DNA of 64,000 nt from Haloferula rosea (GTDB lineage: Bacteria; Verrucomicrobiota; Verrucomicrobiia; Verrucomicrobiales; Akkermansiaceae): NCBI RefSeq assembly GCF_016595525.1, contig NZ_JAENII010000001.1, positions 248,001 through 312,000 of the forward strand, in the 5' to 3' direction. The notes under the pieces are model-generated. The model was not told the origin of the DNA. It was given only the letters and a program-made list of their open reading frames with translations, and did not search any database. A program made the translations under genes and the position numbers. This document shows, piece by piece, positions 1-64,000 of this stretch. Numbering within the stretch: the first letter of the stretch is position 1; each line of letters begins with the position of its first letter.

Positions 1-73
1 CGGGAAGATCCGCAGTCTGGAGTGAAAGAATTCGAGGGCTCCGTCCAGAAACTCGTTAACGTCGTGGCGCCCT

Positions 74-634
74 ATGGCTTATTTGGATTGGATGAGTTCC
101 GCCTCCAACGTTTCTCCGCAATTTGTGACCCTCCTGACTGACCACCAGGAAGTGTTGCGGTCCTACATCATTTCCCAGATCCCCAATCACGCCGATGTGC
201 GGGATATTCTGCAGGAGGTGAATGTGGTCCTGTGTGAGAAGATGAACGATTTCAAGCTCGGCACCAATTTCGGAGCCTGGGCGTGCACCGTCGCCTACTA
301 CACGATTCTCGACTACCGGAAGAAGCAGAAGCGGGAGGGCTTCCTGGTCTTCAACGAGGACCTCTGCCAATCCCTGGCCACGCAGTCCGAAAAACGCGAA
401 CCCGCGATCCTGGAGGCCAAGAGGCGCGCCCTGCAGTTCTGCCTGGGCAAATTGTCGCCGGCTCACCGTGAGTTGATCGAGGCACGCTACGATGACGAGC
501 GTGGCGGCATGGAACAGATCGCTGCGGAAACCGGGCGGACCCGGGCGTCGCTGCGGGTCACACTTTCTCGACTGAGAACGACCCTGCGGCGCTGCATCCA
601 CAATACCCTCGCGGTGGAAGGAGGTCGGCTTTGA
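74..634 (+). CDS. ECF-type sigma-70 family RNA polymerase sigma factor
   Basis: This 186-aa protein has the two-domain layout of ECF sigma factors. A region 2 lies at about residues 15-85 (motifs such as DVRDILQEVNVVL and the GAWACTVAYYTILDYRKK stretch that corresponds to the core-binding and -10-recognition helices). A region 4 helix-turn-helix lies at about residues 120-175 (LSPAHRELIEARY, then EQIAAETGRTRASLRVTLSRLR). It looks like the Planctomycete/Verrucomicrobium ECF subgroup that is normally encoded beside FecR-like proteins, and its stop codon overlaps the TTG start of exactly such a gene. The inferred role is to switch on a surface or catabolic regulon, perhaps the sulfatase island that follows. 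The start at 74 has no clear Shine-Dalgarno; ATG 95 is a reasonable alternative. Bases 1-73 hold nothing I recognise. Confidence 0.88.
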   Translation: MAYLDWMSSASNVSPQFVTLLTDHQEVLRSYIISQIPNHADVRDILQEVNVVLCEKMNDFKLGTNFGAWACTVAYYTILDYRKKQKREGFLVFNEDLCQSLATQSEKREPAILEAKRRALQFCLGKLSPAHRELIEARYDDERGGMEQIAAETGRTRASLRVTLSRLRTTLRRCIHNTLAVEGGRL

Positions 635-2202
635 AGAGTGGAGAATTTGAACTCGCGATTTCGCGATACCTGGATGGGACGATTTCACCTGAAGAGTTCG
701 CGGAACTCGAGGAATACCTCGCGAACTCCGAGGAGGCACGAGAGCTCTATCTTGATTACGTGGATGTCCACAATGTGCTCGACCTGGAGATCTCGATGCC
801 GCGAGTGATCCATCCTGCGTTCTCAAACGTCGTGCCTGTCGAGCAGATCAGGGAGCGTCAGCAGCGTCGTTCCATGATTCAGGCCACAATGGTTGCGGCG
901 GCCGTGCTGATGTTGCTCGCGGTGGTGTTCAAGTTTGTGATCGTGCCCGATCGCCCACCGCTCCTCACCTTCGAGGTCGCGCCGGATACCATTTTTGCGG
1001 TGACCCATTCCAAGGCACGGGCGGACGGGAGTGAACCTGAAGCAGGCACACTGGACAAAGGTTCCCAGCTGAAACTCCGGCAAGGAACCGTCAAGCTCAC
1101 TCTCTCCAATGGCGTCACTTCGGTGGTTCAGGCTCCTGCCAATCTCACCCTTGTCAACGAAGACCGGATGGCCATTCGGGAGGGGGTGGCGTGGTTCCAT
1201 GTCCCTGCGAATGCTGTCGGCTTTCAAGTCACTACGCCTCGCCTGCAGATTGTCGATCTCGGGACCGAATTCGGTGTGACCTGTGCCCCGCACGCTCTGG
1301 ATCAGGTCCATCTTCTGCAAGGCAGGATCGAGGTCAGCCACCGTGTCGGGCTCAAGAACAAGGAGGTTCTCAGTGGGACCACCGCACGGATCGCAGGACC
1401 TGCCGGCCGACTCAATCCCACCCCGGTCCGTGCGGAGGATTTCATCAAGACTCTCCCGAGTTCGCTGCCTTATGTTCACATGTCTTTCGATGAGCTTGAG
1501 GGTGGAGGGCTCACTGTGGAGGGAACCCACCCCAGCGTCCCCGACATCAGGGCCCTTCTTGTGCGCCCCAAGGCGCTGGTCGGGCCATCGCTGAGCCCCG
1601 GAAAATACGGTAACGCCCTGAAACTTCATGGGGTCGGGGATTTCGTGCGCACCAACTGGCCGGGGATCTCAGGGAGCCGGCCCCGGACGGTATCCTGTTG
1701 GGTCAGGCTGCCCAAGGAGGGGGATTTCAACCCTGCCATTCCTCTCCTCGGCTGGGGGTCCATGCGCAACAACGGCAAGTGGAAGCTCCATGCCGTGCCG
1801 GATCCGGAAGTGGGTGGACGAGTGGCCCGCATTTCCCTCGGGAAAACCTGGTATTCCACGGATGACATCCGCATCGACGACGGTGGCTGGCACCATTTGG
1901 TGGCCGTTTACTACGGTGACATGCTCGAAGACGGCCGGCCCAACCTCGCCATCTACGTCGATGGGCTGCACCGAGCACTCATTCACCGTGGTGAAAGTGG
2001 AGAGCTGGAGCGTTTCAGCGAACTCTACACCATCACCGATAGCAAGGACTCGGAGCCGTTTCTGATCGGCAAGGCTTTGAGGAAACGAGGTCCCTCCTTC
2101 ACCGGGGAAATCGACGACCTGTTCATTTATGACGGTGCTCTGAGCGACGACTCGATCCGACGGCTTGCGGCCGAAGAGTCACTCGTGACCGACTCCCCGT
2201 AG
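631..2202 (+). CDS. FecR-type transmembrane anti-sigma protein with C-terminal LamG domain
   Basis: This 523-aa protein is translationally coupled to the sigma factor: TTG at 631 overlaps the TGA at 632-634, and a strong GGAGGT ribosome site ends seven bases before it. The order is a cytoplasmic N-terminal helical region (about 1-80, a putative sigma-binding ASD), one membrane helix (about 88-107, rich in A/V/L/M), a FecR domain (about 130-245, containing VTTPRLQIVDLGTEFGV), and a LamG/concanavalin-like domain (about 280-515, containing RTVSCWVRLP, GGWHHLVAVYY and GEIDDLFIYDGALSD). FecR domains relay outer signals to ECF sigma factors. The fused LamG domain could bind glycan, so the pair may be a polysaccharide-sensing switch. 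The sensing role is inference; the domain assignments rest on clear motif similarity. Confidence 0.85.
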   Translation: MKSGEFELAISRYLDGTISPEEFAELEEYLANSEEARELYLDYVDVHNVLDLEISMPRVIHPAFSNVVPVEQIRERQQRRSMIQATMVAAAVLMLLAVVFKFVIVPDRPPLLTFEVAPDTIFAVTHSKARADGSEPEAGTLDKGSQLKLRQGTVKLTLSNGVTSVVQAPANLTLVNEDRMAIREGVAWFHVPANAVGFQVTTPRLQIVDLGTEFGVTCAPHALDQVHLLQGRIEVSHRVGLKNKEVLSGTTARIAGPAGRLNPTPVRAEDFIKTLPSSLPYVHMSFDELEGGGLTVEGTHPSVPDIRALLVRPKALVGPSLSPGKYGNALKLHGVGDFVRTNWPGISGSRPRTVSCWVRLPKEGDFNPAIPLLGWGSMRNNGKWKLHAVPDPEVGGRVARISLGKTWYSTDDIRIDDGGWHHLVAVYYGDMLEDGRPNLAIYVDGLHRALIHRGESGELERFSELYTITDSKDSEPFLIGKALRKRGPSFTGEIDDLFIYDGALSDDSIRRLAAEESLVTDSP

Positions 2203-2458
2203 CCTCATCTTCAAACCCATGAACTTGAACCCATCATCCAACGCGGCCCTGCCGTCGTTTTCGGAAGGTGCGACGTCCTCGATGTCGCAACGGACGGGGA
2301 TCTTGGAAACGAGGCATCGAGCTTCGGACGGGAAACCCATTCTCAGGCCTGGTGGCCCATTGACATCATGCTCAAGCCCAATGAGCTTAAGGTTGGGCAA
2401 CTGCTCTCAAACAACCCGTGCAACGTAAAAATCCAGACAATCCGAACCCATAACCGCA

Positions 2459-5400
2459 ATGAAAAAGCATCAAACCCCGCAAACCCAATCCTCGCTCTTC
2501 GGGAGTGTCCGCTCCTCGATCGTTCTCCTCGGTCTTCTGACTCCCGTCATCGCCACCGCGGCGGATGGCACCTGGATCGGCGGCAATATCAATGGTAACT
2601 GGAGCGACACCGCCAATTGGCAAGACGGTATCGTCGGCGATGGCGCCGCCTCGGTCGTCAGTGTGACGGCCGACTACATTGGAACCGGTGGTGCAGCCAA
2701 GTCCGTCACGATTGATACCACCTCACGCACCGTGGGCGTGCTAACAATCGGTGATACCGATCCGGGAACTGCCGGCAAGATGCAGATCTTCGGGGATGGT
2801 GCCACGGATCTGACCTTCGACAACAGTGGGTCGGGTGCAGTGGTCACCAACATCGGTGGCGTCAACAATGGTCTGGTCCTGCCCATGTTCCTTCTCGACG
2901 ACCTCACCCTCAACAACAATGCGGACACCCTGATGGTCCTGGCCGATGATATCTCCGCGGGCGATGCCGGGAGCTACACGATCACCAACGCTGGAACCGG
3001 AACGGCCGAATTGCGGGTTGGGACCGGCATTGCAGATGGTGGTGGTACGGTGGCTTTCACCCAGAACAGTGCCACGTCGAATACGGCATTCTTCAACAGC
3101 GTGAACACCTACACCGGACTTACGACGATCAGTGCAGGATCGTTGAGCGTGGAGGAAGGTGGCACGCTTGGCATGGGGGATACCCTCAACGACTCGGCCC
3201 TTCTTTTCAACCGCAGCGGCGGTGAATACACCTATGCGGGCGCCATCAGCGGCATTGGAACCGTGACCCAATCAGGTGCGGGCACGGTCACGCTCTCCGG
3301 CGCCAGTACCTATACCGGCGCGACCTCGATCACCAGCGGCACGCTGGACATCACGGGGAGCTTGACCTCGGACGTCACGGTGGGCGCTGATGCGACCCTC
3401 AGTGGCGAAGGCAGCACCACGGGTGCCGTCACATTGGAAAACGCCGGTGTTTTGAGTGTCGACCCCCTCACTGCGGGGGCTTTCAGCACCACCGGCACGC
3501 TGACAACGAATGCGACCACGCTCATTGCCCTCGAGTCACTCCCTGCGGATAGCAACCCGTTTACCCTCATCAATTACGGGACCTACGTGGGAAGCGTCAC
3601 CGATTTCTTCACGGAGAACTACCGCACTTCAGGGGTGGTCGACGATTCCGCGAACAACCGTCTCACTCTTGCGATCGATGTCCAGAGCAGCAACTGGACC
3701 GGAGGCGACGCACTCGTTCCTACCTTCTGGGACGTTGGTAACGGCGAGAACTGGAGCTCTTCTGACAGCCTCTATTATGATGCCGACAGTGTCACCTTTG
3801 GCGACACCGCTGCGGGATTGGTAGAGGTCCAGTTCCCTGTGGCTCCCAACACCGTCACCTTTGCCAATACGAATGGCAATAACTATACGATCGATGACGT
3901 CACTGCCGGTTCGGAGACCATCACCACCACTTCCGGGGGCATCAATGTCACCGGAGGAGGGGATGTGACCATGAACATCAAGCTCACCGGCAATACGGAC
4001 ATCACCCACTCCGGAACCGGAACGCTCAGCCTGGGTGGCGGTGGCGCCGTGAACAATGACTTCATCGGCACGATCACTGTGGATGGTGGAGGAACGCTCA
4101 AGAACCTCCGCAATACGGACAACATCAACTCGCTCGGCGACTTCGGGAATACCTTCAGTTTCACCAATGGCAGCACCTTCGACCTGAATTCGATCGCCAA
4201 CCACCGTGACTATCAGAATTATGGAGCTGGAAGCTTCTTCTTTGGTGATGGAACAACCATCAGTAATTCTGGAAATACCTCGAATGATGCCTTTGGTGAC
4301 CAACTCGTCTTCGGGGGTGATGTCACCTTCGACGGCACCGGTCGCTTCGATATCCAAGGAACCATCGATGTCACCGGGACTGACATCACCATCACCCTCG
4401 AGAACAACGTGGGCAACGTCATCAGCGGCGACAACGGCGCCCAGTCGATCGCCGAATGGGTGGTCAACGACGGCATCCTGATTGTGAGTAATGACAATGC
4501 TTTGGGTGATAATGCGACCATCACGGTCAACCCGGGTGCCGGGTTGCGGGGGAACATTGCCACCAACCAAGTACGCACCATCCCCAACGATGTCACTCTC
4601 GCGGGTGGCCAGTTGGAATCCGGATTCCAGAACAGTGATACCTACTTTACCGGGGCAATCGATGTCACGGCAGACAGTCGGATCGTTCCCAATACCAATG
4701 ACAACGACGATCGCGAGATCCATCTGATCGGGTCCCTTACGGAGTCTGGATTGGGTGGGGATCTGACCATCGACAGCGGAACAACGGTCCTGACATCGAG
4801 CCTGGATCTCACTGGGTTCACGGGAGACTTCATTCTCGACAAGTCCCTGACGCGAAACACCGTTCTCCAAATTCAGGATGGAATCGATGTGACGCAGGAT
4901 GTGGTTGTGGTCGATGGGCCCGGATTGAAGGAGATTCATGTTACCACCGGAAACTCCGCCACCATTTCCGGGAACATCACCATCAATGATACCACCGCCG
5001 AATCCTTTGATCTGCTCGTGCAGGATGCTTCCGATACCCTGACGGTTTCCGGCGACATTTCCGGCACGGGTGGTGCAGGTCTGACCAAGACCTTGCCGGG
5101 TAGCCTGATCCTCAGTGGTCAGAATTCCTACGCTGGAAACAGTGTCATCTACAACGGCATCGTAACGCTCACGAGCAGCAGTCGCACCACGATCTACCCA
5201 ACGGTCGATGCTACGAGCAATCAGATCGATGTCCGCGGCGCGGGGGTCGTCAATGCCGACGGAGAGCTCTACTTCGACCTGAGTGCAGCCGACGCCACGG
5301 CTGGCAACAGCTGGCAGATCATCACGGGCGCTGGCACGGTGACCCCTGGTGGGACCTTCACCGTCAACAGTTCGCTGGGTGCCTTTTCGAATGCTGGGTC

Positions 5401-5944
5401 CGAGTGGACCTTGGATGACGGCAGCAACCTCTGGACCTTCGACCTGCTCACCGGAGCTCTTTCGGTGGCGACTGCCGGGACGCCGTTCGACACTTGGATG
5501 GCCCAGTTCACCACCCTTTCCGGCCCCGACACCGATCCTGGTGCGGATCCGGATGGCGACAACGTCGACAACTTCACCGAGTTCGCCTTTGACGGCAATC
5601 CGGAGGACGGTTCGAACAACGGTCGGATCCATCTTTTCACCGAGGACACGGTTCCGAATGATGTGCTGGTGCTGACCGTTGCGGTGCGTAGCGATACCGG
5701 TGCGTGGTCGGGCAGCGATGCCTTGACGGCCAGCTCGGCTCCGGATGGCGTGGACTATACGATCGAAGGGTCGCTAGATTTGCTTGCTTTCGATCAAGTC
5801 ATCTCGGAAGTCTCACCGGTTCAGGATGCCGGACTCGCTCCGCTGAGCGCTGGATACAAGTGGCAGAGCTTCAAGCTCAACGGTTCGGAAGGCTTGTCCG
5901 GCAAGGGTTTCATGCGGGCGGCTGCCGCTGAGGTGGCCGAGTGA
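2459..5944 (+). CDS. autotransporter-associated beta-strand repeat surface protein
   Basis: This is a 1161-aa secreted protein with a signal peptide at about residues 1-36 (hydrophobic SSIVLLGLLTPVIATAA). The mature part begins with a W-rich motif (GTWIGGNINGNWSDTANW) typical of Verrucomicrobial repeat proteins. The body is Gly/Thr/Asp-rich beta-helix sequence with canonical repeats of the TVTLSGASTYTGATSITSGTL kind near residues 265-300 and again near 875-905. No C-terminal outer-membrane beta-barrel is visible. Instead it ends with a segment also found in the 13075-17583 protein, including a DPDGDNVDNFTEFAF motif near residue 1035. It is probably displayed on the cell surface, where it may bind or position polysaccharide. 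Stand-alone ATG, no Shine-Dalgarno, 256 bp after the anti-sigma gene. It could be a direct target of the sigma factor (inference). Confidence 0.85.
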   Translation: MKKHQTPQTQSSLFGSVRSSIVLLGLLTPVIATAADGTWIGGNINGNWSDTANWQDGIVGDGAASVVSVTADYIGTGGAAKSVTIDTTSRTVGVLTIGDTDPGTAGKMQIFGDGATDLTFDNSGSGAVVTNIGGVNNGLVLPMFLLDDLTLNNNADTLMVLADDISAGDAGSYTITNAGTGTAELRVGTGIADGGGTVAFTQNSATSNTAFFNSVNTYTGLTTISAGSLSVEEGGTLGMGDTLNDSALLFNRSGGEYTYAGAISGIGTVTQSGAGTVTLSGASTYTGATSITSGTLDITGSLTSDVTVGADATLSGEGSTTGAVTLENAGVLSVDPLTAGAFSTTGTLTTNATTLIALESLPADSNPFTLINYGTYVGSVTDFFTENYRTSGVVDDSANNRLTLAIDVQSSNWTGGDALVPTFWDVGNGENWSSSDSLYYDADSVTFGDTAAGLVEVQFPVAPNTVTFANTNGNNYTIDDVTAGSETITTTSGGINVTGGGDVTMNIKLTGNTDITHSGTGTLSLGGGGAVNNDFIGTITVDGGGTLKNLRNTDNINSLGDFGNTFSFTNGSTFDLNSIANHRDYQNYGAGSFFFGDGTTISNSGNTSNDAFGDQLVFGGDVTFDGTGRFDIQGTIDVTGTDITITLENNVGNVISGDNGAQSIAEWVVNDGILIVSNDNALGDNATITVNPGAGLRGNIATNQVRTIPNDVTLAGGQLESGFQNSDTYFTGAIDVTADSRIVPNTNDNDDREIHLIGSLTESGLGGDLTIDSGTTVLTSSLDLTGFTGDFILDKSLTRNTVLQIQDGIDVTQDVVVVDGPGLKEIHVTTGNSATISGNITINDTTAESFDLLVQDASDTLTVSGDISGTGGAGLTKTLPGSLILSGQNSYAGNSVIYNGIVTLTSSSRTTIYPTVDATSNQIDVRGAGVVNADGELYFDLSAADATAGNSWQIITGAGTVTPGGTFTVNSSLGAFSNAGSEWTLDDGSNLWTFDLLTGALSVATAGTPFDTWMAQFTTLSGPDTDPGADPDGDNVDNFTEFAFDGNPEDGSNNGRIHLFTEDTVPNDVLVLTVAVRSDTGAWSGSDALTASSAPDGVDYTIEGSLDLLAFDQVISEVSPVQDAGLAPLSAGYKWQSFKLNGSEGLSGKGFMRAAAAEVAE

Positions 5945-5951
5945 TCCGCTG

Positions 5952-5972
5952 GGTCGGGATCGCATCCCGACC
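5952..5972 (+). terminator. perfect 9-bp hairpin after the repeat-protein gene
   Basis: GGTCGGGAT at 5952-5960 pairs with ATCCCGACC at 5964-5972 across a three-base loop, starting eight bases after the stop codon at 5944. There is no T tract after it. It could be a Rho-independent-like pause site or an RNA 3'-end stabiliser. Confidence 0.45.
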
Positions 5973-5987
5973 ATCACCGTCAATCAC

Positions 5988-6020
5988 TGGAGCCGTCACC
6001 CATCATCGGTGGCGGCTCCA
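5988..6020 (+). terminator. second strong hairpin, probable transcription end
   Basis: TGGAGCCGTCACC at 5988-6000 pairs with GGTGGCGGCTCCA at 6008-6020, a 13-bp stem with one G-T wobble and a seven-base loop. It lies 15 bases after the first hairpin. No T run follows, so it is not a textbook terminator. The rest of the gap to the next gene (6021-6281) shows no gene or repeat that I can support. Confidence 0.5.
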
Positions 6021-6281
6021 CGATCACGGTTCGGGTAGGAAGGGTAAAGTAGGTGAGGCGGGTAGCGCCTCGGTCTTGAACAGAAGAAGGCGGCATGTCG
6101 ATGGGTCCCAACAGCGTTCTCACCTGGCACCGGCTTCTCAAAAGCACTGTGGAGGGGCGTTTGGCCAACCACATTGACAAACGATGGAGAGGCTCATTGG
6201 TGGCGGTCAACCGCTTGACCAAGGGCGGCAGCGTGGAGAGAGTTGCGCTACTTGGGAAAAAGGAGTGAAACCTTAGAATTT

Positions 6282-7526
6282 ATGAATCGAATGGAAAAAT
6301 ATTCAGTGGGAATTGGTGTGGCTGGAACGAGCTTGTTCCTGTCAGCAGGGAGCGTTTCCGCCGAAGGGGACTTTGCGGATGATGTGAGCTTCATGAAGGA
6401 GCATACCCCGGTGGTGCTTTTGCAGGATGGGGACGCAGCGGTGGCGGTGGCTCCGGACTATCAGGGGCGTGTCATGACGAGCACCTATGATTTCAAGGAG
6501 GGTCCGAGCTTTGGCTGGATCAATCGGCCGGTGATCGAAAAGGGCCTGCTCTCCGATGAGGAGAAGAAGGGCAAGCTTGAAGAGCATATCTACATCTTCG
6601 GTGGCGAAGAGCGCTTCTGGCTCGGGCCGGAGGGTGGTCAGTATGCCATCTTCTTCAAACCCGGAGCCAAGTTCGAGTTCTCGGACTGGGCGACACCGCC
6701 TGTCATTGATACGGAGCCCTTTGAACTGACTGACAAGTCCGCGACATCCGCGAAGTTCAAGCACGAGGCGGAGTTGATCAACCACAGTGGCACCAAGTTT
6801 GAGATCGGAATCGAACGCACCGTGAAGCTGATCAGCAAGGAAACGGCTTCGAGTCTATTGGGCGTCGATCTCGGTGAGGGTCTGCGCATGGTCGGCTACG
6901 AAACGGACAACCGGATCACCAACACGGGTGAGGACGCGTGGAAGGCTGAAAGCGGACTGCTTTCGATCTGGTTGCTTGGAATGTACAATCCATCACCCGA
7001 GACCACGGTCGTCATTCCTTTCAAGAGTGGCTCGGAGGAGGAACTCGGCACCAAGGTGAATGATGCCTACTTCGGCAAGGTGCCACCTGAATACCTCAAG
7101 GTTGAGGATGATATCCTCTTCTTCAAGGGAGACGGAACCCATCGGGGGAAGATCGGTGTCACCGCACAACGATCCAAGGGCATTGCCGGGAGCTATGATG
7201 CCGCCGGCAAGGTGCTCAACATCGTCACCTACAACGTCCAGGATGCGCCGAACGGCTTCGTCAATTCGATGTGGGAAATCCAGAAGGAACCCTACGCCGG
7301 CGATGTCATCAACGCCTACAATGATGGATCGCCGGAGCCCGGCGCACCGCCACTGGGACCGTTCTACGAGCTGGAGACTTCTTCACCCGCCGCGGCCCTG
7401 AAGCCGGGCGAGACGATGAAGCACATCCAGCGGACCTATCACATCCAAGGGAGCGAGGCACTCCTCGACCCGCTTGCCAGGAAGCTGCTGGGAGCTGGTC
7501 TCGAGGAGATTAATTCGGCACTCTAA
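6282..7526 (+). CDS. exported DUF6786-like protein
   Basis: This 414-aa protein has a Sec signal peptide (hydrophobic GVAGTSLFLSAGSVSAEG). The sequence matches my memory of the DUF6786 family: an early segment VAVAPDYQGRVMTSTYD, then GGEERFWLGPEGGQY, later SGLLSIWLLGMYNPSPETT and NIVTYNV. Members are exported proteins of Bacteroidota, Planctomycetota and Verrucomicrobiota, often near glycosidases. The fold looks like an aldose-epimerase or galactose-mutarotase type beta-sandwich, but that is inference. It sits 23 bp before the GH116 gene, so the two are probably co-transcribed. An in-frame TTG at 6243 would lengthen it by 13 residues; ATG 6282 is preferred because the signal peptide then begins normally. 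AGGAG at 6261-6265 is rather far upstream. Confidence 0.65.
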   Translation: MNRMEKYSVGIGVAGTSLFLSAGSVSAEGDFADDVSFMKEHTPVVLLQDGDAAVAVAPDYQGRVMTSTYDFKEGPSFGWINRPVIEKGLLSDEEKKGKLEEHIYIFGGEERFWLGPEGGQYAIFFKPGAKFEFSDWATPPVIDTEPFELTDKSATSAKFKHEAELINHSGTKFEIGIERTVKLISKETASSLLGVDLGEGLRMVGYETDNRITNTGEDAWKAESGLLSIWLLGMYNPSPETTVVIPFKSGSEEELGTKVNDAYFGKVPPEYLKVEDDILFFKGDGTHRGKIGVTAQRSKGIAGSYDAAGKVLNIVTYNVQDAPNGFVNSMWEIQKEPYAGDVINAYNDGSPEPGAPPLGPFYELETSSPAAALKPGETMKHIQRTYHIQGSEALLDPLARKLLGAGLEEINSAL

Positions 7527-7549
7527 CAAAACGTCACGAGGATTCCAGA

Positions 7550-10219
7550 ATGATGAGTCGATCAGGAAAGGGCAGCGGCGTGGGGCATTCTGGAGATTGC
7601 TGTGGAAGTGATGGAACGGCTTTCGGGCGTCGTGACTTCATCAGGACCTCTGGATTGACGGCTGCCATGCTGATGGCGGGCCGCATGAAGGTGATGGCCG
7701 GACCGTTTTCAGCAGAAGACTTCGACAAGATCATCCCGGCCGACAAGAAACTCAGCAAAGAGTGGATCGACACGCTCTACGCGCGCGGCGAGCCGACGAC
7801 GGTGAAGGCGGGCAAGGTCGATTACATCGGCATGCCGATCAACGGGCTTGGAACCGGGCAGGTTTATCTGAGTGGTGACGGGGAGCTGTGGTATTGGAAT
7901 CTGACCGCGCAGAAGCGCAAGAAGCACAACCCGAAGGGCCCGGCCTACATGAGTCCGGATCTGGCCAAGGGACCTGCCGGGCAAGGTTTCGCGCTGCAGG
8001 TGAATGGCAAGACGCACCTCTTGAATTCAGAGGGTTTTCGCGATGTAACCTTCACCAACCAATATCCGATGGCGCGGGTCGACTACGCCGATGCGGACTG
8101 TCCGGTGGATGTGCAACTCGAAGCCTACACGCCCTTCATTCCACTCGATCGGGATGAGTCGAGCTACCCGGTGGTCGTCATGCGCTATACCTTGACGAAC
8201 CATTCATCTGAGACCCGGGAGGTTGCCTTGGCCGGGTGGATCCAGAATCTTGTGGCCGCCAGGAAGGGGCCGAAGGTCAGCGCGTATCGTGAGCTGGACA
8301 ACATCGCGACCGTCGAATGCTCCGGTGGAACACCGAACAGCAACGGAATGGCGCTTGGAGTGTTCGGTGAAGGAAGGCCGGAACTGGTGGATGTGGAGAA
8401 GACGAAACCGGGAGCCGAGGGTGTCTTCGATGGCGGCGTTGGTGTGAAGCAGGGCAAGTCGGACGCGGCTTCCATGGGTCGAAGGTTCAGCCTGAAGCCA
8501 GGGGAGTCGAAGACCGTGTCCTTCGCGGTTTCCTGGCGCCTCCCGGTGGTGAAATATGGCACCGGTTTCGGGCACAAGACCTCGCCGGGTCGCTATCACT
8601 ACGCGACTCAATGGCCGAGCGCGTCGGAAGCGGCGGCGCAGGTGGCGAGTCGTGAAACCACTCTCTATGGCGGCACGAAGAAGTGGGTCGATACCTGGTA
8701 TGACTCCACCTTGCCGTATTGGTTCCTCGAGCGGGCCTTCATTCCGATCAACTGCATGCAGACCCAGACCGTGCAGAGGGTCATTCCTCAGGGATCCAAG
8801 CAGGACATCTACAACATGGAGGAAGGGGTGCGCTGTTGCCCGGGCAACTGCACCCATGTTTGGAACTACGCGCAGGGGCTGGCACGCATCTTCCCGGTGA
8901 TCGAGCGCGAATGCCGTGAGCGGATCGAGTATGGGCTCGGCTTTGACAAGTCGAATGGCGAGATCAGTTTCCGTTACAACGTTCCAGGGAAGCGGGATCG
9001 GGACGACGCCCTTGATGGCACCTGTGGGACAATCATCCGAGTGCTCCGCGAGAGTCAGATGACGCCCGACTACCGTTTCCTCGAGAGTATCTGGGGGCGC
9101 GTGAAGCTGTCGATGGACGGCGTGATCAAGCACTGGGATCCGGATGAGGATGGTATCCTGTCGGGTGCCCAGCACAACACCCTCGACGAGCCCTGGCATG
9201 GCAAGGTGCATTGGCTGATCAATGTCTATCATGCGGCACTCAGGTCCGCCGCCACGATGGCACGGCAAATGAAGCAGGATGCGGTGGCCGAGCGCTACGA
9301 GAAGATCATTGCCAAGGGCGCGCCGGTGATGGTGAAGGAATTGTGGAACGAGGACTTCGGTTACTTCATCCATGTCCCGCCCGACGATGAAGCGCGCATG
9401 CACGGTTCGACCAAGGGCTGCCACATCGATCAGGTGCTGGGCGATAGCTGGCTCCATGAGGTCGGGCTCGATCCAATCCTGCCGCGGGACAAGACACGCA
9501 GGGCGCTCCAGTCACTCTGGAAGTACAACTTCACACCGGATGTCGGTGCTTTCCGCAAGATCATGACGAATGGTCGCTGGTATGCCGGACCGGGCGACGC
9601 CGGACTGGTGATGTGCAGCTTCCCCCATGGGAAGATCGAACCGAAGAGCGGCAACAAGAATTATGCCGGATACCTGAATGAGTGCATGACCGGCTTCGAG
9701 TGGCAGGTCGCCGCCCACATGCTCCGCGAGGGCATGGTGGAAGAAGGCTTGGCGATTGGGAAGGCGATCCACGACCGTTATTCCGCGGATCGGCGCAACC
9801 CCTACAACGAGATCGAGTGCAGCGACCACTACTCTCGCGCGATGGCCAGCTACGGGACCTACCTGGCAGCCCTGGGCTACCGTTACGACGGACCGGAAGG
9901 GAAGCTTGGCTTTGGTCCGAAGCTGAGCCCGGAGAACTTCCGGGCCGCCTTCACGACGGCGGAAGGATGGGGTCGCTTCACGCAGCAGGTCGCTGGCGGG
10001 AAATTGAGTGCGGGGATCGAGATGGGATATGGAAGTCTGAGACTGAAAGAGCTTGGACTGGACCCCGTGGAGGGGACCTCTGCAAGGGAGGTCGCGGTGG
10101 AACTGGACGGTGAACCCGTTGCGGCGGCATTTGAGCTTGGGTCCGGTCGCCATGTGCTGCGATTCGACGAGGAACTCACTTTGGGGGTAGGGCAGCGCCT
10201 GGCTGTCATGTTTTCCTGA
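7550..10219 (+). CDS. GH116-family glycoside hydrolase, Tat-exported
   Basis: This 889-aa enzyme has a twin-arginine signal (GRRDFIRTSGLTAAMLMAG, about residues 25-43). A GH116 N-terminal beta-domain covers about 70-400 (GLGTGQVYLSGDGELWYWN). The (alpha/alpha)6 catalytic domain of the glucosylceramidase/DUF608 type covers about 420-850, with MEEGVRCCPGNCTHVWNYAQ and AQHNTLDEPWHG. The Asp of NTLDEPW lines up with the acid/base of GBA2-like enzymes, and the Glu of the MEEG segment is a candidate nucleophile (less sure). Known GH116 activities are beta-glucosidase, beta-xylosidase and N-acetyl-glucosaminidase. It probably trims exported or periplasmic oligosaccharides. A second GH116 with an extra lectin-like domain lies at 27737-31168. 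The substrate cannot be read from the sequence. Confidence 0.85.
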   Translation: MMSRSGKGSGVGHSGDCCGSDGTAFGRRDFIRTSGLTAAMLMAGRMKVMAGPFSAEDFDKIIPADKKLSKEWIDTLYARGEPTTVKAGKVDYIGMPINGLGTGQVYLSGDGELWYWNLTAQKRKKHNPKGPAYMSPDLAKGPAGQGFALQVNGKTHLLNSEGFRDVTFTNQYPMARVDYADADCPVDVQLEAYTPFIPLDRDESSYPVVVMRYTLTNHSSETREVALAGWIQNLVAARKGPKVSAYRELDNIATVECSGGTPNSNGMALGVFGEGRPELVDVEKTKPGAEGVFDGGVGVKQGKSDAASMGRRFSLKPGESKTVSFAVSWRLPVVKYGTGFGHKTSPGRYHYATQWPSASEAAAQVASRETTLYGGTKKWVDTWYDSTLPYWFLERAFIPINCMQTQTVQRVIPQGSKQDIYNMEEGVRCCPGNCTHVWNYAQGLARIFPVIERECRERIEYGLGFDKSNGEISFRYNVPGKRDRDDALDGTCGTIIRVLRESQMTPDYRFLESIWGRVKLSMDGVIKHWDPDEDGILSGAQHNTLDEPWHGKVHWLINVYHAALRSAATMARQMKQDAVAERYEKIIAKGAPVMVKELWNEDFGYFIHVPPDDEARMHGSTKGCHIDQVLGDSWLHEVGLDPILPRDKTRRALQSLWKYNFTPDVGAFRKIMTNGRWYAGPGDAGLVMCSFPHGKIEPKSGNKNYAGYLNECMTGFEWQVAAHMLREGMVEEGLAIGKAIHDRYSADRRNPYNEIECSDHYSRAMASYGTYLAALGYRYDGPEGKLGFGPKLSPENFRAAFTTAEGWGRFTQQVAGGKLSAGIEMGYGSLRLKELGLDPVEGTSAREVAVELDGEPVAAAFELGSGRHVLRFDEELTLGVGQRLAVMFS

Positions 10220-10462
10220 TGGAGCAGGCCGGCGGTCTGGTAGGTGCTGTGAAACTCTTAGGGCCAATCAGATTTCGAGCCGCAATCGAAATCGATCTAA
10301 TCGCAAAAAAGACAAACTTTCTTGTTAACGCCCGCTCCTGAAAACTTCGAATTTTGAGTTGAGTCTCGTAGGCCTGAGCGTGAAGATCCAAACTCGGGTC
10401 GGATCGTCCGAGGCAACCGATTCGCACGAGTTCAACCCGAGAACGATCTCCACTTTGTAGAT

Positions 10463-11209
10463 ATGAAAATGGTTCCCTGCATTCTTACTGCTCTCGGCGC
10501 GATTGCGCTGACGCCTACAGCCAGTGCCGCACTTGTTTTGGGTGATACCATCGGGATTGATTTTGGAGATACGGCCTCCACAGATCCGAATAACGCTTGG
10601 AACAATCTCAGTGTAGGAGGGAACGAAACGACTGCTGGACTGGCTGATTCAGGCACCGTGGTTCTCTCGTCGGGAACGGTTCTGAACACCTCGAACATCA
10701 TCGTTCCAGACGTCTCGTTTTCATTCACGAACTCTTCTGGTCAGATCGCTTGGGACTTCGGCGCTGCTGGGAACGCTGGTATCGGGCTGTTCACCGACGC
10801 GACCGTTTACGGCGACAGCATCATCTCCAATGACAAGACGGGGACCCCCTTCCGGCCTGTGCAATCCGGAACCGACACCTTCGTCTTCACCTTCGCTGGA
10901 TTGAATGACGCACTGAGCTACGAACTGGTCGGTGGCTGGAGTCATGGAAATGGAAACTTCGAGGCAAACTGGTCCGCAGATGGCCAGAGCTTCAATACCC
11001 TGATTGCCCCGGGTAACGGATACGGCTCCTTGACCGGTCTCGAGACGGACGGGAGTGGCAACCTGGTCATCACCGTGACCGGTGTGGGCGGCGCAGGTCA
11101 TATCACGGCGTCAGGTTTGACTCTCAAGGCGGTTCCCGAACCTTCCGGGACCTTGCTTTTCGGCGCTGGTGGAATCCTCTTGCTTCTGCGGAGGGTTCGC
11201 CGCGTTTGA
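10463..11209 (+). CDS. PEP-CTERM sorting-domain surface protein
   Basis: This 248-aa protein has a signal peptide (about 1-23, ending TASAA) and a Gly/Ser/Thr/Asn-rich beta-type body. The C-terminus is a classic PEP-CTERM signal: VPEPSG, a hydrophobic stretch (TLLFGAGGILLLL), then basic RRVRRV. Such proteins are cut by an exosortase and anchored or secreted, usually in exopolysaccharide-producing Gram-negative bacteria. No exosortase is in this window. It starts 243 bp after the GH116 gene, in a gap richer in A/T than its surroundings that probably holds a promoter. The body gives no enzymatic motif; a role in surface adhesion or matrix is possible. Confidence 0.85.
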   Translation: MKMVPCILTALGAIALTPTASAALVLGDTIGIDFGDTASTDPNNAWNNLSVGGNETTAGLADSGTVVLSSGTVLNTSNIIVPDVSFSFTNSSGQIAWDFGAAGNAGIGLFTDATVYGDSIISNDKTGTPFRPVQSGTDTFVFTFAGLNDALSYELVGGWSHGNGNFEANWSADGQSFNTLIAPGNGYGSLTGLETDGSGNLVITVTGVGGAGHITASGLTLKAVPEPSGTLLFGAGGILLLLRRVRRV

Positions 11210-11331
11210 CGCAAGAAGCTTCCGGGTTCCGTGATCCGGAACCGGCGAGCATTCCCCGGTTTCTTTCCGACGGTCGGGCGAGTGGTGTAGGCTGCTGCTC
11301 TGTCCTCCTCTACATGTTCCACCCATTTCCC

Positions 11332-12798
11332 ATGCCTGGACGCCCCATGCCTAAACTCGCCAACCAGATGGTTCTTCTGGGGGCGGTGTTGCTTTTGCCC
11401 CGAATGTCTGCAGCGGCGCCTTCCGAAGGACGTGGGGAAACTCAGAAGCCCAATTTCGTCATCATCTTCACGGATGATCAGGGCTACGGAGATCTCGGTT
11501 GTTTCGGGGGTGATCACGTCCAGACTCCGCGCATCGACCGGATGGCGGACGAGGGAGTGAAGCTGACCAGCTTCTACGTGGCGGGCAATGTCTGCACTCC
11601 GTCACGAGCCGCACTGATGACAGGGAGTTATCCCAAGCGCGTCGGCCTGGCCGCAGGCGTCTTTCTCGCCGGGGACAGGAATGGCCTGAATCCCGACGAA
11701 GTCACGATCGCCGAGGTGTTGAAGCCAGCTGGCTACGCGACCGGGATTTTCGGCAAGTGGCACTTGGGCGATCAACCGGAGTTCCTTCCGACGCGTCAGG
11801 GCTTTGATGAATTTTTCGGGCTGCCCTACAGCCACGACATCCATCCGTTCCACGGCAACAAGAAGCACAAGTTCCCGCCACTTCCCTTGATGGAAAAGGA
11901 GAAGGTGATCGAGGAGGAACCGGATGCCGACTTCCTGACGAAACGGATTACCGAGCGGGCGGTTGATTTCATCGTCCGGCATCAGGACGAGCCGTTCTTC
12001 CTCTACGTGCCGCATCCCATTCCCCACCGGCCGATCCACATGTCCCCTCCGTTCATGGAGGAGGTTCCGGAGGCGATCAAAGCGAAGTTGAGTGATGAAG
12101 AAGGCATTGATTATCTCACTCGTGACAAGATCTACAATCAGGCGGTCCGCGAGATCGACTGGTCGGTGGGTGAGATCCTCGATGCCCTGGAGGAGAACGG
12201 CATCGACGAGAAGACGCTTGTGATCTTCACCTCCGACAATGGTCCGTCGGTCGGGAAGACCGGTCCGCTATCCGGTGGAAAGGGGAGCACTTTCGAAGGT
12301 GGACAGCGGGTGCCGGCGGTCGTGCGTTGGCCGGGAAAGATTCCCGCGGGTCAGACGATCGACGAACTGACGACGGCGATGGACCTCCTGCCGACTTTCG
12401 CCGCGCTGGCTGGCACCGGCATTCCGTCCGACCGGGTGATCGACGGCAGGGATATCCTGCCGGTCCTCACCGAGGATGCGAAAACGCCGCATGAGGCATT
12501 CTTTTTCTTCAAGGGCAATGCTCTCAAGGCGGTGCGCTCCGGGAAGTGGAAACTGCATCTGGGCAAGGCGAAAGGAAACGCCAAGGCCCGGCGAGGAAAA
12601 GGCTCCAGTTCGCCCGTGATGGCCTTGTATGATTTGGATCGGGATAGGGCCGAGGAGAGAAATCTTCTCAACGAGCATCCCGAGCTCGTCGAGAAACTGC
12701 GATCGGAGGCGAAGATCTTCGAGGCGGAGCTCAAAAACGACATGCGACCTGCCGGACACAAGCCGGATGCAAAGCCTCTCACCACGAGAGCACATTGA
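11332..12798 (+). CDS. S1-type sulfatase 1 (formylglycine-dependent)
   Basis: This 488-aa enzyme has a signal peptide (LANQMVLLGAVLLLPRMSAAA). The N-terminal metal-binding DDQGYGDLGC lies near residue 48 and the formylglycine motif C-T-P-S-R near residue 88 (VCTPSRAALMTG). The GKWHLG Lys/His segment is intact, as is TSDNGPS with the second metal pair DN, followed by a lysine and EGGQRVPAVVRWPG. The family hydrolyses sulfate esters on sugars after the Cys is converted to formylglycine in the cytoplasm. It closely resembles sulfatase 7 (32409-33827), sharing LPTRQGF-EFFGLPYSHDI. The frame is open back to TTG 11206; ATG 11332 is preferred because it follows an A/C/T-rich leader like those of neighbouring genes and begins a normal signal peptide. 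ATG 11347 is an alternative. Confidence 0.88.
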   Translation: MPGRPMPKLANQMVLLGAVLLLPRMSAAAPSEGRGETQKPNFVIIFTDDQGYGDLGCFGGDHVQTPRIDRMADEGVKLTSFYVAGNVCTPSRAALMTGSYPKRVGLAAGVFLAGDRNGLNPDEVTIAEVLKPAGYATGIFGKWHLGDQPEFLPTRQGFDEFFGLPYSHDIHPFHGNKKHKFPPLPLMEKEKVIEEEPDADFLTKRITERAVDFIVRHQDEPFFLYVPHPIPHRPIHMSPPFMEEVPEAIKAKLSDEEGIDYLTRDKIYNQAVREIDWSVGEILDALEENGIDEKTLVIFTSDNGPSVGKTGPLSGGKGSTFEGGQRVPAVVRWPGKIPAGQTIDELTTAMDLLPTFAALAGTGIPSDRVIDGRDILPVLTEDAKTPHEAFFFFKGNALKAVRSGKWKLHLGKAKGNAKARRGKGSSSPVMALYDLDRDRAEERNLLNEHPELVEKLRSEAKIFEAELKNDMRPAGHKPDAKPLTTRAH

Positions 12799-12990
12799 GC
12801 TGGATCTGAGCAAAATGGGTTCCAGCACCAGCCGGAAAGAAATGGCGCCACCACGGGGTCCTGACCTGTTGACCATGGCGCCTGATGCCCAGAGGCCGGG
12901 ATCAGACAATGGCTGAGATTGTCCAGGTGCTTCCCGAAAATGCGGCGGAATGGCATGTTTTCACTTTGCATCATGCATAATTTTCTCCTA

Positions 12991-13042
12991 TTACCGTTTT
13001 TCCCATATGCCGTGCACTCGTCTCAAGTTTTGATGACGGTAA
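12991..13042. repeat. 7-bp inverted repeat in the leader of the second giant repeat protein
   Basis: TTACCGT at 12991-12997 and ACGGTAA at 13036-13042 are exact inverted copies with 38 bases between them, in the AT-rich 276-bp gap before the gene at 13075. A weak promoter-like pair, TTGCAT and TATTAC with a 17-base gap, overlaps the left arm. This might be an operator, but seven bases can match by chance. Confidence 0.25.
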
Positions 13043-13074
13043 AACTCTAAAACCCCGAAATACCCTCCGAACCC

Positions 13075-16000
13075 ATGAAACCCACCCCTGCCTTTCGATT
13101 TGGCTCCGGCCCGACGATTCTGTCACTTTGCTTCGCGGTCATCCCGAGCTTGACCTCTTCCATCGCTCAAGCTGCCGATTTTACTTGGGATGGCGACACG
13201 GATGCGACCTGGGCCACGGCTACCAACTGGACGGCGGACTCGGGTGTCCCTGGAACCGCAGACACCGTCACTTTCAATGGCGCGGGCAATGGAAACACGA
13301 TTATCGATCTAGGAACGGCCCAAAACAGCGGTGCGATTACCTTTGATACCGCATCCGCCGCCGCCTACACGATTGGAGCCGGTGCGGTCGGCACCGATAC
13401 CCTCACGTTCGACTACAGTGGCGGTGGCAACGTCATTTTGATGGAAAGCACCGTCACCAACGACCAACTGTTCAATGCGGATATTGTTCTTGGTGTCGAC
13501 GGGACTGCTGCCAACTACGAATTTGATAATAATAGCGCGGATGGTACGCTCACTTTTGCAGGTGATATCAGTGGAGGAAGCGGTGGCACCGCGGGACAGA
13601 AATCCCTTTTTCTCGACAGCAATGGCTCACTGATCCTTTCAGGCGATATCAGCAATGGGGGTGCCAGCAGTGTGCGACTGTTGCTCGCCGCCAACCGCGG
13701 AACTGATGTTGTGACCTTGAGCGGGGACAACTCTTTCACCGGCGTCCTGAATATCAGCAGCAACAGAACCGCCTTGCTGACGAGCGATACCGCAGGAGGG
13801 GCTGGACTTATTCAAGTCGCCAATACCAACTCGCAATTGCGACTGGCAGACGGCGTCAATGTCGCCAACACCATCCAGATTGGCAACGGTGGGAACAACA
13901 AGGTCATCCGGCCTGACCCAAACGATCCAACTGCCTCGATTGAGATTTCGGGGATTATCGACATCAACGAGACGGGTGCGTCGAATTTTGATCTCATCGC
14001 CACGTCTGAGCAGACACTCACTTTTTCCGGGACGGTTGCTGCTTCTCCAGGTGCCAACATGACTTTGGTAAACAATGGCACATTTGTGATCAGTGGCGAC
14101 AACACCGGCTTCAACAAGGACACAAATGTAACAGGCAATGGTGCGACCCTCCGCCTTCTGCACAACAACGCCGTTGGTGACACCGTCGCTGGCGATTTGT
14201 TTGTCAGTAATACTGCAACCGTTGAATTGGGCGACGGACTAACGTTTCCAAGTGACGTGGTCTTTCGTGTTCAAAATGGCGGGGCCAACAAGATCCTTCG
14301 CCTCGTCAGTGGTGCCACCAGTGCCGAGTGGTCTGGTGGGGTGAACATTGTGGAAACCGGTGCCAACAACTTTGATGTCATAACAGATTCCGGCCAAACG
14401 ATCACGCTCTCAGGTGCCATCACTGGGACCGGAGCCGCGGGCCTATCCAAGTTCGGAGACGGTGATCTTGTTCTCAGCGGCACCAGCACCTACACGGGTG
14501 CCACCCAGGTGAACGAGGGCACCTTGTCCCTGGCAGGTAGCATCGAATCGGTCGCTAACGTCAATTCTGGCGGCACATTGAGTCTCGATTACGCCACCAG
14601 CGATACCAGCAAACTTTCAGATGCTGCAGCACTGAACCTCAATGGAGGCGCACTCGATCTCTCGGGCGGCACCCATGGCGAAGTTGTGGCTTCGACGACG
14701 TTGGGCGCCGGCACGGCCTCGTCGGTGACGCGCAGTAGCGGAACGGCGGTGTTGCATATGAATGCCATCACGCCCGGATCCGGAGCTGCGATTGATTTTG
14801 GCGCGGACAATATCGCCACGACCGATAACACCAACACCAACGGAATCCTCGGTGCGTGGGCAACGGTGGGCGGCACTGACTGGGCTGCGAACGCTACGAA
14901 CGGGGCTGATGGCTTGATTGTCGCTTACACCGGCGGCTACACGGATGTGACCCTTCTGGAATCCGGCCCCAAGGTAATCTCGAATGATCCGACCTCGCAA
15001 GTGCGCGTCATTGACGGGACGGGCTCCACACCGGCCGACCTCACCTTGGGCTCGGCTGTCACGACAATCGATACCCTGAAGGTGTCCGCTACCGGCGGGC
15101 TGGTGACGATTGATCCCTCTAGCCAGACTCTGGAGCTCACCGGTCTCCTTGTTGAAGCGGCAAGCGGCGGTCTAACAATCGGCAACGGGGTCAGCAACGG
15201 CGTGCTGCGCAGTGCTGGCACCGAACTGAACGTGATTGCCAACGCTGCGACCACGGTGAACTCTGAAATCGCGGACGGAATCGGTGGGGCGAGCGCACTG
15301 GTGAAGACCGGGACGGGAACTGTCACGCTAACAGGAGCGAATACCTTCTCCGGCGTGACGACCGCAGGCGAGGGAATCCTTGAGCTAAGCAACAGCCTGG
15401 CACTTCAGAACAGTGCACTGGATACGTCCGGGAGCGCAATCGGAGATGCCACCAACGGGCTGAAGACCACGGTGACGACCCTGACTTTAGGGGGGCTCAC
15501 CGGTGGCACGGATCTGGCCTCGCTCTTCACGACGACATCCGGTGGCTATGATGCAGTGACCGAGCTGACATTGAACCCGGGAACAGGAACGTCCGTCTAT
15601 TCCGGTGTCATCGCCGATGGCGCGGCAGGCATGAGCCTCGTGAAGACAGGCGCGGGAGCGCAGACTTTGACTGGAGTCAGCACCTACACCGGAGGCACGA
15701 CTCTCAGTGAGGGGACATTGAACGTGAGCACTACGGGAGCGCTTGGCACGGGCACCATCACCCTTGATGGCGGTTTGCTCTACGAGTCGGGCGGGACCGT
15801 CAATCTGGCGAATGACATTGATGTGACCGGCACGGCGGCGATCCAGGCTTCAGGTGGAGGAAACTTCAATTTGAACGGAGCCATTACCGGCAGCGGCACA
15901 CTTAATGCGGGGGGTACTGCACCATCTTCCTCGGTTTTGATCGCGGATGACTTGAGTGGCTTCACAGGTACGATGTCCCATGAGAGTGTTAACCAAGCTA

Positions 16001-17583
16001 ACAATCTCACCTTCTCAGCTGCCGTCAATACCACCGCCGCGTTCTCGCTCACAGGCGCTTCGTCCGGAACCAACCGCTCTTTGAGCTTCAACGGCGGCGC
16101 GACGATTGGGGAGCTTTCAGGTGACGGAGGTAGATTGCGGACGGCAGGAGCGCTTGTTGTCAACCAAAGCACGACGACGAGTTATGCTGGTACTTTGGAA
16201 AACTCTGGAAGTGCCATGAGCCTGGAGAAGCAGGGCACGGGTATCCTGACGCTGACGGGAAACAGCAGCTACACAGGTAGCGTCACGGCAACGGGTGGCG
16301 GCTTGGTGCTGCACCGCCCCGCCATTGTGAATGGCGTGTCGAAGCAGTATACCGTGAACAGCCCGGCGACTCTGGAGTTCTTCATTGATACCGGTTTAGG
16401 AACAACGGTGACTGCCGGCTACAAATTGGATGGCGACGGCACCTTCAAGAAAACGGGTCCGGACACATTCAACCACTATTCCTCTGGCTCCAACATTGCG
16501 ATGGGTTCGGGTGGCTTGATTTGGATTGCCGAAGGGACTTGGAATTTCGGAGGCGCGACTCCGGGCACTTGGGTAAGCAACCTTTCGGATCTCCAAGTGG
16601 ACGGTGGTGCAACCCTCGAGGGTCGCTCGACGACCATCCGGGTTGATGCCCTGGATGGCGCGGGAACCCTTGGAATCGGAGGCCAGGTGGCCAATGGCGG
16701 TGGTTTGATCGTCGGTGTCGACGATGGAAACGGCATCTTCTCCGGTGTGATTCAAGACACGACGGCGGATGGCTCAGCCTACTCACTGGAGAAGCAGGGC
16801 ACCGGCACGCAGACCTTGAGCGGCATCAACACCTACAGCGGTGATACCACTGTGACAGCCGGCACTCTGACCCTGGCCGATGGCGGTCAACTGCTCTTCG
16901 AGCCGATGGGTGATGGCGTGAACAACCAGGTCAGTGGCTTTGGTTCCCTCAATCTTGACGGGGAGATTTATCTCGACCTGAGCGGGGCTGACTCCACCGA
17001 TGGAAACAGCTGGCTGATCGTGGATGTGGCCAGTCTGACAGAGACTTTCGGTGCGACCTTCACCGTGAACAGTTCGCTGGGTTCGTTTTCCGAGGATGCT
17101 GGAGTGTGGACGTTGCGCGACGGAGCGGTGGAGTGGACCTTCAGCGAAGCCACCGGGACGCTTACAGCGGGGTTGACCCCATTTGGAACCTGGGCAGGTG
17201 CAACCGGTGCGACTCCCGACCCAACCGCCAATGACGATACGGACAGTCTCAGCAACCTGCTGGAGTTCGCCTTTGGAACGGATCCGCTGGTTTCCGATGC
17301 GGTGCCGCTCGACCCCTCAGTCCCTACCGCTGGTACTCCTGCACTCTCGGTGACCTACGGCCCGCTTGACTTCGATGCACAGTTTGTGCGACGCAAGGAC
17401 GGCTCGGTGAATTATACCGTGCAGTTCAGTAATGACCTGAGCTCATGGGAGAACAGCGCCGAGACGCCTTCAGCCGTAGCGAATATCGATGCCGATTACG
17501 AAATCGTGGAAGTCAGTTATCCGATCGTCCTCAGCAATGGGAAGAAGGCCCGCTTCTTCCGCGTCGAGGTCCTGCTCGACTGA
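13075..17583 (+). CDS. giant autotransporter-associated beta-strand repeat protein
   Basis: This is a 1502-aa secreted protein. After a signal peptide (about 1-36, ending SSIAQAA) comes FTWDGDTDATWATATNW, the W-rich opening also seen in the 2459-5944 protein. At least five clear beta-strand repeats of the form (S/V)-K-x-G-x-G-x-x-x-L-(S/T)-G-x-(N/S)-(T/S)-Y/F-x-G occur near residues 455, 740, 852, 1048 and 1237. Between them lies Gly/Ala/Thr-rich beta-helix sequence. The end has SLSNLLEFAFGTDP (near 1385) and a beta-rich domain with VNYTVQFSNDLSSWE. No translocator barrel is present, so export must use another system. It is probably a surface scaffold or adhesin of the polysaccharide island. 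Confidence 0.85.
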   Translation: MKPTPAFRFGSGPTILSLCFAVIPSLTSSIAQAADFTWDGDTDATWATATNWTADSGVPGTADTVTFNGAGNGNTIIDLGTAQNSGAITFDTASAAAYTIGAGAVGTDTLTFDYSGGGNVILMESTVTNDQLFNADIVLGVDGTAANYEFDNNSADGTLTFAGDISGGSGGTAGQKSLFLDSNGSLILSGDISNGGASSVRLLLAANRGTDVVTLSGDNSFTGVLNISSNRTALLTSDTAGGAGLIQVANTNSQLRLADGVNVANTIQIGNGGNNKVIRPDPNDPTASIEISGIIDINETGASNFDLIATSEQTLTFSGTVAASPGANMTLVNNGTFVISGDNTGFNKDTNVTGNGATLRLLHNNAVGDTVAGDLFVSNTATVELGDGLTFPSDVVFRVQNGGANKILRLVSGATSAEWSGGVNIVETGANNFDVITDSGQTITLSGAITGTGAAGLSKFGDGDLVLSGTSTYTGATQVNEGTLSLAGSIESVANVNSGGTLSLDYATSDTSKLSDAAALNLNGGALDLSGGTHGEVVASTTLGAGTASSVTRSSGTAVLHMNAITPGSGAAIDFGADNIATTDNTNTNGILGAWATVGGTDWAANATNGADGLIVAYTGGYTDVTLLESGPKVISNDPTSQVRVIDGTGSTPADLTLGSAVTTIDTLKVSATGGLVTIDPSSQTLELTGLLVEAASGGLTIGNGVSNGVLRSAGTELNVIANAATTVNSEIADGIGGASALVKTGTGTVTLTGANTFSGVTTAGEGILELSNSLALQNSALDTSGSAIGDATNGLKTTVTTLTLGGLTGGTDLASLFTTTSGGYDAVTELTLNPGTGTSVYSGVIADGAAGMSLVKTGAGAQTLTGVSTYTGGTTLSEGTLNVSTTGALGTGTITLDGGLLYESGGTVNLANDIDVTGTAAIQASGGGNFNLNGAITGSGTLNAGGTAPSSSVLIADDLSGFTGTMSHESVNQANNLTFSAAVNTTAAFSLTGASSGTNRSLSFNGGATIGELSGDGGRLRTAGALVVNQSTTTSYAGTLENSGSAMSLEKQGTGILTLTGNSSYTGSVTATGGGLVLHRPAIVNGVSKQYTVNSPATLEFFIDTGLGTTVTAGYKLDGDGTFKKTGPDTFNHYSSGSNIAMGSGGLIWIAEGTWNFGGATPGTWVSNLSDLQVDGGATLEGRSTTIRVDALDGAGTLGIGGQVANGGGLIVGVDDGNGIFSGVIQDTTADGSAYSLEKQGTGTQTLSGINTYSGDTTVTAGTLTLADGGQLLFEPMGDGVNNQVSGFGSLNLDGEIYLDLSGADSTDGNSWLIVDVASLTETFGATFTVNSSLGSFSEDAGVWTLRDGAVEWTFSEATGTLTAGLTPFGTWAGATGATPDPTANDDTDSLSNLLEFAFGTDPLVSDAVPLDPSVPTAGTPALSVTYGPLDFDAQFVRRKDGSVNYTVQFSNDLSSWENSAETPSAVANIDADYEIVEVSYPIVLSNGKKARFFRVEVLLD

Positions 17584-17615
17584 TTTGACCTGCGAATCCC
17601 CATCATCTCCCTCTT

Positions 17616-18317
17616 GTGAAAATCCCCAAAAATACCCGCTGGATGACGGCCCTGGCGCCGTGGCTCTTCGCAGCCACCGTGCAAGCGGCCATCACCCACG
17701 TTGATCCGGTCGACATTGCCATACCGACGGACTTCGGAGGCATCTACATCGACTTGAATGCCGCTACGACCAGTGGCTCCACGGAGAGTGGGAGTGCCGC
17801 GAGTGACTCCTACACGATTTCATACTCCGAGCCGCCCTCCGGCGATTGGGATGTGAACTTCATCTTTGGTGGCGCGGGCATGATCCACAATGAGTCCATC
17901 AACGTTTATCGAGAGGGGGGAGGGACCGACAACCTGTCCGCGGTGAGCAACCTTGCAGGGAGCCTTGGTTTGAACGTGCTCATCGATGGAGATCCGATCG
18001 GGAGTGCGCAGCCTTTGGACGTGGCTTCCTTCGGCGCTTCGGGCGCGTTTCCTGCGGATTCCTACATGGGTGCCGGTTCGCATCAGTTCACTTCGGGTGT
18101 GGATGGCTACATCGGCTTCGTGCTGGATGAAAGCACGACGCCCCTGTATGGATGGATGAGGGTGACCTTGAACGATGACGGGACCCCGGGGCTGGTGAAG
18201 GAGTGGGCCTATTCGGACGCACCGATTGAGGTCGGCCAGGTCCCCGAACCAACCATTACGCTGATGCTCTTGGCTGGCCCGGCCTGCCTGTTGCTGCGAC
18301 GCAGAAGAGCCGCTTGA
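17616..18317 (+). CDS. PEP-CTERM protein, small secreted type
   Basis: This 233-aa protein has a signal peptide (ALAPWLFAATVQAA). Its body contains FGGIYIDLN, YIGFVLDE and YGWMRVTLNDDGTPG, a pattern common in Verrucomicrobial PEP-CTERM proteins. The C-terminal sorting signal is VPEPT, a hydrophobic stretch, then RRRRAA. The start is GTG 17616 (an overlapping TTG at 17614 is out of frame), 32 bp after the giant repeat protein, so the two probably form one transcript. It is expected to be processed by an exosortase encoded elsewhere. No catalytic motif is visible and its function is unknown. Confidence 0.82.
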   Translation: MKIPKNTRWMTALAPWLFAATVQAAITHVDPVDIAIPTDFGGIYIDLNAATTSGSTESGSAASDSYTISYSEPPSGDWDVNFIFGGAGMIHNESINVYREGGGTDNLSAVSNLAGSLGLNVLIDGDPIGSAQPLDVASFGASGAFPADSYMGAGSHQFTSGVDGYIGFVLDESTTPLYGWMRVTLNDDGTPGLVKEWAYSDAPIEVGQVPEPTITLMLLAGPACLLLRRRRAA

Positions 18318-18579
18318 GTAAAGTGCTGACGAATCGCGGAAGTAAGTGTCGTTTGTCTCAAATCGGCGTTGATTTCTGTTGATCGAATCGGCGGGCTTCC
18401 CGTTGATTGCGGGCATGTATGGGACCCAAGTGGGAAGAAACTTGTAGAAGCCTTGATACCCGTTTGGTTGGGCACTCTACCGAGGCCGTAGGTCAGAGTC
18501 GCGGGATTCGCTTCCATGACCACATCCGGAATCATTCCCTTGTGGGACTGGAGAGCCTGACGGACGAACCAACACGATC

Positions 18580-19989
18580 ATGATCCCTGTGCATCAACTC
18601 ACTTTGATGGTTGCCACATGCATGTCGCTTTGGGTGACTTGCTCTTCGCTCGTCGCCGAGGATCGCCCGAACATCATCCTCATTTTTGCCGATGACCTCG
18701 GCTACGGGGATCTCGGTTGCTACGGCTCGCCGGTGAAGACGCCGGAGATCGATCGCATGGCGGCGGAAGGCTTCCGCTCGACCGACTGCCTGGTGGCGGC
18801 GAACGTTTGCGGACCATCGCGGGCGGCGCTTCTGACCGGGCGCTACCCGATGCGCTGTGGGCATCCGATCTCGAGGCATCCTCTGCCGAAGTACGAGAAG
18901 TATGGGATCGCTCCGGAGGAACTGACCATCGCGGAACTGCTGAAGTCGGGCGGCTACCATACCAAGATGATCGGCAAGTGGCATCTTGGGTTTTACGTGG
19001 AGGGATCGCACCCGCTCGATGCCGGATTCGACGAGTATCTTGGACTTCACGGGAACTACGTCACCACAAAGAATCGTGTCGACGAGCGAACGATCTACCG
19101 TAACCGCGAGGTGTTGGAAAAGGATGTGGAATTCACGAAGGTGACCAAACTTTACACCGATGAGGCGGTGGATTTCATCAAGGGCGAGCACGACAAACCA
19201 TTCTTCATCTATTTCTCCCATCATATCGCCCACACACCGATCGAGCCCAGCGCGAGCTTCAAGGGGAAGTCGGGTGTCAAGGGGCGCGCGGGGCTCCACA
19301 GTGACTTCGTGCTGGAGCTCGATGACAGTGTGGGGCGCGTCCGAGCTGCGGTCGAGGAGGCCGGGATCGCTGACGACACCCTGATCGTCTTCCTTTCCGA
19401 CAACGGCCCGGCGCGGGACGGTTCGGCCAAGCCACTGAGTGGTGGCAAGTATGTGACCATGGAAGGCGGCCACCGCGTGCCGGGGATCTTTCAATGGCCG
19501 GGGACGATTCCCGCCGGCCAGGTTTCAGGAGCGATGATCACGAGCATGGATCTGTTGCCGACCTTCTGCCAACTGGCGGGCGTCGAGCTGCCGACGGATC
19601 GGAAGATCGACGGCAAGGACATCAGCGGGTTGCTCACCGGGAAAACGAAGGACAGTCCGCACGAGTTTTTCTTTTACTACAACGGTCTGGACCTGCAGGC
19701 GGTGCGCAACGAGAAGTGGAAACTGCATTTTCCGAGGACACCGAAGGATCAGCCCTACTGGGCGAAGCAGGACAGTGGCAAGCGGGTGCACACGACTTTG
19801 AAGAAGCCCTTGCTGTTTGATCTGGAGGGGGATGTCGGGGAGAAGAAGAACGTGATCGCCCAGCATCCTGAAGTGGTCAACGAACTGAAGAAGCAGGCGG
19901 ATCGCGCGCGGATAGAGATCGGGGACATCGATGTCATCGGCTCGGACCAGCGTCCACACGGACTGGTGAACCCGCAGGAGAAAGAGTGA
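18580..19989 (+). CDS. S1-type sulfatase 2
   Basis: This 469-aa enzyme has a signal peptide (about 1-26). Metal-binding ADDLGYGDLGC is near residue 32, the formylglycine motif C-G-P-S-R near residue 77 (VCGPSRAALLTG), and GKWHLGF, FLSDNGPA and MEGGHRVPGIFQWPG are all in place. It heads an apparent run of esterase and sulfatase genes extending to about 26.6 kb. The next gene, an SGNH hydrolase, begins at the base directly after the stop codon, indicating translational coupling. The C-terminal part contains LQAVRNEKWKLHFPRTP, a substrate-pocket subdomain common to arylsulfatase-A-like enzymes. The specific sulfated sugar cannot be read from the sequence. Confidence 0.88.
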   Translation: MIPVHQLTLMVATCMSLWVTCSSLVAEDRPNIILIFADDLGYGDLGCYGSPVKTPEIDRMAAEGFRSTDCLVAANVCGPSRAALLTGRYPMRCGHPISRHPLPKYEKYGIAPEELTIAELLKSGGYHTKMIGKWHLGFYVEGSHPLDAGFDEYLGLHGNYVTTKNRVDERTIYRNREVLEKDVEFTKVTKLYTDEAVDFIKGEHDKPFFIYFSHHIAHTPIEPSASFKGKSGVKGRAGLHSDFVLELDDSVGRVRAAVEEAGIADDTLIVFLSDNGPARDGSAKPLSGGKYVTMEGGHRVPGIFQWPGTIPAGQVSGAMITSMDLLPTFCQLAGVELPTDRKIDGKDISGLLTGKTKDSPHEFFFYYNGLDLQAVRNEKWKLHFPRTPKDQPYWAKQDSGKRVHTTLKKPLLFDLEGDVGEKKNVIAQHPEVVNELKKQADRARIEIGDIDVIGSDQRPHGLVNPQEKE

Positions 19990-20670
19990 ATGAAGGCGCT
20001 TGAGGAGTTGAAGGATCGGTTGCGTGCGACGGTAGTGCTGTGTTTTTTGCTCCTTTCGCTGGAAGTCGCCTTCGCAGAGCGGCCGACCCGTGTCGCCTGT
20101 GTGGGTGACAGCATCACCTATGGGTTCGGGATCGGGAGTCGGGAGGAGAAGAGCTATCCCGCCCAGCTTCAAGGTTTGCTGGGAGATCCCTGGATCGTCG
20201 GGAATTTCGGCAAGAATGGCGCGACCGTTCTGAAAAAGGGACACGCTCCCTATTGGAAGGCACCGCAGTATCGGGCGGCCCTCAAGTTTCAGCCGGATGT
20301 GGTGATCATCGCGTTGGGGACCAACGATTCCCGGCCGGAGAACATCGGCAAGCAGAGAGAGAACTTCGTCCCGAACTATTTGGATTTGATCCGGAGTTTC
20401 CGGAGTTTGGAGAGCAAGCCGGTCGTTTGGATCTGCCGTCCGGTTCCAATCTATGTCACCAGGAAGGGAATGACCGATGCGGTGCTCAGGAACGAGATCA
20501 TTCCCTTGGTGGACGAGGTTGCCAACCGGGCCGGCGTCGAGGTCATCGACTTCTACACGGTCCTCAGCCACAGAAAGGAAATGTTTCCCGACGGGGTGCA
20601 TCCCGATGCCGCAGGGGCGGGGCGGATTGCAGAAGCTGTGGTGGCTGCGATCACGAAGGAAGACCGTTGA
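19990..20670 (+). CDS. exported SGNH/GDSL-family hydrolase
   Basis: This 226-aa esterase-like protein begins immediately after the stop of sulfatase 2. A membrane-type signal segment (VVLCFLLLSLEVAFA) precedes the SGNH blocks. Block I is CVGDSITYGFG with the catalytic Ser, block II is FGKNGATV (Gly), block III is ALGTNDSRPEN (Asn), and block V is DGVHPDAAG with the Asp-His pair. Families of this type remove acetyl or other acyl groups from sugars or lipids. Its place between two sulfatases suggests that it deacylates the same polysaccharide before or after desulfation (inference). Confidence 0.83.
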   Translation: MKALEELKDRLRATVVLCFLLLSLEVAFAERPTRVACVGDSITYGFGIGSREEKSYPAQLQGLLGDPWIVGNFGKNGATVLKKGHAPYWKAPQYRAALKFQPDVVIIALGTNDSRPENIGKQRENFVPNYLDLIRSFRSLESKPVVWICRPVPIYVTRKGMTDAVLRNEIIPLVDEVANRAGVEVIDFYTVLSHRKEMFPDGVHPDAAGAGRIAEAVVAAITKEDR

Positions 20671-20679
20671 TTCGAGAGC

Positions 20680-22080
20680 ATGATGAGAACAACCCTGCTA
20701 ACGACCGTCGTTTCGCTTACCACGCTCGTGGTCTGCGCGCTGGCGGCTCCGCCCAATTTTGTGATCCTGCTGGCGGACGACATCAGCGCCACCAGCCTGG
20801 GCTGTTACGGATCGGACAACCCGCACACCTCGCCGAACATCGACAAGCTCGCCGACGAGGGCATTCGTTTCACCAACATGTTTGTGTCGGAGGCGATCTG
20901 CGCCCCGGCGCGGGCGGAACTCTACACCGGGCTCCAGCCGCACCGGAATGGCTGCATGCAGAATCACAAGGCGACGAACAAGGGCACTTTGAGCGTGGTG
21001 CAGCGCCTTGAGAAGCTCGGTTACCGGGTGGGCTTGACCGGCAAGACCCACATCAAGCCGAAGTCGGTCTATCCTTTCGAAGTGGTGAAGGGCTTCCCGG
21101 CGAACTGCAACGCGAGGAGAACGCCAGGAGAAGACTGGGGTGGGGTCGAAGGCTTCATGACGCGCGATCCCGAGCAGCCGTTCTGCCTCTTCATCTGCTC
21201 GATCCACGCCCACGCGCCATGGGACTCGGGCGATTCCTCGCGATGGGAACTCGACGAGTTGAAGCTGCCACCCCATTTCGCCGATACCCCGGAGACCCGC
21301 CGTTTTTTCCGCGAGTATCTGGCGGAGATCCGGCTCTTCGATGACCAGGTCGGTAGAGCGCGGGCGCTGCTTGAGAAGCACGGACTCGACGAGAATACCG
21401 TCGTGATCGTGCTCGACGAGAACGGTGCCGGGATGCCCTGCGGCAAGTGGACGAATTTCGACTGGGGCGTGCGTTCGGCCTGCCTGATCAAGTGGCCAGG
21501 GGTGGGGGGATTCGTCACGGATGTCGTCGCCCAGTACTGCGACATCCTGCCGACGTTGATCGAGGCGGCGTGTGGTAAAGTTCCAGCCGGTCTGGATGGT
21601 CGGAGCCTGTTGCCGCTGATTAGGGGTGAGACGGAAGCGCACCGAGACTTGGCTTTCTTCACCTACAACAGCGGGCCGGAGGGGCCGCCGTTCGGGTCGC
21701 GCGCAGTGACCGACGGTCGCTTCAAGCTGATGTGGAACCTGACGCCGGACAACCTCTTCGCCGTGAGGACGATCAACGGCTTCGACTACGGCTATGAGGA
21801 CACCAAGATGCCGGATCGTCACGTGCGCCAGATCTATCAATCATGGTTGGAATTGGCTGAGATAGACACCGCCGCGGAATCGGCGGTTCAGCGCTTTCGC
21901 AAGCATCCGGAGTTTCAGCTTTATGACTTGTCGAAGGATCCATGGGAGCGGGAAAATTTGGCAAGTAACCCCGAATATGCCGCAACGCTGGAGCAGTTGA
22001 AGAACTCGATTTCCACATGGATGACGCAGCAGGGTGACGATGGCGTGACCGCTCCTGCTGGTAAGCAAAAGAAGAACTGA
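20680..22080 (+). CDS. S1-type sulfatase 3, heparan N-sulfatase-like subgroup
   Basis: This 466-aa enzyme has a short signal peptide (LLTTVVSLTTLVVCALAA). The metal motif is LADDISATSLGC and the formylglycine motif is C-A-P-A-R near residue 74 (ICAPARAELYTG). GKTHIKP replaces the usual GKWHLG, and HAHAPWD sits in the middle. This pattern resembles sulfoglucosamine sulfohydrolase-like sulfatases rather than arylsulfatase A. The usual S-D-N-G metal site reads D-E-N-G here (VLDENGAGMP), an Asp-to-Glu change in a metal ligand. It starts nine bases after the SGNH gene; ATG 20683 is an alternative start. Real substrate unknown; the subgroup placement is moderate confidence. Confidence 0.82.
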   Translation: MMRTTLLTTVVSLTTLVVCALAAPPNFVILLADDISATSLGCYGSDNPHTSPNIDKLADEGIRFTNMFVSEAICAPARAELYTGLQPHRNGCMQNHKATNKGTLSVVQRLEKLGYRVGLTGKTHIKPKSVYPFEVVKGFPANCNARRTPGEDWGGVEGFMTRDPEQPFCLFICSIHAHAPWDSGDSSRWELDELKLPPHFADTPETRRFFREYLAEIRLFDDQVGRARALLEKHGLDENTVVIVLDENGAGMPCGKWTNFDWGVRSACLIKWPGVGGFVTDVVAQYCDILPTLIEAACGKVPAGLDGRSLLPLIRGETEAHRDLAFFTYNSGPEGPPFGSRAVTDGRFKLMWNLTPDNLFAVRTINGFDYGYEDTKMPDRHVRQIYQSWLELAEIDTAAESAVQRFRKHPEFQLYDLSKDPWERENLASNPEYAATLEQLKNSISTWMTQQGDDGVTAPAGKQKKN

Positions 22081-22105
22081 ACCTCTAGGTATCTACCCAT
22101 TTCCC

Positions 22106-23467
22106 GTGAAGAAATTTCCATCAGTGATCCCCGGGTTCATTCTGGCGCTTTGCCTGTGTAGTAGCGTTTTTGCGGCCACAAGTCGTCCCAATGTGATCCT
22201 GATTCTCGCAGACGACCTCGGCTACGAAGCTATTGGAGTGAATGGAGCCGAGCAGGTTCAAACGCCCAATCTGGATCGGCTGGCCGGGGAAGGGGTCCGG
22301 TTTACCAACTGTTTCGCCAATCCGATTTGCACACCCTCGCGTGTGAAGATCATGACGGGGCAGTACAACGTGCGCAACTACACGAAGTTCGGCGAGCTCG
22401 ATCGCGGTCAAACGACCTTTGCTCGTCTGGCGCAAGAGGCCGGTTATGCGACGTGTATCGCGGGGAAATGGCAGTTGGGGGTTGAAAAGGATTCACCGCA
22501 GCATTTCGGCTTTGAGGAATCACTGCTCTGGAATCACACGCGTAGAAATCAGAAGAAGGTGAAAGGCAAGCGGGTGGATACGCGCTTCGTGAATCCACAA
22601 CTCGAACTCAATGGCGAGCCGGTCGATTACGGCAATGGGGAATACGCGCCTCAGCTCTGCGCGGACTTTGTGAGTGAATTCATCGAAGCGAACAAGGATC
22701 AGCCGTTTCTCGTCTATTATCCGATGATTCTGACGCATTGCCCGTTTGATCCGACCCCGGATTCGTCCGACTGGGATCCGACCCGTCCGGGGTCGACCAC
22801 TTACAAAGGGGATCAAAACCGGCCGCAGAAGCACTTCAAGGACATGGCGTCGTATATGGACAAGATCGTTGGTCAACTGGAAGCCCGGTTGGTGGACCTG
22901 GGTATTCGCGACAACACCTTGATTCTGTTTACCGGTGACAACGGAACGGACACGCCGATCGTCACCCGCTGGGAGGGGAAAGCCATCGCCGGGGACAAGG
23001 GCAACATGACCGACGCCGGTACCCGCGTGCCCTTGATTGCCAGCTGGCCGGGCAAGATCAAGTCAGGCCTGGTGACGGATGAATTGGTCGACTTCGCCGA
23101 TTTCCTGCCGACCCTGTGCGAGGTCATGCAGATCCCCCTGCCCGAAGATTATCCCGGCGACGGGGTCAGCCTTTGGCCCGCGCTCAATGGAGGCGAGCGT
23201 CATAAGCCATACGCCTACGTGTGGTTTTCCGGGCATGGGAAATTCCCCGCAAATGTCTATGCCCGGACCAAGGAATATCGCTACCTCTGCAACCTGGATC
23301 TATCGAATCCGGTCTTCGCGGATGTCTCCAAGCCTTATGCGCCAATCACCTTGGATCCCACTCGTCTGAACTCCGAACAAGAGAACATCATGAGCGAGCT
23401 GAGGCAGAAGGTGGGCGATATGGCCAAGGTGCCGACGATCCGTAAACCCAACAAGCGTGCGAAGTAG
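22106..23467 (+). CDS. S1-type sulfatase 4 (GKWQLG variant)
   Basis: This 453-aa enzyme uses GTG 22106, with a signal peptide ending VFAATS. It has LADDLGYEAIG, the formylglycine motif C-T-P-S-R near residue 75 (ICTPSRVKIMTG), FTGDNGTDTP and DAGTRVPLIASWPGKI. The conserved GKWHLG reads GKWQLG, so the active-site His beside the catalytic Lys is Gln. The C-terminal region is short, and its HKPYAYVWFSGHGKFPANVY segment is unlike those of the neighbouring sulfatases. Such GKWQ enzymes may form their own subfamily. The gene lies 25 bp after sulfatase 3 and is probably in the same transcript. Confidence 0.84.
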   Translation: MKKFPSVIPGFILALCLCSSVFAATSRPNVILILADDLGYEAIGVNGAEQVQTPNLDRLAGEGVRFTNCFANPICTPSRVKIMTGQYNVRNYTKFGELDRGQTTFARLAQEAGYATCIAGKWQLGVEKDSPQHFGFEESLLWNHTRRNQKKVKGKRVDTRFVNPQLELNGEPVDYGNGEYAPQLCADFVSEFIEANKDQPFLVYYPMILTHCPFDPTPDSSDWDPTRPGSTTYKGDQNRPQKHFKDMASYMDKIVGQLEARLVDLGIRDNTLILFTGDNGTDTPIVTRWEGKAIAGDKGNMTDAGTRVPLIASWPGKIKSGLVTDELVDFADFLPTLCEVMQIPLPEDYPGDGVSLWPALNGGERHKPYAYVWFSGHGKFPANVYARTKEYRYLCNLDLSNPVFADVSKPYAPITLDPTRLNSEQENIMSELRQKVGDMAKVPTIRKPNKRAK

Positions 23468-23514
23468 CGCTGGGTTTCATCCTACCTTTGTTAAGAATTC
23501 ACTTTAGTAAAACC

Positions 23515-24981
23515 ATGCAGCGTAAACCATCATTCTTGTTGGCCGGAGTATTGGTAATCTTGTCACTGGCCGCTTCCGCCGAGACGCAACGAGAGGGGAA
23601 GCCCAACGTGATCTTCATCCTGATGGACGACATGGGCTACAACGATGTGAGCTGCTATGGCGCGACCAAGGTGAAGACCCCGAACATCGACCGGATGGCG
23701 GCGGAGGGCATCAGGTTCACCGACTTCCACACCGCGGCCTCGATCTGTTCGCCCTCGCGGGCGGCTTTCCTGACCGGAGCGTATCCCCAGCGGGCCGGGC
23801 TCTACATGGGGATCAACCAGAACCGCGAGGCGCACTGGTTTTTGGGCCTGAACCCCGATGAAGTCACCCTCGCCGAGCAGTTCAAGAAGAAGGGATACAC
23901 CACCGCAATGGTCGGCAAGTGGCACTTGGGTAAGGAGGAGAAGTTCTCCTACTACCATCAGGGCTTCGATCACTATTACGGCGCGCCGGACAACATGGGC
24001 CACAACTCCGCGTTCTACGATGAGAAGGAGGTGATCTTCAAAAGCACGCCGTTGGAGAAACTGAACGCCCTCTACACCGAGCGGATGGTGAAGCACATCG
24101 AGGACTTCAAGGAACAGCCCTTCTTCATCTACTTCGCCCACAACTACCCCCACACGCCCTACAAGGCGGGGCCGAAGTTCAAGGGCTCGTCGAAAGACGG
24201 CGTGCGCGGCGACATCATCCAGGAGGCGGATTGGGGGATTGGCGAGATCCTGAAGGCCTTGGAGAAAAACGGCATCCTCGAGAACACCTTGGTGATCTTT
24301 AGCTCCGACAACGGAGCCACATCGGCGAAGTATACCAAGCCCTATAGCGGCACGAAGTATGTCTCGCTTGAAGGCGGGCACCGGGTGCCCTTCATCCTCT
24401 ATTGGAAGGGAACGATTCAGCCGGCGGTGTCGGACGTTCCCGTGGTCGCGATGGACCTGTTTCCGACTCTGTGCGAGTTGATCGGCGAGCCATTGCCGGA
24501 GGGTCGGATCTACGATGGGGTCAGTCTTGTTCCGCTTTTCAAGGGCGGCAAGATCGCCCGTTCGGAGGACGAGCCATTTTACTACTACAACTGCGAGAAC
24601 CTGCAGTGCGTCCGTGTTGGCGACTGGAAGCTCCACCTGCAGCGCGAGAAGCGCCAGATCCCCTGGTGGGCGCGGAACAAGCAGCAGCCGCTCGAGAAGC
24701 CACAGCTCTACAACCTCGAGACGGATGCAGCGGAGCAGCAGGACGTCGCCGCCCAGCACCCGGAGCGAGTGAAAGAGATGATGGCGCTGGCCGAAGCAAC
24801 CCGCGAAAAGCTCGGCGAGTTCATGCAGCGTGGTTCCGAGCAGCGCCCGACCGGCACCCTCTTCCCGGAGGTGCCGATTTTGAGCAACGAGCAGCAGGAC
24901 TGGGTGAAGCTGTCCGATAAGGAAAAAGGCCGTGGCAAATCGGAGTTCAAACCGGCAAGCAAGCCACGGCGAAAGAAGTAG
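23515..24981 (+). CDS. S1-type sulfatase 5
   Basis: This 488-aa enzyme has a signal peptide (FLLAGVLVILSLAASAE). It has MDDMGYNDVSC, the formylglycine motif C-S-P-S-R near residue 78 (ICSPSRAAFLTG), GKWHLGK, FSSDNGATSAKYTKPYSGTK and LEGGHRVPFILYWKG, all intact. The frame stays open upstream to TTG 23488, but ATG 23515 gives a normal signal peptide and follows an A-rich leader. The C-terminal subdomain (YYYNCENLQCVRVGDWKLHL) resembles that of sulfatase 2. It lies 47 bp after sulfatase 4. Confidence 0.87.
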   Translation: MQRKPSFLLAGVLVILSLAASAETQREGKPNVIFILMDDMGYNDVSCYGATKVKTPNIDRMAAEGIRFTDFHTAASICSPSRAAFLTGAYPQRAGLYMGINQNREAHWFLGLNPDEVTLAEQFKKKGYTTAMVGKWHLGKEEKFSYYHQGFDHYYGAPDNMGHNSAFYDEKEVIFKSTPLEKLNALYTERMVKHIEDFKEQPFFIYFAHNYPHTPYKAGPKFKGSSKDGVRGDIIQEADWGIGEILKALEKNGILENTLVIFSSDNGATSAKYTKPYSGTKYVSLEGGHRVPFILYWKGTIQPAVSDVPVVAMDLFPTLCELIGEPLPEGRIYDGVSLVPLFKGGKIARSEDEPFYYYNCENLQCVRVGDWKLHLQREKRQIPWWARNKQQPLEKPQLYNLETDAAEQQDVAAQHPERVKEMMALAEATREKLGEFMQRGSEQRPTGTLFPEVPILSNEQQDWVKLSDKEKGRGKSEFKPASKPRRKK

Positions 24982-25010
24982 CTGACTTCCCTGCCGTCAG
25001 GGTGAGAGAG

Positions 25011-26606
25011 ATGATTATGATAAGAAAATGGATCCGTCGGTGGTGTTTCATCCCCGCGTTCGCTGTCGGTTCAATCGGTTTACTTGCCACTCCGGTGGAT
25101 GCGGAAACCCTCCCGAACGTGGTTCTGATTTTTGCCGACGACCTCGGCTACGGTGATCTGAGTTGCTACGGAGCAACGAAGATTCAGACACCCAACATCG
25201 ACACGCTGGCGGCGGAAGGCCGGCGCTTTACCGATGCTCATTCGGCTTCGGCGGTTTGTACGCCGTCGCGCTATGGACTGCTAACCGGTGAGTATCCGTT
25301 TCGGGCGAATGGAGGCGAAGGCATCTGGGGCCCCTGCGGTCACTTTCAGTCCCTGCTGATTCCTACCGAGAAATTGACTCTCGGTCAGTTGTTCAAGAAC
25401 AAGGGCTATGCCACGGCCGCGATCGGGAAATGGCATCTGGGATTCGGAACGGGCAAGACCGACTGGAACAAACCGCTGCGTCCGGGGCCACTGGAGCTCG
25501 GGTTCGACTACTACTTCGGAGTGCCCAAGGTGAACAGCGGCTATCCTTACGTCTACGTCGAGAATGATTCGATCGTCGGCTATGATCCGAGTGACCCGAT
25601 CACCTTCGAGAAGCCGTTTTCAGAAACCACGACCTATCCAGAGGCAGCCGGGAAGAAGACGGCCAATGGGGCGGGCGGTGCCAAGAAGGCACACGCCATC
25701 TACGATGATGAGAAGACCGGCATGCTGCTGACCGAGAAGGCCGTCGAATGGATTGAGGAGAATAAGGAGAAGCCATTCTTCCTCTACTTCCCGACGACCA
25801 ACATCCACCACCCCTTCACGCCCGCCCCACAGTTCAAGGCCTCGAGTCAGGCGGGGCTTTACGGTGATTTCATTCACGAGTTCGACTGGATGGTCGGTGA
25901 GTTGGTGAAGTGCCTCGAGAAAAACGGACTGGCCGAAAACAGCCTGATCATCGTCACCAGTGACAACGGCGGCATGTTCAATCGCGGTGGGCAGGATGCC
26001 TTCAAGGCCGGTCATCGAATCAACGGTGATCTACTCGGATTCAAGTTCGGCGTCTGGGAAGGCGGGCAGCGCGTGCCCTTTGTCGCCAAGTGGCCCGGGA
26101 TGATCGAACCGGGTTCGGTATCCGATCAGTTGATCAGCGGTATCGACATGCTGGCGACCTTTGCCGCCGTGACCGGTCAGGAGATCGAGAAGGATCAGCT
26201 TGCTGACAGCATCAACGTATTGCCTGCCCTAACGGGTGATCCCGAGGGTGCCGTGAGGGAGAGTCTGGTGCTCGTGCCACGTCAGGCCAGCCATGTTTCC
26301 ATCCGCAAGGGCAAATGGATGTACATTCCCAAACAGGGTGCTGGCGGTTTCAATGGCAAGCCGGGCAGCCATGGTGCCGGTGGCCCTGCCTGCGTCTCGC
26401 ATGTCGGCAGTGAGAACAGCGACATTGAAAACGGGAAAATCAAGAAGGGCGCTCCACCCGCCCAGCTCTACGATCTCGAAGCCGACGTCAGCCAAACGAA
26501 GAACCTCTACCATCAGTATCCTGAAGTGGTGAAAGAAATGAAAGCCCTGCTCGCAGAATCGAGGTCATCCTCTTCCTCGGGAAAGAAAGCCAAGAACAAG
26601 CAATGA
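25011..26606 (+). CDS. S1-type sulfatase 6, GH117-linked type
   Basis: This 531-aa enzyme has a signal peptide (FIPAFAVGSIGLLATPVDAE). It has ADDLGYGDLSC, the formylglycine motif C-T-P-S-R near residue 83 (VCTPSRYGLLTGEYPFRANG), GKWHLGF, NIHHPFTP, TSDNGGMFNRGG and WEGGQRVPFVAKWPG. It is a clear paralogue of sulfatase 9 (35410-36960); both continue with GEGIWGP or GKGIWGP and end with QLYDLEADV. Both are followed at once by a GH117 gene; here the ATG of GH117 overlaps the stop codon. ATG 25011 follows a GAGAGAG stretch; GTG 25002 and ATG 25017 are alternatives. The tight coupling suggests that it desulfates the sugar that GH117 then releases (inference). Confidence 0.87.
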   Translation: MIMIRKWIRRWCFIPAFAVGSIGLLATPVDAETLPNVVLIFADDLGYGDLSCYGATKIQTPNIDTLAAEGRRFTDAHSASAVCTPSRYGLLTGEYPFRANGGEGIWGPCGHFQSLLIPTEKLTLGQLFKNKGYATAAIGKWHLGFGTGKTDWNKPLRPGPLELGFDYYFGVPKVNSGYPYVYVENDSIVGYDPSDPITFEKPFSETTTYPEAAGKKTANGAGGAKKAHAIYDDEKTGMLLTEKAVEWIEENKEKPFFLYFPTTNIHHPFTPAPQFKASSQAGLYGDFIHEFDWMVGELVKCLEKNGLAENSLIIVTSDNGGMFNRGGQDAFKAGHRINGDLLGFKFGVWEGGQRVPFVAKWPGMIEPGSVSDQLISGIDMLATFAAVTGQEIEKDQLADSINVLPALTGDPEGAVRESLVLVPRQASHVSIRKGKWMYIPKQGAGGFNGKPGSHGAGGPACVSHVGSENSDIENGKIKKGAPPAQLYDLEADVSQTKNLYHQYPEVVKEMKALLAESRSSSSSGKKAKNKQ

Positions 26607-27580
26607 AACTGAACCACACCGTTCTGATGGCGCTGCTTCCAGCGTGCCTATCCAGCGCCCAGGCCGACGAGAAGTCCTACGGCACCGCCACCCTTACCCA
26701 CTCGGCCCTGACTGGAATTGGCGCCGAGAAGGACGTCTCTCGTCGTGATCCCAGCGACATCATCAAAGTCGGAGATCTCTACTACGTCTGGTACTCGAGA
26801 GGTCCGGTCAAGACGGGCTACAACGCCACGGTGTGGTATGCGACATCGCCCGACGGGGTGAACTGGACGGAGAAAGGTGAGGCCGTTGGCAAGAACCCGA
26901 AAGCCGGCACCTGGGATGAAGCGAGTGTCTTCACGCCGAACATTCTCGTCGCCGAAGGGAAATACTGGTTGTTCTACACGGGGATCTCGAAGCACATGAA
27001 GGTAAGACCCGACTCGAAGATCGGCCTTGCCGTATCGGACTCGCCGGATGGTCCCTGGACGCGTTCGCCGGACAATCCGGTGCTCAAGAACAGCGACAAC
27101 GAATCCGACTTCGACAGCCATCTCGTTGACGATTCCTGCCTGCTGGTTCGCGACGGAAAATACTGGTTCTACTACAAAGGCCGTCAATTGGGGAAGAGCG
27201 CGAGTCAGACCCAGATGGGCCTTGCCATCGCGGAGAAACCGGGTGGCCCCTATGTCAAACATAAGGACAATCCGGTCATCCCCGGGAACCACGAGGTGGT
27301 CGTCTGGCCGCAGGGAACGGGCGTGGCCGCCATGATCGGCAAGGTCGGCCCCAAGGACCTCGTCCGCACCATTCAGTATGCCGAGGACGGCGTGATCTTC
27401 AGCAAGACGCATGACCTTTCCGAGGAGGCTTTCGCCGGAGGAACCTACCGTCCCGAGGCATTCACGGACAGCGGCAAGGGTGAAGCACCCACTTGGGGTG
27501 TTGAAATCGGCAAGGCCGGAAAACTTCTGTGCATCCAGCGCTTCGATATCGAGTGGTTGGACTCCAGTGAAAGCAAGTAG
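26603..27580 (+). CDS. GH117-type alpha-1,3-anhydrogalactosidase-like enzyme (copy 1)
   Basis: This 325-aa protein has a signal peptide (about 1-21, ending SSAQA). It shows the five-bladed propeller pattern of GH117: RRDPSDIIKVGDLYYVWYS (general-base Asp), VFTPNILVAEGKYWLFYTG, SDFDSHLVDDSCLLV with the second Asp, and NHEVVVWPQG, in which the His-Glu pair matches the acid and substrate-binding residues of agar-specific GH117. Known GH117 members cut alpha-1,3-linked 3,6-anhydro-L-galactose from neoagaro-oligosaccharides. Its ATG overlaps the stop of sulfatase 6 (ATGA), so translation is coupled. A paralogue lies at 36991-37965. The family call comes from remembered family motifs and is fairly strong; the exact substrate is not proved. 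Confidence 0.78.
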   Translation: MKLNHTVLMALLPACLSSAQADEKSYGTATLTHSALTGIGAEKDVSRRDPSDIIKVGDLYYVWYSRGPVKTGYNATVWYATSPDGVNWTEKGEAVGKNPKAGTWDEASVFTPNILVAEGKYWLFYTGISKHMKVRPDSKIGLAVSDSPDGPWTRSPDNPVLKNSDNESDFDSHLVDDSCLLVRDGKYWFYYKGRQLGKSASQTQMGLAIAEKPGGPYVKHKDNPVIPGNHEVVVWPQGTGVAAMIGKVGPKDLVRTIQYAEDGVIFSKTHDLSEEAFAGGTYRPEAFTDSGKGEAPTWGVEIGKAGKLLCIQRFDIEWLDSSESK

Positions 27581-27736
27581 GCCCCTCAATGCAGGGCCGA
27601 TGCTGGTCGGCGGTGCCACCAGTAATCCAGGTCTCCTGAAGAACCCGACCTCGGCAGCGCAGTGAACACCGGCGCGGCACGAGCTTGCATCAGACTTGAG
27701 AGCCAAGTCATGCGAGATCGGGCGGACAGATTACGT

Positions 27737-30700
27737 ATGAAAATCACGAGCATGAGAACTCAGCGAAAAGAGATACCACTCAAGAATGACCTTCTCCTTC
27801 CTCCCTTACCGGGGGTGTCCCGTCGACGCTTTCTGGTAGCTGCCGGGAGCTTCGCCGCGGGCCTTGCTTCATCCGGCAAGCTGATGGCTGCAGGCAACCG
27901 GGAATCCTACTCCGCGCTGTTGAAATCGGAGTCCACCCTTCGTGGCTATTGGCGCTTAGACGGAGACCTCGTGGATGTGCTTGGCAAGTCGAAGGCCCAA
28001 GCGAGTGGGGCGACTTCCTTTGTTGACGGAGCGATCGACGGCAAGGCGATCAGCCTTGAGCCGAACGAACCCATCCTGGTTCCCGGTGCCGACAAGCTCA
28101 AGGGTCGGTCCACGACCCTGGAGCTTTTCTTCCGGGTCGATGTCAAGCCGAGTGGTGAGGGCAATCCGGTGATCATCGCGCAAAGCAACGGCAAGCAGGC
28201 GCTTTTCGTGATTGGTGTGAAGAGCGACCTGTCCGCGCTTCTCTATCAGAATGTGAACGGCATGGTGGTCACCGAGATCAACCTGCCGACCGACCAGCCG
28301 ATCGAAGTGGGTCGCTGGTATCACTTTGCGCTGACCAGTTTTGATCTCGACGTGCGTGCTTACGTCGATGGCTACGAGTGCAGTCTCGTGGGCGGTGCGT
28401 ATGAATACACCCGCCGGGGTCCGAAGAGGACGACCATGATGCTGGGCAGTACGCCGGTTCCCAATGGTTGGGGATCGACCCGACTGACGGTAGACGAAGT
28501 GGCCTGCTTTGCCCGTGGATTGACCCAGTCGGAGATTCAGGCTCACATCAAGGCGGGCGGATGGGAGAAGCGGCTTGCGGAAACCGGTGAGTTGGTTTCC
28601 AGAGTCAAAGCTGAGCGTGATGCGGTTCGGGAGCGGAAGGCTCGGGCGATCCTGAATGATCCGGGATTGACCGCGCACGGCAGCACCACGGTCTATGAAG
28701 GCGAACGTCTCGAGGCGATCAACTTCATCGTCGGGGGAATCGGTGCGGGAGGGATCCAGTTCAATGGCAAGGCCGAGCCGGCGATCTGGCAGATCGCCTG
28801 CAACTACAAGGAGCACCGCGTCGGTGAAAGCTTCCTCGGGATCCGGGCGCAAGAGGAGGGCGGCAAGCCGGTCGTCCGGGCGTTGCAGACGGAGGCGGTC
28901 GGTCCGTTCGAGGCGATGAAGTCGCTCAAGTTCGAGGGCGAGTATCCTTTTGCCCGCTATCGCTTCGAGGAGCCTGCGTTGCCGGTTGAGGTGGAAATGG
29001 AAGTCTTCAATCCCTTCATCCCGATGGACTTGAAGGCCTGTGCGATTCCCTGCGCGGTCTATTCGGTCACGGTGAGGAACCCATCGTCGGGGCCGGTGAC
29101 GGTTGATGTGCTTTCGGCGCAGAAGAACGCCCTCGGATTCAACGAAGGGAATGGTGTTGCGAAGTATGGGAAGAATCAGAATGAGTCGGTGAAGCGGGGC
29201 GAAACGACGCTCGTCCATATGACCCGGGCGGGCAACGACAGTGCCGACATGGTTCTGATGACGAATGCCCCCGGGGCGACGGCCGCGACCGATTGGGGCA
29301 CGACCGACGTCCTGCATCGTGCGGTCGATGTGGCTCGCAAGTTGCAGGGTCCCAAGAAGACCAAGCCATCCGCGGACGGGAAGTCGGTGAACGGCGCCTT
29401 GCTCGCGCCGCTGGAGCTGGCCCCGGGAGAATCGAAATCCGTCACCTTCGTGCTGACCTGGTATTTCAAGAATGGAAAGCACGGCTCTGGCAAGGGGATG
29501 CCGACGACCGAAGGAGAGAGAGCGAACAGTGTCGGCTGGTCCGGGCAGGGTCAGAACTACACCAACTGGTGGCCCAGCGGGATGGCGGTTGCGGAGTATC
29601 TCGAGGAGAACCTCACGGAGCTGACCAAGCGAACCCGGCTGTTCCACGACACCCTCTATGCTTCATCGCTGCCGGTTTGGCTGATCGACCGGATGAGTTC
29701 GCAGCTGGCGGTCCTGCGCAGTCAGACCTTCTGGTGGGCCAAGAACGGCTACCTCGGCATGTGGGAAGGCTGCAATGAAGACGCGGGTTGCTGTGGTGGC
29801 AACTGCACCCACGTCTACCACTACGCTCAGGCTCATGCTCGGCTCTTGCCCGAGATGGGGCGCCTGATGCGTGAGCAGGATTACGAGAGACAGACGCCGA
29901 AAGGGCTGACGCCCTATCGCCACACCAATAAGCATGGCGCTGCCGATGGCTTTTACGGGACGATCCTGAACACCTACCGCGAGCATCTCTGCTCGAAGGA
30001 CGAAGGCTGGTTGAAGTCGCAATGGCCGAAGGTGAAGAAGGGCATGGATTGGAGTATCGGCTACTGGAATCCGAGTCGTGACGGCTTCATGGAGACCACC
30101 CAGCACAACACCCTGGATGGCGACTTCCAAGGTTGCTCGTCGTGGATCGGCAGCATGTATCTGGCCGCGCTTGAGGCGGCTGCGAGGATGGCGGACATCG
30201 TCGGCGATAGCCGTTCCGCCGCTGAATATCGGAAGATCCGTGAGTCGGGCATGAAACTTCAGAACGAGCGCCTCTGGAATGGGGAATACTACATTCAGGA
30301 GCAGGGCAAGAAACGGAGCCAGGACTATCTCGACGGCTGCCACATCGACCAGATTCTCGGCGAGTGGTGGGCGGATCAACTCGAAATCGATCGGTGTTAC
30401 CCCGCGGAACGCTCCCGCAAGGCGATGGAGTCGCTGTTGAAATACAACTTCCTCACCGATTTCCACGGTCACTCGCTCAAGCCGCGTCAGTACTGCGAGG
30501 TCACCGACGGTGGCATGAAGATGATCACCTGGCCGAAGGGGCCTCAGCCGATTCCCGGTATGAAGTACGGCGATGAGGTGATGACTGGGTTCGAGTATGG
30601 AGCTGCGGTGACGATGATCCAGAACGGCCTGATCAAGGAGGGCTTGATGGTCATCAAGATCATCTTTGATCGCTACAATGGCCGACTGCGAACCGAGGGA

Positions 30701-31168
30701 GTTTCCAAAGTCAGGAACGGGCCTTGGGGTTACTCGGGAAATCCGTTCGGTGACGACGAATGCGGCAAGTTCTACGGGCGTTCTTTGAGTGTTTGGTCCG
30801 CGCTCCTGGCCCTGCAGGGATTCAGCTACGATGGTCCGCGGGGTCACATCGCGTTCCGTCCGGTCCTCACGCCGGAGGATCACAAGAGCTTCTTCACCGT
30901 GGCCGAGGGCTACGGCCTCTACTCGCAGAAACTGAGTCCCAACCAGTTGGATGCTTCGTTGAAGCTCGCAGAGGGTGAGGTCCATCTGAGTCAGTTGACC
31001 GTCAGGCCAGGAGAAGGCCAACAGGCCAGGTCGGCGCGGGTGACCCTGGGCGATCAAACCGTGTCGGCCAAGCTCGACAGTGCAGGGCAGGACCTGCGCC
31101 TCAGCTTCCAGAGCCCAGTCATTCTCAAGGCCGGTGAGCAGCTGGAGGTCCAAGTCGCAATCGCCTAG
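27737..31168 (+). CDS. GH116-family glycoside hydrolase with N-terminal LamG domain, Tat-exported
   Basis: This protein of about 1143 aa has a twin-arginine signal (SRRRFLVAAGSFAAGLASSG). A LamG/concanavalin-like domain follows (about 60-280; LRGYWRLDGDLVD, GRWYHFALTSF, TRLTVDEVACFARGL). Then come the GH116 N-terminal domain (about 320-620; NFIVGGIGAGGIQFNGKAEP) and the catalytic domain to the end (WEGCNEDAGCCGGNCTHVY, QHNTLDGDFQG, DGCHIDQILGEWW). The Asp in NTLD is the likely acid/base. The first GH116 gene lacks the LamG domain. The lectin-like domain may tether the enzyme to polysaccharide or cell wall. The frame is open to GTG 27662; ATG 27710 and 27752 are alternatives. It follows the GH117 gene by about 150 bp. 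Confidence 0.83.
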   Translation: MKITSMRTQRKEIPLKNDLLLPPLPGVSRRRFLVAAGSFAAGLASSGKLMAAGNRESYSALLKSESTLRGYWRLDGDLVDVLGKSKAQASGATSFVDGAIDGKAISLEPNEPILVPGADKLKGRSTTLELFFRVDVKPSGEGNPVIIAQSNGKQALFVIGVKSDLSALLYQNVNGMVVTEINLPTDQPIEVGRWYHFALTSFDLDVRAYVDGYECSLVGGAYEYTRRGPKRTTMMLGSTPVPNGWGSTRLTVDEVACFARGLTQSEIQAHIKAGGWEKRLAETGELVSRVKAERDAVRERKARAILNDPGLTAHGSTTVYEGERLEAINFIVGGIGAGGIQFNGKAEPAIWQIACNYKEHRVGESFLGIRAQEEGGKPVVRALQTEAVGPFEAMKSLKFEGEYPFARYRFEEPALPVEVEMEVFNPFIPMDLKACAIPCAVYSVTVRNPSSGPVTVDVLSAQKNALGFNEGNGVAKYGKNQNESVKRGETTLVHMTRAGNDSADMVLMTNAPGATAATDWGTTDVLHRAVDVARKLQGPKKTKPSADGKSVNGALLAPLELAPGESKSVTFVLTWYFKNGKHGSGKGMPTTEGERANSVGWSGQGQNYTNWWPSGMAVAEYLEENLTELTKRTRLFHDTLYASSLPVWLIDRMSSQLAVLRSQTFWWAKNGYLGMWEGCNEDAGCCGGNCTHVYHYAQAHARLLPEMGRLMREQDYERQTPKGLTPYRHTNKHGAADGFYGTILNTYREHLCSKDEGWLKSQWPKVKKGMDWSIGYWNPSRDGFMETTQHNTLDGDFQGCSSWIGSMYLAALEAAARMADIVGDSRSAAEYRKIRESGMKLQNERLWNGEYYIQEQGKKRSQDYLDGCHIDQILGEWWADQLEIDRCYPAERSRKAMESLLKYNFLTDFHGHSLKPRQYCEVTDGGMKMITWPKGPQPIPGMKYGDEVMTGFEYGAAVTMIQNGLIKEGLMVIKIIFDRYNGRLRTEGVSKVRNGPWGYSGNPFGDDECGKFYGRSLSVWSALLALQGFSYDGPRGHIAFRPVLTPEDHKSFFTVAEGYGLYSQKLSPNQLDASLKLAEGEVHLSQLTVRPGEGQQARSARVTLGDQTVSAKLDSAGQDLRLSFQSPVILKAGEQLEVQVAIA

Positions 31169-31197
31169 TTCCCGAAATCATCAGCCCTATTTCCATC

Positions 31198-32262
31198 ATG
31201 AGATTACGAATCCCTTGGCGACCTGTTGTCGGCTCCCTTTGGCTCTCCGCGCTCGGCCTGAGTGCAGGCCAGGATCAACATCCGCTGGACGGAGGGAAGG
31301 GGGAGCGATCGTGGGCGGATCGTCTTGAATATGTAGGGATTGCCGTCGAGGAGCCGGACTACCACGTTTGGGGCTCCTCACCCGTCATCGGTCCGGAAGG
31401 CAAGACCCACTTGTTTGTGGCGCGCTGGCCGATCTCGTCAGGCTTCGGCGGGTGGCTCACGCATTGTGAGATTGCCCGCTACCTTGGCGAGAAACCCGAG
31501 GGTCCATTCGAATTCAAGGAGGTGGTGGCCAAAGGGTCGGGCAAGGAGACATGGGATCACCAGTCGCCTCACAACCCGAACGTTCAGAAGATCGGTGACC
31601 GATACGTGCTGAGTTTCATCGCCAATGCCGGTGGAACCAAGAAGCAGCAGGTGGCGTCGCAACGCATCGGGATGATGGTCGCGGATCATCCGTCGGGTCC
31701 GTGGAAGAAACTTGGTGAGGATGGTTTGGTTCTTGCCCCTCCCAACGACCCGGAAGTCTGGAGTCATCAGTCAACGGTTGGCGTGAACAATCCTGCGCTC
31801 TTCGCTCATCCCGATGGACGAGTCTTCTTGTATTACAAGGCGATGAAGGAAGGTGATGTCCGGCGCATGGGGGTCGCCATCGCGGACCAGATCGAGGGGC
31901 CGTATGTGTTTCACAAGAAGCCCCTCACCAGCAATCAGACCGAGATCGAGGATGGCTACGCGTTCTTCGAGAACGACAGGGTCTTCCTGCTCACCACCCA
32001 CAATATCGCGGGAACCGGGTATCTCTGGGAATCGAAGAACGGCCTCGACTTCGGAGATCCGACCTTGGGATTCGACACAATGGCGAGCTACCTGGGCAAG
32101 AAGGTTGTCAACGGAGCCAAGGTTCTGCGCGGAAAGAAGTTCGAACGTCCCCAGTTGCTGCTTCAAAACGGTCATCCAAGCCATCTGTTCGTCGCTTCCG
32201 GCGCGAACTGGAATGGCGGCAAGGGTTCCTATTCGTGTGTGCTTAGGGTTCGTGAGCCCTAG
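31198..32262 (+). CDS. exported five-bladed beta-propeller glycosidase-like protein
   Basis: This 354-aa protein has a signal peptide (about 1-25). Repeated blades are visible: VWGSSPVIGPEGKTHLFVAR, SPHNPNVQKIGDRYVLSFIA, VNNPALFAHPDGRVFLYYK and IEDGYAFFENDRVFLLTTHN. This is the GH43/GH32/GH117-type propeller layout. The acidic residues do not line up clearly with the catalytic triad of GH43 or with the GH117 HE pair, so I cannot name the family. It starts 29 bp after the LamG-GH116 gene and probably belongs to that transcript. An exo-acting glycosidase on a sulfated sugar is plausible; a non-catalytic sugar binder is the alternative. Confidence 0.6.
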   Translation: MRLRIPWRPVVGSLWLSALGLSAGQDQHPLDGGKGERSWADRLEYVGIAVEEPDYHVWGSSPVIGPEGKTHLFVARWPISSGFGGWLTHCEIARYLGEKPEGPFEFKEVVAKGSGKETWDHQSPHNPNVQKIGDRYVLSFIANAGGTKKQQVASQRIGMMVADHPSGPWKKLGEDGLVLAPPNDPEVWSHQSTVGVNNPALFAHPDGRVFLYYKAMKEGDVRRMGVAIADQIEGPYVFHKKPLTSNQTEIEDGYAFFENDRVFLLTTHNIAGTGYLWESKNGLDFGDPTLGFDTMASYLGKKVVNGAKVLRGKKFERPQLLLQNGHPSHLFVASGANWNGGKGSYSCVLRVREP

Positions 32263-32408
32263 CTCGAAACCTTGTAGAGAATAGGGTCGGTGCTGATATG
32301 GGTGACTGGAATGTGAAAGGGAATGACCAGCCGAAAAGTTCCTACCCGGGCAAGTGGAACACGCCGAATTGGAAAAGGCAGCCGGGCCGGAAGTAGGCTT
32401 GTAATGTG

Positions 32409-33827
32409 ATGAAATCAGAAAGCGCGATGAGAAGAATGTTGAAGAGAATCTTTTGCTGTCTGCTTGGGCTGGGACTCGTGCAATCGGGCTGGTCGAACGA
32501 GAGGCCCAATCTGGTGATCATCTTCACTGATGATCAGGGCTATGCCGACCTGAGTTGCTTCGGAGGGAAGCAAGTTTACACACCGAACATTGATCGGATG
32601 GCGAAGGAGGGCGCACGGCTGACCAGCTTTTACGTGGCGGCTCCACTGTGCACGCCCTCGCGTGCGGCGCTGATGACCGGTTGCTATCCGGCGCGCATCG
32701 ACATGGACATTCCCTCGTCGATCACAGTGAAGGGTGTGAGTGAGAAACCCTTTCCGGTCTGCCTGGCGGGCGACGGGCGAGGCTTGAATCCGAAGGAGCT
32801 GACGATCGCGGAAGTGGCGCAGTCGGCGGGCTACAAGACGGGCATGTTCGGCAAGTGGCACCTCGGTGATCAGCCGGAGTTTTTGCCGACCCGCCAGGGC
32901 TTCGAGGAATTCTTCGGCTTACCCTACAGCCACGACATCTTCCCGGGGCATCCGCGGAACAAGATTTTCAAGTTTCCGCCCTTGCCGCTGCTGGAGGGTG
33001 AGGAGGTCATCGAGATGAACCCGAATGCGAACCTGCTGACCCGTCGATTTACCGAGCGGGCGGTCGATTTCATCGAGCGGCACAAGGACGAACCCTTCTT
33101 CCTCTATCTGGCGCACCCGCTACCGCACGGGCCGCTCGCGGCTTCGCCCGAGATCAAGAAGGAGTATGCCAAGCAACTGAAGGCGAATGGTGCGGGTAAA
33201 CCGGGGATCTTTCCGGCCACGATTTATGAAATCGATTGGTCGGTGGGAGAGATTCTTAAGACGCTCAAGGAGCAGGGGGTCGACGAGAATACCATCGTGC
33301 TCTTCTCGACGGACAATGGTCCCGCCAAGGGCTCCGCGAAACCCTTGAGTGGGAAGAAGGGAAGCACGCTGGAAGGTGGTCAACGGGTGCCGACGGTGAT
33401 CCGCTGGCCTAAGGGAATCCCGGCGGGTGGCGATGTCGATGAAGTGCTGACGGCGATGGATGTGCTGCCGACCTTCGCGAAACTAAGCGGTGCGAAGCTT
33501 CCGGAAGATCTTGTCATCGATGGCAAGGACATGATGCCGACCGTCGCAAAGGGCGCCGAAAGTCCGCACGAGTATTTCTTTTACGCCCACTGGGGGGTGC
33601 TCGAGGGTGTGCGGTGGCAGTCTTGGAAGCTGCGCGTCATCGACGGCAAGGAGGCTCTCTACAATCTGGACAGGGATATCAGCGAGAAGAAGAACGTGGC
33701 AGCCAATCATCCCGAGATTGTCCAGCAGCTGAAGGCTGCCATGGGGGCTTTCGAGGATGAGATGACTGCCGGTGTCAGGCCTGCCGGTTCTGTCGAGAAT
33801 CCAGTCCCACTGACCAAGAAACCCTGA
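32409..33827 (+). CDS. S1-type sulfatase 7, paralogue of sulfatase 1
   Basis: This 472-aa enzyme has a signal peptide (RIFCCLLGLGLVQSGWS). It has TDDQGYADLSC, the formylglycine motif C-T-P-S-R near residue 81 (LCTPSRAALMTG), GKWHLGDQPEFLPTRQGF, FSTDNGPAKG and LEGGQRVPTVIRWPKG. The region EFFGLPYSHDI is shared with sulfatase 1, though this copy has an extra segment (about residues 95-125, SITVKGVSEKPFPVCLAGDG). GTG 32406 and ATG 32427/32436 are possible starts; no ribosome site decides. The stop is followed one base later by the start of sulfatase 8, so the pair is tightly linked. Confidence 0.86.
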   Translation: MKSESAMRRMLKRIFCCLLGLGLVQSGWSNERPNLVIIFTDDQGYADLSCFGGKQVYTPNIDRMAKEGARLTSFYVAAPLCTPSRAALMTGCYPARIDMDIPSSITVKGVSEKPFPVCLAGDGRGLNPKELTIAEVAQSAGYKTGMFGKWHLGDQPEFLPTRQGFEEFFGLPYSHDIFPGHPRNKIFKFPPLPLLEGEEVIEMNPNANLLTRRFTERAVDFIERHKDEPFFLYLAHPLPHGPLAASPEIKKEYAKQLKANGAGKPGIFPATIYEIDWSVGEILKTLKEQGVDENTIVLFSTDNGPAKGSAKPLSGKKGSTLEGGQRVPTVIRWPKGIPAGGDVDEVLTAMDVLPTFAKLSGAKLPEDLVIDGKDMMPTVAKGAESPHEYFFYAHWGVLEGVRWQSWKLRVIDGKEALYNLDRDISEKKNVAANHPEIVQQLKAAMGAFEDEMTAGVRPAGSVENPVPLTKKP

Positions 33828-33828
33828 G

Positions 33829-35235
33829 ATGAGATTCCTACTGCTTTTACTCCTTCTGCCGCTCGGCGTGGCAGCCACGAAACCCAACTTCATTGTCATT
33901 TTCACCGATGACCAGGGCTATCAGGACCTCGGGTGCTACGGCTCGCCGGACATCGACACGCCGCGTATCGACCAAATGGCGAAGGAAGGGATGCGGTTCA
34001 CCAGCTTCTACGCCCAGACCGTGTGTGGGCCGTCGCGTGCTGCGCTCATGACGGGCTGCTATCCACTGCGCCTGGCCCGGCAGGCCGATCCGGATTCGAT
34101 TCATCCCGAGCTGCACACGGATGAGGTTACGATTGCCGAGGTCCTGAAGAAGGAAGGCTATGCGACCGGTGCTTTCGGCAAGTGGGATCTCGCGGGGCAC
34201 AACCCGATGAAATACAAGCCGGAGTTGCTGCCGAAGCATCAGGGCTTCGATACCTACTTCGGCACTCCCAGCAGCAATGATCAGGTGGTGACCCTCATCC
34301 GCGGCACCGAGATGATCGAGAAGCGGGCGGACATGGCGACCCTGACCCGGCGCTACACCGACGAGGCCCTGTCATTCATCGAAGCGCACAAGGAGGGGCC
34401 GTTCTTCGTCTACCTGCCGCACACCATGCCGCACACCAAGCTGGCGGCTTCGAAGGACTTCAAGGGCAAGTCCAAGGGTGGGCTGTATGGTGATGTGATC
34501 GAGGAGCTGGATTTCAACGTCGGTCGCGTCCTCGATAAGGTGAAGGAGCTTGGTCTCGACGAGAACACCTACATCATCTTCACCAGCGACAACGGGCCGT
34601 GGTGGATCCGGAAGGACCATGGCGGACACGCCGAGCCACTGCGGGGGGCGAAAACGAGTTGCTGGGAAGGTGGGCTGCGCGTGCCCTGCATCATGTGGGC
34701 ACCCGGCAGGATTCCGGCAGGATCTGAGACTGATGCGGTGGCGGCGACGATTGATCTGATGCCAACGCTGGCGGACCTGGCCGGAACCGCTCCGCCTACC
34801 GACCGGGTGATCGATGGCATCAACATCTCGGATCTGATCCACGGGAAGACGACCACGCTGGAGCGCCCGTATTTCTACTACCAGCACGACTGTCTTCGTG
34901 CGGTGCGTTCGGGAAAGTGGAAGCTGATGCTGCCCCATACGGAACCGGTGAAAGCGAGCATCGCGACGAAATGGAAGAACCACATCAAGAAGAGCGACGC
35001 CATTCGGCTGAAGGAGCCGCAGCTCTATGATCTGAATACCGACATCGGTGAGACCCGAGATGTGGCAAAGGATCATCCGGAAGTCGTGGCGGAGCTGATG
35101 AAGCTCGCTCAGGAGGCCCGCGCTGACATCGGGGACCACAATGTGTTTGGGGAAAACGCCCGGTCGTTCGGGGCTCAACGGCGAACGCTTTCGAACGAGA
35201 GTCCACCGAGGAAGGCGACGAATCGGCTCAAATGA
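33829..35235 (+). CDS. S1-type sulfatase 8 (GKWDLA variant)
   Basis: This 468-aa enzyme has a very short signal peptide (MRFLLLLLLLPLGVAA). It has TDDQGYQDLGC, the formylglycine motif C-G-P-S-R near residue 66 (VCGPSRAALMTG), TSDNGPWWIRKDHGGHAEP and WEGGLRVPCIMWAPG. Where most sulfatases have GKWHLG this one reads GKWDLAGHN: the active-site His is Asp, with a new His four residues on. The start lies one base after the stop of sulfatase 7. The C-terminus (YYQHDCLRAVRSGKWKLMLP) is standard. The change may define a distinct substrate subfamily rather than loss of activity. Confidence 0.84.
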   Translation: MRFLLLLLLLPLGVAATKPNFIVIFTDDQGYQDLGCYGSPDIDTPRIDQMAKEGMRFTSFYAQTVCGPSRAALMTGCYPLRLARQADPDSIHPELHTDEVTIAEVLKKEGYATGAFGKWDLAGHNPMKYKPELLPKHQGFDTYFGTPSSNDQVVTLIRGTEMIEKRADMATLTRRYTDEALSFIEAHKEGPFFVYLPHTMPHTKLAASKDFKGKSKGGLYGDVIEELDFNVGRVLDKVKELGLDENTYIIFTSDNGPWWIRKDHGGHAEPLRGAKTSCWEGGLRVPCIMWAPGRIPAGSETDAVAATIDLMPTLADLAGTAPPTDRVIDGINISDLIHGKTTTLERPYFYYQHDCLRAVRSGKWKLMLPHTEPVKASIATKWKNHIKKSDAIRLKEPQLYDLNTDIGETRDVAKDHPEVVAELMKLAQEARADIGDHNVFGENARSFGAQRRTLSNESPPRKATNRLK

Positions 35236-35409
35236 GTTGGGGATTTTGCTCCGGATGCGACGCCTGCCGGCATCTTCCCTCGATTCAGTGGGGATCGGTT
35301 TCCGCTGATAGGTGCGAGTGCTTCGTGGGTTGGTCACGACCCCGGAGCCGCATCGCTCATCATGACACGACAAAATGAATTTCGAGTTAACAAGAATCCA
35401 AGAACGACG

Positions 35410-36960
35410 ATGAAGAGAATAATGCATACTACTTTCATGGCTCTGCTCCTTGCGGGGGCTGTCAGCGCCAAGCAGCCGAATGTCGTACTGATCTTCGCTG
35501 ACGACCTCGGTTACGGGGATGTGGGCTGCTATGGAGCGACCAAGCTCAAGACACCGAATATCGACAAGCTCGCGGAGGAGGGGAAACGCTTCACTGATGC
35601 GCACTCGTCTTCGGCGGTGTGCACGCCATCGCGCTATGGACTTTTGACCGGGGAATACCCGTTTCGAGCGAATGGCGGCAAGGGGATCTGGGGGCCGGCT
35701 CCCATCTTGTCGCCTCTGTTGATCGACACGGAAACCGTGACCGTCGCCGATGTGTTCAAAAGCAAGGGCTATGACACGGCGGTCTTCGGTAAGTGGCATC
35801 TGGGTTTCAAGGAGGGCAAGAACGACTGGCAGGAGCCGCTGAGCCCAGGTCCGCAGGATCTCGGGTTCGACTACTATTTCGGCATGCCGGTGGTGAACAG
35901 TGCGCCACCCTACGTCTATGTGGAGAATACGGGGGTTGTCGGCGGCGATCCCGACGATCCGCTGGTTCATCTCGGCAGGAATGCCCAAGGCAAGGCGACA
36001 CCAATCACTCCGATTCCTCCGGAGGCGGCACAGCGCTCGGCGAACCAGTTCAAAGGCGCGGTGGAGGCCCACAAGCAGTTCAATGATTTCGAGGTCGGGA
36101 CCAAGCTTACCGAGAAGGCGACCGCGTGGATCGAGTCACGTGAAGGGAAGCCTTTCTTCCTGTATTTTGCCACCACGAACGTGCACCACCCGTTCACACC
36201 GGCGGAGCAGTTCCAGGGTAAGTCGGAGTGTGGCCCCTACGGTGATTTCACTCAGGAGCTCGATTGGATCGTCGGCGAGGTGAGGAAGAGCCTTGAGAAG
36301 GCCGGCGTCGCGGACAACACGTTGATCATCTTCACGAGCGACAACGGCGGGATGTTCAACCTCGGTGGTCGCGCCGCCGCCGCCAAGGGGCACAAGATCA
36401 ACGGGGACCTGCTGGGTTCCAAGTTCGGCATCTGGGAAGGCGGGCATCGGGTGCCATTCATCGCCTGGTGGCCGGGCAAGATCGAGGGAGGAACGGTGTC
36501 TGACCAGATGCTGCTCAATGTCGATCTGAAGGCGACCTTTGCCGAAGTGATCGGCAGGGAGTTGAGCGCGGATGAGAAGAAGGACAGCATCAGCATGCTG
36601 CCGGCCCTGACCGGAGATCCGGAGAAGCCGCTGCGCACGGAGATGGTGATCACCCCGCACAAGCCGACCCACATGGCGGTCCGCAAGGGCAAGTGGATGT
36701 ACATTCCCGCACGCAGCGACGGTGGATTCGGTGGATCGAAGCCGAACCAGCACGCTTGGGGTGGCGCCGCCGTCACCAAGCTGGTCGGCACACCGAACAG
36801 CGACATCGAGAACGGCAGGATCAAGAAGGGCTCACCGCCTGCTCAACTCTACGACCTCGAGGCGGACGTCAACCAAACCAAGAACCTGTTCAAGGAGAAC
36901 CCGGAAGTGGTCGAACAGATGAAGACGCTCTTGAACGAATACAAGCAGGGCAAGAAATGA
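35410..36960 (+). CDS. S1-type sulfatase 9, paralogue of sulfatase 6
   Basis: This 516-aa enzyme has a signal peptide (MKRIMHTTFMALLLAGAVSA). It has ADDLGYGDVGC, the formylglycine motif C-T-P-S-R near residue 71 (VCTPSRYGLLTGEYPFRANG), GKWHLGF, NVHHPFTP, TSDNGGMFNLGG and WEGGHRVPFIAWWPG. It matches sulfatase 6 along its length, including the end (PAQLYDLEADVNQTKNLF). A GH117 gene follows at once, as it does after sulfatase 6. The frame is open to ATG 35362; ATG 35410 is preferred because the signal peptide is then of normal length. A 174-bp gap with no recognised feature precedes it. Confidence 0.87.
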   Translation: MKRIMHTTFMALLLAGAVSAKQPNVVLIFADDLGYGDVGCYGATKLKTPNIDKLAEEGKRFTDAHSSSAVCTPSRYGLLTGEYPFRANGGKGIWGPAPILSPLLIDTETVTVADVFKSKGYDTAVFGKWHLGFKEGKNDWQEPLSPGPQDLGFDYYFGMPVVNSAPPYVYVENTGVVGGDPDDPLVHLGRNAQGKATPITPIPPEAAQRSANQFKGAVEAHKQFNDFEVGTKLTEKATAWIESREGKPFFLYFATTNVHHPFTPAEQFQGKSECGPYGDFTQELDWIVGEVRKSLEKAGVADNTLIIFTSDNGGMFNLGGRAAAAKGHKINGDLLGSKFGIWEGGHRVPFIAWWPGKIEGGTVSDQMLLNVDLKATFAEVIGRELSADEKKDSISMLPALTGDPEKPLRTEMVITPHKPTHMAVRKGKWMYIPARSDGGFGGSKPNQHAWGGAAVTKLVGTPNSDIENGRIKKGSPPAQLYDLEADVNQTKNLFKENPEVVEQMKTLLNEYKQGKK

Positions 36961-36990
36961 TGGATGGAGTTAACTTTTGAAGAAATGGAC

Positions 36991-37965
36991 ATGAAAACGA
37001 ATATGAGAATTCCTTTGGCCTTGTTGTTTGGTGCCTTGGCCGTCCTTCCGGCGGCGAGTGCGGAGGAGCTTGGCACCGCCTCCGTGACGCGTAAGGACCT
37101 GTCCGGAATCGGGCAGGAGAAGGGGGTGATGCGCCGGGATCCGAGTGACATCATCAAGGTCGGTGACCTGTATTATGTGTGGTACTCGAAGGGGGAGATT
37201 TCCCCGGGTTACGACGCGACCGTTTGGTATGCCACTTCCAAGGATGGCGTCGAGTGGACGGAGAAGGGGATGGCTTTGGACAAGGGTGAAGCGGGAAGCT
37301 GGGAAGGAGCCAGTGTCTTCACCCCGAACATCCTCGTCGCTGAGGGACGCTACTGGCTTTTTTACACGGGGACTTCGAGGTCGTTCCACAAGAAGCCATT
37401 CAATCCGGATTCAAAGATCGGTGTCGCCGTCTCCGATTCGCCCGACGGCCCGTGGGAGCGGATCGCCGACAATCCCGTGCTGAAGAACAGCGATGATCCA
37501 AAGCGGTTTGACAGCCATCTGGTCGATGATGCCTGCCTGATTGTCCGGGATGGGAAATACTGGTTCTACTACAAGGGCCGTCAGCAAGGGAAGAGCCCGG
37601 GACAAACGCAGATGGGGGTTGCTATCGCGGACAAGCCGGGTGGTCCGTATGTCAAATCCGAGCACAATCCGGTGATCCCCGGCAATCATGAAGTGCTGGT
37701 GTGGGCGCAAGGCAAGGGTGTGGCGGCGATGATCGGCACGACCGGGCCGAAGGACATCGTCAACTCGGTCCAGTATTCCGAAGACGGCTTCAACTTCACC
37801 AAGACCCACAACGTGAAGAACGGCCCGTGGGCGGGCGGTGCGTATCGTCCTGAAGCCTTCACCGACAGTGGCAAGGGCGAACCGATCCAGTGGGGCGTGG
37901 AGATTGGAAGAGCGAAGGGAGCACTTCCGTTCATCCACCGCTTTGATGTCGAATGGTCGGAGTAG
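36991..37965 (+). CDS. GH117-type anhydrogalactosidase-like enzyme (copy 2)
   Basis: This protein of about 324 aa has a signal peptide (IPLALLFGALAVLPAASA). It carries the same GH117 landmarks as copy 1: RRDPSDIIKVGDLYYVWYS, VFTPNILVAEGRYWLFYTG, RFDSHLVDDACLIV and NHEVLVWAQGKGVAAMIG with the His-Glu pair. Copies 1 and 2 are clearly paralogous over their full length, each behind a sulfatase of the same type. GAAGA lies nine bases before ATG 36991; ATG 36964 and 36985 are alternatives. It likely acts outside the cytoplasm on the non-reducing end of desulfated oligosaccharides (inference). Confidence 0.77.
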   Translation: MKTNMRIPLALLFGALAVLPAASAEELGTASVTRKDLSGIGQEKGVMRRDPSDIIKVGDLYYVWYSKGEISPGYDATVWYATSKDGVEWTEKGMALDKGEAGSWEGASVFTPNILVAEGRYWLFYTGTSRSFHKKPFNPDSKIGVAVSDSPDGPWERIADNPVLKNSDDPKRFDSHLVDDACLIVRDGKYWFYYKGRQQGKSPGQTQMGVAIADKPGGPYVKSEHNPVIPGNHEVLVWAQGKGVAAMIGTTGPKDIVNSVQYSEDGFNFTKTHNVKNGPWAGGAYRPEAFTDSGKGEPIQWGVEIGRAKGALPFIHRFDVEWSE

Positions 37966-38105
37966 CCTGCGTTTCGCCTGGCGGATGGAGATTTCCGATG
38001 CAGGCGAGAATCGATCGGTGAGTGACAGAGGCGGCAGTCCAGTCCGGCCTTCTGCTTGCTGGCAACCTGTCGCATGACGCGATGAACGAAATGATCCTTG
38101 GAGTA

Positions 38106-39635
38106 ATGAGACATCCCTTGAGACGAAGATGTGGGGCAGGCTTGGCGGCGATTGCAGCCGTCCTTCCGCTGTGGGTGCAGGCCGAAGTGACCATCGCGTC
38201 TCCTTTCACGGAGAACGCCGTGCTGCAGCGGGGATTGCCGGTTCCAATCTGGGGCAAGGCTGATCCCGGCGAAGAAGTTACCGTCGAGTTCGCCGGTCAG
38301 AAGAAGTCGGTTGCTGCCGATGCCGATGGCCGATGGGTCGTCCGCTTGGATTCCATGACCGCCTCGGCCGAACCGCGGGCATTGCGGGTCACAGCCAAGG
38401 AGTCGGAGCTGTCTCTGGCGAATGTTGTGGTGGGCGAGGTCTGGATCTGTTCGGGGCAGTCGAACATGCAGTTTGCGGCAACTTCGGTTCCCGAGATCAG
38501 GGTGCTGGAGCGGAAGGCGAAGAGGATCCGGACATTCGAGGTCAAGCGGACGGTAGCCTTCGAGGAACAGGATTCCTGCGAAGGCAAGTGGGTCGACAAG
38601 CACCCCAACAGTGCGGTTGCGTTCTCCTTCGCTTACTTTCTTGAGGAAGCCGGCGATGTTCCGGTCGGGATCATCCTCAGCTGCTGGGGAAGTTCTTCGA
38701 TCGAGGCGTGGATGCCACGCGACATGACCGAGACCGTGCCGCACTTCAAGACGATGATGGAGGAGTTCGACTCCGATGCGAAGACACGTGAGCGGATCAC
38801 TTCCATTCTCGAGGGAACGAAGCCGTGGAGCAGGAATGATGATATCTTCCTGCGCCGCCAGTCGAACATCCTCTACAACGCGATGATGCATCCGCTGGCA
38901 CCGTATGCCTGTCGGGGCTTGGTTTGGTATCAAGGGGAGCGCAACACCCAGTCGATGTTCGGGATGCTCGAGGAGCCGTGGTTCTCCCGCAATTCCGGGA
39001 TGTTGAAGTACGGCGATACGCTCAAGCAGTGGGTCCAGCGCTACCGGAAGGAATGGGGGAATGATGAGATGCAATTCCTGATGGTGATGCTGCCGGGTTA
39101 TCACAAGGAGATGGCGACCGGACCGAAACTAGGTGCTGAGCATCCCGCGAGTCATTCGTGGGCGTGGATGCGGGAATCGCAACTGAAGGCGCTGGAGTTG
39201 GAGCATGTCGGCGTCGCCAATACGATCGACCTGGGCGATGTGAAGAACATCCACCCGAAGGACAAGCTGCCGATTGGTAAACGTCTGGCGCTGCTTGCAG
39301 CCCGCGACACCCTGGGCCTGGATGTCGTGGCGAGTGGGCCGGTGATGAAGACCGTGGAGGCCGGAGGCGATCATCTGGTGGTGCGCTTCGAGCATGCGTC
39401 CGGACTCACGACGACCGATGGCGAAGCACCGACGGGCTTTTGGCTCGCAGATGATTCTGCCAAGTGGGTGGAAGCCGATGCCGAGTTGAAAGGCGAAACG
39501 ATCCTACTACGATCGTCAGATTTGGCGAAGCCCCTCTACGTCCGCTACGCCTTCGCAGGAAAGCCGAAGGTCAACCTGGTCAATGGAGCTGGCCTGCCTG
39601 CCTATCCGTTTCGGACAGATACCTTTGCGCCCTGA
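38106..39635 (+). CDS. sialate O-acetylesterase-like carbohydrate esterase
   Basis: This protein of about 509 aa has a signal peptide (CGAGLAAIAAVLPLWVQAE). Landmarks of the SASA/9-O-acetylesterase family are present: a beta-domain opening with FTENAVLQRGLPVPIWGKA, the nucleophile motif CSGQSNMQF, GVILSCWGSSSIEAW, LVWYQGERNT, and DLGDVKNIHPKDK holding the catalytic Asp/His. Members in polysaccharide loci remove O-acetyl groups from many sugars, not only sialic acid. The frame is open to GTG 38022; ATG 38106 gives a normal signal peptide and GGAG is nearby, while ATG 38082 and 38091 are alternatives. It is 140 bp after GH117 copy 2. Confidence 0.8.
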   Translation: MRHPLRRRCGAGLAAIAAVLPLWVQAEVTIASPFTENAVLQRGLPVPIWGKADPGEEVTVEFAGQKKSVAADADGRWVVRLDSMTASAEPRALRVTAKESELSLANVVVGEVWICSGQSNMQFAATSVPEIRVLERKAKRIRTFEVKRTVAFEEQDSCEGKWVDKHPNSAVAFSFAYFLEEAGDVPVGIILSCWGSSSIEAWMPRDMTETVPHFKTMMEEFDSDAKTRERITSILEGTKPWSRNDDIFLRRQSNILYNAMMHPLAPYACRGLVWYQGERNTQSMFGMLEEPWFSRNSGMLKYGDTLKQWVQRYRKEWGNDEMQFLMVMLPGYHKEMATGPKLGAEHPASHSWAWMRESQLKALELEHVGVANTIDLGDVKNIHPKDKLPIGKRLALLAARDTLGLDVVASGPVMKTVEAGGDHLVVRFEHASGLTTTDGEAPTGFWLADDSAKWVEADAELKGETILLRSSDLAKPLYVRYAFAGKPKVNLVNGAGLPAYPFRTDTFAP

Positions 39636-39682
39636 GCTTGGCTTTCGGCGTTGCGCCGGATTGCAGTTCAAGCACCCCCATC

Positions 39683-40624
39683 ATGAAAGACAACCAACCG
39701 ATCAATCCGACGTCGCAGCATGCATTGCTCAGGTGGGGCGGTCTGTTGGTGTTGCTGCTGATGTCCTTTGCTCTTGCGGAGGCGTCTCCGGAGCAGGGGG
39801 GATCGAGACTCCCGGTGGTCGATGGTCTGATGCTCGACCTGGATGCGAACGTAGGTGTCGAGCTGGAGGCCGGGAGTCGGGTCAAGGCATGGAAAAATCA
39901 GGTCGAGAATGCTGCGGTCGACTTGTTCGTGAAGCGGGATGAGGGGCGAGAGGAAGCGGGTTCAGGGAGGCCGACCTTGAAGACCGAGGTGGAAGCGATT
40001 GGGGGAAACAGCACGTTGGTGTTTGCGGAGCAGGAACTCATTAACATGGACGAGGATGCTTTCGATCATCTGGTCACCGGAAGGGGCTATACCTGGTTCT
40101 CGGTGATGTCGGTCGACAAGCAGCATGTCGGCAAGAAGGACGTGAACTCGTTCTTCGGGAATCTGCGCAACGGACCGCCCTACGATGGGTTCTGGGGCAA
40201 TCTGATGGACGACAACCGGGTGTGGATGGGGACGCGCAACGGGATCATGCCGAAGGGCAAGAAGCGGGTTGCGCTGTGGGATGAGGAGCTCAACCCCTGT
40301 GTGGCGACGAGTGAACCGATCGAGGAGAATCGCTACTATCTGATCATGGGGCGCATGGGCGCCGGTGCGGGGACGGTTGATCTGGAGTTGTTCGTCAATT
40401 CCTCCACTCCGGTGGATCGCAAGCCAGTACCGGTGAACCCCAAGGCGAATCCGTCGAGAATGGCGATCGGTCAGGAGCGAGATGCCATCAATCATCCGGG
40501 CAAGGAGTCATTTCACGGCGAGATTGCCCGCTTCCTTGTTTTCGAAAGACCGCTCAGCGATGCGGAACTTTCCTCCATGATCGGGCACCTGATTAAAGTT
40601 TACGAAATCGAGACCGGGGACTAG
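39683..40624 (+). CDS. exported LamG/concanavalin-fold protein
   Basis: This 313-aa protein has a signal peptide or anchor (WGGLLVLLLMSFALAEAS). The rest reads as one concanavalin-like sandwich: GLMLDLDANVGVELEAGSRV, YTWFSVMSVDKQHV, DGFWGNLMDDNRVWMGT, YYLIMGRMGAGAG and the typical LamG ending GEIARFLVFERPLSDAELS. There is no catalytic pair of the GH16 or GH7 kind, so a binding role is more likely than an enzymatic one. The frame extends upstream into the esterase gene (to 39464), but ATG 39683, 47 bp after that gene's stop, is the sensible start. It may present or hold glycan for the exported enzymes. Confidence 0.72.
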   Translation: MKDNQPINPTSQHALLRWGGLLVLLLMSFALAEASPEQGGSRLPVVDGLMLDLDANVGVELEAGSRVKAWKNQVENAAVDLFVKRDEGREEAGSGRPTLKTEVEAIGGNSTLVFAEQELINMDEDAFDHLVTGRGYTWFSVMSVDKQHVGKKDVNSFFGNLRNGPPYDGFWGNLMDDNRVWMGTRNGIMPKGKKRVALWDEELNPCVATSEPIEENRYYLIMGRMGAGAGTVDLELFVNSSTPVDRKPVPVNPKANPSRMAIGQERDAINHPGKESFHGEIARFLVFERPLSDAELSSMIGHLIKVYEIETGD

Positions 40625-40658
40625 CGCCCGGCGACATCACCCACCCACAATTTTCCCA

Positions 40659-42032
40659 GTGAAACTACGATCCCTCTGCAACTTTTTGCCTGGCTTGCTG
40701 CTGGCCCTGTGTACGTCAACCACGACGCTCGCGGCGAAACCGAACATTGTTTTCATCATGGTCGACGATCTGGGTCCGGGGTGGGTGGATTTCGATGGTT
40801 CCAGCCCCGAGATCAACACGCCGAATTTGCAGCGGATCGCCGAGAGCGGGATGGTGTTCAACAAGGCCTACTCGGCGGCCACGGTGTGCTCGCCGACGCG
40901 TGCCGCCTGCATTACCGGCATGTCGCCGGCGCAGATCGGCCTGACGACCCACATCCCGGGGAAGGCGGGCAACGAGCGTCCGGCGCCCAAGGGTGGTCCA
41001 CGTGATGCGCCGTCGCTGAACCATCTCCCGCTGGAGATGCCGAGCTACGCCCGGGAACTCAAGAAGCAGGGCTACGTCACCGCCTTCATCGGGAAGTGGC
41101 ATCTGGCGGGTGAGGGGTCGATGAGTTCGAAGGATGGCATCGTCGATGCGCGCTATCACCCCGAGCACTTCGGTTTCGACAGCAACATCGGTGGCTGTGC
41201 CTACGGGCAGCCAAGGCCGTGGTTTGATCCCTATCGGAACGGGACGATCAAGAACCGCAAGAAGGGTGAATACCTGACCGATCGACTGGGTGATGAGGCG
41301 GTGGCATTCATCGAGGCGAACAAGGACAAGTCGTTCCATCTGTCGCTCTGGCCCTATTCCGTCCACACCCCGATCCAGGCGCCGAAGGAGTTGGTGAAGA
41401 GCAACGGGGGCGACAAGTACCTGGCGATGCTTGAAAGCATGGATGCCGCGGTAGGCAAGGTGCTGGCGGCATTGGAGGCGACCGGGACACTCGAGAACAC
41501 GATGCTGGTCTTCTATTCCGACAACGGCGGGTGGAAACCCACGAAGGGGCTTGCCGACAAGAAGGGCTCGCTGTTGGAAGGGGGCATCCGGGTGCCAATG
41601 GCGGTGAGTTGGCCCGGGGTGATCAAGCCGGGAACGAGCTGCGATGTTCCGGTCAACTCGATGGACTTTTTCCCGACTTTTGTGCACGCGGCAGGTGGCT
41701 CGACCGACGAAATCACCCAGTTGGAGGGACTTGACCTGAAGCCACTTTTCGAAGGCAAGGACAAGCTGGATCGCGAGGCGCTCTACTGGCACTACCCGCA
41801 CAACCGGCCGGATGTGAAGTACTTCATGGGAGGTGCGGTCCTGATGGGTGACTGGAAGCTCTACGATGGTTATGGTACGATCCCGGACGCCTTGTTCAAC
41901 CTGAAGGATGACCCGATGGAGAAGAAGAACCTCCTCTCCGATCATCCGGAGAAGGCAGACCAACTGCGTGGGAAGCTCGCCAAATGGCGTGAATCGATCG
42001 GGGCGAAGATGCCGCCATCGGTGAAGAAATAA
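40659..42032 (+). CDS. S1-type sulfatase 10
   Basis: This 457-aa enzyme uses GTG 40659. The signal peptide is NFLPGLLLALCTSTTTLAA. It has VDDLGPGWVDF, the formylglycine motif C-S-P-T-R near residue 77 (VCSPTRAACITGMSPAQ), GKWHLAGEG, NIGGCAYGQPRPWFDPY, SVHTPIQAP and YSDNGGWKPTKGL. It ends with DPMEKKNLLSDHPEK. The GGC-x-x-G-x-P segment and VHTPIQ are seen in a large arylsulfatase subgroup (perhaps S1_16; low confidence). It is isolated from the other sulfatases by the esterase and LamG genes and is followed 50 bp later by a GH97 gene. Confidence 0.86.
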   Translation: MKLRSLCNFLPGLLLALCTSTTTLAAKPNIVFIMVDDLGPGWVDFDGSSPEINTPNLQRIAESGMVFNKAYSAATVCSPTRAACITGMSPAQIGLTTHIPGKAGNERPAPKGGPRDAPSLNHLPLEMPSYARELKKQGYVTAFIGKWHLAGEGSMSSKDGIVDARYHPEHFGFDSNIGGCAYGQPRPWFDPYRNGTIKNRKKGEYLTDRLGDEAVAFIEANKDKSFHLSLWPYSVHTPIQAPKELVKSNGGDKYLAMLESMDAAVGKVLAALEATGTLENTMLVFYSDNGGWKPTKGLADKKGSLLEGGIRVPMAVSWPGVIKPGTSCDVPVNSMDFFPTFVHAAGGSTDEITQLEGLDLKPLFEGKDKLDREALYWHYPHNRPDVKYFMGGAVLMGDWKLYDGYGTIPDALFNLKDDPMEKKNLLSDHPEKADQLRGKLAKWRESIGAKMPPSVKK

Positions 42033-42082
42033 GTCAACCATTCGACCCGTCGCAGACGGATCTCCAACCACAGATTTGCATC

Positions 42083-44059
42083 ATGAAAGAATTCCAATTC
42101 ATCACCCTTCTGGGTCTGACGACCTTGTTGCCTTCGTCCGTGTTCGCTGCTCCGGCGATTGGCTCGCCGGACAAGCGCATTCAGCTCCAAACCCACGCGG
42201 CCGACGGAAAGGTCACCTATTCCGTCGAATTTAACGGGAAGCCCGTGATTGCGGAGTCGCGTCTGGGTGTAGAGCTTGCCGGTGGCGCCTTTTCGGGGCC
42301 CTTGGAAGTGACCGGGACGGAGACGGCTTCCCACGACGAAACTTGGAAGCCTGTCTGGGGGCAGTTCAGCGAGTACCGCGACCACTACAACGAGTTGACG
42401 CTGGATCTCGCCGAGACCGCCGGGTCGAAGCGCACGATGAAGGTGGTGCTCCGGGCCTACGACGACGGGATCGCATTCCGCTACGTGTTCCCGAAGCAGG
42501 AGGGACTGCCCAAGGTGAACTTCGCCAAGGAACTGTCGCAGGTTTCGGTCGTTTCGAAGAAGCCGGTCGCCTGGTATGCGGCCTCATCGACGACCCTGTT
42601 CAACGATGTGCCATTCGCGAAGATCGCCAGGCCCTGCCGCACGCCGTTCACGGCGCAATTGGGCGATGACTGCTTCATTTCGCTGCATGAGGCTGCCGTG
42701 GTCAATTCCTCTGACGCGATGCTCCAGCTGGGATCCGACAAGCGTACGCTCACCTACTCCTCGTCATGCAATCAGGAAGCCGGAAGCGTGAGTGCGTGGC
42801 GCACGATCCTGATCAGTTCGACTCCGGGAGCGATGGTGGAGTCGTCGATGATCCTCAACCTGAACGAGCCCAACAAGCTGACCGATACCAGTTGGATCAA
42901 GCCGGGGGTGAGTCTTTGGGACTGGCGCAACCACGGAGGCAAGGCGGACGACGGTTTTGTCTATGGCATCAACACCGAGAGCTACATCCGCTACATTGAT
43001 TTCGCCCATGAGAATGGACTGGCCTATGTCCTGATCGACGCCGAGTGGTATGGCCCGGAAAAGAGCCCCAAGTCCGATCCCGTGACCTACGAGCACGAGG
43101 TCGACATGCCGAAGATCACCGCCTACGCCAAGGAGAAGGGGGTTGGGATCTGGCTCTACATCAATGACAAGGCGCTCAAGTCCTTCGACATGGACCGCAC
43201 CTTCGCCCAGTATCAGAAGTGGGGCATCAAGGGGATCAAGCACGGCTTCCTCGGAGGGGGCAATCAGGTGAAGAACGCGTTCAGCGTGAAGGTGATCGAG
43301 AAGTGCGCCGAGTATGGGATCATGTACAATCTGCACGAGCCGAACAAGCCGACGGGATTGACGCGCACGTATCCGAACTACATGTCCAACGAGTATGTGA
43401 ACAGCATGCTTGATGCGGCCAACCGGGTTCCCGCCACCCCTTCGGAGCTCAGTGTGTTTCCGGTGGTGCACAACCTTGGAGGCCCTGTCGACCGCAGCTG
43501 CGGGCTCTTCGACATGGATCAGTCCATCGGACGGGAGAAGGTACACAAGCAGATCCCGAGCACGGTGGTTTCGCAGGTTGGCCAGTGCCTGGTCTTTTAC
43601 AGCGGTATCCTGACCCTGCCCGACATGCCGGATGCGTATCGGCGTAAGATGGACCTCTTCGAATTCATCAAGCAGCTGCCGATGACCTGGGATGACACCA
43701 GGGTGCTCGAAATGGAGATCGGCAATCACATTACGATGGCCCGCCGCTCGGGCGACGAGTGGTTTGTGGCGGCCCTTGCCGACGAGTCCGGCCGCAAGCT
43801 GGACCTCGAGCTGGATTTCCTGAAGCCCGGCGTGAGCTACGACGTGACCCTGTATGAGGACACCGCGGAGAGCCATTACGAGTTCCCGGGGGGCTGGAAC
43901 AAGAGGGACGCGGCAAAGAAGAAGGTGCCGTTCAAGCCCGTCGAGACGAAGCGTGAACTCTATCAGGTCCGCAAGATCACGGTGAAGCAGGGAGACAAGG
44001 TCGAGGCCAGGATCGCGCCGGGTGGGGGACACTGCATGTGGATCCGTCCGCAGGCTTGA
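42083..44059 (+). CDS. GH97-family glycoside hydrolase, predicted inverting type
   Basis: This 658-aa protein has a signal peptide (LLGLTTLLPSSVFAA). The GH97 N-terminal sandwich covers about 25-270 (YDDGIAFRYVFPKQEG). The (beta/alpha)8 domain covers about 280-550 (LAYVLIDAEWYGPEK, VGIWLYINDKAL, GIKGIKHGFLGGG, MYNLHEPNKPTGLTRTYPN). A C-terminal beta-domain follows. Retaining GH97 alpha-galactosidases have an Asp nucleophile in the K-x-D-F strand; here that strand reads KHGF. The HEPNKPTG Glu instead resembles the catalytic base region of inverting SusB-like enzymes. Substrates in the family are alpha-glucosides and alpha-galactosides. The family call is strong, the mechanism is inference. Confidence 0.83.
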   Translation: MKEFQFITLLGLTTLLPSSVFAAPAIGSPDKRIQLQTHAADGKVTYSVEFNGKPVIAESRLGVELAGGAFSGPLEVTGTETASHDETWKPVWGQFSEYRDHYNELTLDLAETAGSKRTMKVVLRAYDDGIAFRYVFPKQEGLPKVNFAKELSQVSVVSKKPVAWYAASSTTLFNDVPFAKIARPCRTPFTAQLGDDCFISLHEAAVVNSSDAMLQLGSDKRTLTYSSSCNQEAGSVSAWRTILISSTPGAMVESSMILNLNEPNKLTDTSWIKPGVSLWDWRNHGGKADDGFVYGINTESYIRYIDFAHENGLAYVLIDAEWYGPEKSPKSDPVTYEHEVDMPKITAYAKEKGVGIWLYINDKALKSFDMDRTFAQYQKWGIKGIKHGFLGGGNQVKNAFSVKVIEKCAEYGIMYNLHEPNKPTGLTRTYPNYMSNEYVNSMLDAANRVPATPSELSVFPVVHNLGGPVDRSCGLFDMDQSIGREKVHKQIPSTVVSQVGQCLVFYSGILTLPDMPDAYRRKMDLFEFIKQLPMTWDDTRVLEMEIGNHITMARRSGDEWFVAALADESGRKLDLELDFLKPGVSYDVTLYEDTAESHYEFPGGWNKRDAAKKKVPFKPVETKRELYQVRKITVKQGDKVEARIAPGGGHCMWIRPQA

Positions 44060-44128
44060 GGACTGGCTGACCGGACTGGATGATAGAGTGGATCGAAGTG
44101 CGGGGTAGCTGACTGGAGAACCAAGTGC

Positions 44129-45328
44129 ATGAAAAGGGATCAAGACGGTAGAGGTAGAAGAGACCTGATGAAGGCGGCGTGTGTCGCGTTCCTCTGCACG
44201 GTCTTCCCGGGCTCGGGTGAGGTGGTAGCCTCCGAGCGGATGCCCGAGTTCAGCTGGGACACAGTGCCGCTGTACATGCATGTCCGCAAGGTGACTGCCT
44301 TCACTCCGGAGGAGCTGAAATACCTTTCCCACTTCCCCCTGATCACCTTCGAGAAGACGACAGGGCTCAGGGAGTTCGGCAGCACCGAGTCGGGCACGGA
44401 AAAGGCGGCCCAGGCGGTGAAGCAACTCAACCCGAAGGCGAAGATCCTTTATTACCGGAACATCCTCGTGCACTACGACTGTTACGAAGCGGACAAGGAT
44501 CTGAAGAAGATCGAGAATCCGTTCCTCGTGGGGCGATCAGGAAGCACGAAACTGGTGAGGAACAAGGTTCCGGCCTACGACCTGTCGAACAAGGAGGTTC
44601 AAGCGTGGTGGCTGAGGAATGCCCGCGAGGTTTGTGCTTCGGAGAGCATTGATGGGTTGTTCATCGATGGGAACATCAAGGCGCTGGAGAAGGGGTATCT
44701 GCGGGGCCAGATCGGCGCGGCGAAGCGGGACGCGGTGACTTCAGCCTATCATGAGGTGATGAAGCAATTGCCGCAGACTCTGGAGAAGAAGAGTCTGGTC
44801 GTGGCGAACGTCATTCGTGCTCGTTTCAAGGACGCGGGCCTCGAGTATCTGGACTACTTCGATGGATCCTACATTGAGGGCTTCGAACACGAGGTCGGGG
44901 GCGTGGAGCGAAAGGACTACGTGGCGAAGGGTATCGCCGCGATCCAGAAGGCTGCGCGTTCCGGCAAGATCATCGCCTTCACGATCGGCACGGGAGCGTA
45001 TGCGGATACCGACATGGATGCGCATGGAAGCCAGCAGAAGGTCAAGAAAACCCCGTTGCAGGATCGCTTGGAATACTCGTTGGCGCTGTTCCTGGTTTGT
45101 GCGGAGAAGCACAGCTATTTCATGCTGTCCGGCGGTTATGGCGTGGACGGAGGAAGCAATAAGCTCTGGATGAAGGACTTCCCGGAGTATTCCAAGCCAC
45201 TCGGGCCGCCCAAGGGGCCGGCGGTGCAGAAGGGCTACGTCTATGAACGCTCGTTCGAGCATGCGGACGTTCGCCTCGACATCGACAAGGAGACCGCCGC
45301 CATCACTTGGAAGCAGGCGAGCGAGTAG
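44129..45328 (+). CDS. Tat-exported putative glycoside hydrolase (GHL15-like TIM barrel)
   Basis: This 399-aa protein has a twin-arginine motif (RGRRDLMKAACVAFLC). Its body looks like a hypothetical-glycosidase TIM barrel such as PF14885 (GHL15): strand ends FPLITFEK, AKILYYRNI, DGLFIDGN (Asp), VVANVI, YFDGSYIEGFEHE (Glu) and IIAFTIGTGAY are spaced as expected. The acidic residues at the ends of strands 4 and 6 are candidate catalytic groups. ATG 44168 would remove the Tat motif, so 44129 is preferred. It is the last gene of the sulfatase island and lies 70 bp after the GH97 gene. The substrate is unknown. Confidence 0.62.
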   Translation: MKRDQDGRGRRDLMKAACVAFLCTVFPGSGEVVASERMPEFSWDTVPLYMHVRKVTAFTPEELKYLSHFPLITFEKTTGLREFGSTESGTEKAAQAVKQLNPKAKILYYRNILVHYDCYEADKDLKKIENPFLVGRSGSTKLVRNKVPAYDLSNKEVQAWWLRNAREVCASESIDGLFIDGNIKALEKGYLRGQIGAAKRDAVTSAYHEVMKQLPQTLEKKSLVVANVIRARFKDAGLEYLDYFDGSYIEGFEHEVGGVERKDYVAKGIAAIQKAARSGKIIAFTIGTGAYADTDMDAHGSQQKVKKTPLQDRLEYSLALFLVCAEKHSYFMLSGGYGVDGGSNKLWMKDFPEYSKPLGPPKGPAVQKGYVYERSFEHADVRLDIDKETAAITWKQASE

Positions 45329-45409
45329 TGCGCCGGCGTGGCTGGTCTCCTACTTCGCGCTTTGGGTCGCGATTGCGCAATGGGGACACTCGGATCCGTG
45401 AGGAAGAAA

Positions 45410-45484
<75 letters not shown>

Positions 45485-45630
45485 ATTCCTTTGCTGGACG
45501 CCACTGAGGCGTTCCGGGGCGCGCTGGATACCTCCGAGTTCCGCGCCTGACAACCGAAAAATCACTGTCTCTTTCACCGAGTGCCAACTCTGTCGGGATT
45601 CGGACCTCAATCGATCTCCGAGTGACGTTG

Positions 45631-46317
45631 CTAGGACGCGGCGGGGAGGAGATCCTGGATGGTGCGGATGCGCGGCCGTTTCGAAGTCGGATCGGTGTAG
45701 GCGAGGATCAGGTAGCGCATGCCGGGGAGGAACCTGAGGGCGCTTTCGTTGCCGATCCGCCACTTGTCCTCCTGCTGGAACTGGAAGACGACGGGGGCCA
45801 TGTTGAAGGTGTCCCGCTCGCTGGGTCGGGCATATCCCTTGAGTCCGCCGGGACGTAGGGCTCCGCGGTGTTCTCCAAGGACGAAGCGGATATTTCCTGA
45901 ATGGAAGTTGGCCACGAATGCGCCGCCGTCAGGGAAGTTCTTGGCCGAATCCTCGATGACGAGGACCCGCCATGGAGCTCCGTCGGGCTTGTCGGCAGGA
46001 GCTGGTACGAACAAGAGGATGGCTGCGGTCGCGCTCGACGGAATCTTGGCGACTCCAGCTGGCTTGCCGCCATCGGTGACGAATCGAATGGTGTTCGAGT
46101 ATGCTGCACAGGTAATCTTCGGTGACAGCTGACTGGTGGGCAGCGGGCAATTCACGCCTTCTCCTTTGAGGGGCTTGGTCTGGACCGACTTCGGAGAGGC
46201 TGCGTTGCCTCCGAACGATAGAAAGCGACACGCGACTTGGCGGGAGTCTTCGTTCTCGGATTGTCCGTGCAGTGGTGCAGCGAGGAATAGAACGGCGATT
46301 GCTGATAGGATACGCAT
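45631..46317 (-). CDS. small exported protein of unknown function
   Basis: This 228-aa protein has a clear signal peptide (MRILSAIAVLFLAAPLHGQ). I recognise no family. It is beta-rich, with a cluster PKSVQTKPLKGEGVNCPLP and two more cysteines, and later FANFHSG-like and VLGEHRGALRPG segments. It begins 17 bp after the stop of the large prepilin-like gene on the same strand, so it is probably co-transcribed with it. It has no prepilin leader, so it is not one of the usual B, C or D partners of the Verru_Chthon cassette. Confidence 0.6.
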   Translation of the reverse strand: MRILSAIAVLFLAAPLHGQSENEDSRQVACRFLSFGGNAASPKSVQTKPLKGEGVNCPLPTSQLSPKITCAAYSNTIRFVTDGGKPAGVAKIPSSATAAILLFVPAPADKPDGAPWRVLVIEDSAKNFPDGGAFVANFHSGNIRFVLGEHRGALRPGGLKGYARPSERDTFNMAPVVFQFQQEDKWRIGNESALRFLPGMRYLILAYTDPTSKRPRIRTIQDLLPAAS

Positions 46318-46334
46318 GGTCAGGAGGGGCTAGA

Positions 46335-49300
46335 CTATACTTCGTTGGAAGAAAGCCAGCGGAATGATGAAATTTCGAATCGACGACCGAAGCGCTTGTT
46401 GGCTTCAGCATTGAGTGAATCAGGGTCGGCATCCACGGAGTCGCTGGCGTCCAAGTAGTCGGGCACCCGTTGCACGGTGGCTTCGCAGACCGCCGAGGCG
46501 ACCACGCGATTGGCGGAGTCACGGGCTTCTCCATAGGCCCGGATGGTGAAGGTGTCCGAGCGCGGTGTCGCGGCATTGCCGAGAACCGTGAGCAGGTCGG
46601 CCTGGCTGAGGTAGCCGGGAGCGCCTTGGTAGCTGGCGCCCGCCCCTGCTTCAGGGTTGGCGTAGCGGTAGTCGGCGACCTTGGCCTGTGGAATGTCGAA
46701 GCCGGCGTTGGCGGCTGCAGCCAGGTCGGCATTCAAGCCCGCCTCATCGATGGCCTCTTGCAGGGCCCCCTTCTGGGCCATGGTGTCGCTCCCCAGTCGG
46801 CGATTAACGAACTCGGACATCGAAAGGAAGGGGCCTCGTTTGCGGACCTGTTCGACGATTTCCTCGGCGAGACGCTCGAGTTGATCTTCGGAGTATTCAC
46901 GGGGCCCCAACCAGTAGGCGTCGATCGGATCAGCTCCGTCATCGGCCGACTCACTGGCCGGGAGGCGGAAGCGGCTGATGCGTGCTTCGTTCTGTGCGGT
47001 GTTCGAGGCAGGCAGATCAGCAAGCGACGCAGTCTTTCCGGCTTTGTTGATCTGATTGTAGATGGCCTCGGCGTCATGAATGGATCCAAGCATGGCCTTC
47101 CACGCCTGAACGGAGGTGGAGTTGATGTTGAAGGCACCGTTCATGACCTGCCAGGCGGCGATCTGGCGATGAGCGGTGTCATCACCCACGACGTCAGCGA
47201 CGAAATCGGTGTCGGCGGCTTCCCTGGGGGTGTAGGGACTCAGGCGTGGGTCGGCGAGAGGTTCACCATCGATGAAACTCTGCGCGAGGCTCGATGCGGT
47301 CTGGCCGCTTCCGAAGGGCCCTGTGCGGTCGCCCAATCCTGAGAAGTAGAAGCGATCGTAGAGGGCGGTATTCAGGAGGAAGGAGTGGTCCAGGTAAGGA
47401 TAGTCGCCTCCGTTTGTGGATACTTCGTTCGTATTCACCAAGGGGTGAGCCCAGGAATTGCCGATCGGCGAGGAGAAGCGGGGGAGGTAGCCGGAGGACC
47501 CGCCCGGATTGGCGGCATTCAGGGCAGGAAGTGCCTGCAGTGGGGCCAGAGGCAGCTCGTATTGAATGCCGAACTTGGCGCCGGTGTTCCCGGTCAACCC
47601 GCTGATGAAGTTTCCGCGTCCGGTGGCTGGATCGAACTGGAGGAGGTTGTTGGTGCCGTTGTCGAGACGCTGGATGGAGAATTCGTGCGAGTGGTTCGCA
47701 GGATGCTCCGCCACGAGGTTGCCGGAGAAAGCTCCGATGTTGGCGTGACCGAAGCACCAGGGTTTGGTGGCGAGATCGCCGTCCTCACCGTCCGGGTTCA
47801 GGCCACCAAGGGTTGTTTTGGCGTGGGCACTCACCACGGCGAAGGGTTTGACCGTGGCAATGTCCTTGATCGGAGTGGAGGCATGGGAGTGCATCGCCAT
47901 TGCATTGATCGTGCCTTCCTTCGGGTAGGTGATCGTGCCTCCGGGCCCGAGCAGCGTGTCTTGGAGGCCGGTAGGGGAGGAGTAGTTCATCTCGATCGCC
48001 CCCGAAGAGACCTGGCGGCGCCCACTGGTCCGCCCGAAGAGTTCAATGGTGAACTTGTTGTCACTCAGGTTGGGCACGCTCAGCGGGGCGAACTGCACCA
48101 TGAATTCGTCGTCCGCCTTGACGCCGATGCATCCGCCGCGGTCCATCGCTCTTCTTCCCTCCCGCTCATACTGGGAGGCACGGATGTCCGCGGGCGCGAA
48201 CCAGTCGAGGTCGAAGCCGATCCCGTCGCCGCGCCAGCCCGGAATGCCGTCGACATCGACGGTCATGGCACTGCCGCTGCGCCAGTCGGCGAAGTCTTCC
48301 TTGTCGTTCCAGCTGGAGTTGGGGTCGATGTAGGGCGAGAACATGATGACTTCTCCCGGAAGCATGCGGAAGGTGGTTGAGCCGACTGCTGGACGAGAGG
48401 TGCTTCCCCCGTTGGTCCTGAGCGTCATGCCGAAGCGCTTGTGCACTAGACCCTTCTCGGAGTTTTGGTAGAACATCTTGTCGAGCGGGGCGGGAGCCGT
48501 GGTCTGGGCAACTCCATTGCGGAACACCTGGAGGCCGAAGGGAACGTTGCCGAACATGACCTTGAGGTCGTTGAATTCGAGCGCCACATTGTAGGGGTTG
48601 TGGAGGGTGACCACCGGAGTGTACATCAGGTGGAGAAGGTAGTCATAGTCACTGCCGGCGAAACGTTTTCCCCACGGGCCGTGGATCTGGGCCGCTTCCT
48701 CCTGAGCCTTCGTTCCCGGGGGCTTCGGTGTGGTATCGCTGACTTTGGTATAGCGGTAAATGTCGCGGGTCAGCAGGCTGAAGACCACCTGCACCTTGGC
48801 AATGGTCGGCATCAGGATCATGCCCGGAGGTGGATCGCGGTCGAGTTCCCCCCGGTCACCGGTGGTGGCACTTGAATTGCTCGCAGCCCTCCATGTGGAA
48901 GGGATGCGTGCCTTTGCCACCGGGATGCCCCCGGATGACGTGAGACGATCGGCGTCCCTATACAGCCCTGCGAGTTGGCGGAAGGACTCCCACCGGGGAT
49001 CCGAGGGGGCTTCGGCAGCCTGCATGTCGAGAAGGGTGTCATAGATTCCACGGGTGCCATCGTAGGGGGAGGGCAGATCGTCGCCGTTGGTGAGGAGGTT
49101 GAAGTCTTCCTTGAGCCCCCCTTGGGCGACATTGGTGAAGAGACCCACCGAGGAAGTCGTGATGTCATGGCTCAAGGGCTTCAGGGCTTCTCCGGTTCCC
49201 GAGGCCAGTTGATCGACTGCCATGGCCATGCTCTGGCGGCTGAATCCCTTCTCAATCGTGGAGAACGAGGACGATGAAGACTCGAAGAAGTCGCGTTCGA

Positions 49301-49997
49301 GACTGCCGAGCGATTCGATCGAAGCTGTATTGGGTCGCTGACCGGCACCGAGTTGCATCGAGTGGCTGGCAAGGGGGCCGGTTGGATCACGATGAGGGGT
49401 GTTGATTCGGACCTTCACGCCTTCATCCATGACGGCGTAGGCAAATGCTCCGGAACCATCCTCCGTCGGGACACGGGCGGCCCTGACCAGATCTTCCGCT
49501 GCCGCGTTGTCTCCCAGCGACCCTTCACCCCAAAGCAATGCTGGATCATTGGGGGCACTCGAAACGTAGTCTACTTCCGAGGTGTCTGCGGGATCGCCCC
49601 CTGAGGTGAGCCAGCCAAGGAAGCGCTCGTTGCGGGCGCTGTCCTCGTAATCAGAAGGCTGAGGGGGATTCTTCGGGTCGATTTCCCATGATTCCCAAAC
49701 GCCGGCGATGCGAGGGTTGGCCACATTGGCACCGATTACATCGGCACGGGCGGTGACACGGCGGTCCGGTCCGGCGAATTTTTGGAGTTCTCCGATTGAA
49801 ATCACCAATGCCATCCTTGCATTGGCTTTCGCCGTTGCCATCGCTTCCGATTGGCTGCTCGAACGGAGCGCCACCCCAGAGAGCGAGAGGAGACCCACGG
49901 CAACAAGGGTAAGCAAAACCATCAGCGAGATGGTGATGATAAGAGCGAATCCGGAAGGCTTTTGACGAGTCGGCTGGGTCGAGCGACGGGTTTGCAT
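46335..49997 (-). CDS. Verru_Chthon cassette protein A-like prepilin-type protein
   Basis: This 1220-aa protein has a type IV prepilin-like N-terminus: basic MQTRRSTQPTRQKPSG, then the G/F cleavage site, then a hydrophobic helix (FALIITISLMVLLTLVAVGL). The length and the motif ALRSSSQSEAMATAKANARMAL match what I recall of the Verrucomicrobia/Chthoniobacter cassette A family. The rest is mostly beta/coil and ends with segments such as TFTIRAYGEARDSANRVVASAVCEATVQRVP, typical of this family's tail. It may be exported and assembled by a type II secretion or pilus-like system. The usual cassette partners B-D are not adjacent. No Shine-Dalgarno is seen. Confidence 0.75.
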   Translation of the reverse strand: MQTRRSTQPTRQKPSGFALIITISLMVLLTLVAVGLLSLSGVALRSSSQSEAMATAKANARMALVISIGELQKFAGPDRRVTARADVIGANVANPRIAGVWESWEIDPKNPPQPSDYEDSARNERFLGWLTSGGDPADTSEVDYVSSAPNDPALLWGEGSLGDNAAAEDLVRAARVPTEDGSGAFAYAVMDEGVKVRINTPHRDPTGPLASHSMQLGAGQRPNTASIESLGSLERDFFESSSSSFSTIEKGFSRQSMAMAVDQLASGTGEALKPLSHDITTSSVGLFTNVAQGGLKEDFNLLTNGDDLPSPYDGTRGIYDTLLDMQAAEAPSDPRWESFRQLAGLYRDADRLTSSGGIPVAKARIPSTWRAASNSSATTGDRGELDRDPPPGMILMPTIAKVQVVFSLLTRDIYRYTKVSDTTPKPPGTKAQEEAAQIHGPWGKRFAGSDYDYLLHLMYTPVVTLHNPYNVALEFNDLKVMFGNVPFGLQVFRNGVAQTTAPAPLDKMFYQNSEKGLVHKRFGMTLRTNGGSTSRPAVGSTTFRMLPGEVIMFSPYIDPNSSWNDKEDFADWRSGSAMTVDVDGIPGWRGDGIGFDLDWFAPADIRASQYEREGRRAMDRGGCIGVKADDEFMVQFAPLSVPNLSDNKFTIELFGRTSGRRQVSSGAIEMNYSSPTGLQDTLLGPGGTITYPKEGTINAMAMHSHASTPIKDIATVKPFAVVSAHAKTTLGGLNPDGEDGDLATKPWCFGHANIGAFSGNLVAEHPANHSHEFSIQRLDNGTNNLLQFDPATGRGNFISGLTGNTGAKFGIQYELPLAPLQALPALNAANPGGSSGYLPRFSSPIGNSWAHPLVNTNEVSTNGGDYPYLDHSFLLNTALYDRFYFSGLGDRTGPFGSGQTASSLAQSFIDGEPLADPRLSPYTPREAADTDFVADVVGDDTAHRQIAAWQVMNGAFNINSTSVQAWKAMLGSIHDAEAIYNQINKAGKTASLADLPASNTAQNEARISRFRLPASESADDGADPIDAYWLGPREYSEDQLERLAEEIVEQVRKRGPFLSMSEFVNRRLGSDTMAQKGALQEAIDEAGLNADLAAAANAGFDIPQAKVADYRYANPEAGAGASYQGAPGYLSQADLLTVLGNAATPRSDTFTIRAYGEARDSANRVVASAVCEATVQRVPDYLDASDSVDADPDSLNAEANKRFGRRFEISSFRWLSSNEV

Positions 49998-50487
49998 GAC
50001 TGGGTTTGGGTTGGATTGGATCAGGTCTCGCGTCTCCCGGAAGGGAAAATGAAAAACCTTGGGATTTGATCAATCAACGGGTTGGGTGCGGAAAATCGCA
50101 CCATTATTGGGAAAATGCGACCACAATCTGTGTATGCCATGTATTCCCTGTTGAGCAGCGACTTTCGACTTCGGACCATGACAGGCGATGCCCCAATCCC
50201 GGGCTGAATCCGGGATGGGTCCTCAGCTACTCCTCCATAAATTCCTGAGAAATAAGGGGGTTAGGGAGAATGTAAAAAAATGCAGAATAGGGCTTGTCAC
50301 CTTGAAGTTCCTGAGTAGTCTCGCCGCCCCCAACAACGCGGCCTGTCATTGCGAAAGCAAAACGGGCTGCTTCGACAATCTCCATTAACTATCGGGTGCA
50401 GCACCGGAAAATTGGCTCCTGCGAGGGAATCTCTCGCCGGTGGTCGGTGCGCCCCAAACGCAAACACCGAAACTCCGCAGGAATCTT
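49998..50487. other. divergent intergenic region between prepilin-like gene and rpsL
   Basis: These 490 bp must hold promoters for both directions, but no convincing -35/-10 pair stands out. Two small hairpins can be drawn: GGTGCG/CGCACC (50085-50102) and ATCCCGG/CCGGGAT (50196-50216). A third, with a 7-bp stem including one G-T pair, lies just upstream of rpsL around GCGAGGG-AATC-TCTCGC. Short open frames here have no coding character. No riboswitch or repeat is recognised. Confidence 0.5.
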
Positions 50488-50865
50488 ATGCCGACCATCA
50501 ACCAGCTTGTCCGCAAGGGACGTCACGTGCCGGTCGAGAAATCGAAATCGCCCGCCATGGCAAACTGCCCACAACGTCGTGGCGTTTGTCTTCAGGTGAT
50601 GACCCGCACGCCAAAGAAGCCGAACTCGGCTCTCCGTAAAGTCGCCAAGGTCCGTTTGACCAATGGCTTTGAAGTCATCGCCTACATCGGTGGTGAAGGT
50701 CACAACCTCCAAGAGCACTCCATCGTCCTCGTGCGTGGTGGCCGGGTGAAGGACCTTCCAGGTGTTCGCTACCACATCGTCCGTGGTGCCCTCGATACCC
50801 TCGGTGTCGAGAAGCGTCGCCAAAGCCGCTCCAAGTATGGGGCGAAGCGTCCAAAGGCTTCTTAA
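50488..50865 (+). CDS. rpsL: 30S ribosomal protein uS12
   Basis: This 125-aa protein is full length. [12 protein letters not shown] opens it, followed by [22 protein letters not shown] (the Lys whose change gives streptomycin resistance is unmutated), and [17 protein letters not shown] with the conserved Asp that is often methylthiolated. It sits in the decoding centre of the small subunit. It is the first gene of the str-S10-spc cluster. The frame extends upstream to 50440, but ATG 50488 gives the family N-terminus. There is no Shine-Dalgarno. Confidence 0.97.
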
Positions 50866-50894
50866 TTCATCATAATCCTTAGCTTTAACTGATC

Positions 50895-51368
50895 ATGTCC
50901 CGCCGCAAGCGAGTCTTCACCAAGCCTGATCGTCGCGATTCCCGCTACGACAGTTCCCTCGTCGGTCACCTCATTTCGAAGGTGATGCGCGACGGCAAGC
51001 GTTCCCTCGCGGAGCGCATTGTCTATGCAGCCATCGACAAGGCGAACGAGGGCGTCGACACCATCGACCCTCTCGAAGTTGTCACCCGTGCCGTTGAGAA
51101 TGCCAAACCACGCGTCGAGGTGAAAAGCCGTCGTGTGGGTGGTGCCACCTACCAGGTGCCGCTCGAAGTTGACGCCAATCGTTCCGAGTCCCTCGCACTG
51201 CGTTGGATCGTGGGCTTCGCCCGTGGCCGCAAGGGCACGCCGATGCACGTGGCCCTCGCCAACGAGATCAAGGACGCCGCCAACAACCAGGGCAGCTCCG
51301 TTCGCAAGCGCGACGACGTGCACAAGATGGCACAGGCCAACCGCGCCTTCGCCCACTTCCGCTGGTGA
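50895..51368 (+). CDS. rpsG: 30S ribosomal protein uS7
   Basis: This 157-aa protein, starting MSRRKRVFTKP, is of normal length. Landmarks are GHLISKVMRDGKRSLAERIVY, ENAKPRVEVKSRRVGGATYQ and the C-terminal KRDDVHKMAQANRAFAHFRW. It nucleates head assembly by binding the 3' domain of 16S rRNA and is often the translational repressor of the str operon. It lies 29 bp after rpsL. The leader before ATG 50895 (CTTTAACTGATC) has no ribosome-binding motif. Confidence 0.97.
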   Translation: MSRRKRVFTKPDRRDSRYDSSLVGHLISKVMRDGKRSLAERIVYAAIDKANEGVDTIDPLEVVTRAVENAKPRVEVKSRRVGGATYQVPLEVDANRSESLALRWIVGFARGRKGTPMHVALANEIKDAANNQGSSVRKRDDVHKMAQANRAFAHFRW

Positions 51369-51403
51369 TCTGATTCTTACCGCGCCGCAAGGCGCTCCTA
51401 CCG

Positions 51404-53545
51404 ATGTCTGCGAATCCCAACAATCCTGATCGTCCGTTTCCGCTTGAGCGGACTCGGAACATTGGGATTGCTGCGCACATCGATGCCGGCAAGACGACGC
51501 TCACCGAGCGGATTCTTTTCTACACCGGTATGATCCACAAGATCGGCGAGGTGCACGATGGTGCTGCCACGACCGACTGGATGGAGCAGGAGCGTGAGCG
51601 CGGAATTACCATCACTTCCGCCGCCGTCACCACCGAATGGTGGCAGCGCAAGGAAGAGGATATCTTCAAGTCCTTCGAGGACGAGAAGCAGCGCATCAAC
51701 ATCATTGATACGCCCGGGCACGTCGACTTCACCGCCGAGGTCGAGCGTTCCCTCCGCGTGCTGGACGGAGCCATCGTCGTGTTCTGCGGCGTGGCCGGTG
51801 TCCAGCCCCAGACCGAAACGGTCTGGCGCCAGGCAACCAAGTACAACGTGCCTCGATTGGTGTTCGTCAATAAGATGGACCGGGTCGGAGCCGACTTCGA
51901 TCGCGTCTATGACGAGATCAAGGAGAAGCTGGGTGCCAATGCCGTGCGCATCCTCATCCCGATCGGGTCCGAGGAGGATCTCCGGGGACAAATCGATGTG
52001 GTCAACCAAAAGGCCGTCCACTTCGTCGATGACGCCACCTTTGGCTCCACCTACGAGGTCAAGGATCTCTCCGACGAGCAGAAGGAAGAGGCTGAGTTCG
52101 CTTACCAGGAGCTTCTTGAAACCGTTGCCGGGGTCGATGACGAGCTCGCCGAGAAGTTCCTCATGGAGGAACCCATCAGCCGCGAGGACGTCAAGAAGGC
52201 CATTCGCCGTGCAACGATCGCCAACAAGCTGATTCCGGTGGCCGGTGGCTCCGCCTTCAAGAACAAGGGCGTGCAGTGCCTGTTGGATGCGGTCATCGAC
52301 TACCTGCCGAGCCCGATCGACATCGACTCCGCTGTCGGGATGAATCCCGATGACGAAACCGAGCAGATCGAGGTTCCCACCGACGACAACGCCAAGTTCT
52401 GCGCCCTCGCTTTCAAGCTCTGGGCAGACAAATTTGTCGGCAAACTCGTCTTTTTCCGTGTCTATTCCGGCGTCGTTCGGAAGGGCGACACCATTTACAA
52501 TCCACGCACCCGTCAGAAGGAGCGCGTGGGTCGCCTGATCCGGATCCAGTCCGATCAGCACACCGACATCGACGCGTGCTACGCCGGTGACATCGCCGCC
52601 ATGGTCGGCCTGAAGGTCGTCCAAACGGGTGATACGCTTGCCGCCACCGGCTACGACGTGGTGCTTGAGCCGCCAACCTTCCCGGAGCCGGTCATTTCGA
52701 TGGCGGTGGAGCCGAAGACCAAGGCGGATCAGGAAAAACTCGCCGTGGCACTGGTTCGTCTCTCCGAAGAGGATCCGACCTTCATGGTCAAGACCGATGA
52801 GGACACCGGCCAGACCATCATCTCAGGGATGGGCGAACTCCACCTGGAGATCATCGTCGATCGCCTGCGCCGCGAGTTCAAGGTGGAGGCCAATACCGGA
52901 GCTCCGCAGATCGCCTACCGCGAGACCATCACCGCCGCCGCCGATGGCGAAGGCAAATTGGTCAAGCAATCCGGAGGCCGCGGCCAATATGGCCACGTCC
53001 GCCTCCACATGCGCCCGAACGAAAAGGGGAAGGGGCTTACGATCGAAAACAAGATCGTGGGCGGCGAGATTCCCAAGGATTTCCACGGCGCCGTCATGAA
53101 GGGCATCGAGCAGGCCATGAGCAACGGGATCGTTGCCGGCTACCCGGTGGTCGATGTGCATGTCGACGTCCTCGGCGGATCCTTCCACGAGGTCGACTCG
53201 AACGAAAACGCTTTCGCCATGGCCGCCATCTTCGCGATGCGCGATGGCTTCAAGAATGCAGGCCCCATCCTCCTCGAGCCCATCATGGGTGTCGAGGTTT
53301 CCACCCCGGACGACTACCAGGGTGATGTGATGGGGGACCTCAGCCGTCGCCGCGGACAGATCGGCGAAATGGAATCCAAGGGCAACGTGGCCGTCATCCA
53401 CGCCGCGGTGCCACTCAAGGAAATGTTCGGCTACTCCACCGCCGTGCGCACTCTCTCATCCGGTCGTGCCTCCTACTCGATGACTCCGTCACACTTCGAA
53501 CAGGTGCCGCCCAACGTTCTCGAACAAATCATCAACGAACGCTGA
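51404..53545 (+). CDS. fusA: elongation factor G
   Basis: This 713-aa translational GTPase moves tRNAs and mRNA after peptide-bond formation. The G1 motif is [10 protein letters not shown]2 is [12 protein letters not shown]3 is DTPGHVDF, G4 is NKMD and G5 is GGSAF. Domain II is near residues 300-410 and domain IV contains [10 protein letters not shown]. The loop between G2 and G3 ([19 protein letters not shown]) is slightly longer than in Escherichia coli. It lies between rpsG and rpsJ, where the tuf gene that often follows is absent. No Shine-Dalgarno before ATG 51404. Confidence 0.96.
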
Positions 53546-53584
53546 ATCCAGCCAACTACTTCTAACCCCGCTACTTCCGACGCC

Positions 53585-53893
53585 ATGGAAAATCAAAAGA
53601 TCCGCATCCGCCTCCGGGCATTCGACCACCGTGCGATCGACCGCTCCGCTCAGGAGATCGTCGAAACTGCCAAACGCACCGGTGCCAAAGTCGCTGGCCC
53701 GATCCCGCTTCCGACCCGTATCGAGAAGTTCAGCGTGAACCGTTCGGTCCACGTGAACAAGAAGTCGGCGGAGCAGTTTGAAATCCGTACCCACAAGCGC
53801 GTGCTCGACATCGTCGATCCGACCGCACGCACGGTGGATGAGCTCAAGAAGCTCAACCTGCCTGCTGGTGTGGACATCGCCATCCGTATCTGA
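53585..53893 (+). CDS. rpsJ: 30S ribosomal protein uS10
   Basis: This 102-aa protein, starting [19 protein letters not shown], ends with [18 protein letters not shown]. It is the first gene of the S10 segment, following fusA directly. In other bacteria S10 also forms a transcription antitermination complex with NusB. The leader of the gene (CTTCTAACCCCGCTACTTCC) is pyrimidine-rich and carries no Shine-Dalgarno. Confidence 0.97.
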
Positions 53894-53944
53894 GTTGCCT
53901 GACCAGAATAACTCACGTTTCGAAATCTCTAATTACCTTTTCTC

Positions 53945-54586
53945 ATGTCTCTCGGACTCCTAGGCAAAAAACTTGGTATGACCCGTCTCTTTGACGAGGA
54001 ATCCCAAGCCATGATTCCTGTGACTGTCGTCGAAGTCGGCGGCAACACGATTCTCCAGACCAAGACGGTCGAAAAAGACGGCTACTCCGCAGTTCAAGTT
54101 GGTTACAACGACCAGAAGGAACAACGCGTCAGCAAGCCCCTCAATGGTCACTTCAAGAAGCACGATTCCGCACCCAAGCAATTGGTGCAGGAATTCCGTT
54201 TCGAAGAAGGTGCCGAAACTCCTGAAACCCACCCGGGTGCGGAGCTTTTCACCGCCGGCCAGTGGGTCGACGTGATCGGCACCACCAAGGGCCGCGGCTT
54301 CCAGGGTGCGGTCAAGCGTTACGGATTCGGCGGTCTCAAGCAGACCCACGGTTCCATGATGCACCGCCGGACAGGTGCCATTGGTGCCGGTTCCACACCA
54401 GGCCGCGTCTGGAAGAACCAGCAGATGCCCGGTCACATGGGCACCGACCGCCGCACCATCCAGAACCTCAAAGTGGTGGCTGTCCGCCCCGAAGACAACG
54501 TGATCCTCATCTCCGGTGCGGTTCCAGGTCACAAGGGCGCCTACGTCACCGTTCGTCCTGCCGTCAAGAAGCCCGCCACTGCCTGA
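53945..54586 (+). CDS. rplC: 50S ribosomal protein uL3
   Basis: This 213-aa protein begins MSLGLLGKKLGMTRLFDEE and contains the core signature GFQGAVKRYGFGGLKQTHGS followed by GAIGAGSTPGRVWKNQQMPGH. It is an early 23S rRNA binder near the peptidyl-transferase centre. Its length and motifs are normal. The leader (CTCTAATTACCTTTTCTC) is AT-rich and has no Shine-Dalgarno. Confidence 0.97.
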   Translation: MSLGLLGKKLGMTRLFDEESQAMIPVTVVEVGGNTILQTKTVEKDGYSAVQVGYNDQKEQRVSKPLNGHFKKHDSAPKQLVQEFRFEEGAETPETHPGAELFTAGQWVDVIGTTKGRGFQGAVKRYGFGGLKQTHGSMMHRRTGAIGAGSTPGRVWKNQQMPGHMGTDRRTIQNLKVVAVRPEDNVILISGAVPGHKGAYVTVRPAVKKPATA

Positions 54587-54619
54587 GTGGGCCACGCAAC
54601 CTAGCAACCAATTACGAAC

Positions 54620-55228
54620 ATGTCCGCGAAAGTATTTACTGCAGACGACGCCAAGGCGGCGAACATCCTCCTCGCTGAAGAGGGCAAGGGTTCCCAGGCC
54701 GTTCACGACCTCGTGACCGCCTACCGCGCCAACCGTCGCACCGGATCCGCCTGCACCAAGACCCGTGGCGAAGTCCGCGGCAACAACAAGAAGATCTATC
54801 GCCAGAAGGGCACCGGTGGTGCACGTCACGGCGACAAGCGCGCCCCGATCTTCGTCGGTGGTGGCACGGTCTTCGGTCCTCGTCCACGCGACTACTCGAA
54901 GAAGGTCACCAAGAGCGTCCGCCGTCTCGCACTGCAACGCGTCCTGGCCGATATCATCGCCGACGGGAACCTCAAGGTGCTTCCTTCATTCTCGATCGCC
55001 GACGGCAAGACCAAGAGCTTCGTCTCGACCGTCTCCGCTGAAGCTGATCCGAAGAAGGTCCTCATCGTCGCCAAGAGCTTCGATGACACGACCTACCTCG
55101 CCGCACGCAACGTGCAGTGGGCCCAGTTGGTCACCGCCGACAGCGTCAACGTCGAGGAGCTTCTCCACGCCAACACGGTTCTCCTGGTCGAGGACTCGCT
55201 GGAAACCCTCGCCGCCCGCACGGCCTAA
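54620..55228 (+). CDS. rplD: 50S ribosomal protein uL4
   Basis: This 202-aa protein has the exit-tunnel loop TKTRGEVRGNNKKIYRQKGTG and GPRPRDYSKKV, typical of L4. In Escherichia coli L4 is the autogenous repressor of the S10 operon; whether the same holds here is unknown. The N-terminus (MSAKVFTADDAKAANIL) is lineage-like. It starts 33 bp after rplC without a Shine-Dalgarno. Confidence 0.96.
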   Translation: MSAKVFTADDAKAANILLAEEGKGSQAVHDLVTAYRANRRTGSACTKTRGEVRGNNKKIYRQKGTGGARHGDKRAPIFVGGGTVFGPRPRDYSKKVTKSVRRLALQRVLADIIADGNLKVLPSFSIADGKTKSFVSTVSAEADPKKVLIVAKSFDDTTYLAARNVQWAQLVTADSVNVEELLHANTVLLVEDSLETLAARTA

Positions 55229-55248
55229 CTCCTCCTCCGAACAGTGCC

Positions 55249-55533
55249 ATGAAAGATCTTTATCAAGTCATCAAGAACGTCCGCATCTCGGAGAAGGCCA
55301 CGATGCTCAACGAGCTCAACAACGAAGTTGTGCTCGAAGTGGATCGCCGCGCCAACAAGCTCGAGATCAAGCGTGCCGTCGAACAATTGCTCGGCAAGAA
55401 GGTCGTGGGTGTCCGCACCCTCAACCAGGCCGGCAAGTTGAAGCGTCAACGTCGTGCCGACGCCGGTCGCACGAACCACTGGAAGAAGGCCATCGTCCGT
55501 CTCAAGGAGGGCGAGAACCTCGACCTCGTATAA
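55249..55533 (+). CDS. rplW: 50S ribosomal protein uL23
   Basis: This 94-aa protein starts MKDLYQVIKNVRISEKATML and contains KLEIKRAVEQLLGKKVVGVRT. It lies at the tunnel exit and docks SRP and trigger factor. The frame is open upstream into rplD; ATG 55249 is chosen because it gives the family N-terminus, 20 bp after the rplD stop. Confidence 0.96.
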   Translation: MKDLYQVIKNVRISEKATMLNELNNEVVLEVDRRANKLEIKRAVEQLLGKKVVGVRTLNQAGKLKRQRRADAGRTNHWKKAIVRLKEGENLDLV

Positions 55534-55576
55534 ATCCATTTTTCCCCAGCATTAACGCCTAACCCTCTAGCGAGCC

Positions 55577-56419
55577 ATGCCTCTTAAAGAGTTTAGACCC
55601 CTTACTCCGCCACAGCGCTACAAGGTGCTGCCGTCCTTCGAGGAAGTCACCAAGAAGACTCCCGAAAAGTCGTTGCTTTCACCGCTCAAGCGTAGCGGTG
55701 GACGGAACAACACCGGACGCATCACGACCCGTCACATCGGTGGCGGTCACAAGCGCCACTACCGCCTCGTCGACTTCAAGCGCCGCAAGCACGATGTGCC
55801 TGCCAAGGTGCTCGGAATCGAATACGACCCGAACCGCACCTGCCGCATCGCCCTCATCCAGTATGAGGACGGCCAGAAGAGCTACATCCTGTCGCCAGCC
55901 GGGCTCGAAGTCGGCGCGACCGTTGTCGCCGGCGCCAAGGTGGCTCCAAAGCCGGGCAATTCGATGCCTCTCAGTGAAGTGCCACTCGGAACCGCGATCC
56001 ACAACATCGAGCTCATCCCGGGCAACGGTGGCAAGGTGGCCCGCGCCGCCGGTCAGCAAGCCATCCTTTCCAACCGTGACGGTGAGTGGGCGCTGGTGAA
56101 GATGCCATCCGGTGAGATCCGCCGCTTCAATTCCAACTGCTACTGCACCATCGGTCAGGTCGGCAACCGCGACCACATGAACGAGGTGTCCGGCAAGGCT
56201 GGCCGCACCCGCTGGCAGGGCACCCGCCCGACCGTCCGCGGCATGTGCATGAACCCCGTCGACCACCCGAACGGTGGTGGTGAGGGTAAGTCGAAGTCCG
56301 GTGGTGGTCGTCAGCACCTTCTCAGCCCATGGGGCCACGCGAAGGGCGAGAAGACCCGCAAGAAGAAGAAGCCGACCGGCACCTTCATCGTCGAACGCCG
56401 CAAGAACAAGAAGCGCTAA
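55577..56419 (+). CDS. rplB: 50S ribosomal protein uL2
   Basis: This 280-aa protein shows [36 protein letters not shown], and the late [18 protein letters not shown] with the invariant His region near the peptidyl-transferase centre. It ends with [12 protein letters not shown]. Normal length. The leader GCCTAACCCTCTAGCGAGCC has no clear Shine-Dalgarno. Confidence 0.97.
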
Positions 56420-56436
56420 ACCGAACCATTTGAATC

Positions 56437-56706
56437 ATGCCACGTTCCCTGAAAAAAGGTCCATTCGTTGACCAGAAGCTTCTCGCCAAGATCGATGTCG
56501 CCATCGAGAAGGACGACAAGAAGCCCATCAAGACCTGGAGCCGCAAGTCGATGATCACTCCTGATTTCGTCGGCCTGAACTTCGCCGTCCACAATGGCAA
56601 GACCTTCGTGCCGGTGTATGTCACCGAAAACATGGTCGGCCACAAGCTCGGTGAATTCGCCCCGACGCGCATTTTCCGCGCTCACGGTGGTATCGGTAAG
56701 AAATAA
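56437..56706 (+). CDS. rpsS: 30S ribosomal protein uS19
   Basis: This 89-aa protein begins [18 protein letters not shown] and includes [20 protein letters not shown] and [19 protein letters not shown]. It is a head-domain protein contacting the A-site finger. Normal length. Its 3' end contains one copy of a 16-base near-repeat that recurs right before the next, unexpected, gene. Confidence 0.97.
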
Positions 56707-56727
56707 TTCCTGACGCGCATTCTCCGC
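56664..56727. repeat. 16-base near-perfect direct repeat at the left edge of the inserted gene
   Basis: GACGCGCATTTTCCGC at 56664-56679, inside the end of rpsS, recurs as GACGCGCATTCTCCGC at 56712-56727, directly before ATG 56729. Fifteen of 16 bases agree and the offset is 48 bases. It may be the scar of slippage or of the event that brought the coiled-coil gene into the operon. Confidence 0.6.
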
Positions 56728-56728
56728 C

Positions 56729-57442
56729 ATGAAGTCCATTCGCACCATTCGTTCCATCTCCCTCGGCGCCCTCGGGTTGCTGATCGGTGGGACCGCGGGT
56801 GCTCAGGACGAGGGGAATGCCGACCTGCAGCGCATGGTGACGGATCTTCAGATCCGGAACCGCGTGCTGGAGCAGGGGATTGCCGAAGCCAACCGGGCCG
56901 AGAAGGAGGCATCCGAGCAGCTGGCGCAGGTGCGCGAGCGTCTCGAAGCCCTCGGACGCGATCTGCTCGACGGTGGCGACGAGCGCCTGATCCAGGCGAC
57001 CGCCGACATCCAGATTCTCAACGAACGGATCAACCGACTCGAAGGAAGCGCGATGCGCTTCAGCGGATCGGTCTCCGATTACCTGCGGACGGCGCTTGCC
57101 GCAGATCCCGATGCGAGACTTCGTGTCGAAAGCGCCATGCGGGAGCTTGACGAAGTCCTCGGACTAAGGCAGAAGCCCGCCCCCACAGCTCGTAGCACTG
57201 GTTCGGCCCGCCGCGCCAAGGTCATGAGCATCGACAAGGAAAGTGGTCTGCTCGTTCTCAATATCGGGGAACAACAGACCGCTCGAATTGGAACCACCTA
57301 CCGCCTCTACCGGGGCGACCAAGCCTACGGCACCGCCGTGATCGCCGACGTCCGTCAGTCGATTGCAGGTGCCTTTGTCGAGTCCAGAGAGGCGAATGAG
57401 CCTGTCCGACTCGGTGATACAGCCATTCTCGAAACCGAATAA
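56729..57442 (+). CDS. exported coiled-coil protein of unknown function inside the ribosomal cluster
   Basis: This 237-aa protein is not ribosomal. It has a signal peptide (ISLGALGLLIGGTAGAQ), then a strong coiled coil (about 30-115) with heptad-like LQRMVTDLQIRNRVLEQG and EQLAQVRERLEALG. After a proline-rich linker (KPAPTARSTGSARR) comes a small beta-domain (about 158-237; AKVMSIDKESGLLVLNIGEQ, GTTYRLYRGDQAYGTAVI) that loosely resembles FlgT-C-like folds (low confidence). It sits 22 bp after rpsS and 44 bp before rplV on the same strand, so it should be made in large amounts with ribosomal proteins. A periplasmic or envelope role is inferred from the signal peptide. I know no standard member of the S10 operon like it. 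Confidence 0.8.
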   Translation: MKSIRTIRSISLGALGLLIGGTAGAQDEGNADLQRMVTDLQIRNRVLEQGIAEANRAEKEASEQLAQVRERLEALGRDLLDGGDERLIQATADIQILNERINRLEGSAMRFSGSVSDYLRTALAADPDARLRVESAMRELDEVLGLRQKPAPTARSTGSARRAKVMSIDKESGLLVLNIGEQQTARIGTTYRLYRGDQAYGTAVIADVRQSIAGAFVESREANEPVRLGDTAILETE

Positions 57443-57486
57443 TCCGCCACAAGGCACCCAAGACCAACCTTCACTTGCCCGATCCG

Positions 57487-57867
57487 ATGGAAGTCAAGAG
57501 CACCACTAAATTTGTCCGCCTCTCGCCGAAGAAAGCGCGTGACGTCGCCCGTGAGATCCAAGGTCTTCCGGTCTCGACCGCACTCGATATTCTCGCCTTC
57601 ACCCCCAAGAAGGCAGCGTATTACATCAACAAGACGCTCAAGACGGCCATCGCCGACGCCGAGAACAACTTCGCGCTCGATGCCGACACCCTGATCGTCA
57701 AGGAAGCGGTCATCGGAGCCGGTCCATCGCTCAAGCGTTTCAAGCCACGTGCCCGCGGATCCGCAGGCGGCATCCTCAAGCGCACCAGCCACGTTTTCAT
57801 CACCCTCGCCGAAGCACCGGAAGAGGAAGCCAAGCAGAAGCGAGTTCACGTTTCCGCCAAAGCCTGA
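57487..57867 (+). CDS. rplV: 50S ribosomal protein uL22
   Basis: This 126-aa protein begins MEVKSTTKFVRLSPKKARDV and includes KAAYYINKTLKTAIADAENN. The tunnel hairpin GPSLKRFKPRARGSAGGILK is normal for L22. An in-frame TTG at 57475 would add four residues; ATG 57487 fits the family better. It follows the inserted coiled-coil gene rather than rpsS. Confidence 0.96.
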   Translation: MEVKSTTKFVRLSPKKARDVAREIQGLPVSTALDILAFTPKKAAYYINKTLKTAIADAENNFALDADTLIVKEAVIGAGPSLKRFKPRARGSAGGILKRTSHVFITLAEAPEEEAKQKRVHVSAKA

Positions 57868-57894
57868 TCAAGAACCCCGCAACCGAATTTTATC

Positions 57895-58665
57895 ATGGGC
57901 CAAAAAGTCAATCCCATCGGATTCCGTCTCGCCGTCAGCAAGGACTGGCGCTCCAAGTGGTATGCCTCCGGCAAGGACTACGCGGAGAAGCTTCACGAGG
58001 ACCTCAAGATCCGTAAGTACATCAAGAACCGCCTGCAGTTCGCCGCTCTTTCCAAGGTCGTCATCGAGCGTGCCTGGGCAAGTGTCCGCGTGACCCTGCA
58101 CACCTCGCGTCCAGGCCTCATCATCGGCCGCAAGGGTTCCGAGATCGAGCGCATGACCAAGGACCTTCAGAAGCTCTGCAGCGAAGGCAACGTCAAGATC
58201 GACATCATCGAGATCCGCAAGCCTGAGCTTGATGCCCAGCTCGTCGCCGAGCAGGTCGCCGTCCAGCTTGAACGCCGGATTTCCTTCCGCCGCGCCATGA
58301 AGCGCGCCGTGCAGACCACCATGGACTTCGGTGCCGACGGCATCCGGATCCGCTGCGGTGGCCGTCTCGGTGGTGCTGACATCGCCCGTGCCGAATGGTA
58401 TCGCGAAGGCAAGGTGCCTCTTCAGACGCTGCGTGTGCCTCTTGACTACGGTTTTGCTGAAGCCCGCACCGTTTACGGCATCATTGGCGTGAAGTGCTGG
58501 ATCAACAAGAAGGAGGACGCCGACAAGGGCCCAAGCCCGCACGGTGACCGCCGCGACCGCAACCAGCGTCGCCCACGTCGTGACAACAACAACCCGGGTG
58601 GACCCAATGCGGGTGGCCCGGCCCCAGCAGCACCGGCTCCGGCCCCAGCTGCTCCAACAGCCTGA
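57895..58665 (+). CDS. rpsC: 30S ribosomal protein uS3 with low-complexity C-terminal tail
   Basis: This 256-aa protein has the KH domain [17 protein letters not shown] and the C-terminal domain with [14 protein letters not shown] and [18 protein letters not shown]. After residue about 215 an Arg/Asn/Gly tail ([18 protein letters not shown]) and then an Ala/Pro tail ([13 protein letters not shown]) are added. The tail is longer than in Escherichia coli and looks disordered. S3 lies at the mRNA entry pore. Confidence 0.95.
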
Positions 58666-58705
58666 TCATTTCCCAACCTCAACCACTCATTAAGAGTAAT
58701 CAGTT

Positions 58706-59125
58706 ATGCCTTTGATGCCCAAACGCACGAAGTTCCGCAAGTCACACCGCGGTAGCCGCTCTGGCAATGCCCAGCGTGGAACCAGCGTGGCCTTCGGTGA
58801 CTTCGGCCTCCAATGCCTTGGCCGTGCCTGGATGAGCAATCGCCAGATCGAAGCCTGCCGTATTGCGATCAACCGTTTCCTGAAACGTAAGGGAAAAGTC
58901 TGGATCCGGATCTTCCCTCACAAGTCGATCACACGTCGTCCCCCTGAAACCCGGATGGGTAAGGGTAAGGGTGCCGTTGATGGCTGGGTCGCCGTGATTC
59001 GTCCAGGCACCATGCTTTTCGAAGTTGCCGGTGTCCCTGAGTCCCAGGCTCGCGAAGCCATGCGCCTCGCATCCTACAAACTCGGGTTCCCGACCCGTTT
59101 CGTCGTCCGTAATCCTCATTCCTGA
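58706..59125 (+). CDS. rplP: 50S ribosomal protein uL16
   Basis: This 139-aa protein begins [20 protein letters not shown] and includes [20 protein letters not shown] and [19 protein letters not shown]. It organises the A-site tRNA elbow region of the large subunit. Start 58706 versus 58715 cannot be settled. An AAGAG lies 13 bases upstream, too far to be a sure ribosome site. Confidence 0.96.
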
Positions 59126-59146
59126 ACCGCTTAACCGTCTCCAGCC

Positions 59147-59350
59147 ATGGCAACGACCAAGATCAACGAATTCGCTGAGCTCACCGTGAACGAGCTTGAA
59201 GCCAAGCTTCGCGACCTCAAGGAGGAGGCTTTCAACCTCCGTCTCCAGCAGGCCACCGGCCAGCTTGAAAACTCCGCCCGTATCCGCCTTGTCCGCCGCG
59301 ACACCGCGCGGGTTCAGACCTATCTCACTGCCCGCCGCAAGGAGGGTTGA
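59147..59350 (+). CDS. rpmC: 50S ribosomal protein uL29
   Basis: This 67-aa two-helix protein contains [20 protein letters not shown] and [19 protein letters not shown]. It lies near the tunnel exit. Order L16-L29-S17 is standard. The leader (CCGCTTAACCGTCTCCAGCC) has no Shine-Dalgarno. Confidence 0.95.
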
Positions 59351-59379
59351 GTCATTTATCCAACCATTCATTTCCTGCC

Positions 59380-59649
59380 ATGAGCGAGACCCAAGCAGAC
59401 ACTCCCAAGAACCTCCGCAAGACGCGCGTGGGGTTCGTCGTGTCGAACAAGATGAACAAAACGCTGGTTGTTGAGCACGTTGCCCGTGTTCCCCACCCGC
59501 AGTTCAACAAGATCGTCAAGAAGTCGAAGAAGTACTACGTCCACGACGAGAAGGGTGAAGCCCAAGTCGGTGACAAGGTCCGCATCGTCGAGACCAAGCC
59601 GATTTCCAAGTCCAAGTGCTGGGCCCTCGAAGAGGTCCTGACGCACTGA
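59380..59649 (+). CDS. rpsQ: 30S ribosomal protein uS17
   Basis: This 89-aa protein has the OB-fold motifs [20 protein letters not shown] and [18 protein letters not shown]. The short N-terminal [11 protein letters not shown] is lineage-specific. ATG 59380 is chosen 29 bp after rpmC, although the frame is open a little further back. Confidence 0.96.
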
Positions 59650-59680
59650 TTTCCGAACCTTTAGCCTTACTTTTTCCGCC

Positions 59681-60046
59681 ATGATCCAAATGGAATCCCT
59701 TGTTTCGGTCGCCGATAACACCGGCGCCCGCACTGCCAAGATGATTGGCGTCCTCGGCACTCGTTCGCGCAGTGCCGGAGTCGGCGACATCATCACCGCC
59801 CACATCCGTGACTCGATCCCGACCGCTTCCATCAAGAAGGGCACCGTGGTCAAGGCCGTGGTCGTCCGCACCGCGGCTCCGATCCGCCGCACCGATGGTT
59901 CGGTCCTTCGCTTCGACGGCAATGCCATCGTGGTGATCGATAAGGACAACAACCCCCGTGGCACCCGTATTTTCGGCCCTGTGGCCCGCGAACTCCGCGA
60001 AAAGCAGTTCATGAAGATCGTGTCGCTCGCACCCGAAGTTCTCTGA
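59681..60046 (+). CDS. rplN: 50S ribosomal protein uL14
   Basis: This 121-aa protein begins [19 protein letters not shown] and shows [20 protein letters not shown] and [20 protein letters not shown]. It forms an intersubunit bridge. It opens the spc segment; no gap or promoter separates it from rpsQ. Confidence 0.97.
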
Positions 60047-60059
60047 TCCCGCAGCACCT

Positions 60060-60284
60060 ATGAAGACGCACGTCAAGAAAGGCGACGAAGTTGAAGTCAT
60101 CGCCGGCAACCACAAGGGCAAGCGCGGCACCGTGCTTTCCGTCAACGTTGGCAAGAGCCAGGTGATTGTCGAAGGCGCCCGCAAGATCAAGAAGGCGACC
60201 CGCCCGACTGAGACCAATCCCGATGGTGGCATCATCGAACAGGATGGCCCCATCCATATTTCCAATGTGAAAAAACTGGGCTGA
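60060..60284 (+). CDS. rplX: 50S ribosomal protein uL24, short form
   Basis: This 74-aa protein has the KOW motif [20 protein letters not shown] and ends with [12 protein letters not shown]. It is about 30 residues shorter than the Escherichia coli form, lacking the C-terminal extension after the SNV segment. The sequence is otherwise intact, so this looks like a naturally short version, not a broken gene. Confidence 0.94.
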
Positions 60285-60347
60285 AACCCACCGGTTTCCG
60301 CCCGCGCTTAAGCGTAACCAAAACTAGCGCTGACCCGCTGAAGAACA

Positions 60348-60926
60348 ATGAGTACACCCGTCCTTAAAAAGCACTACCTGGAGAAGGTTGTGCCGGCTCT
60401 CAAAGAGAAGCTCGGCTACACCAATCCCCACCAGGTGCCGGCTCTCGAGAAGATTGTCGTCACCTCCTGCATGGGCAATGCCCCTGACCGCAAGGTCGCC
60501 GTCGATGACGCCGTCCTTGAAATCGCGAAGATCACCGGCCAAAAGCCGTCGATCACCTATTCGAAGAAAGCCGTTGCGAACTTCAAGTTGCGCGCTGGTG
60601 AACCCCTCGGTGCCCGCGTCACGCTTCGTGGCGAGAACATGTGGGAGTTCCTCTACCGCTTCATCAACGTGACCGCCCCGAACATCCGCGACTTCCGCGG
60701 CATCAGCTCGAAGAGCTTCGATGGTCAGGGCAACTACGCCGTGGGCTTCGCCGACCAGTCGATCTTCCCGGAGATCGAGCTTGATCAGATCAAGCGTCAG
60801 ATTGGGTTCGACCTGATCTTCGTGACCACGGCCAAGACCGACGACGAAGGCCGCACCCTGCTTGCTGAGCTGGGCATGCCATTCCGCGACATCAAGAAGG
60901 ACGCTGCCGAAGGTGCTGCTGCCTGA
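60348..60926 (+). CDS. rplE: 50S ribosomal protein uL5
   Basis: This 192-aa protein includes PALEKIVVTSCMGNAPDRK, ITGQKPSITYSKKAVANFKL and NYAVGFADQSIFPEIELDQI. It binds 5S rRNA. The C-terminal DAAEGAAA is an added tail. A 63-bp spacer after rplX holds the palindrome CGCTTAAGCG (60305-60314). The gene usually next, rpsN, is not here. Confidence 0.96.
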   Translation: MSTPVLKKHYLEKVVPALKEKLGYTNPHQVPALEKIVVTSCMGNAPDRKVAVDDAVLEIAKITGQKPSITYSKKAVANFKLRAGEPLGARVTLRGENMWEFLYRFINVTAPNIRDFRGISSKSFDGQGNYAVGFADQSIFPEIELDQIKRQIGFDLIFVTTAKTDDEGRTLLAELGMPFRDIKKDAAEGAAA

Positions 60927-60960
60927 GACCCGAAACAGACTACCAACAGGACCTAATATC

Positions 60961-61359
60961 ATGGCTGTTCTCACAGATCCCATTTCCGATTTCCTCACCC
61001 GCTTCAAGAATTGCTGCCGGGCTGGAAACGAGGAATTCTCCGCTCCCTATTCCCGCATGAAGGCAGACATTGCCAAGATCCTGCAGGAAGAAGGCTACAT
61101 CTGGAACTACGAGCTGGTGACCACCGAGCAGTTCCCAGAAATCAAAGTCAAGGCCCGCTACGTCGACGGCCGTCCCGTGCTCACCGACCTCAAGCGGGTC
61201 TCCAAGCCGGGCCGCCGTGTCTATGCTGGTTCCAACGACATCCCACGCGTTCTCAACGGTCTCGGTATCGCGATCGTTTCGACCTCGAAGGGTGTGATGA
61301 CCGGTAACTCCGCCAAGCGCTCCAGCCTCGGTGGCGAGATCCTCGCCAACGTCTGGTAA
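60961..61359 (+). CDS. rpsH: 30S ribosomal protein uS8
   Basis: This 132-aa protein begins MAVLTDPISDFLTRFKNCCR and ends with NSAKRSSLGGEILANVW, with ISTSKGVMT-like STSKGVMTGNSAK. It binds 16S helix 21; in Escherichia coli S8 represses the spc operon. The frame is open upstream into rplE; ATG 60961 gives the family start. It follows rplE directly where rpsN would be expected. Confidence 0.96.
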   Translation: MAVLTDPISDFLTRFKNCCRAGNEEFSAPYSRMKADIAKILQEEGYIWNYELVTTEQFPEIKVKARYVDGRPVLTDLKRVSKPGRRVYAGSNDIPRVLNGLGIAIVSTSKGVMTGNSAKRSSLGGEILANVW

Positions 61360-61386
61360 ACCCCAACACGAGAAAGGAAAACTACC

Positions 61387-61926
61387 ATGTCACGAGTTGG
61401 ATTGAAACCGATCAGCCTGCCTGAAAAGGTGAAGCTTTCGGTCAGCAACGGAACCGTTCAGGTCGAAGGACCGAAGGGTAAATTGGATTTCGCCCTGCCG
61501 GGTGGAGTTAGCGTCTCCGAAGAGGACGGCAATGTCGTCGTCTCCCGGGCCTCCGAATTGCGCGAGCACCGCGCCCTTCACGGCACCGTCCGGAGCATCG
61601 TCAACAACATGATCACCGGGGTCACCCAGGGTTTCGTCAAGGAACTTGAGATCCAGGGTGTGGGTATGCGTGCCGCCGTCAAGGGCAAGGACCTTGACCT
61701 CGCGCTCGGCAAGTCCCACCCGATTCTTCACCCGATCCCATCGGAACTGACCGTCAGTGTCGCTGACAACACCAAGATCAAGGTGGAAGGCATCGACAAG
61801 CAAATGGTCGGCCAGTTCGCCGCAGAAGTCCGTAGCTACTACCCACCTGAACCCTACAAGGGCAAGGGCGTGCGCTACGTCGGAGAATACGTTCGCCGCA
61901 AGGAAGGCAAGAGCGTCGGTAAATAA
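61387..61926 (+). CDS. rplF: 50S ribosomal protein uL6
   Basis: This 179-aa protein begins [19 protein letters not shown] and ends with [20 protein letters not shown]. Two repeated beta-alpha domains are evident. The leader GAGAAAGGAAAACTACC before the ATG is one of the few places in the cluster with a plausible Shine-Dalgarno (AAAGGA). Confidence 0.97.
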
Positions 61927-61949
61927 TAACCCGCACCATTTCCAGAATC

Positions 61950-62306
61950 ATGAGTCAACTCAATCGCAAGGAAGTGCGCCGCCGGATCCACAAGCGGATC
62001 CGCCGCAAGGTCGCCGGCACTGCCGAACGCCCACGCCTCGCCGTGCACTACTCGAATCAGCACATCTACGCCCAGGTCATCGACGATGCCAGCGGCAACA
62101 CGGTGGTTTCCGCTTCGACGCTCGACAAGAGCGTGGAGAAGGGGGCATCGAACGTGGCTTGTGCGACCTCCGTCGGCAAACTGCTTGCCGAACGGGCCAA
62201 GGAAGCCAATGTCAGCGCCGTGGTCTTCGACCGTGGCGGTCATCTCTATCACGGAAAAATCAAAGCTCTGGCTGACGCTGCGCGTGAAGCTGGTCTGCAA
62301 TTCTAA
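61950..62306 (+). CDS. rplR: 50S ribosomal protein uL18
   Basis: This 118-aa protein includes [40 protein letters not shown] and [20 protein letters not shown]. It binds 5S rRNA. Normal length and order. No Shine-Dalgarno in the leader CCATTTCCAGAATC. Confidence 0.97.
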
Positions 62307-62324
62307 TCTCTCGCGCATATCGTC

Positions 62325-63026
62325 ATGGTGACAAGCAACGAATCAGCTCCCGCTCCGAAGTCCGACTCCACTCCAGCACCCGCCGGTGACAACAAGGCCA
62401 TTGGGCCCGTCGCAGGCAGCGGTGGTTATGGAGGTCCAGGAGGCCCGGGTGGCGGACGTGGACAAGGCGGACGTGGACAAGGTGGACGTGGAGGCGGACG
62501 GGGTCGTGGACCACGCCGTGAGCCACGCGAGCCCGACATGATCGACGGTAAGGAAATCACCGAGAAGGTGGTCTTCATCAACCGTTGTGCGAAGGTGGTC
62601 AAAGGTGGTCGTCGTTTCAGCTTCTCCGCCCTCGTGGTGGTGGGTGACAAGGACGGCAAGGTCGGACTTGGTTTCGGCAAGGCCAACGAGGTCGCAGACT
62701 GCATCCGCAAGGCCAGCGAGTATGGCAAAAAGGAGCTGGTGAAGATGAATCTTGCCGATGGCACGATTCCTCACGAGATCTACGCTGAATTCGGTGGTGG
62801 CAAGGTGCTGCTCAAGCCGGCATCTCCGGGAACGGGGATCATCGCCGGTGGTGGTGTCCGCGCCGTCTGCGAAGCGGTCGGTATCCGCGACGTGCTCGCC
62901 AAATCACTTGGATCGCAGAACCACGCAAATGTGGTGAAGGCGACCCTCAAGGCACTTTCCGAACTCCGGACCCGCGATCAGGTGCTCTCCGCCCGCGGCA
63001 AAAAGAAGAAGGACAAGTCCATCTAA
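62325..63026 (+). CDS. rpsE: 30S ribosomal protein uS5 with Gly/Arg-rich N-terminal extension
   Basis: This 233-aa protein has a normal S5 core from about residue 75 ([52 protein letters not shown]). It is preceded by about 70 extra residues: an Ala/Pro/Ser part ([16 protein letters not shown]) and then a run of RGQGG/RGGG repeats ([20 protein letters not shown]). The extension resembles RGG RNA-binding tails. ATG 62325 is the only start before the repeats. S5 is part of the mRNA entry pore and of decoding accuracy. Confidence 0.95.
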
Positions 63027-63029
63027 GGA

Positions 63030-63066
63030 ACTCTGAACGTCGAACGTCGAAAATCGAAATTCGAAT
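63030..63066. repeat. short CGAA-rich repeat between rpsE and rplO
   Basis: The spacer holds GAACGTCGAACGTCGAAAA followed by TCGAAATTCGAA: iterated (AA)CGTCGAA units ending in the palindrome TTCGAA. It differs in texture from all other spacers of the cluster. Similar CGAA-rich intergenic repeats occur, as I recall, in other Verrucomicrobia. Confidence 0.5.
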
Positions 63067-63069
63067 ACT

Positions 63070-63525
63070 ATGAAACTTCACACACTCAAGCCCAACAAGG
63101 GTGCCAAGCACCGCATCAAGCGACTTGGCTGCGGCGAAAGCTCCGGTCTCGGCAAGACATCGGGCAAAGGCCACAAGGGACAGAAGGCCCGCTCCGGCGG
63201 ATCCGTCCGTCCTGGTTTCGAAGGTGGCCAGATGCCCCTTCACCGTCGTCTCCCGAAGAAGGGATTCAACAACAAGGACTTCAAGACGACCGTGTCTGTG
63301 GTGAACCTTGCTCAACTCGAGAAGCACTTCTCCGACGGTGATACCGTCAATGAGGAGATCCTTCGCGAGAAGAACATCGTCAATCGCAACAGCGACATCG
63401 TCAAGGTGCTGGGCCAGGGCAACATCACCAAGAAGCTCACGATCGCCGTGGATGCCATCAGTGGCTCCGCTCGCGAGAAGATCGAGAAGGCTGGTGGCAC
63501 GGTGGAAGCACCGACTGCTGGTTGA
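63070..63525 (+). CDS. rplO: 50S ribosomal protein uL15
   Basis: This 151-aa protein begins MKLHTLKPNKGAKHRIKRLG and has the Gly-rich GKTSGKGHKGQKARSGGSVR plus GFEGGQMPLHRRLPKKGF. It binds 23S rRNA late in assembly. It follows rpsE directly; the small rpmD gene often found between them is missing. Confidence 0.97.
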   Translation: MKLHTLKPNKGAKHRIKRLGCGESSGLGKTSGKGHKGQKARSGGSVRPGFEGGQMPLHRRLPKKGFNNKDFKTTVSVVNLAQLEKHFSDGDTVNEEILREKNIVNRNSDIVKVLGQGNITKKLTIAVDAISGSAREKIEKAGGTVEAPTAG

Positions 63526-63561
63526 GCTTTCGTCCCTCCATTACCGGAATGATTCCGATTT

Positions 63562-63591
63562 GTTGAGGAAGCGCTTGCTCGCTTCCTCAAC
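63562..63591 (+). terminator. perfect 12-bp hairpin between rplO and secY
   Basis: GTTGAGGAAGCG at 63562-63573 pairs exactly with CGCTTCCTCAAC at 63580-63591 around a six-base loop, then GCGTTTAAAA. The stem is strong and the T/A-rich tail is short, so partial termination, attenuation or an RNA-processing site is likely. It lies 36 bp after rplO and 43 bp before secY. Confidence 0.6.
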
Positions 63592-63634
63592 GCGTTTAAA
63601 AGAGCGCCGCTTTTTCTCCCACTTCTAACGACCC

Positions 63635-64000
63635 ATGATTTCCGCTTTCGCGAACACCTGGAAGGTTCCTGAACTCCGCGACCGCATTCTCTTCACCCTC
63701 GCGATGATCGTGATCGTGCGCCTCGGCGTCCACGTCACGCTTCCGGGAGTGGACGCCACCGTCATCGACGCGTGGATGGAGTATGCGAAGAAGAACCAAG
63801 ATGCCACCCAAGGTGGCGGCTTGCAGGCCATCCTCGGGATTTTCTCGGGGGGTGCCCTTCAGCAGGCGGGCGTCTTCGCCCTTGGCATCATGCCCTACAT
63901 CTCGGCATCGATCATGATGCAGCTGATGACGGCGGTGGTGCCGAAGTTGTCCCGTCTTTCCCGTGAAGATGGCGGCCGCCAGAAGATCACCCAGTTCACC
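63635..64000 (+). CDS. secY: protein translocase subunit SecY (partial, cut by window end)
   Basis: The first 122 codons are present, starting MISAFANTWKVPELRDRILF. TM1 is FTLAMIVIVRLGVHVTLPG, followed by the plug region with GGLQAILGIFSGGALQQAGVF and the TM2 motif ALGIMPYISASIMMQL. SecY forms the membrane channel for Sec-dependent export, which the many signal-peptide proteins of this window need. The 3' end lies outside the window. No Shine-Dalgarno (leader CTTCTAACGACCC). Confidence 0.95.
   Translation, partial: MISAFANTWKVPELRDRILFTLAMIVIVRLGVHVTLPGVDATVIDAWMEYAKKNQDATQGGGLQAILGIFSGGALQQAGVFALGIMPYISASIMMQLMTAVVPKLSRLSREDGGRQKITQFT

Follow-up and report, generated by a model that had tools for sequence, protein, structure and literature searches.

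A predicted exported protein with a helical stalk and a small beta barrel is encoded directly upstream of rplV in the S10 operon of Verrucomicrobiota

The S10-spc-alpha cluster holds, besides its ribosomal protein genes, the non-ribosomal genes secY, adk, map, infA and rpoA. Elsewhere in bacterial genomes, the rod-shape protein MreC is built from a membrane-proximal N-terminus, a coiled coil and a beta barrel, in that order. FlgT, from the flagellar H ring of Vibrio (PF16538; PDB 3w1e and 8z5n), is an exported protein with a small C-terminal beta barrel, and the same kind of barrel forms the N-terminal domain of the alpha/beta subunits of F1/V1-ATPase, which are cytoplasmic and carry a catalytic core. 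Few bacterial gene orders are as stable as that of the S10 cluster, which has been studied in gammaproteobacteria and Bacilli (PMC8046335). CT421.2, a small protein whose function is not known, has been proposed as a PVC marker from Chlamydiae to Planctomycetes (Gupta et al., 2012, PMC3444138); compared by description only, and as far as the text of that paper shows, it is a different protein from the one presented here. In a search of open-licence papers, neither this gene nor an insertion between rpsS and rplV was described, and no experimental work on the protein came up. It is a real, conserved gene that has apparently gone undescribed so far.

The gene was read in a window of 64,000 nucleotides from Haloferula rosea, which is the whole stretch of DNA analysed and to which all positions refer (Table 1). 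A preliminary description had placed an ORF in tight spacing between rpsS and rplV, and both points were confirmed: ribosomal genes flank the stalk protein gene on both sides on the same strand, both neighbours are identified by TIGRFAM matches, and the gene is separated by 22 nt from rpsS and by 44 nt from the likely start of rplV. This start is placed at ATG 57487, rather than at the in-frame alternative TTG 57475, because homology starts at that codon. The gaps are similarly short in 29 relatives, at 20-64 nt on the rpsS side and 9-52 nt on the rplV side. Downstream, the ribosomal gene block extends as far as the export channel gene secY.

Table 1. Positions of the stalk protein gene, its predicted parts and its operon neighbours in the window
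Feature	Position	Strand	Evidence
rpsS (30S ribosomal protein S19)	56437..56706	+	Upstream neighbour; TIGR01050 140.8 bits, PF00203 E 1.9e-37
Exported stalk protein gene, 237 aa	56729..57442	+	Exact ORF; orthologues; dN/dS 0.07-0.32
Predicted signal peptide, residues 1-25 (MKSIRTIRSISLGALGLLIGGTAGA)	56729..56803	+	Hydropathy rule; AxA-type site before Q26
Helical stalk (predicted), residues 27-144	56807..57160	+	AlphaFold2 model m8550023872fc
C-terminal small beta barrel (predicted), residues 160-236	57206..57436	+	pLDDT >90; FlgT C-terminal domain match; family-wide conservation
rplV (50S ribosomal protein L22)	57487..57867	+	Downstream neighbour; TIGR01044 120.8 bits
rpsC	57895..58665	+	Next operon gene; gene order kept in relatives
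secY, start (runs past window end)	63635..64000	+	Identity by eye from translation

Several other features of the block were recorded. The product of rpsC ends in a long tail rich in Asn, Pro and Ala (58500-58665), that of rpsE begins with a Gly/Arg-rich, RGG-like extension (62325-62460), and rpsN is missing between rplE and rpsH (60926-60958), its place in many bacteria. At six surveyed loci (L022, L024, L025, L028, L029 and L031), the rplV and rpsC matches lie about 300-480 nt apart, against the usual spacing of about 30, and L22 may be extended there or an extra small gene may be present.

The profile search and the survey of rpsS-rplV synteny that the preliminary description had suggested were run, and they show the gene to be conserved across Verrucomicrobiota. 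A homologue is present in 55 of the 57 genomes drawn as relatives, including all 49 of good quality, and 29/29 same-family relatives read at locus level carry the gene between rpsS and rplV, in the same orientation as both; three GTDB contigs have the same arrangement and are not independent of these 29. Within the class, the family profile matches 161 of 236 good genomes. The remaining 75 have no match to the first profile, and in several of them rpsS is followed directly by rplV, so that the gene is dispensable in some lineages. Among class genomes outside its own family that have a match, 115/121 carry it directly downstream of rpsS, from a comparison of best matches with rpsS positions, as do 24 genomes of other classes. 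A strain-specific insertion or ORFan, which if also unexpressed would have undone the original proposal, is thus ruled out by homologues at the same place in relatives, class and phylum.

When profile matches are compared with rplV positions, 59 outside-class genomes, belonging to 19 families, have the gene directly ahead of rplV. Some outside-class loci where it seemed to lie elsewhere turned out, on reading, to have it immediately before rplV and far from rpsS. In 38 genomes rpsS and rplV are separated, and the gene stays with rplV in 35 of them, a retention that may reflect a single old split event. These results therefore tie the gene to rplV (uL22): it does sit in the rpsS-rplV context originally emphasised, but its conserved partner is rplV and not the pair. 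It looks ancestral in the phylum, though some lineages are without it. At L249, L251, L252, L253 and L254, and in the 35 genomes with the split, the S10 operon is broken before the block formed by the stalk gene and rplV, and the same break, with rpsS on its other side, was seen in most outside-class families examined. One further locus (L112 in G106, 1779-2332) has a 541-nt rpsS-rplV interval with no recognisable homologue, representing a decayed copy or another gene.

The gene evolves under purifying selection, as indicated by the dN/dS values against relatives (Table 1), which together with homologues in the same position throughout the phylum rule out a chance ORF. It is single-copy, the next best locus in the genome reaching only E = 0.002 with the family profile. 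Another contig of the genome carries two distant paralogues in tandem (G000:C4:74305-75716; L203, L204, L255), and tandem pairs of membrane-anchored helix-plus-barrel paralogues were also seen at L171, L172 and L174. These verrucomicrobial paralogues outside the operon resemble the stalk protein in having an anchor, helices and a related barrel, but differ in their neighbours and in their separate branch of the barrel-domain tree. In this tree the rplV-linked orthologues stand apart from the anchor-helix-barrel paralogues encoded elsewhere (SH-aLRT 98), with 4 label changes versus 27 in shuffles; the barrel offers few columns, and inner branches are weak. Rows breaking the label pattern were re-read by hand, whereby L217-L220, L222, L223 and L215 proved to be rplV-linked, and row L242 (G115) had an S10 label although no rpsS was located there. 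Barrel divergence correlates with rplV divergence (Spearman 0.345, with 0/500 permutations as high), and a moderate correlation of this kind is what vertical inheritance should give when the sequences are short.

The preliminary description had pictured an exported, helical protein with a small C-terminal beta domain, and this picture is upheld. The N-terminus has a positive n-region (+3) followed by an uncharged hydrophobic core, with a mean hydropathy of 1.97 over a 12-residue window, as the rule for exported (Sec) proteins demands; the AxA-type cleavage site before Q26 was read by eye. The prediction did not fail across the family: under the same simple rule, a hydrophobic N-terminal export signal is found in 90/93 members, in none of 14 ribosomal and EF-G controls, and in 8.7% of shuffles. 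AlphaFold2 models helices at residues 27-79, 83-124 and 127-144, a stalk that is likely a coiled coil, and a beta domain at about 160-236. This barrel is the conserved core of the family, of which two forms emerge from the reading of the intervals at 60 class loci. The long form, of about 240-290 residues, occurs in most families, and the short form, of about 110-125 residues with signal and barrel only, in several others, where the same barrel strands are modelled (pLDDT 96-98). The helical stalk is highly variable and absent from the short forms, so that any role as a spacer would not be universal.

The nearest solved folds to the modelled barrel are those of the FlgT C-terminal domain (Z 11.3 for 8z5n and 10.6 for 3w1e; 74 residues, 1.9 A), and the prediction agrees with that barrel fold. 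FlgT lies about 1 Z ahead of F1-ATPase in the long form and is tied with it in the short form; the N-terminal barrel of the F1/V1-ATPase alpha/beta subunits matches at Z 9.4-9.8 in the long form and up to 10.4 in the short form, whereas the catalytic core of these subunits is absent from the stalk protein. At the level of sequence, FlgT_C is the commonest weak Pfam match, below threshold, in 14/46 members, and the best of ten members scores 21.7 bits over about 21 residues, under the gathering score of 27 bits; the window protein itself has no Pfam FlgT_C match. In contrast to FlgT, the stalk protein has a helical stalk in place of the other domains and is encoded in the S10 operon, here and in relatives, rather than with flagellar genes as a flagellar H ring component would be. 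The modelled barrel may accordingly be likened in function to an FlgT-type barrel, with the protein not classed as a member of FlgT_C, and the fold match gives no certainty as to its partner. MreC shares the order of parts, and a Foldseek search matched the short form to 7eft, but the stalk gene does not belong to an mre operon; MreC membership (PF04085) was rejected given the S10 location and matches in only 2/57 members (best E 0.046). Sub-threshold hits to PspA, Syntaphilin, TraT, ZapB and SMC were discarded as coiled-coil cross-matches, and a defence function was likewise discarded, with weak PADLOC matches in relatives to the coiled-coil proteins JetC and LmuB and none for the window protein. 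The gene resembles secY, adk, map, infA and rpoA as a non-ribosomal gene stably kept in the cluster; however, those are widespread housekeeping genes, whereas this one encodes a predicted exported protein and was found here in Verrucomicrobiota, the phylum surveyed.

Production at ribosomal-protein levels, as originally expected, is not supported. With the operon's own ribosomal genes as reference, and with a background made up of the window and 20 stretches of 20 kb each, codon adaptation reaches 0.53 in the stalk gene (67th percentile among 289 genome ORFs), against 0.57-0.75 for the ribosomal proteins (78th-100th percentile). It is below that of all four flanking ribosomal genes in 23/29 relatives, and synonymous divergence (dS) exceeds that of most neighbours. 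Initiation context does not set the gene apart, because Shine-Dalgarno-like motifs are lacking in all 29 relatives examined, before rpsS and rplV as well as before the stalk gene. Of 16 ribosomal-protein gene starts tested in the window (50895-63070), a single one carries such a motif, as if this group did not rely on it for initiation. No terminator-like site occurs on the + strand at 55500-58700, which, together with the operon-like gaps, suggests co-transcription with the ribosomal operon. An internal promoter was rejected, the single 9-of-12 match (57414-57443) comparing with 0.4 expected by chance, as was a regulatory RNA at the rplV junction, with no covarying structure in 14 relatives and no Rfam match in 50000-64000.

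We give a probability of about 0.5 to the reading of the product as an exported envelope scaffold or adaptor, encoded by a vertically inherited accessory gene of the S10 operon whose transcription rides with ribosome synthesis. The position, conservation, export signal (by rule), fold prediction, purifying selection and ordinary codon usage on which it draws were computed, and from these we infer co-transcription, oligomerisation, a scaffold function, growth coupling and lower output. A phylum-level accessory gene, passed on vertically directly upstream of rplV, would yield a product exported by its N-terminal signal, putatively a cleaved signal peptide in most members and a transmembrane anchor in some. 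The helical stalk, probably oligomeric, would stand in the periplasm and set a distance, and the small, six-stranded C-terminal barrel would bind a partner or form a ring, as that of FlgT does. Operon placement would tie transcription to ribosome synthesis, and thus to growth rate, while ordinary codon usage would hold output under that of the ribosomal proteins. The same codon usage, however, also suits an envelope gene that was inserted before rplV in an ancestor and kept in place because rearrangement of a ribosomal operon is costly, its location having no functional meaning for the protein. This account, tentative as it is, was graded nearly as likely, and it agrees with the clean absence from lineages where rpsS and rplV abut and with the paralogues of the same architecture at unrelated loci. 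It is less easily reconciled with the purifying selection on the protein itself and with the retained linkage to rplV after separation from rpsS, unless the latter stems from one old event.

A structural envelope protein as plentiful as the ribosomal proteins themselves, the idea advanced in the preliminary description, could draw on the in-operon position, the close spacing and a start site that, like those of the neighbours, lacks a Shine-Dalgarno motif, but codon adaptation at the 67th percentile and below the flanking ribosomal genes in most relatives, as well as a dS above that of most neighbours, make it very unlikely. Least probable of all is that secY and the ribosomal genes downstream are controlled through translation and export of the stalk protein, by analogy with SecM, VemP and MifM. 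L22 lines the ribosomal exit tunnel, and an exported protein encoded directly upstream of rplV, in a gene block reaching secY, would be well placed for such monitoring. Nevertheless, a leader peptide needs no folded, conserved domain, and the sequence lends such a role no support: the C-terminus has no fixed, arrest-like residues beyond the GD motif of the barrel, and the rplV junction has neither covarying RNA structure nor an Rfam match. Were export of the protein nonetheless to adjust by feedback the synthesis of L22, of the ribosomal proteins encoded after it and of SecY, which we strongly doubt, ribosome and translocon output would be matched to envelope export capacity throughout Verrucomicrobiota.

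A predicted exported, non-ribosomal protein fixed in the S10 cluster phylum-wide, and kept with rplV after the separation of rpsS, provides a clean marker for the group. It should also bear on genomes that we take to be Akkermansia-like; in A. muciniphila, 26% of the proteome is predicted to have a signal peptide (PMC3048395). The stalk protein also lends itself to testing, as an envelope component that may be dosed in step with ribosome synthesis.
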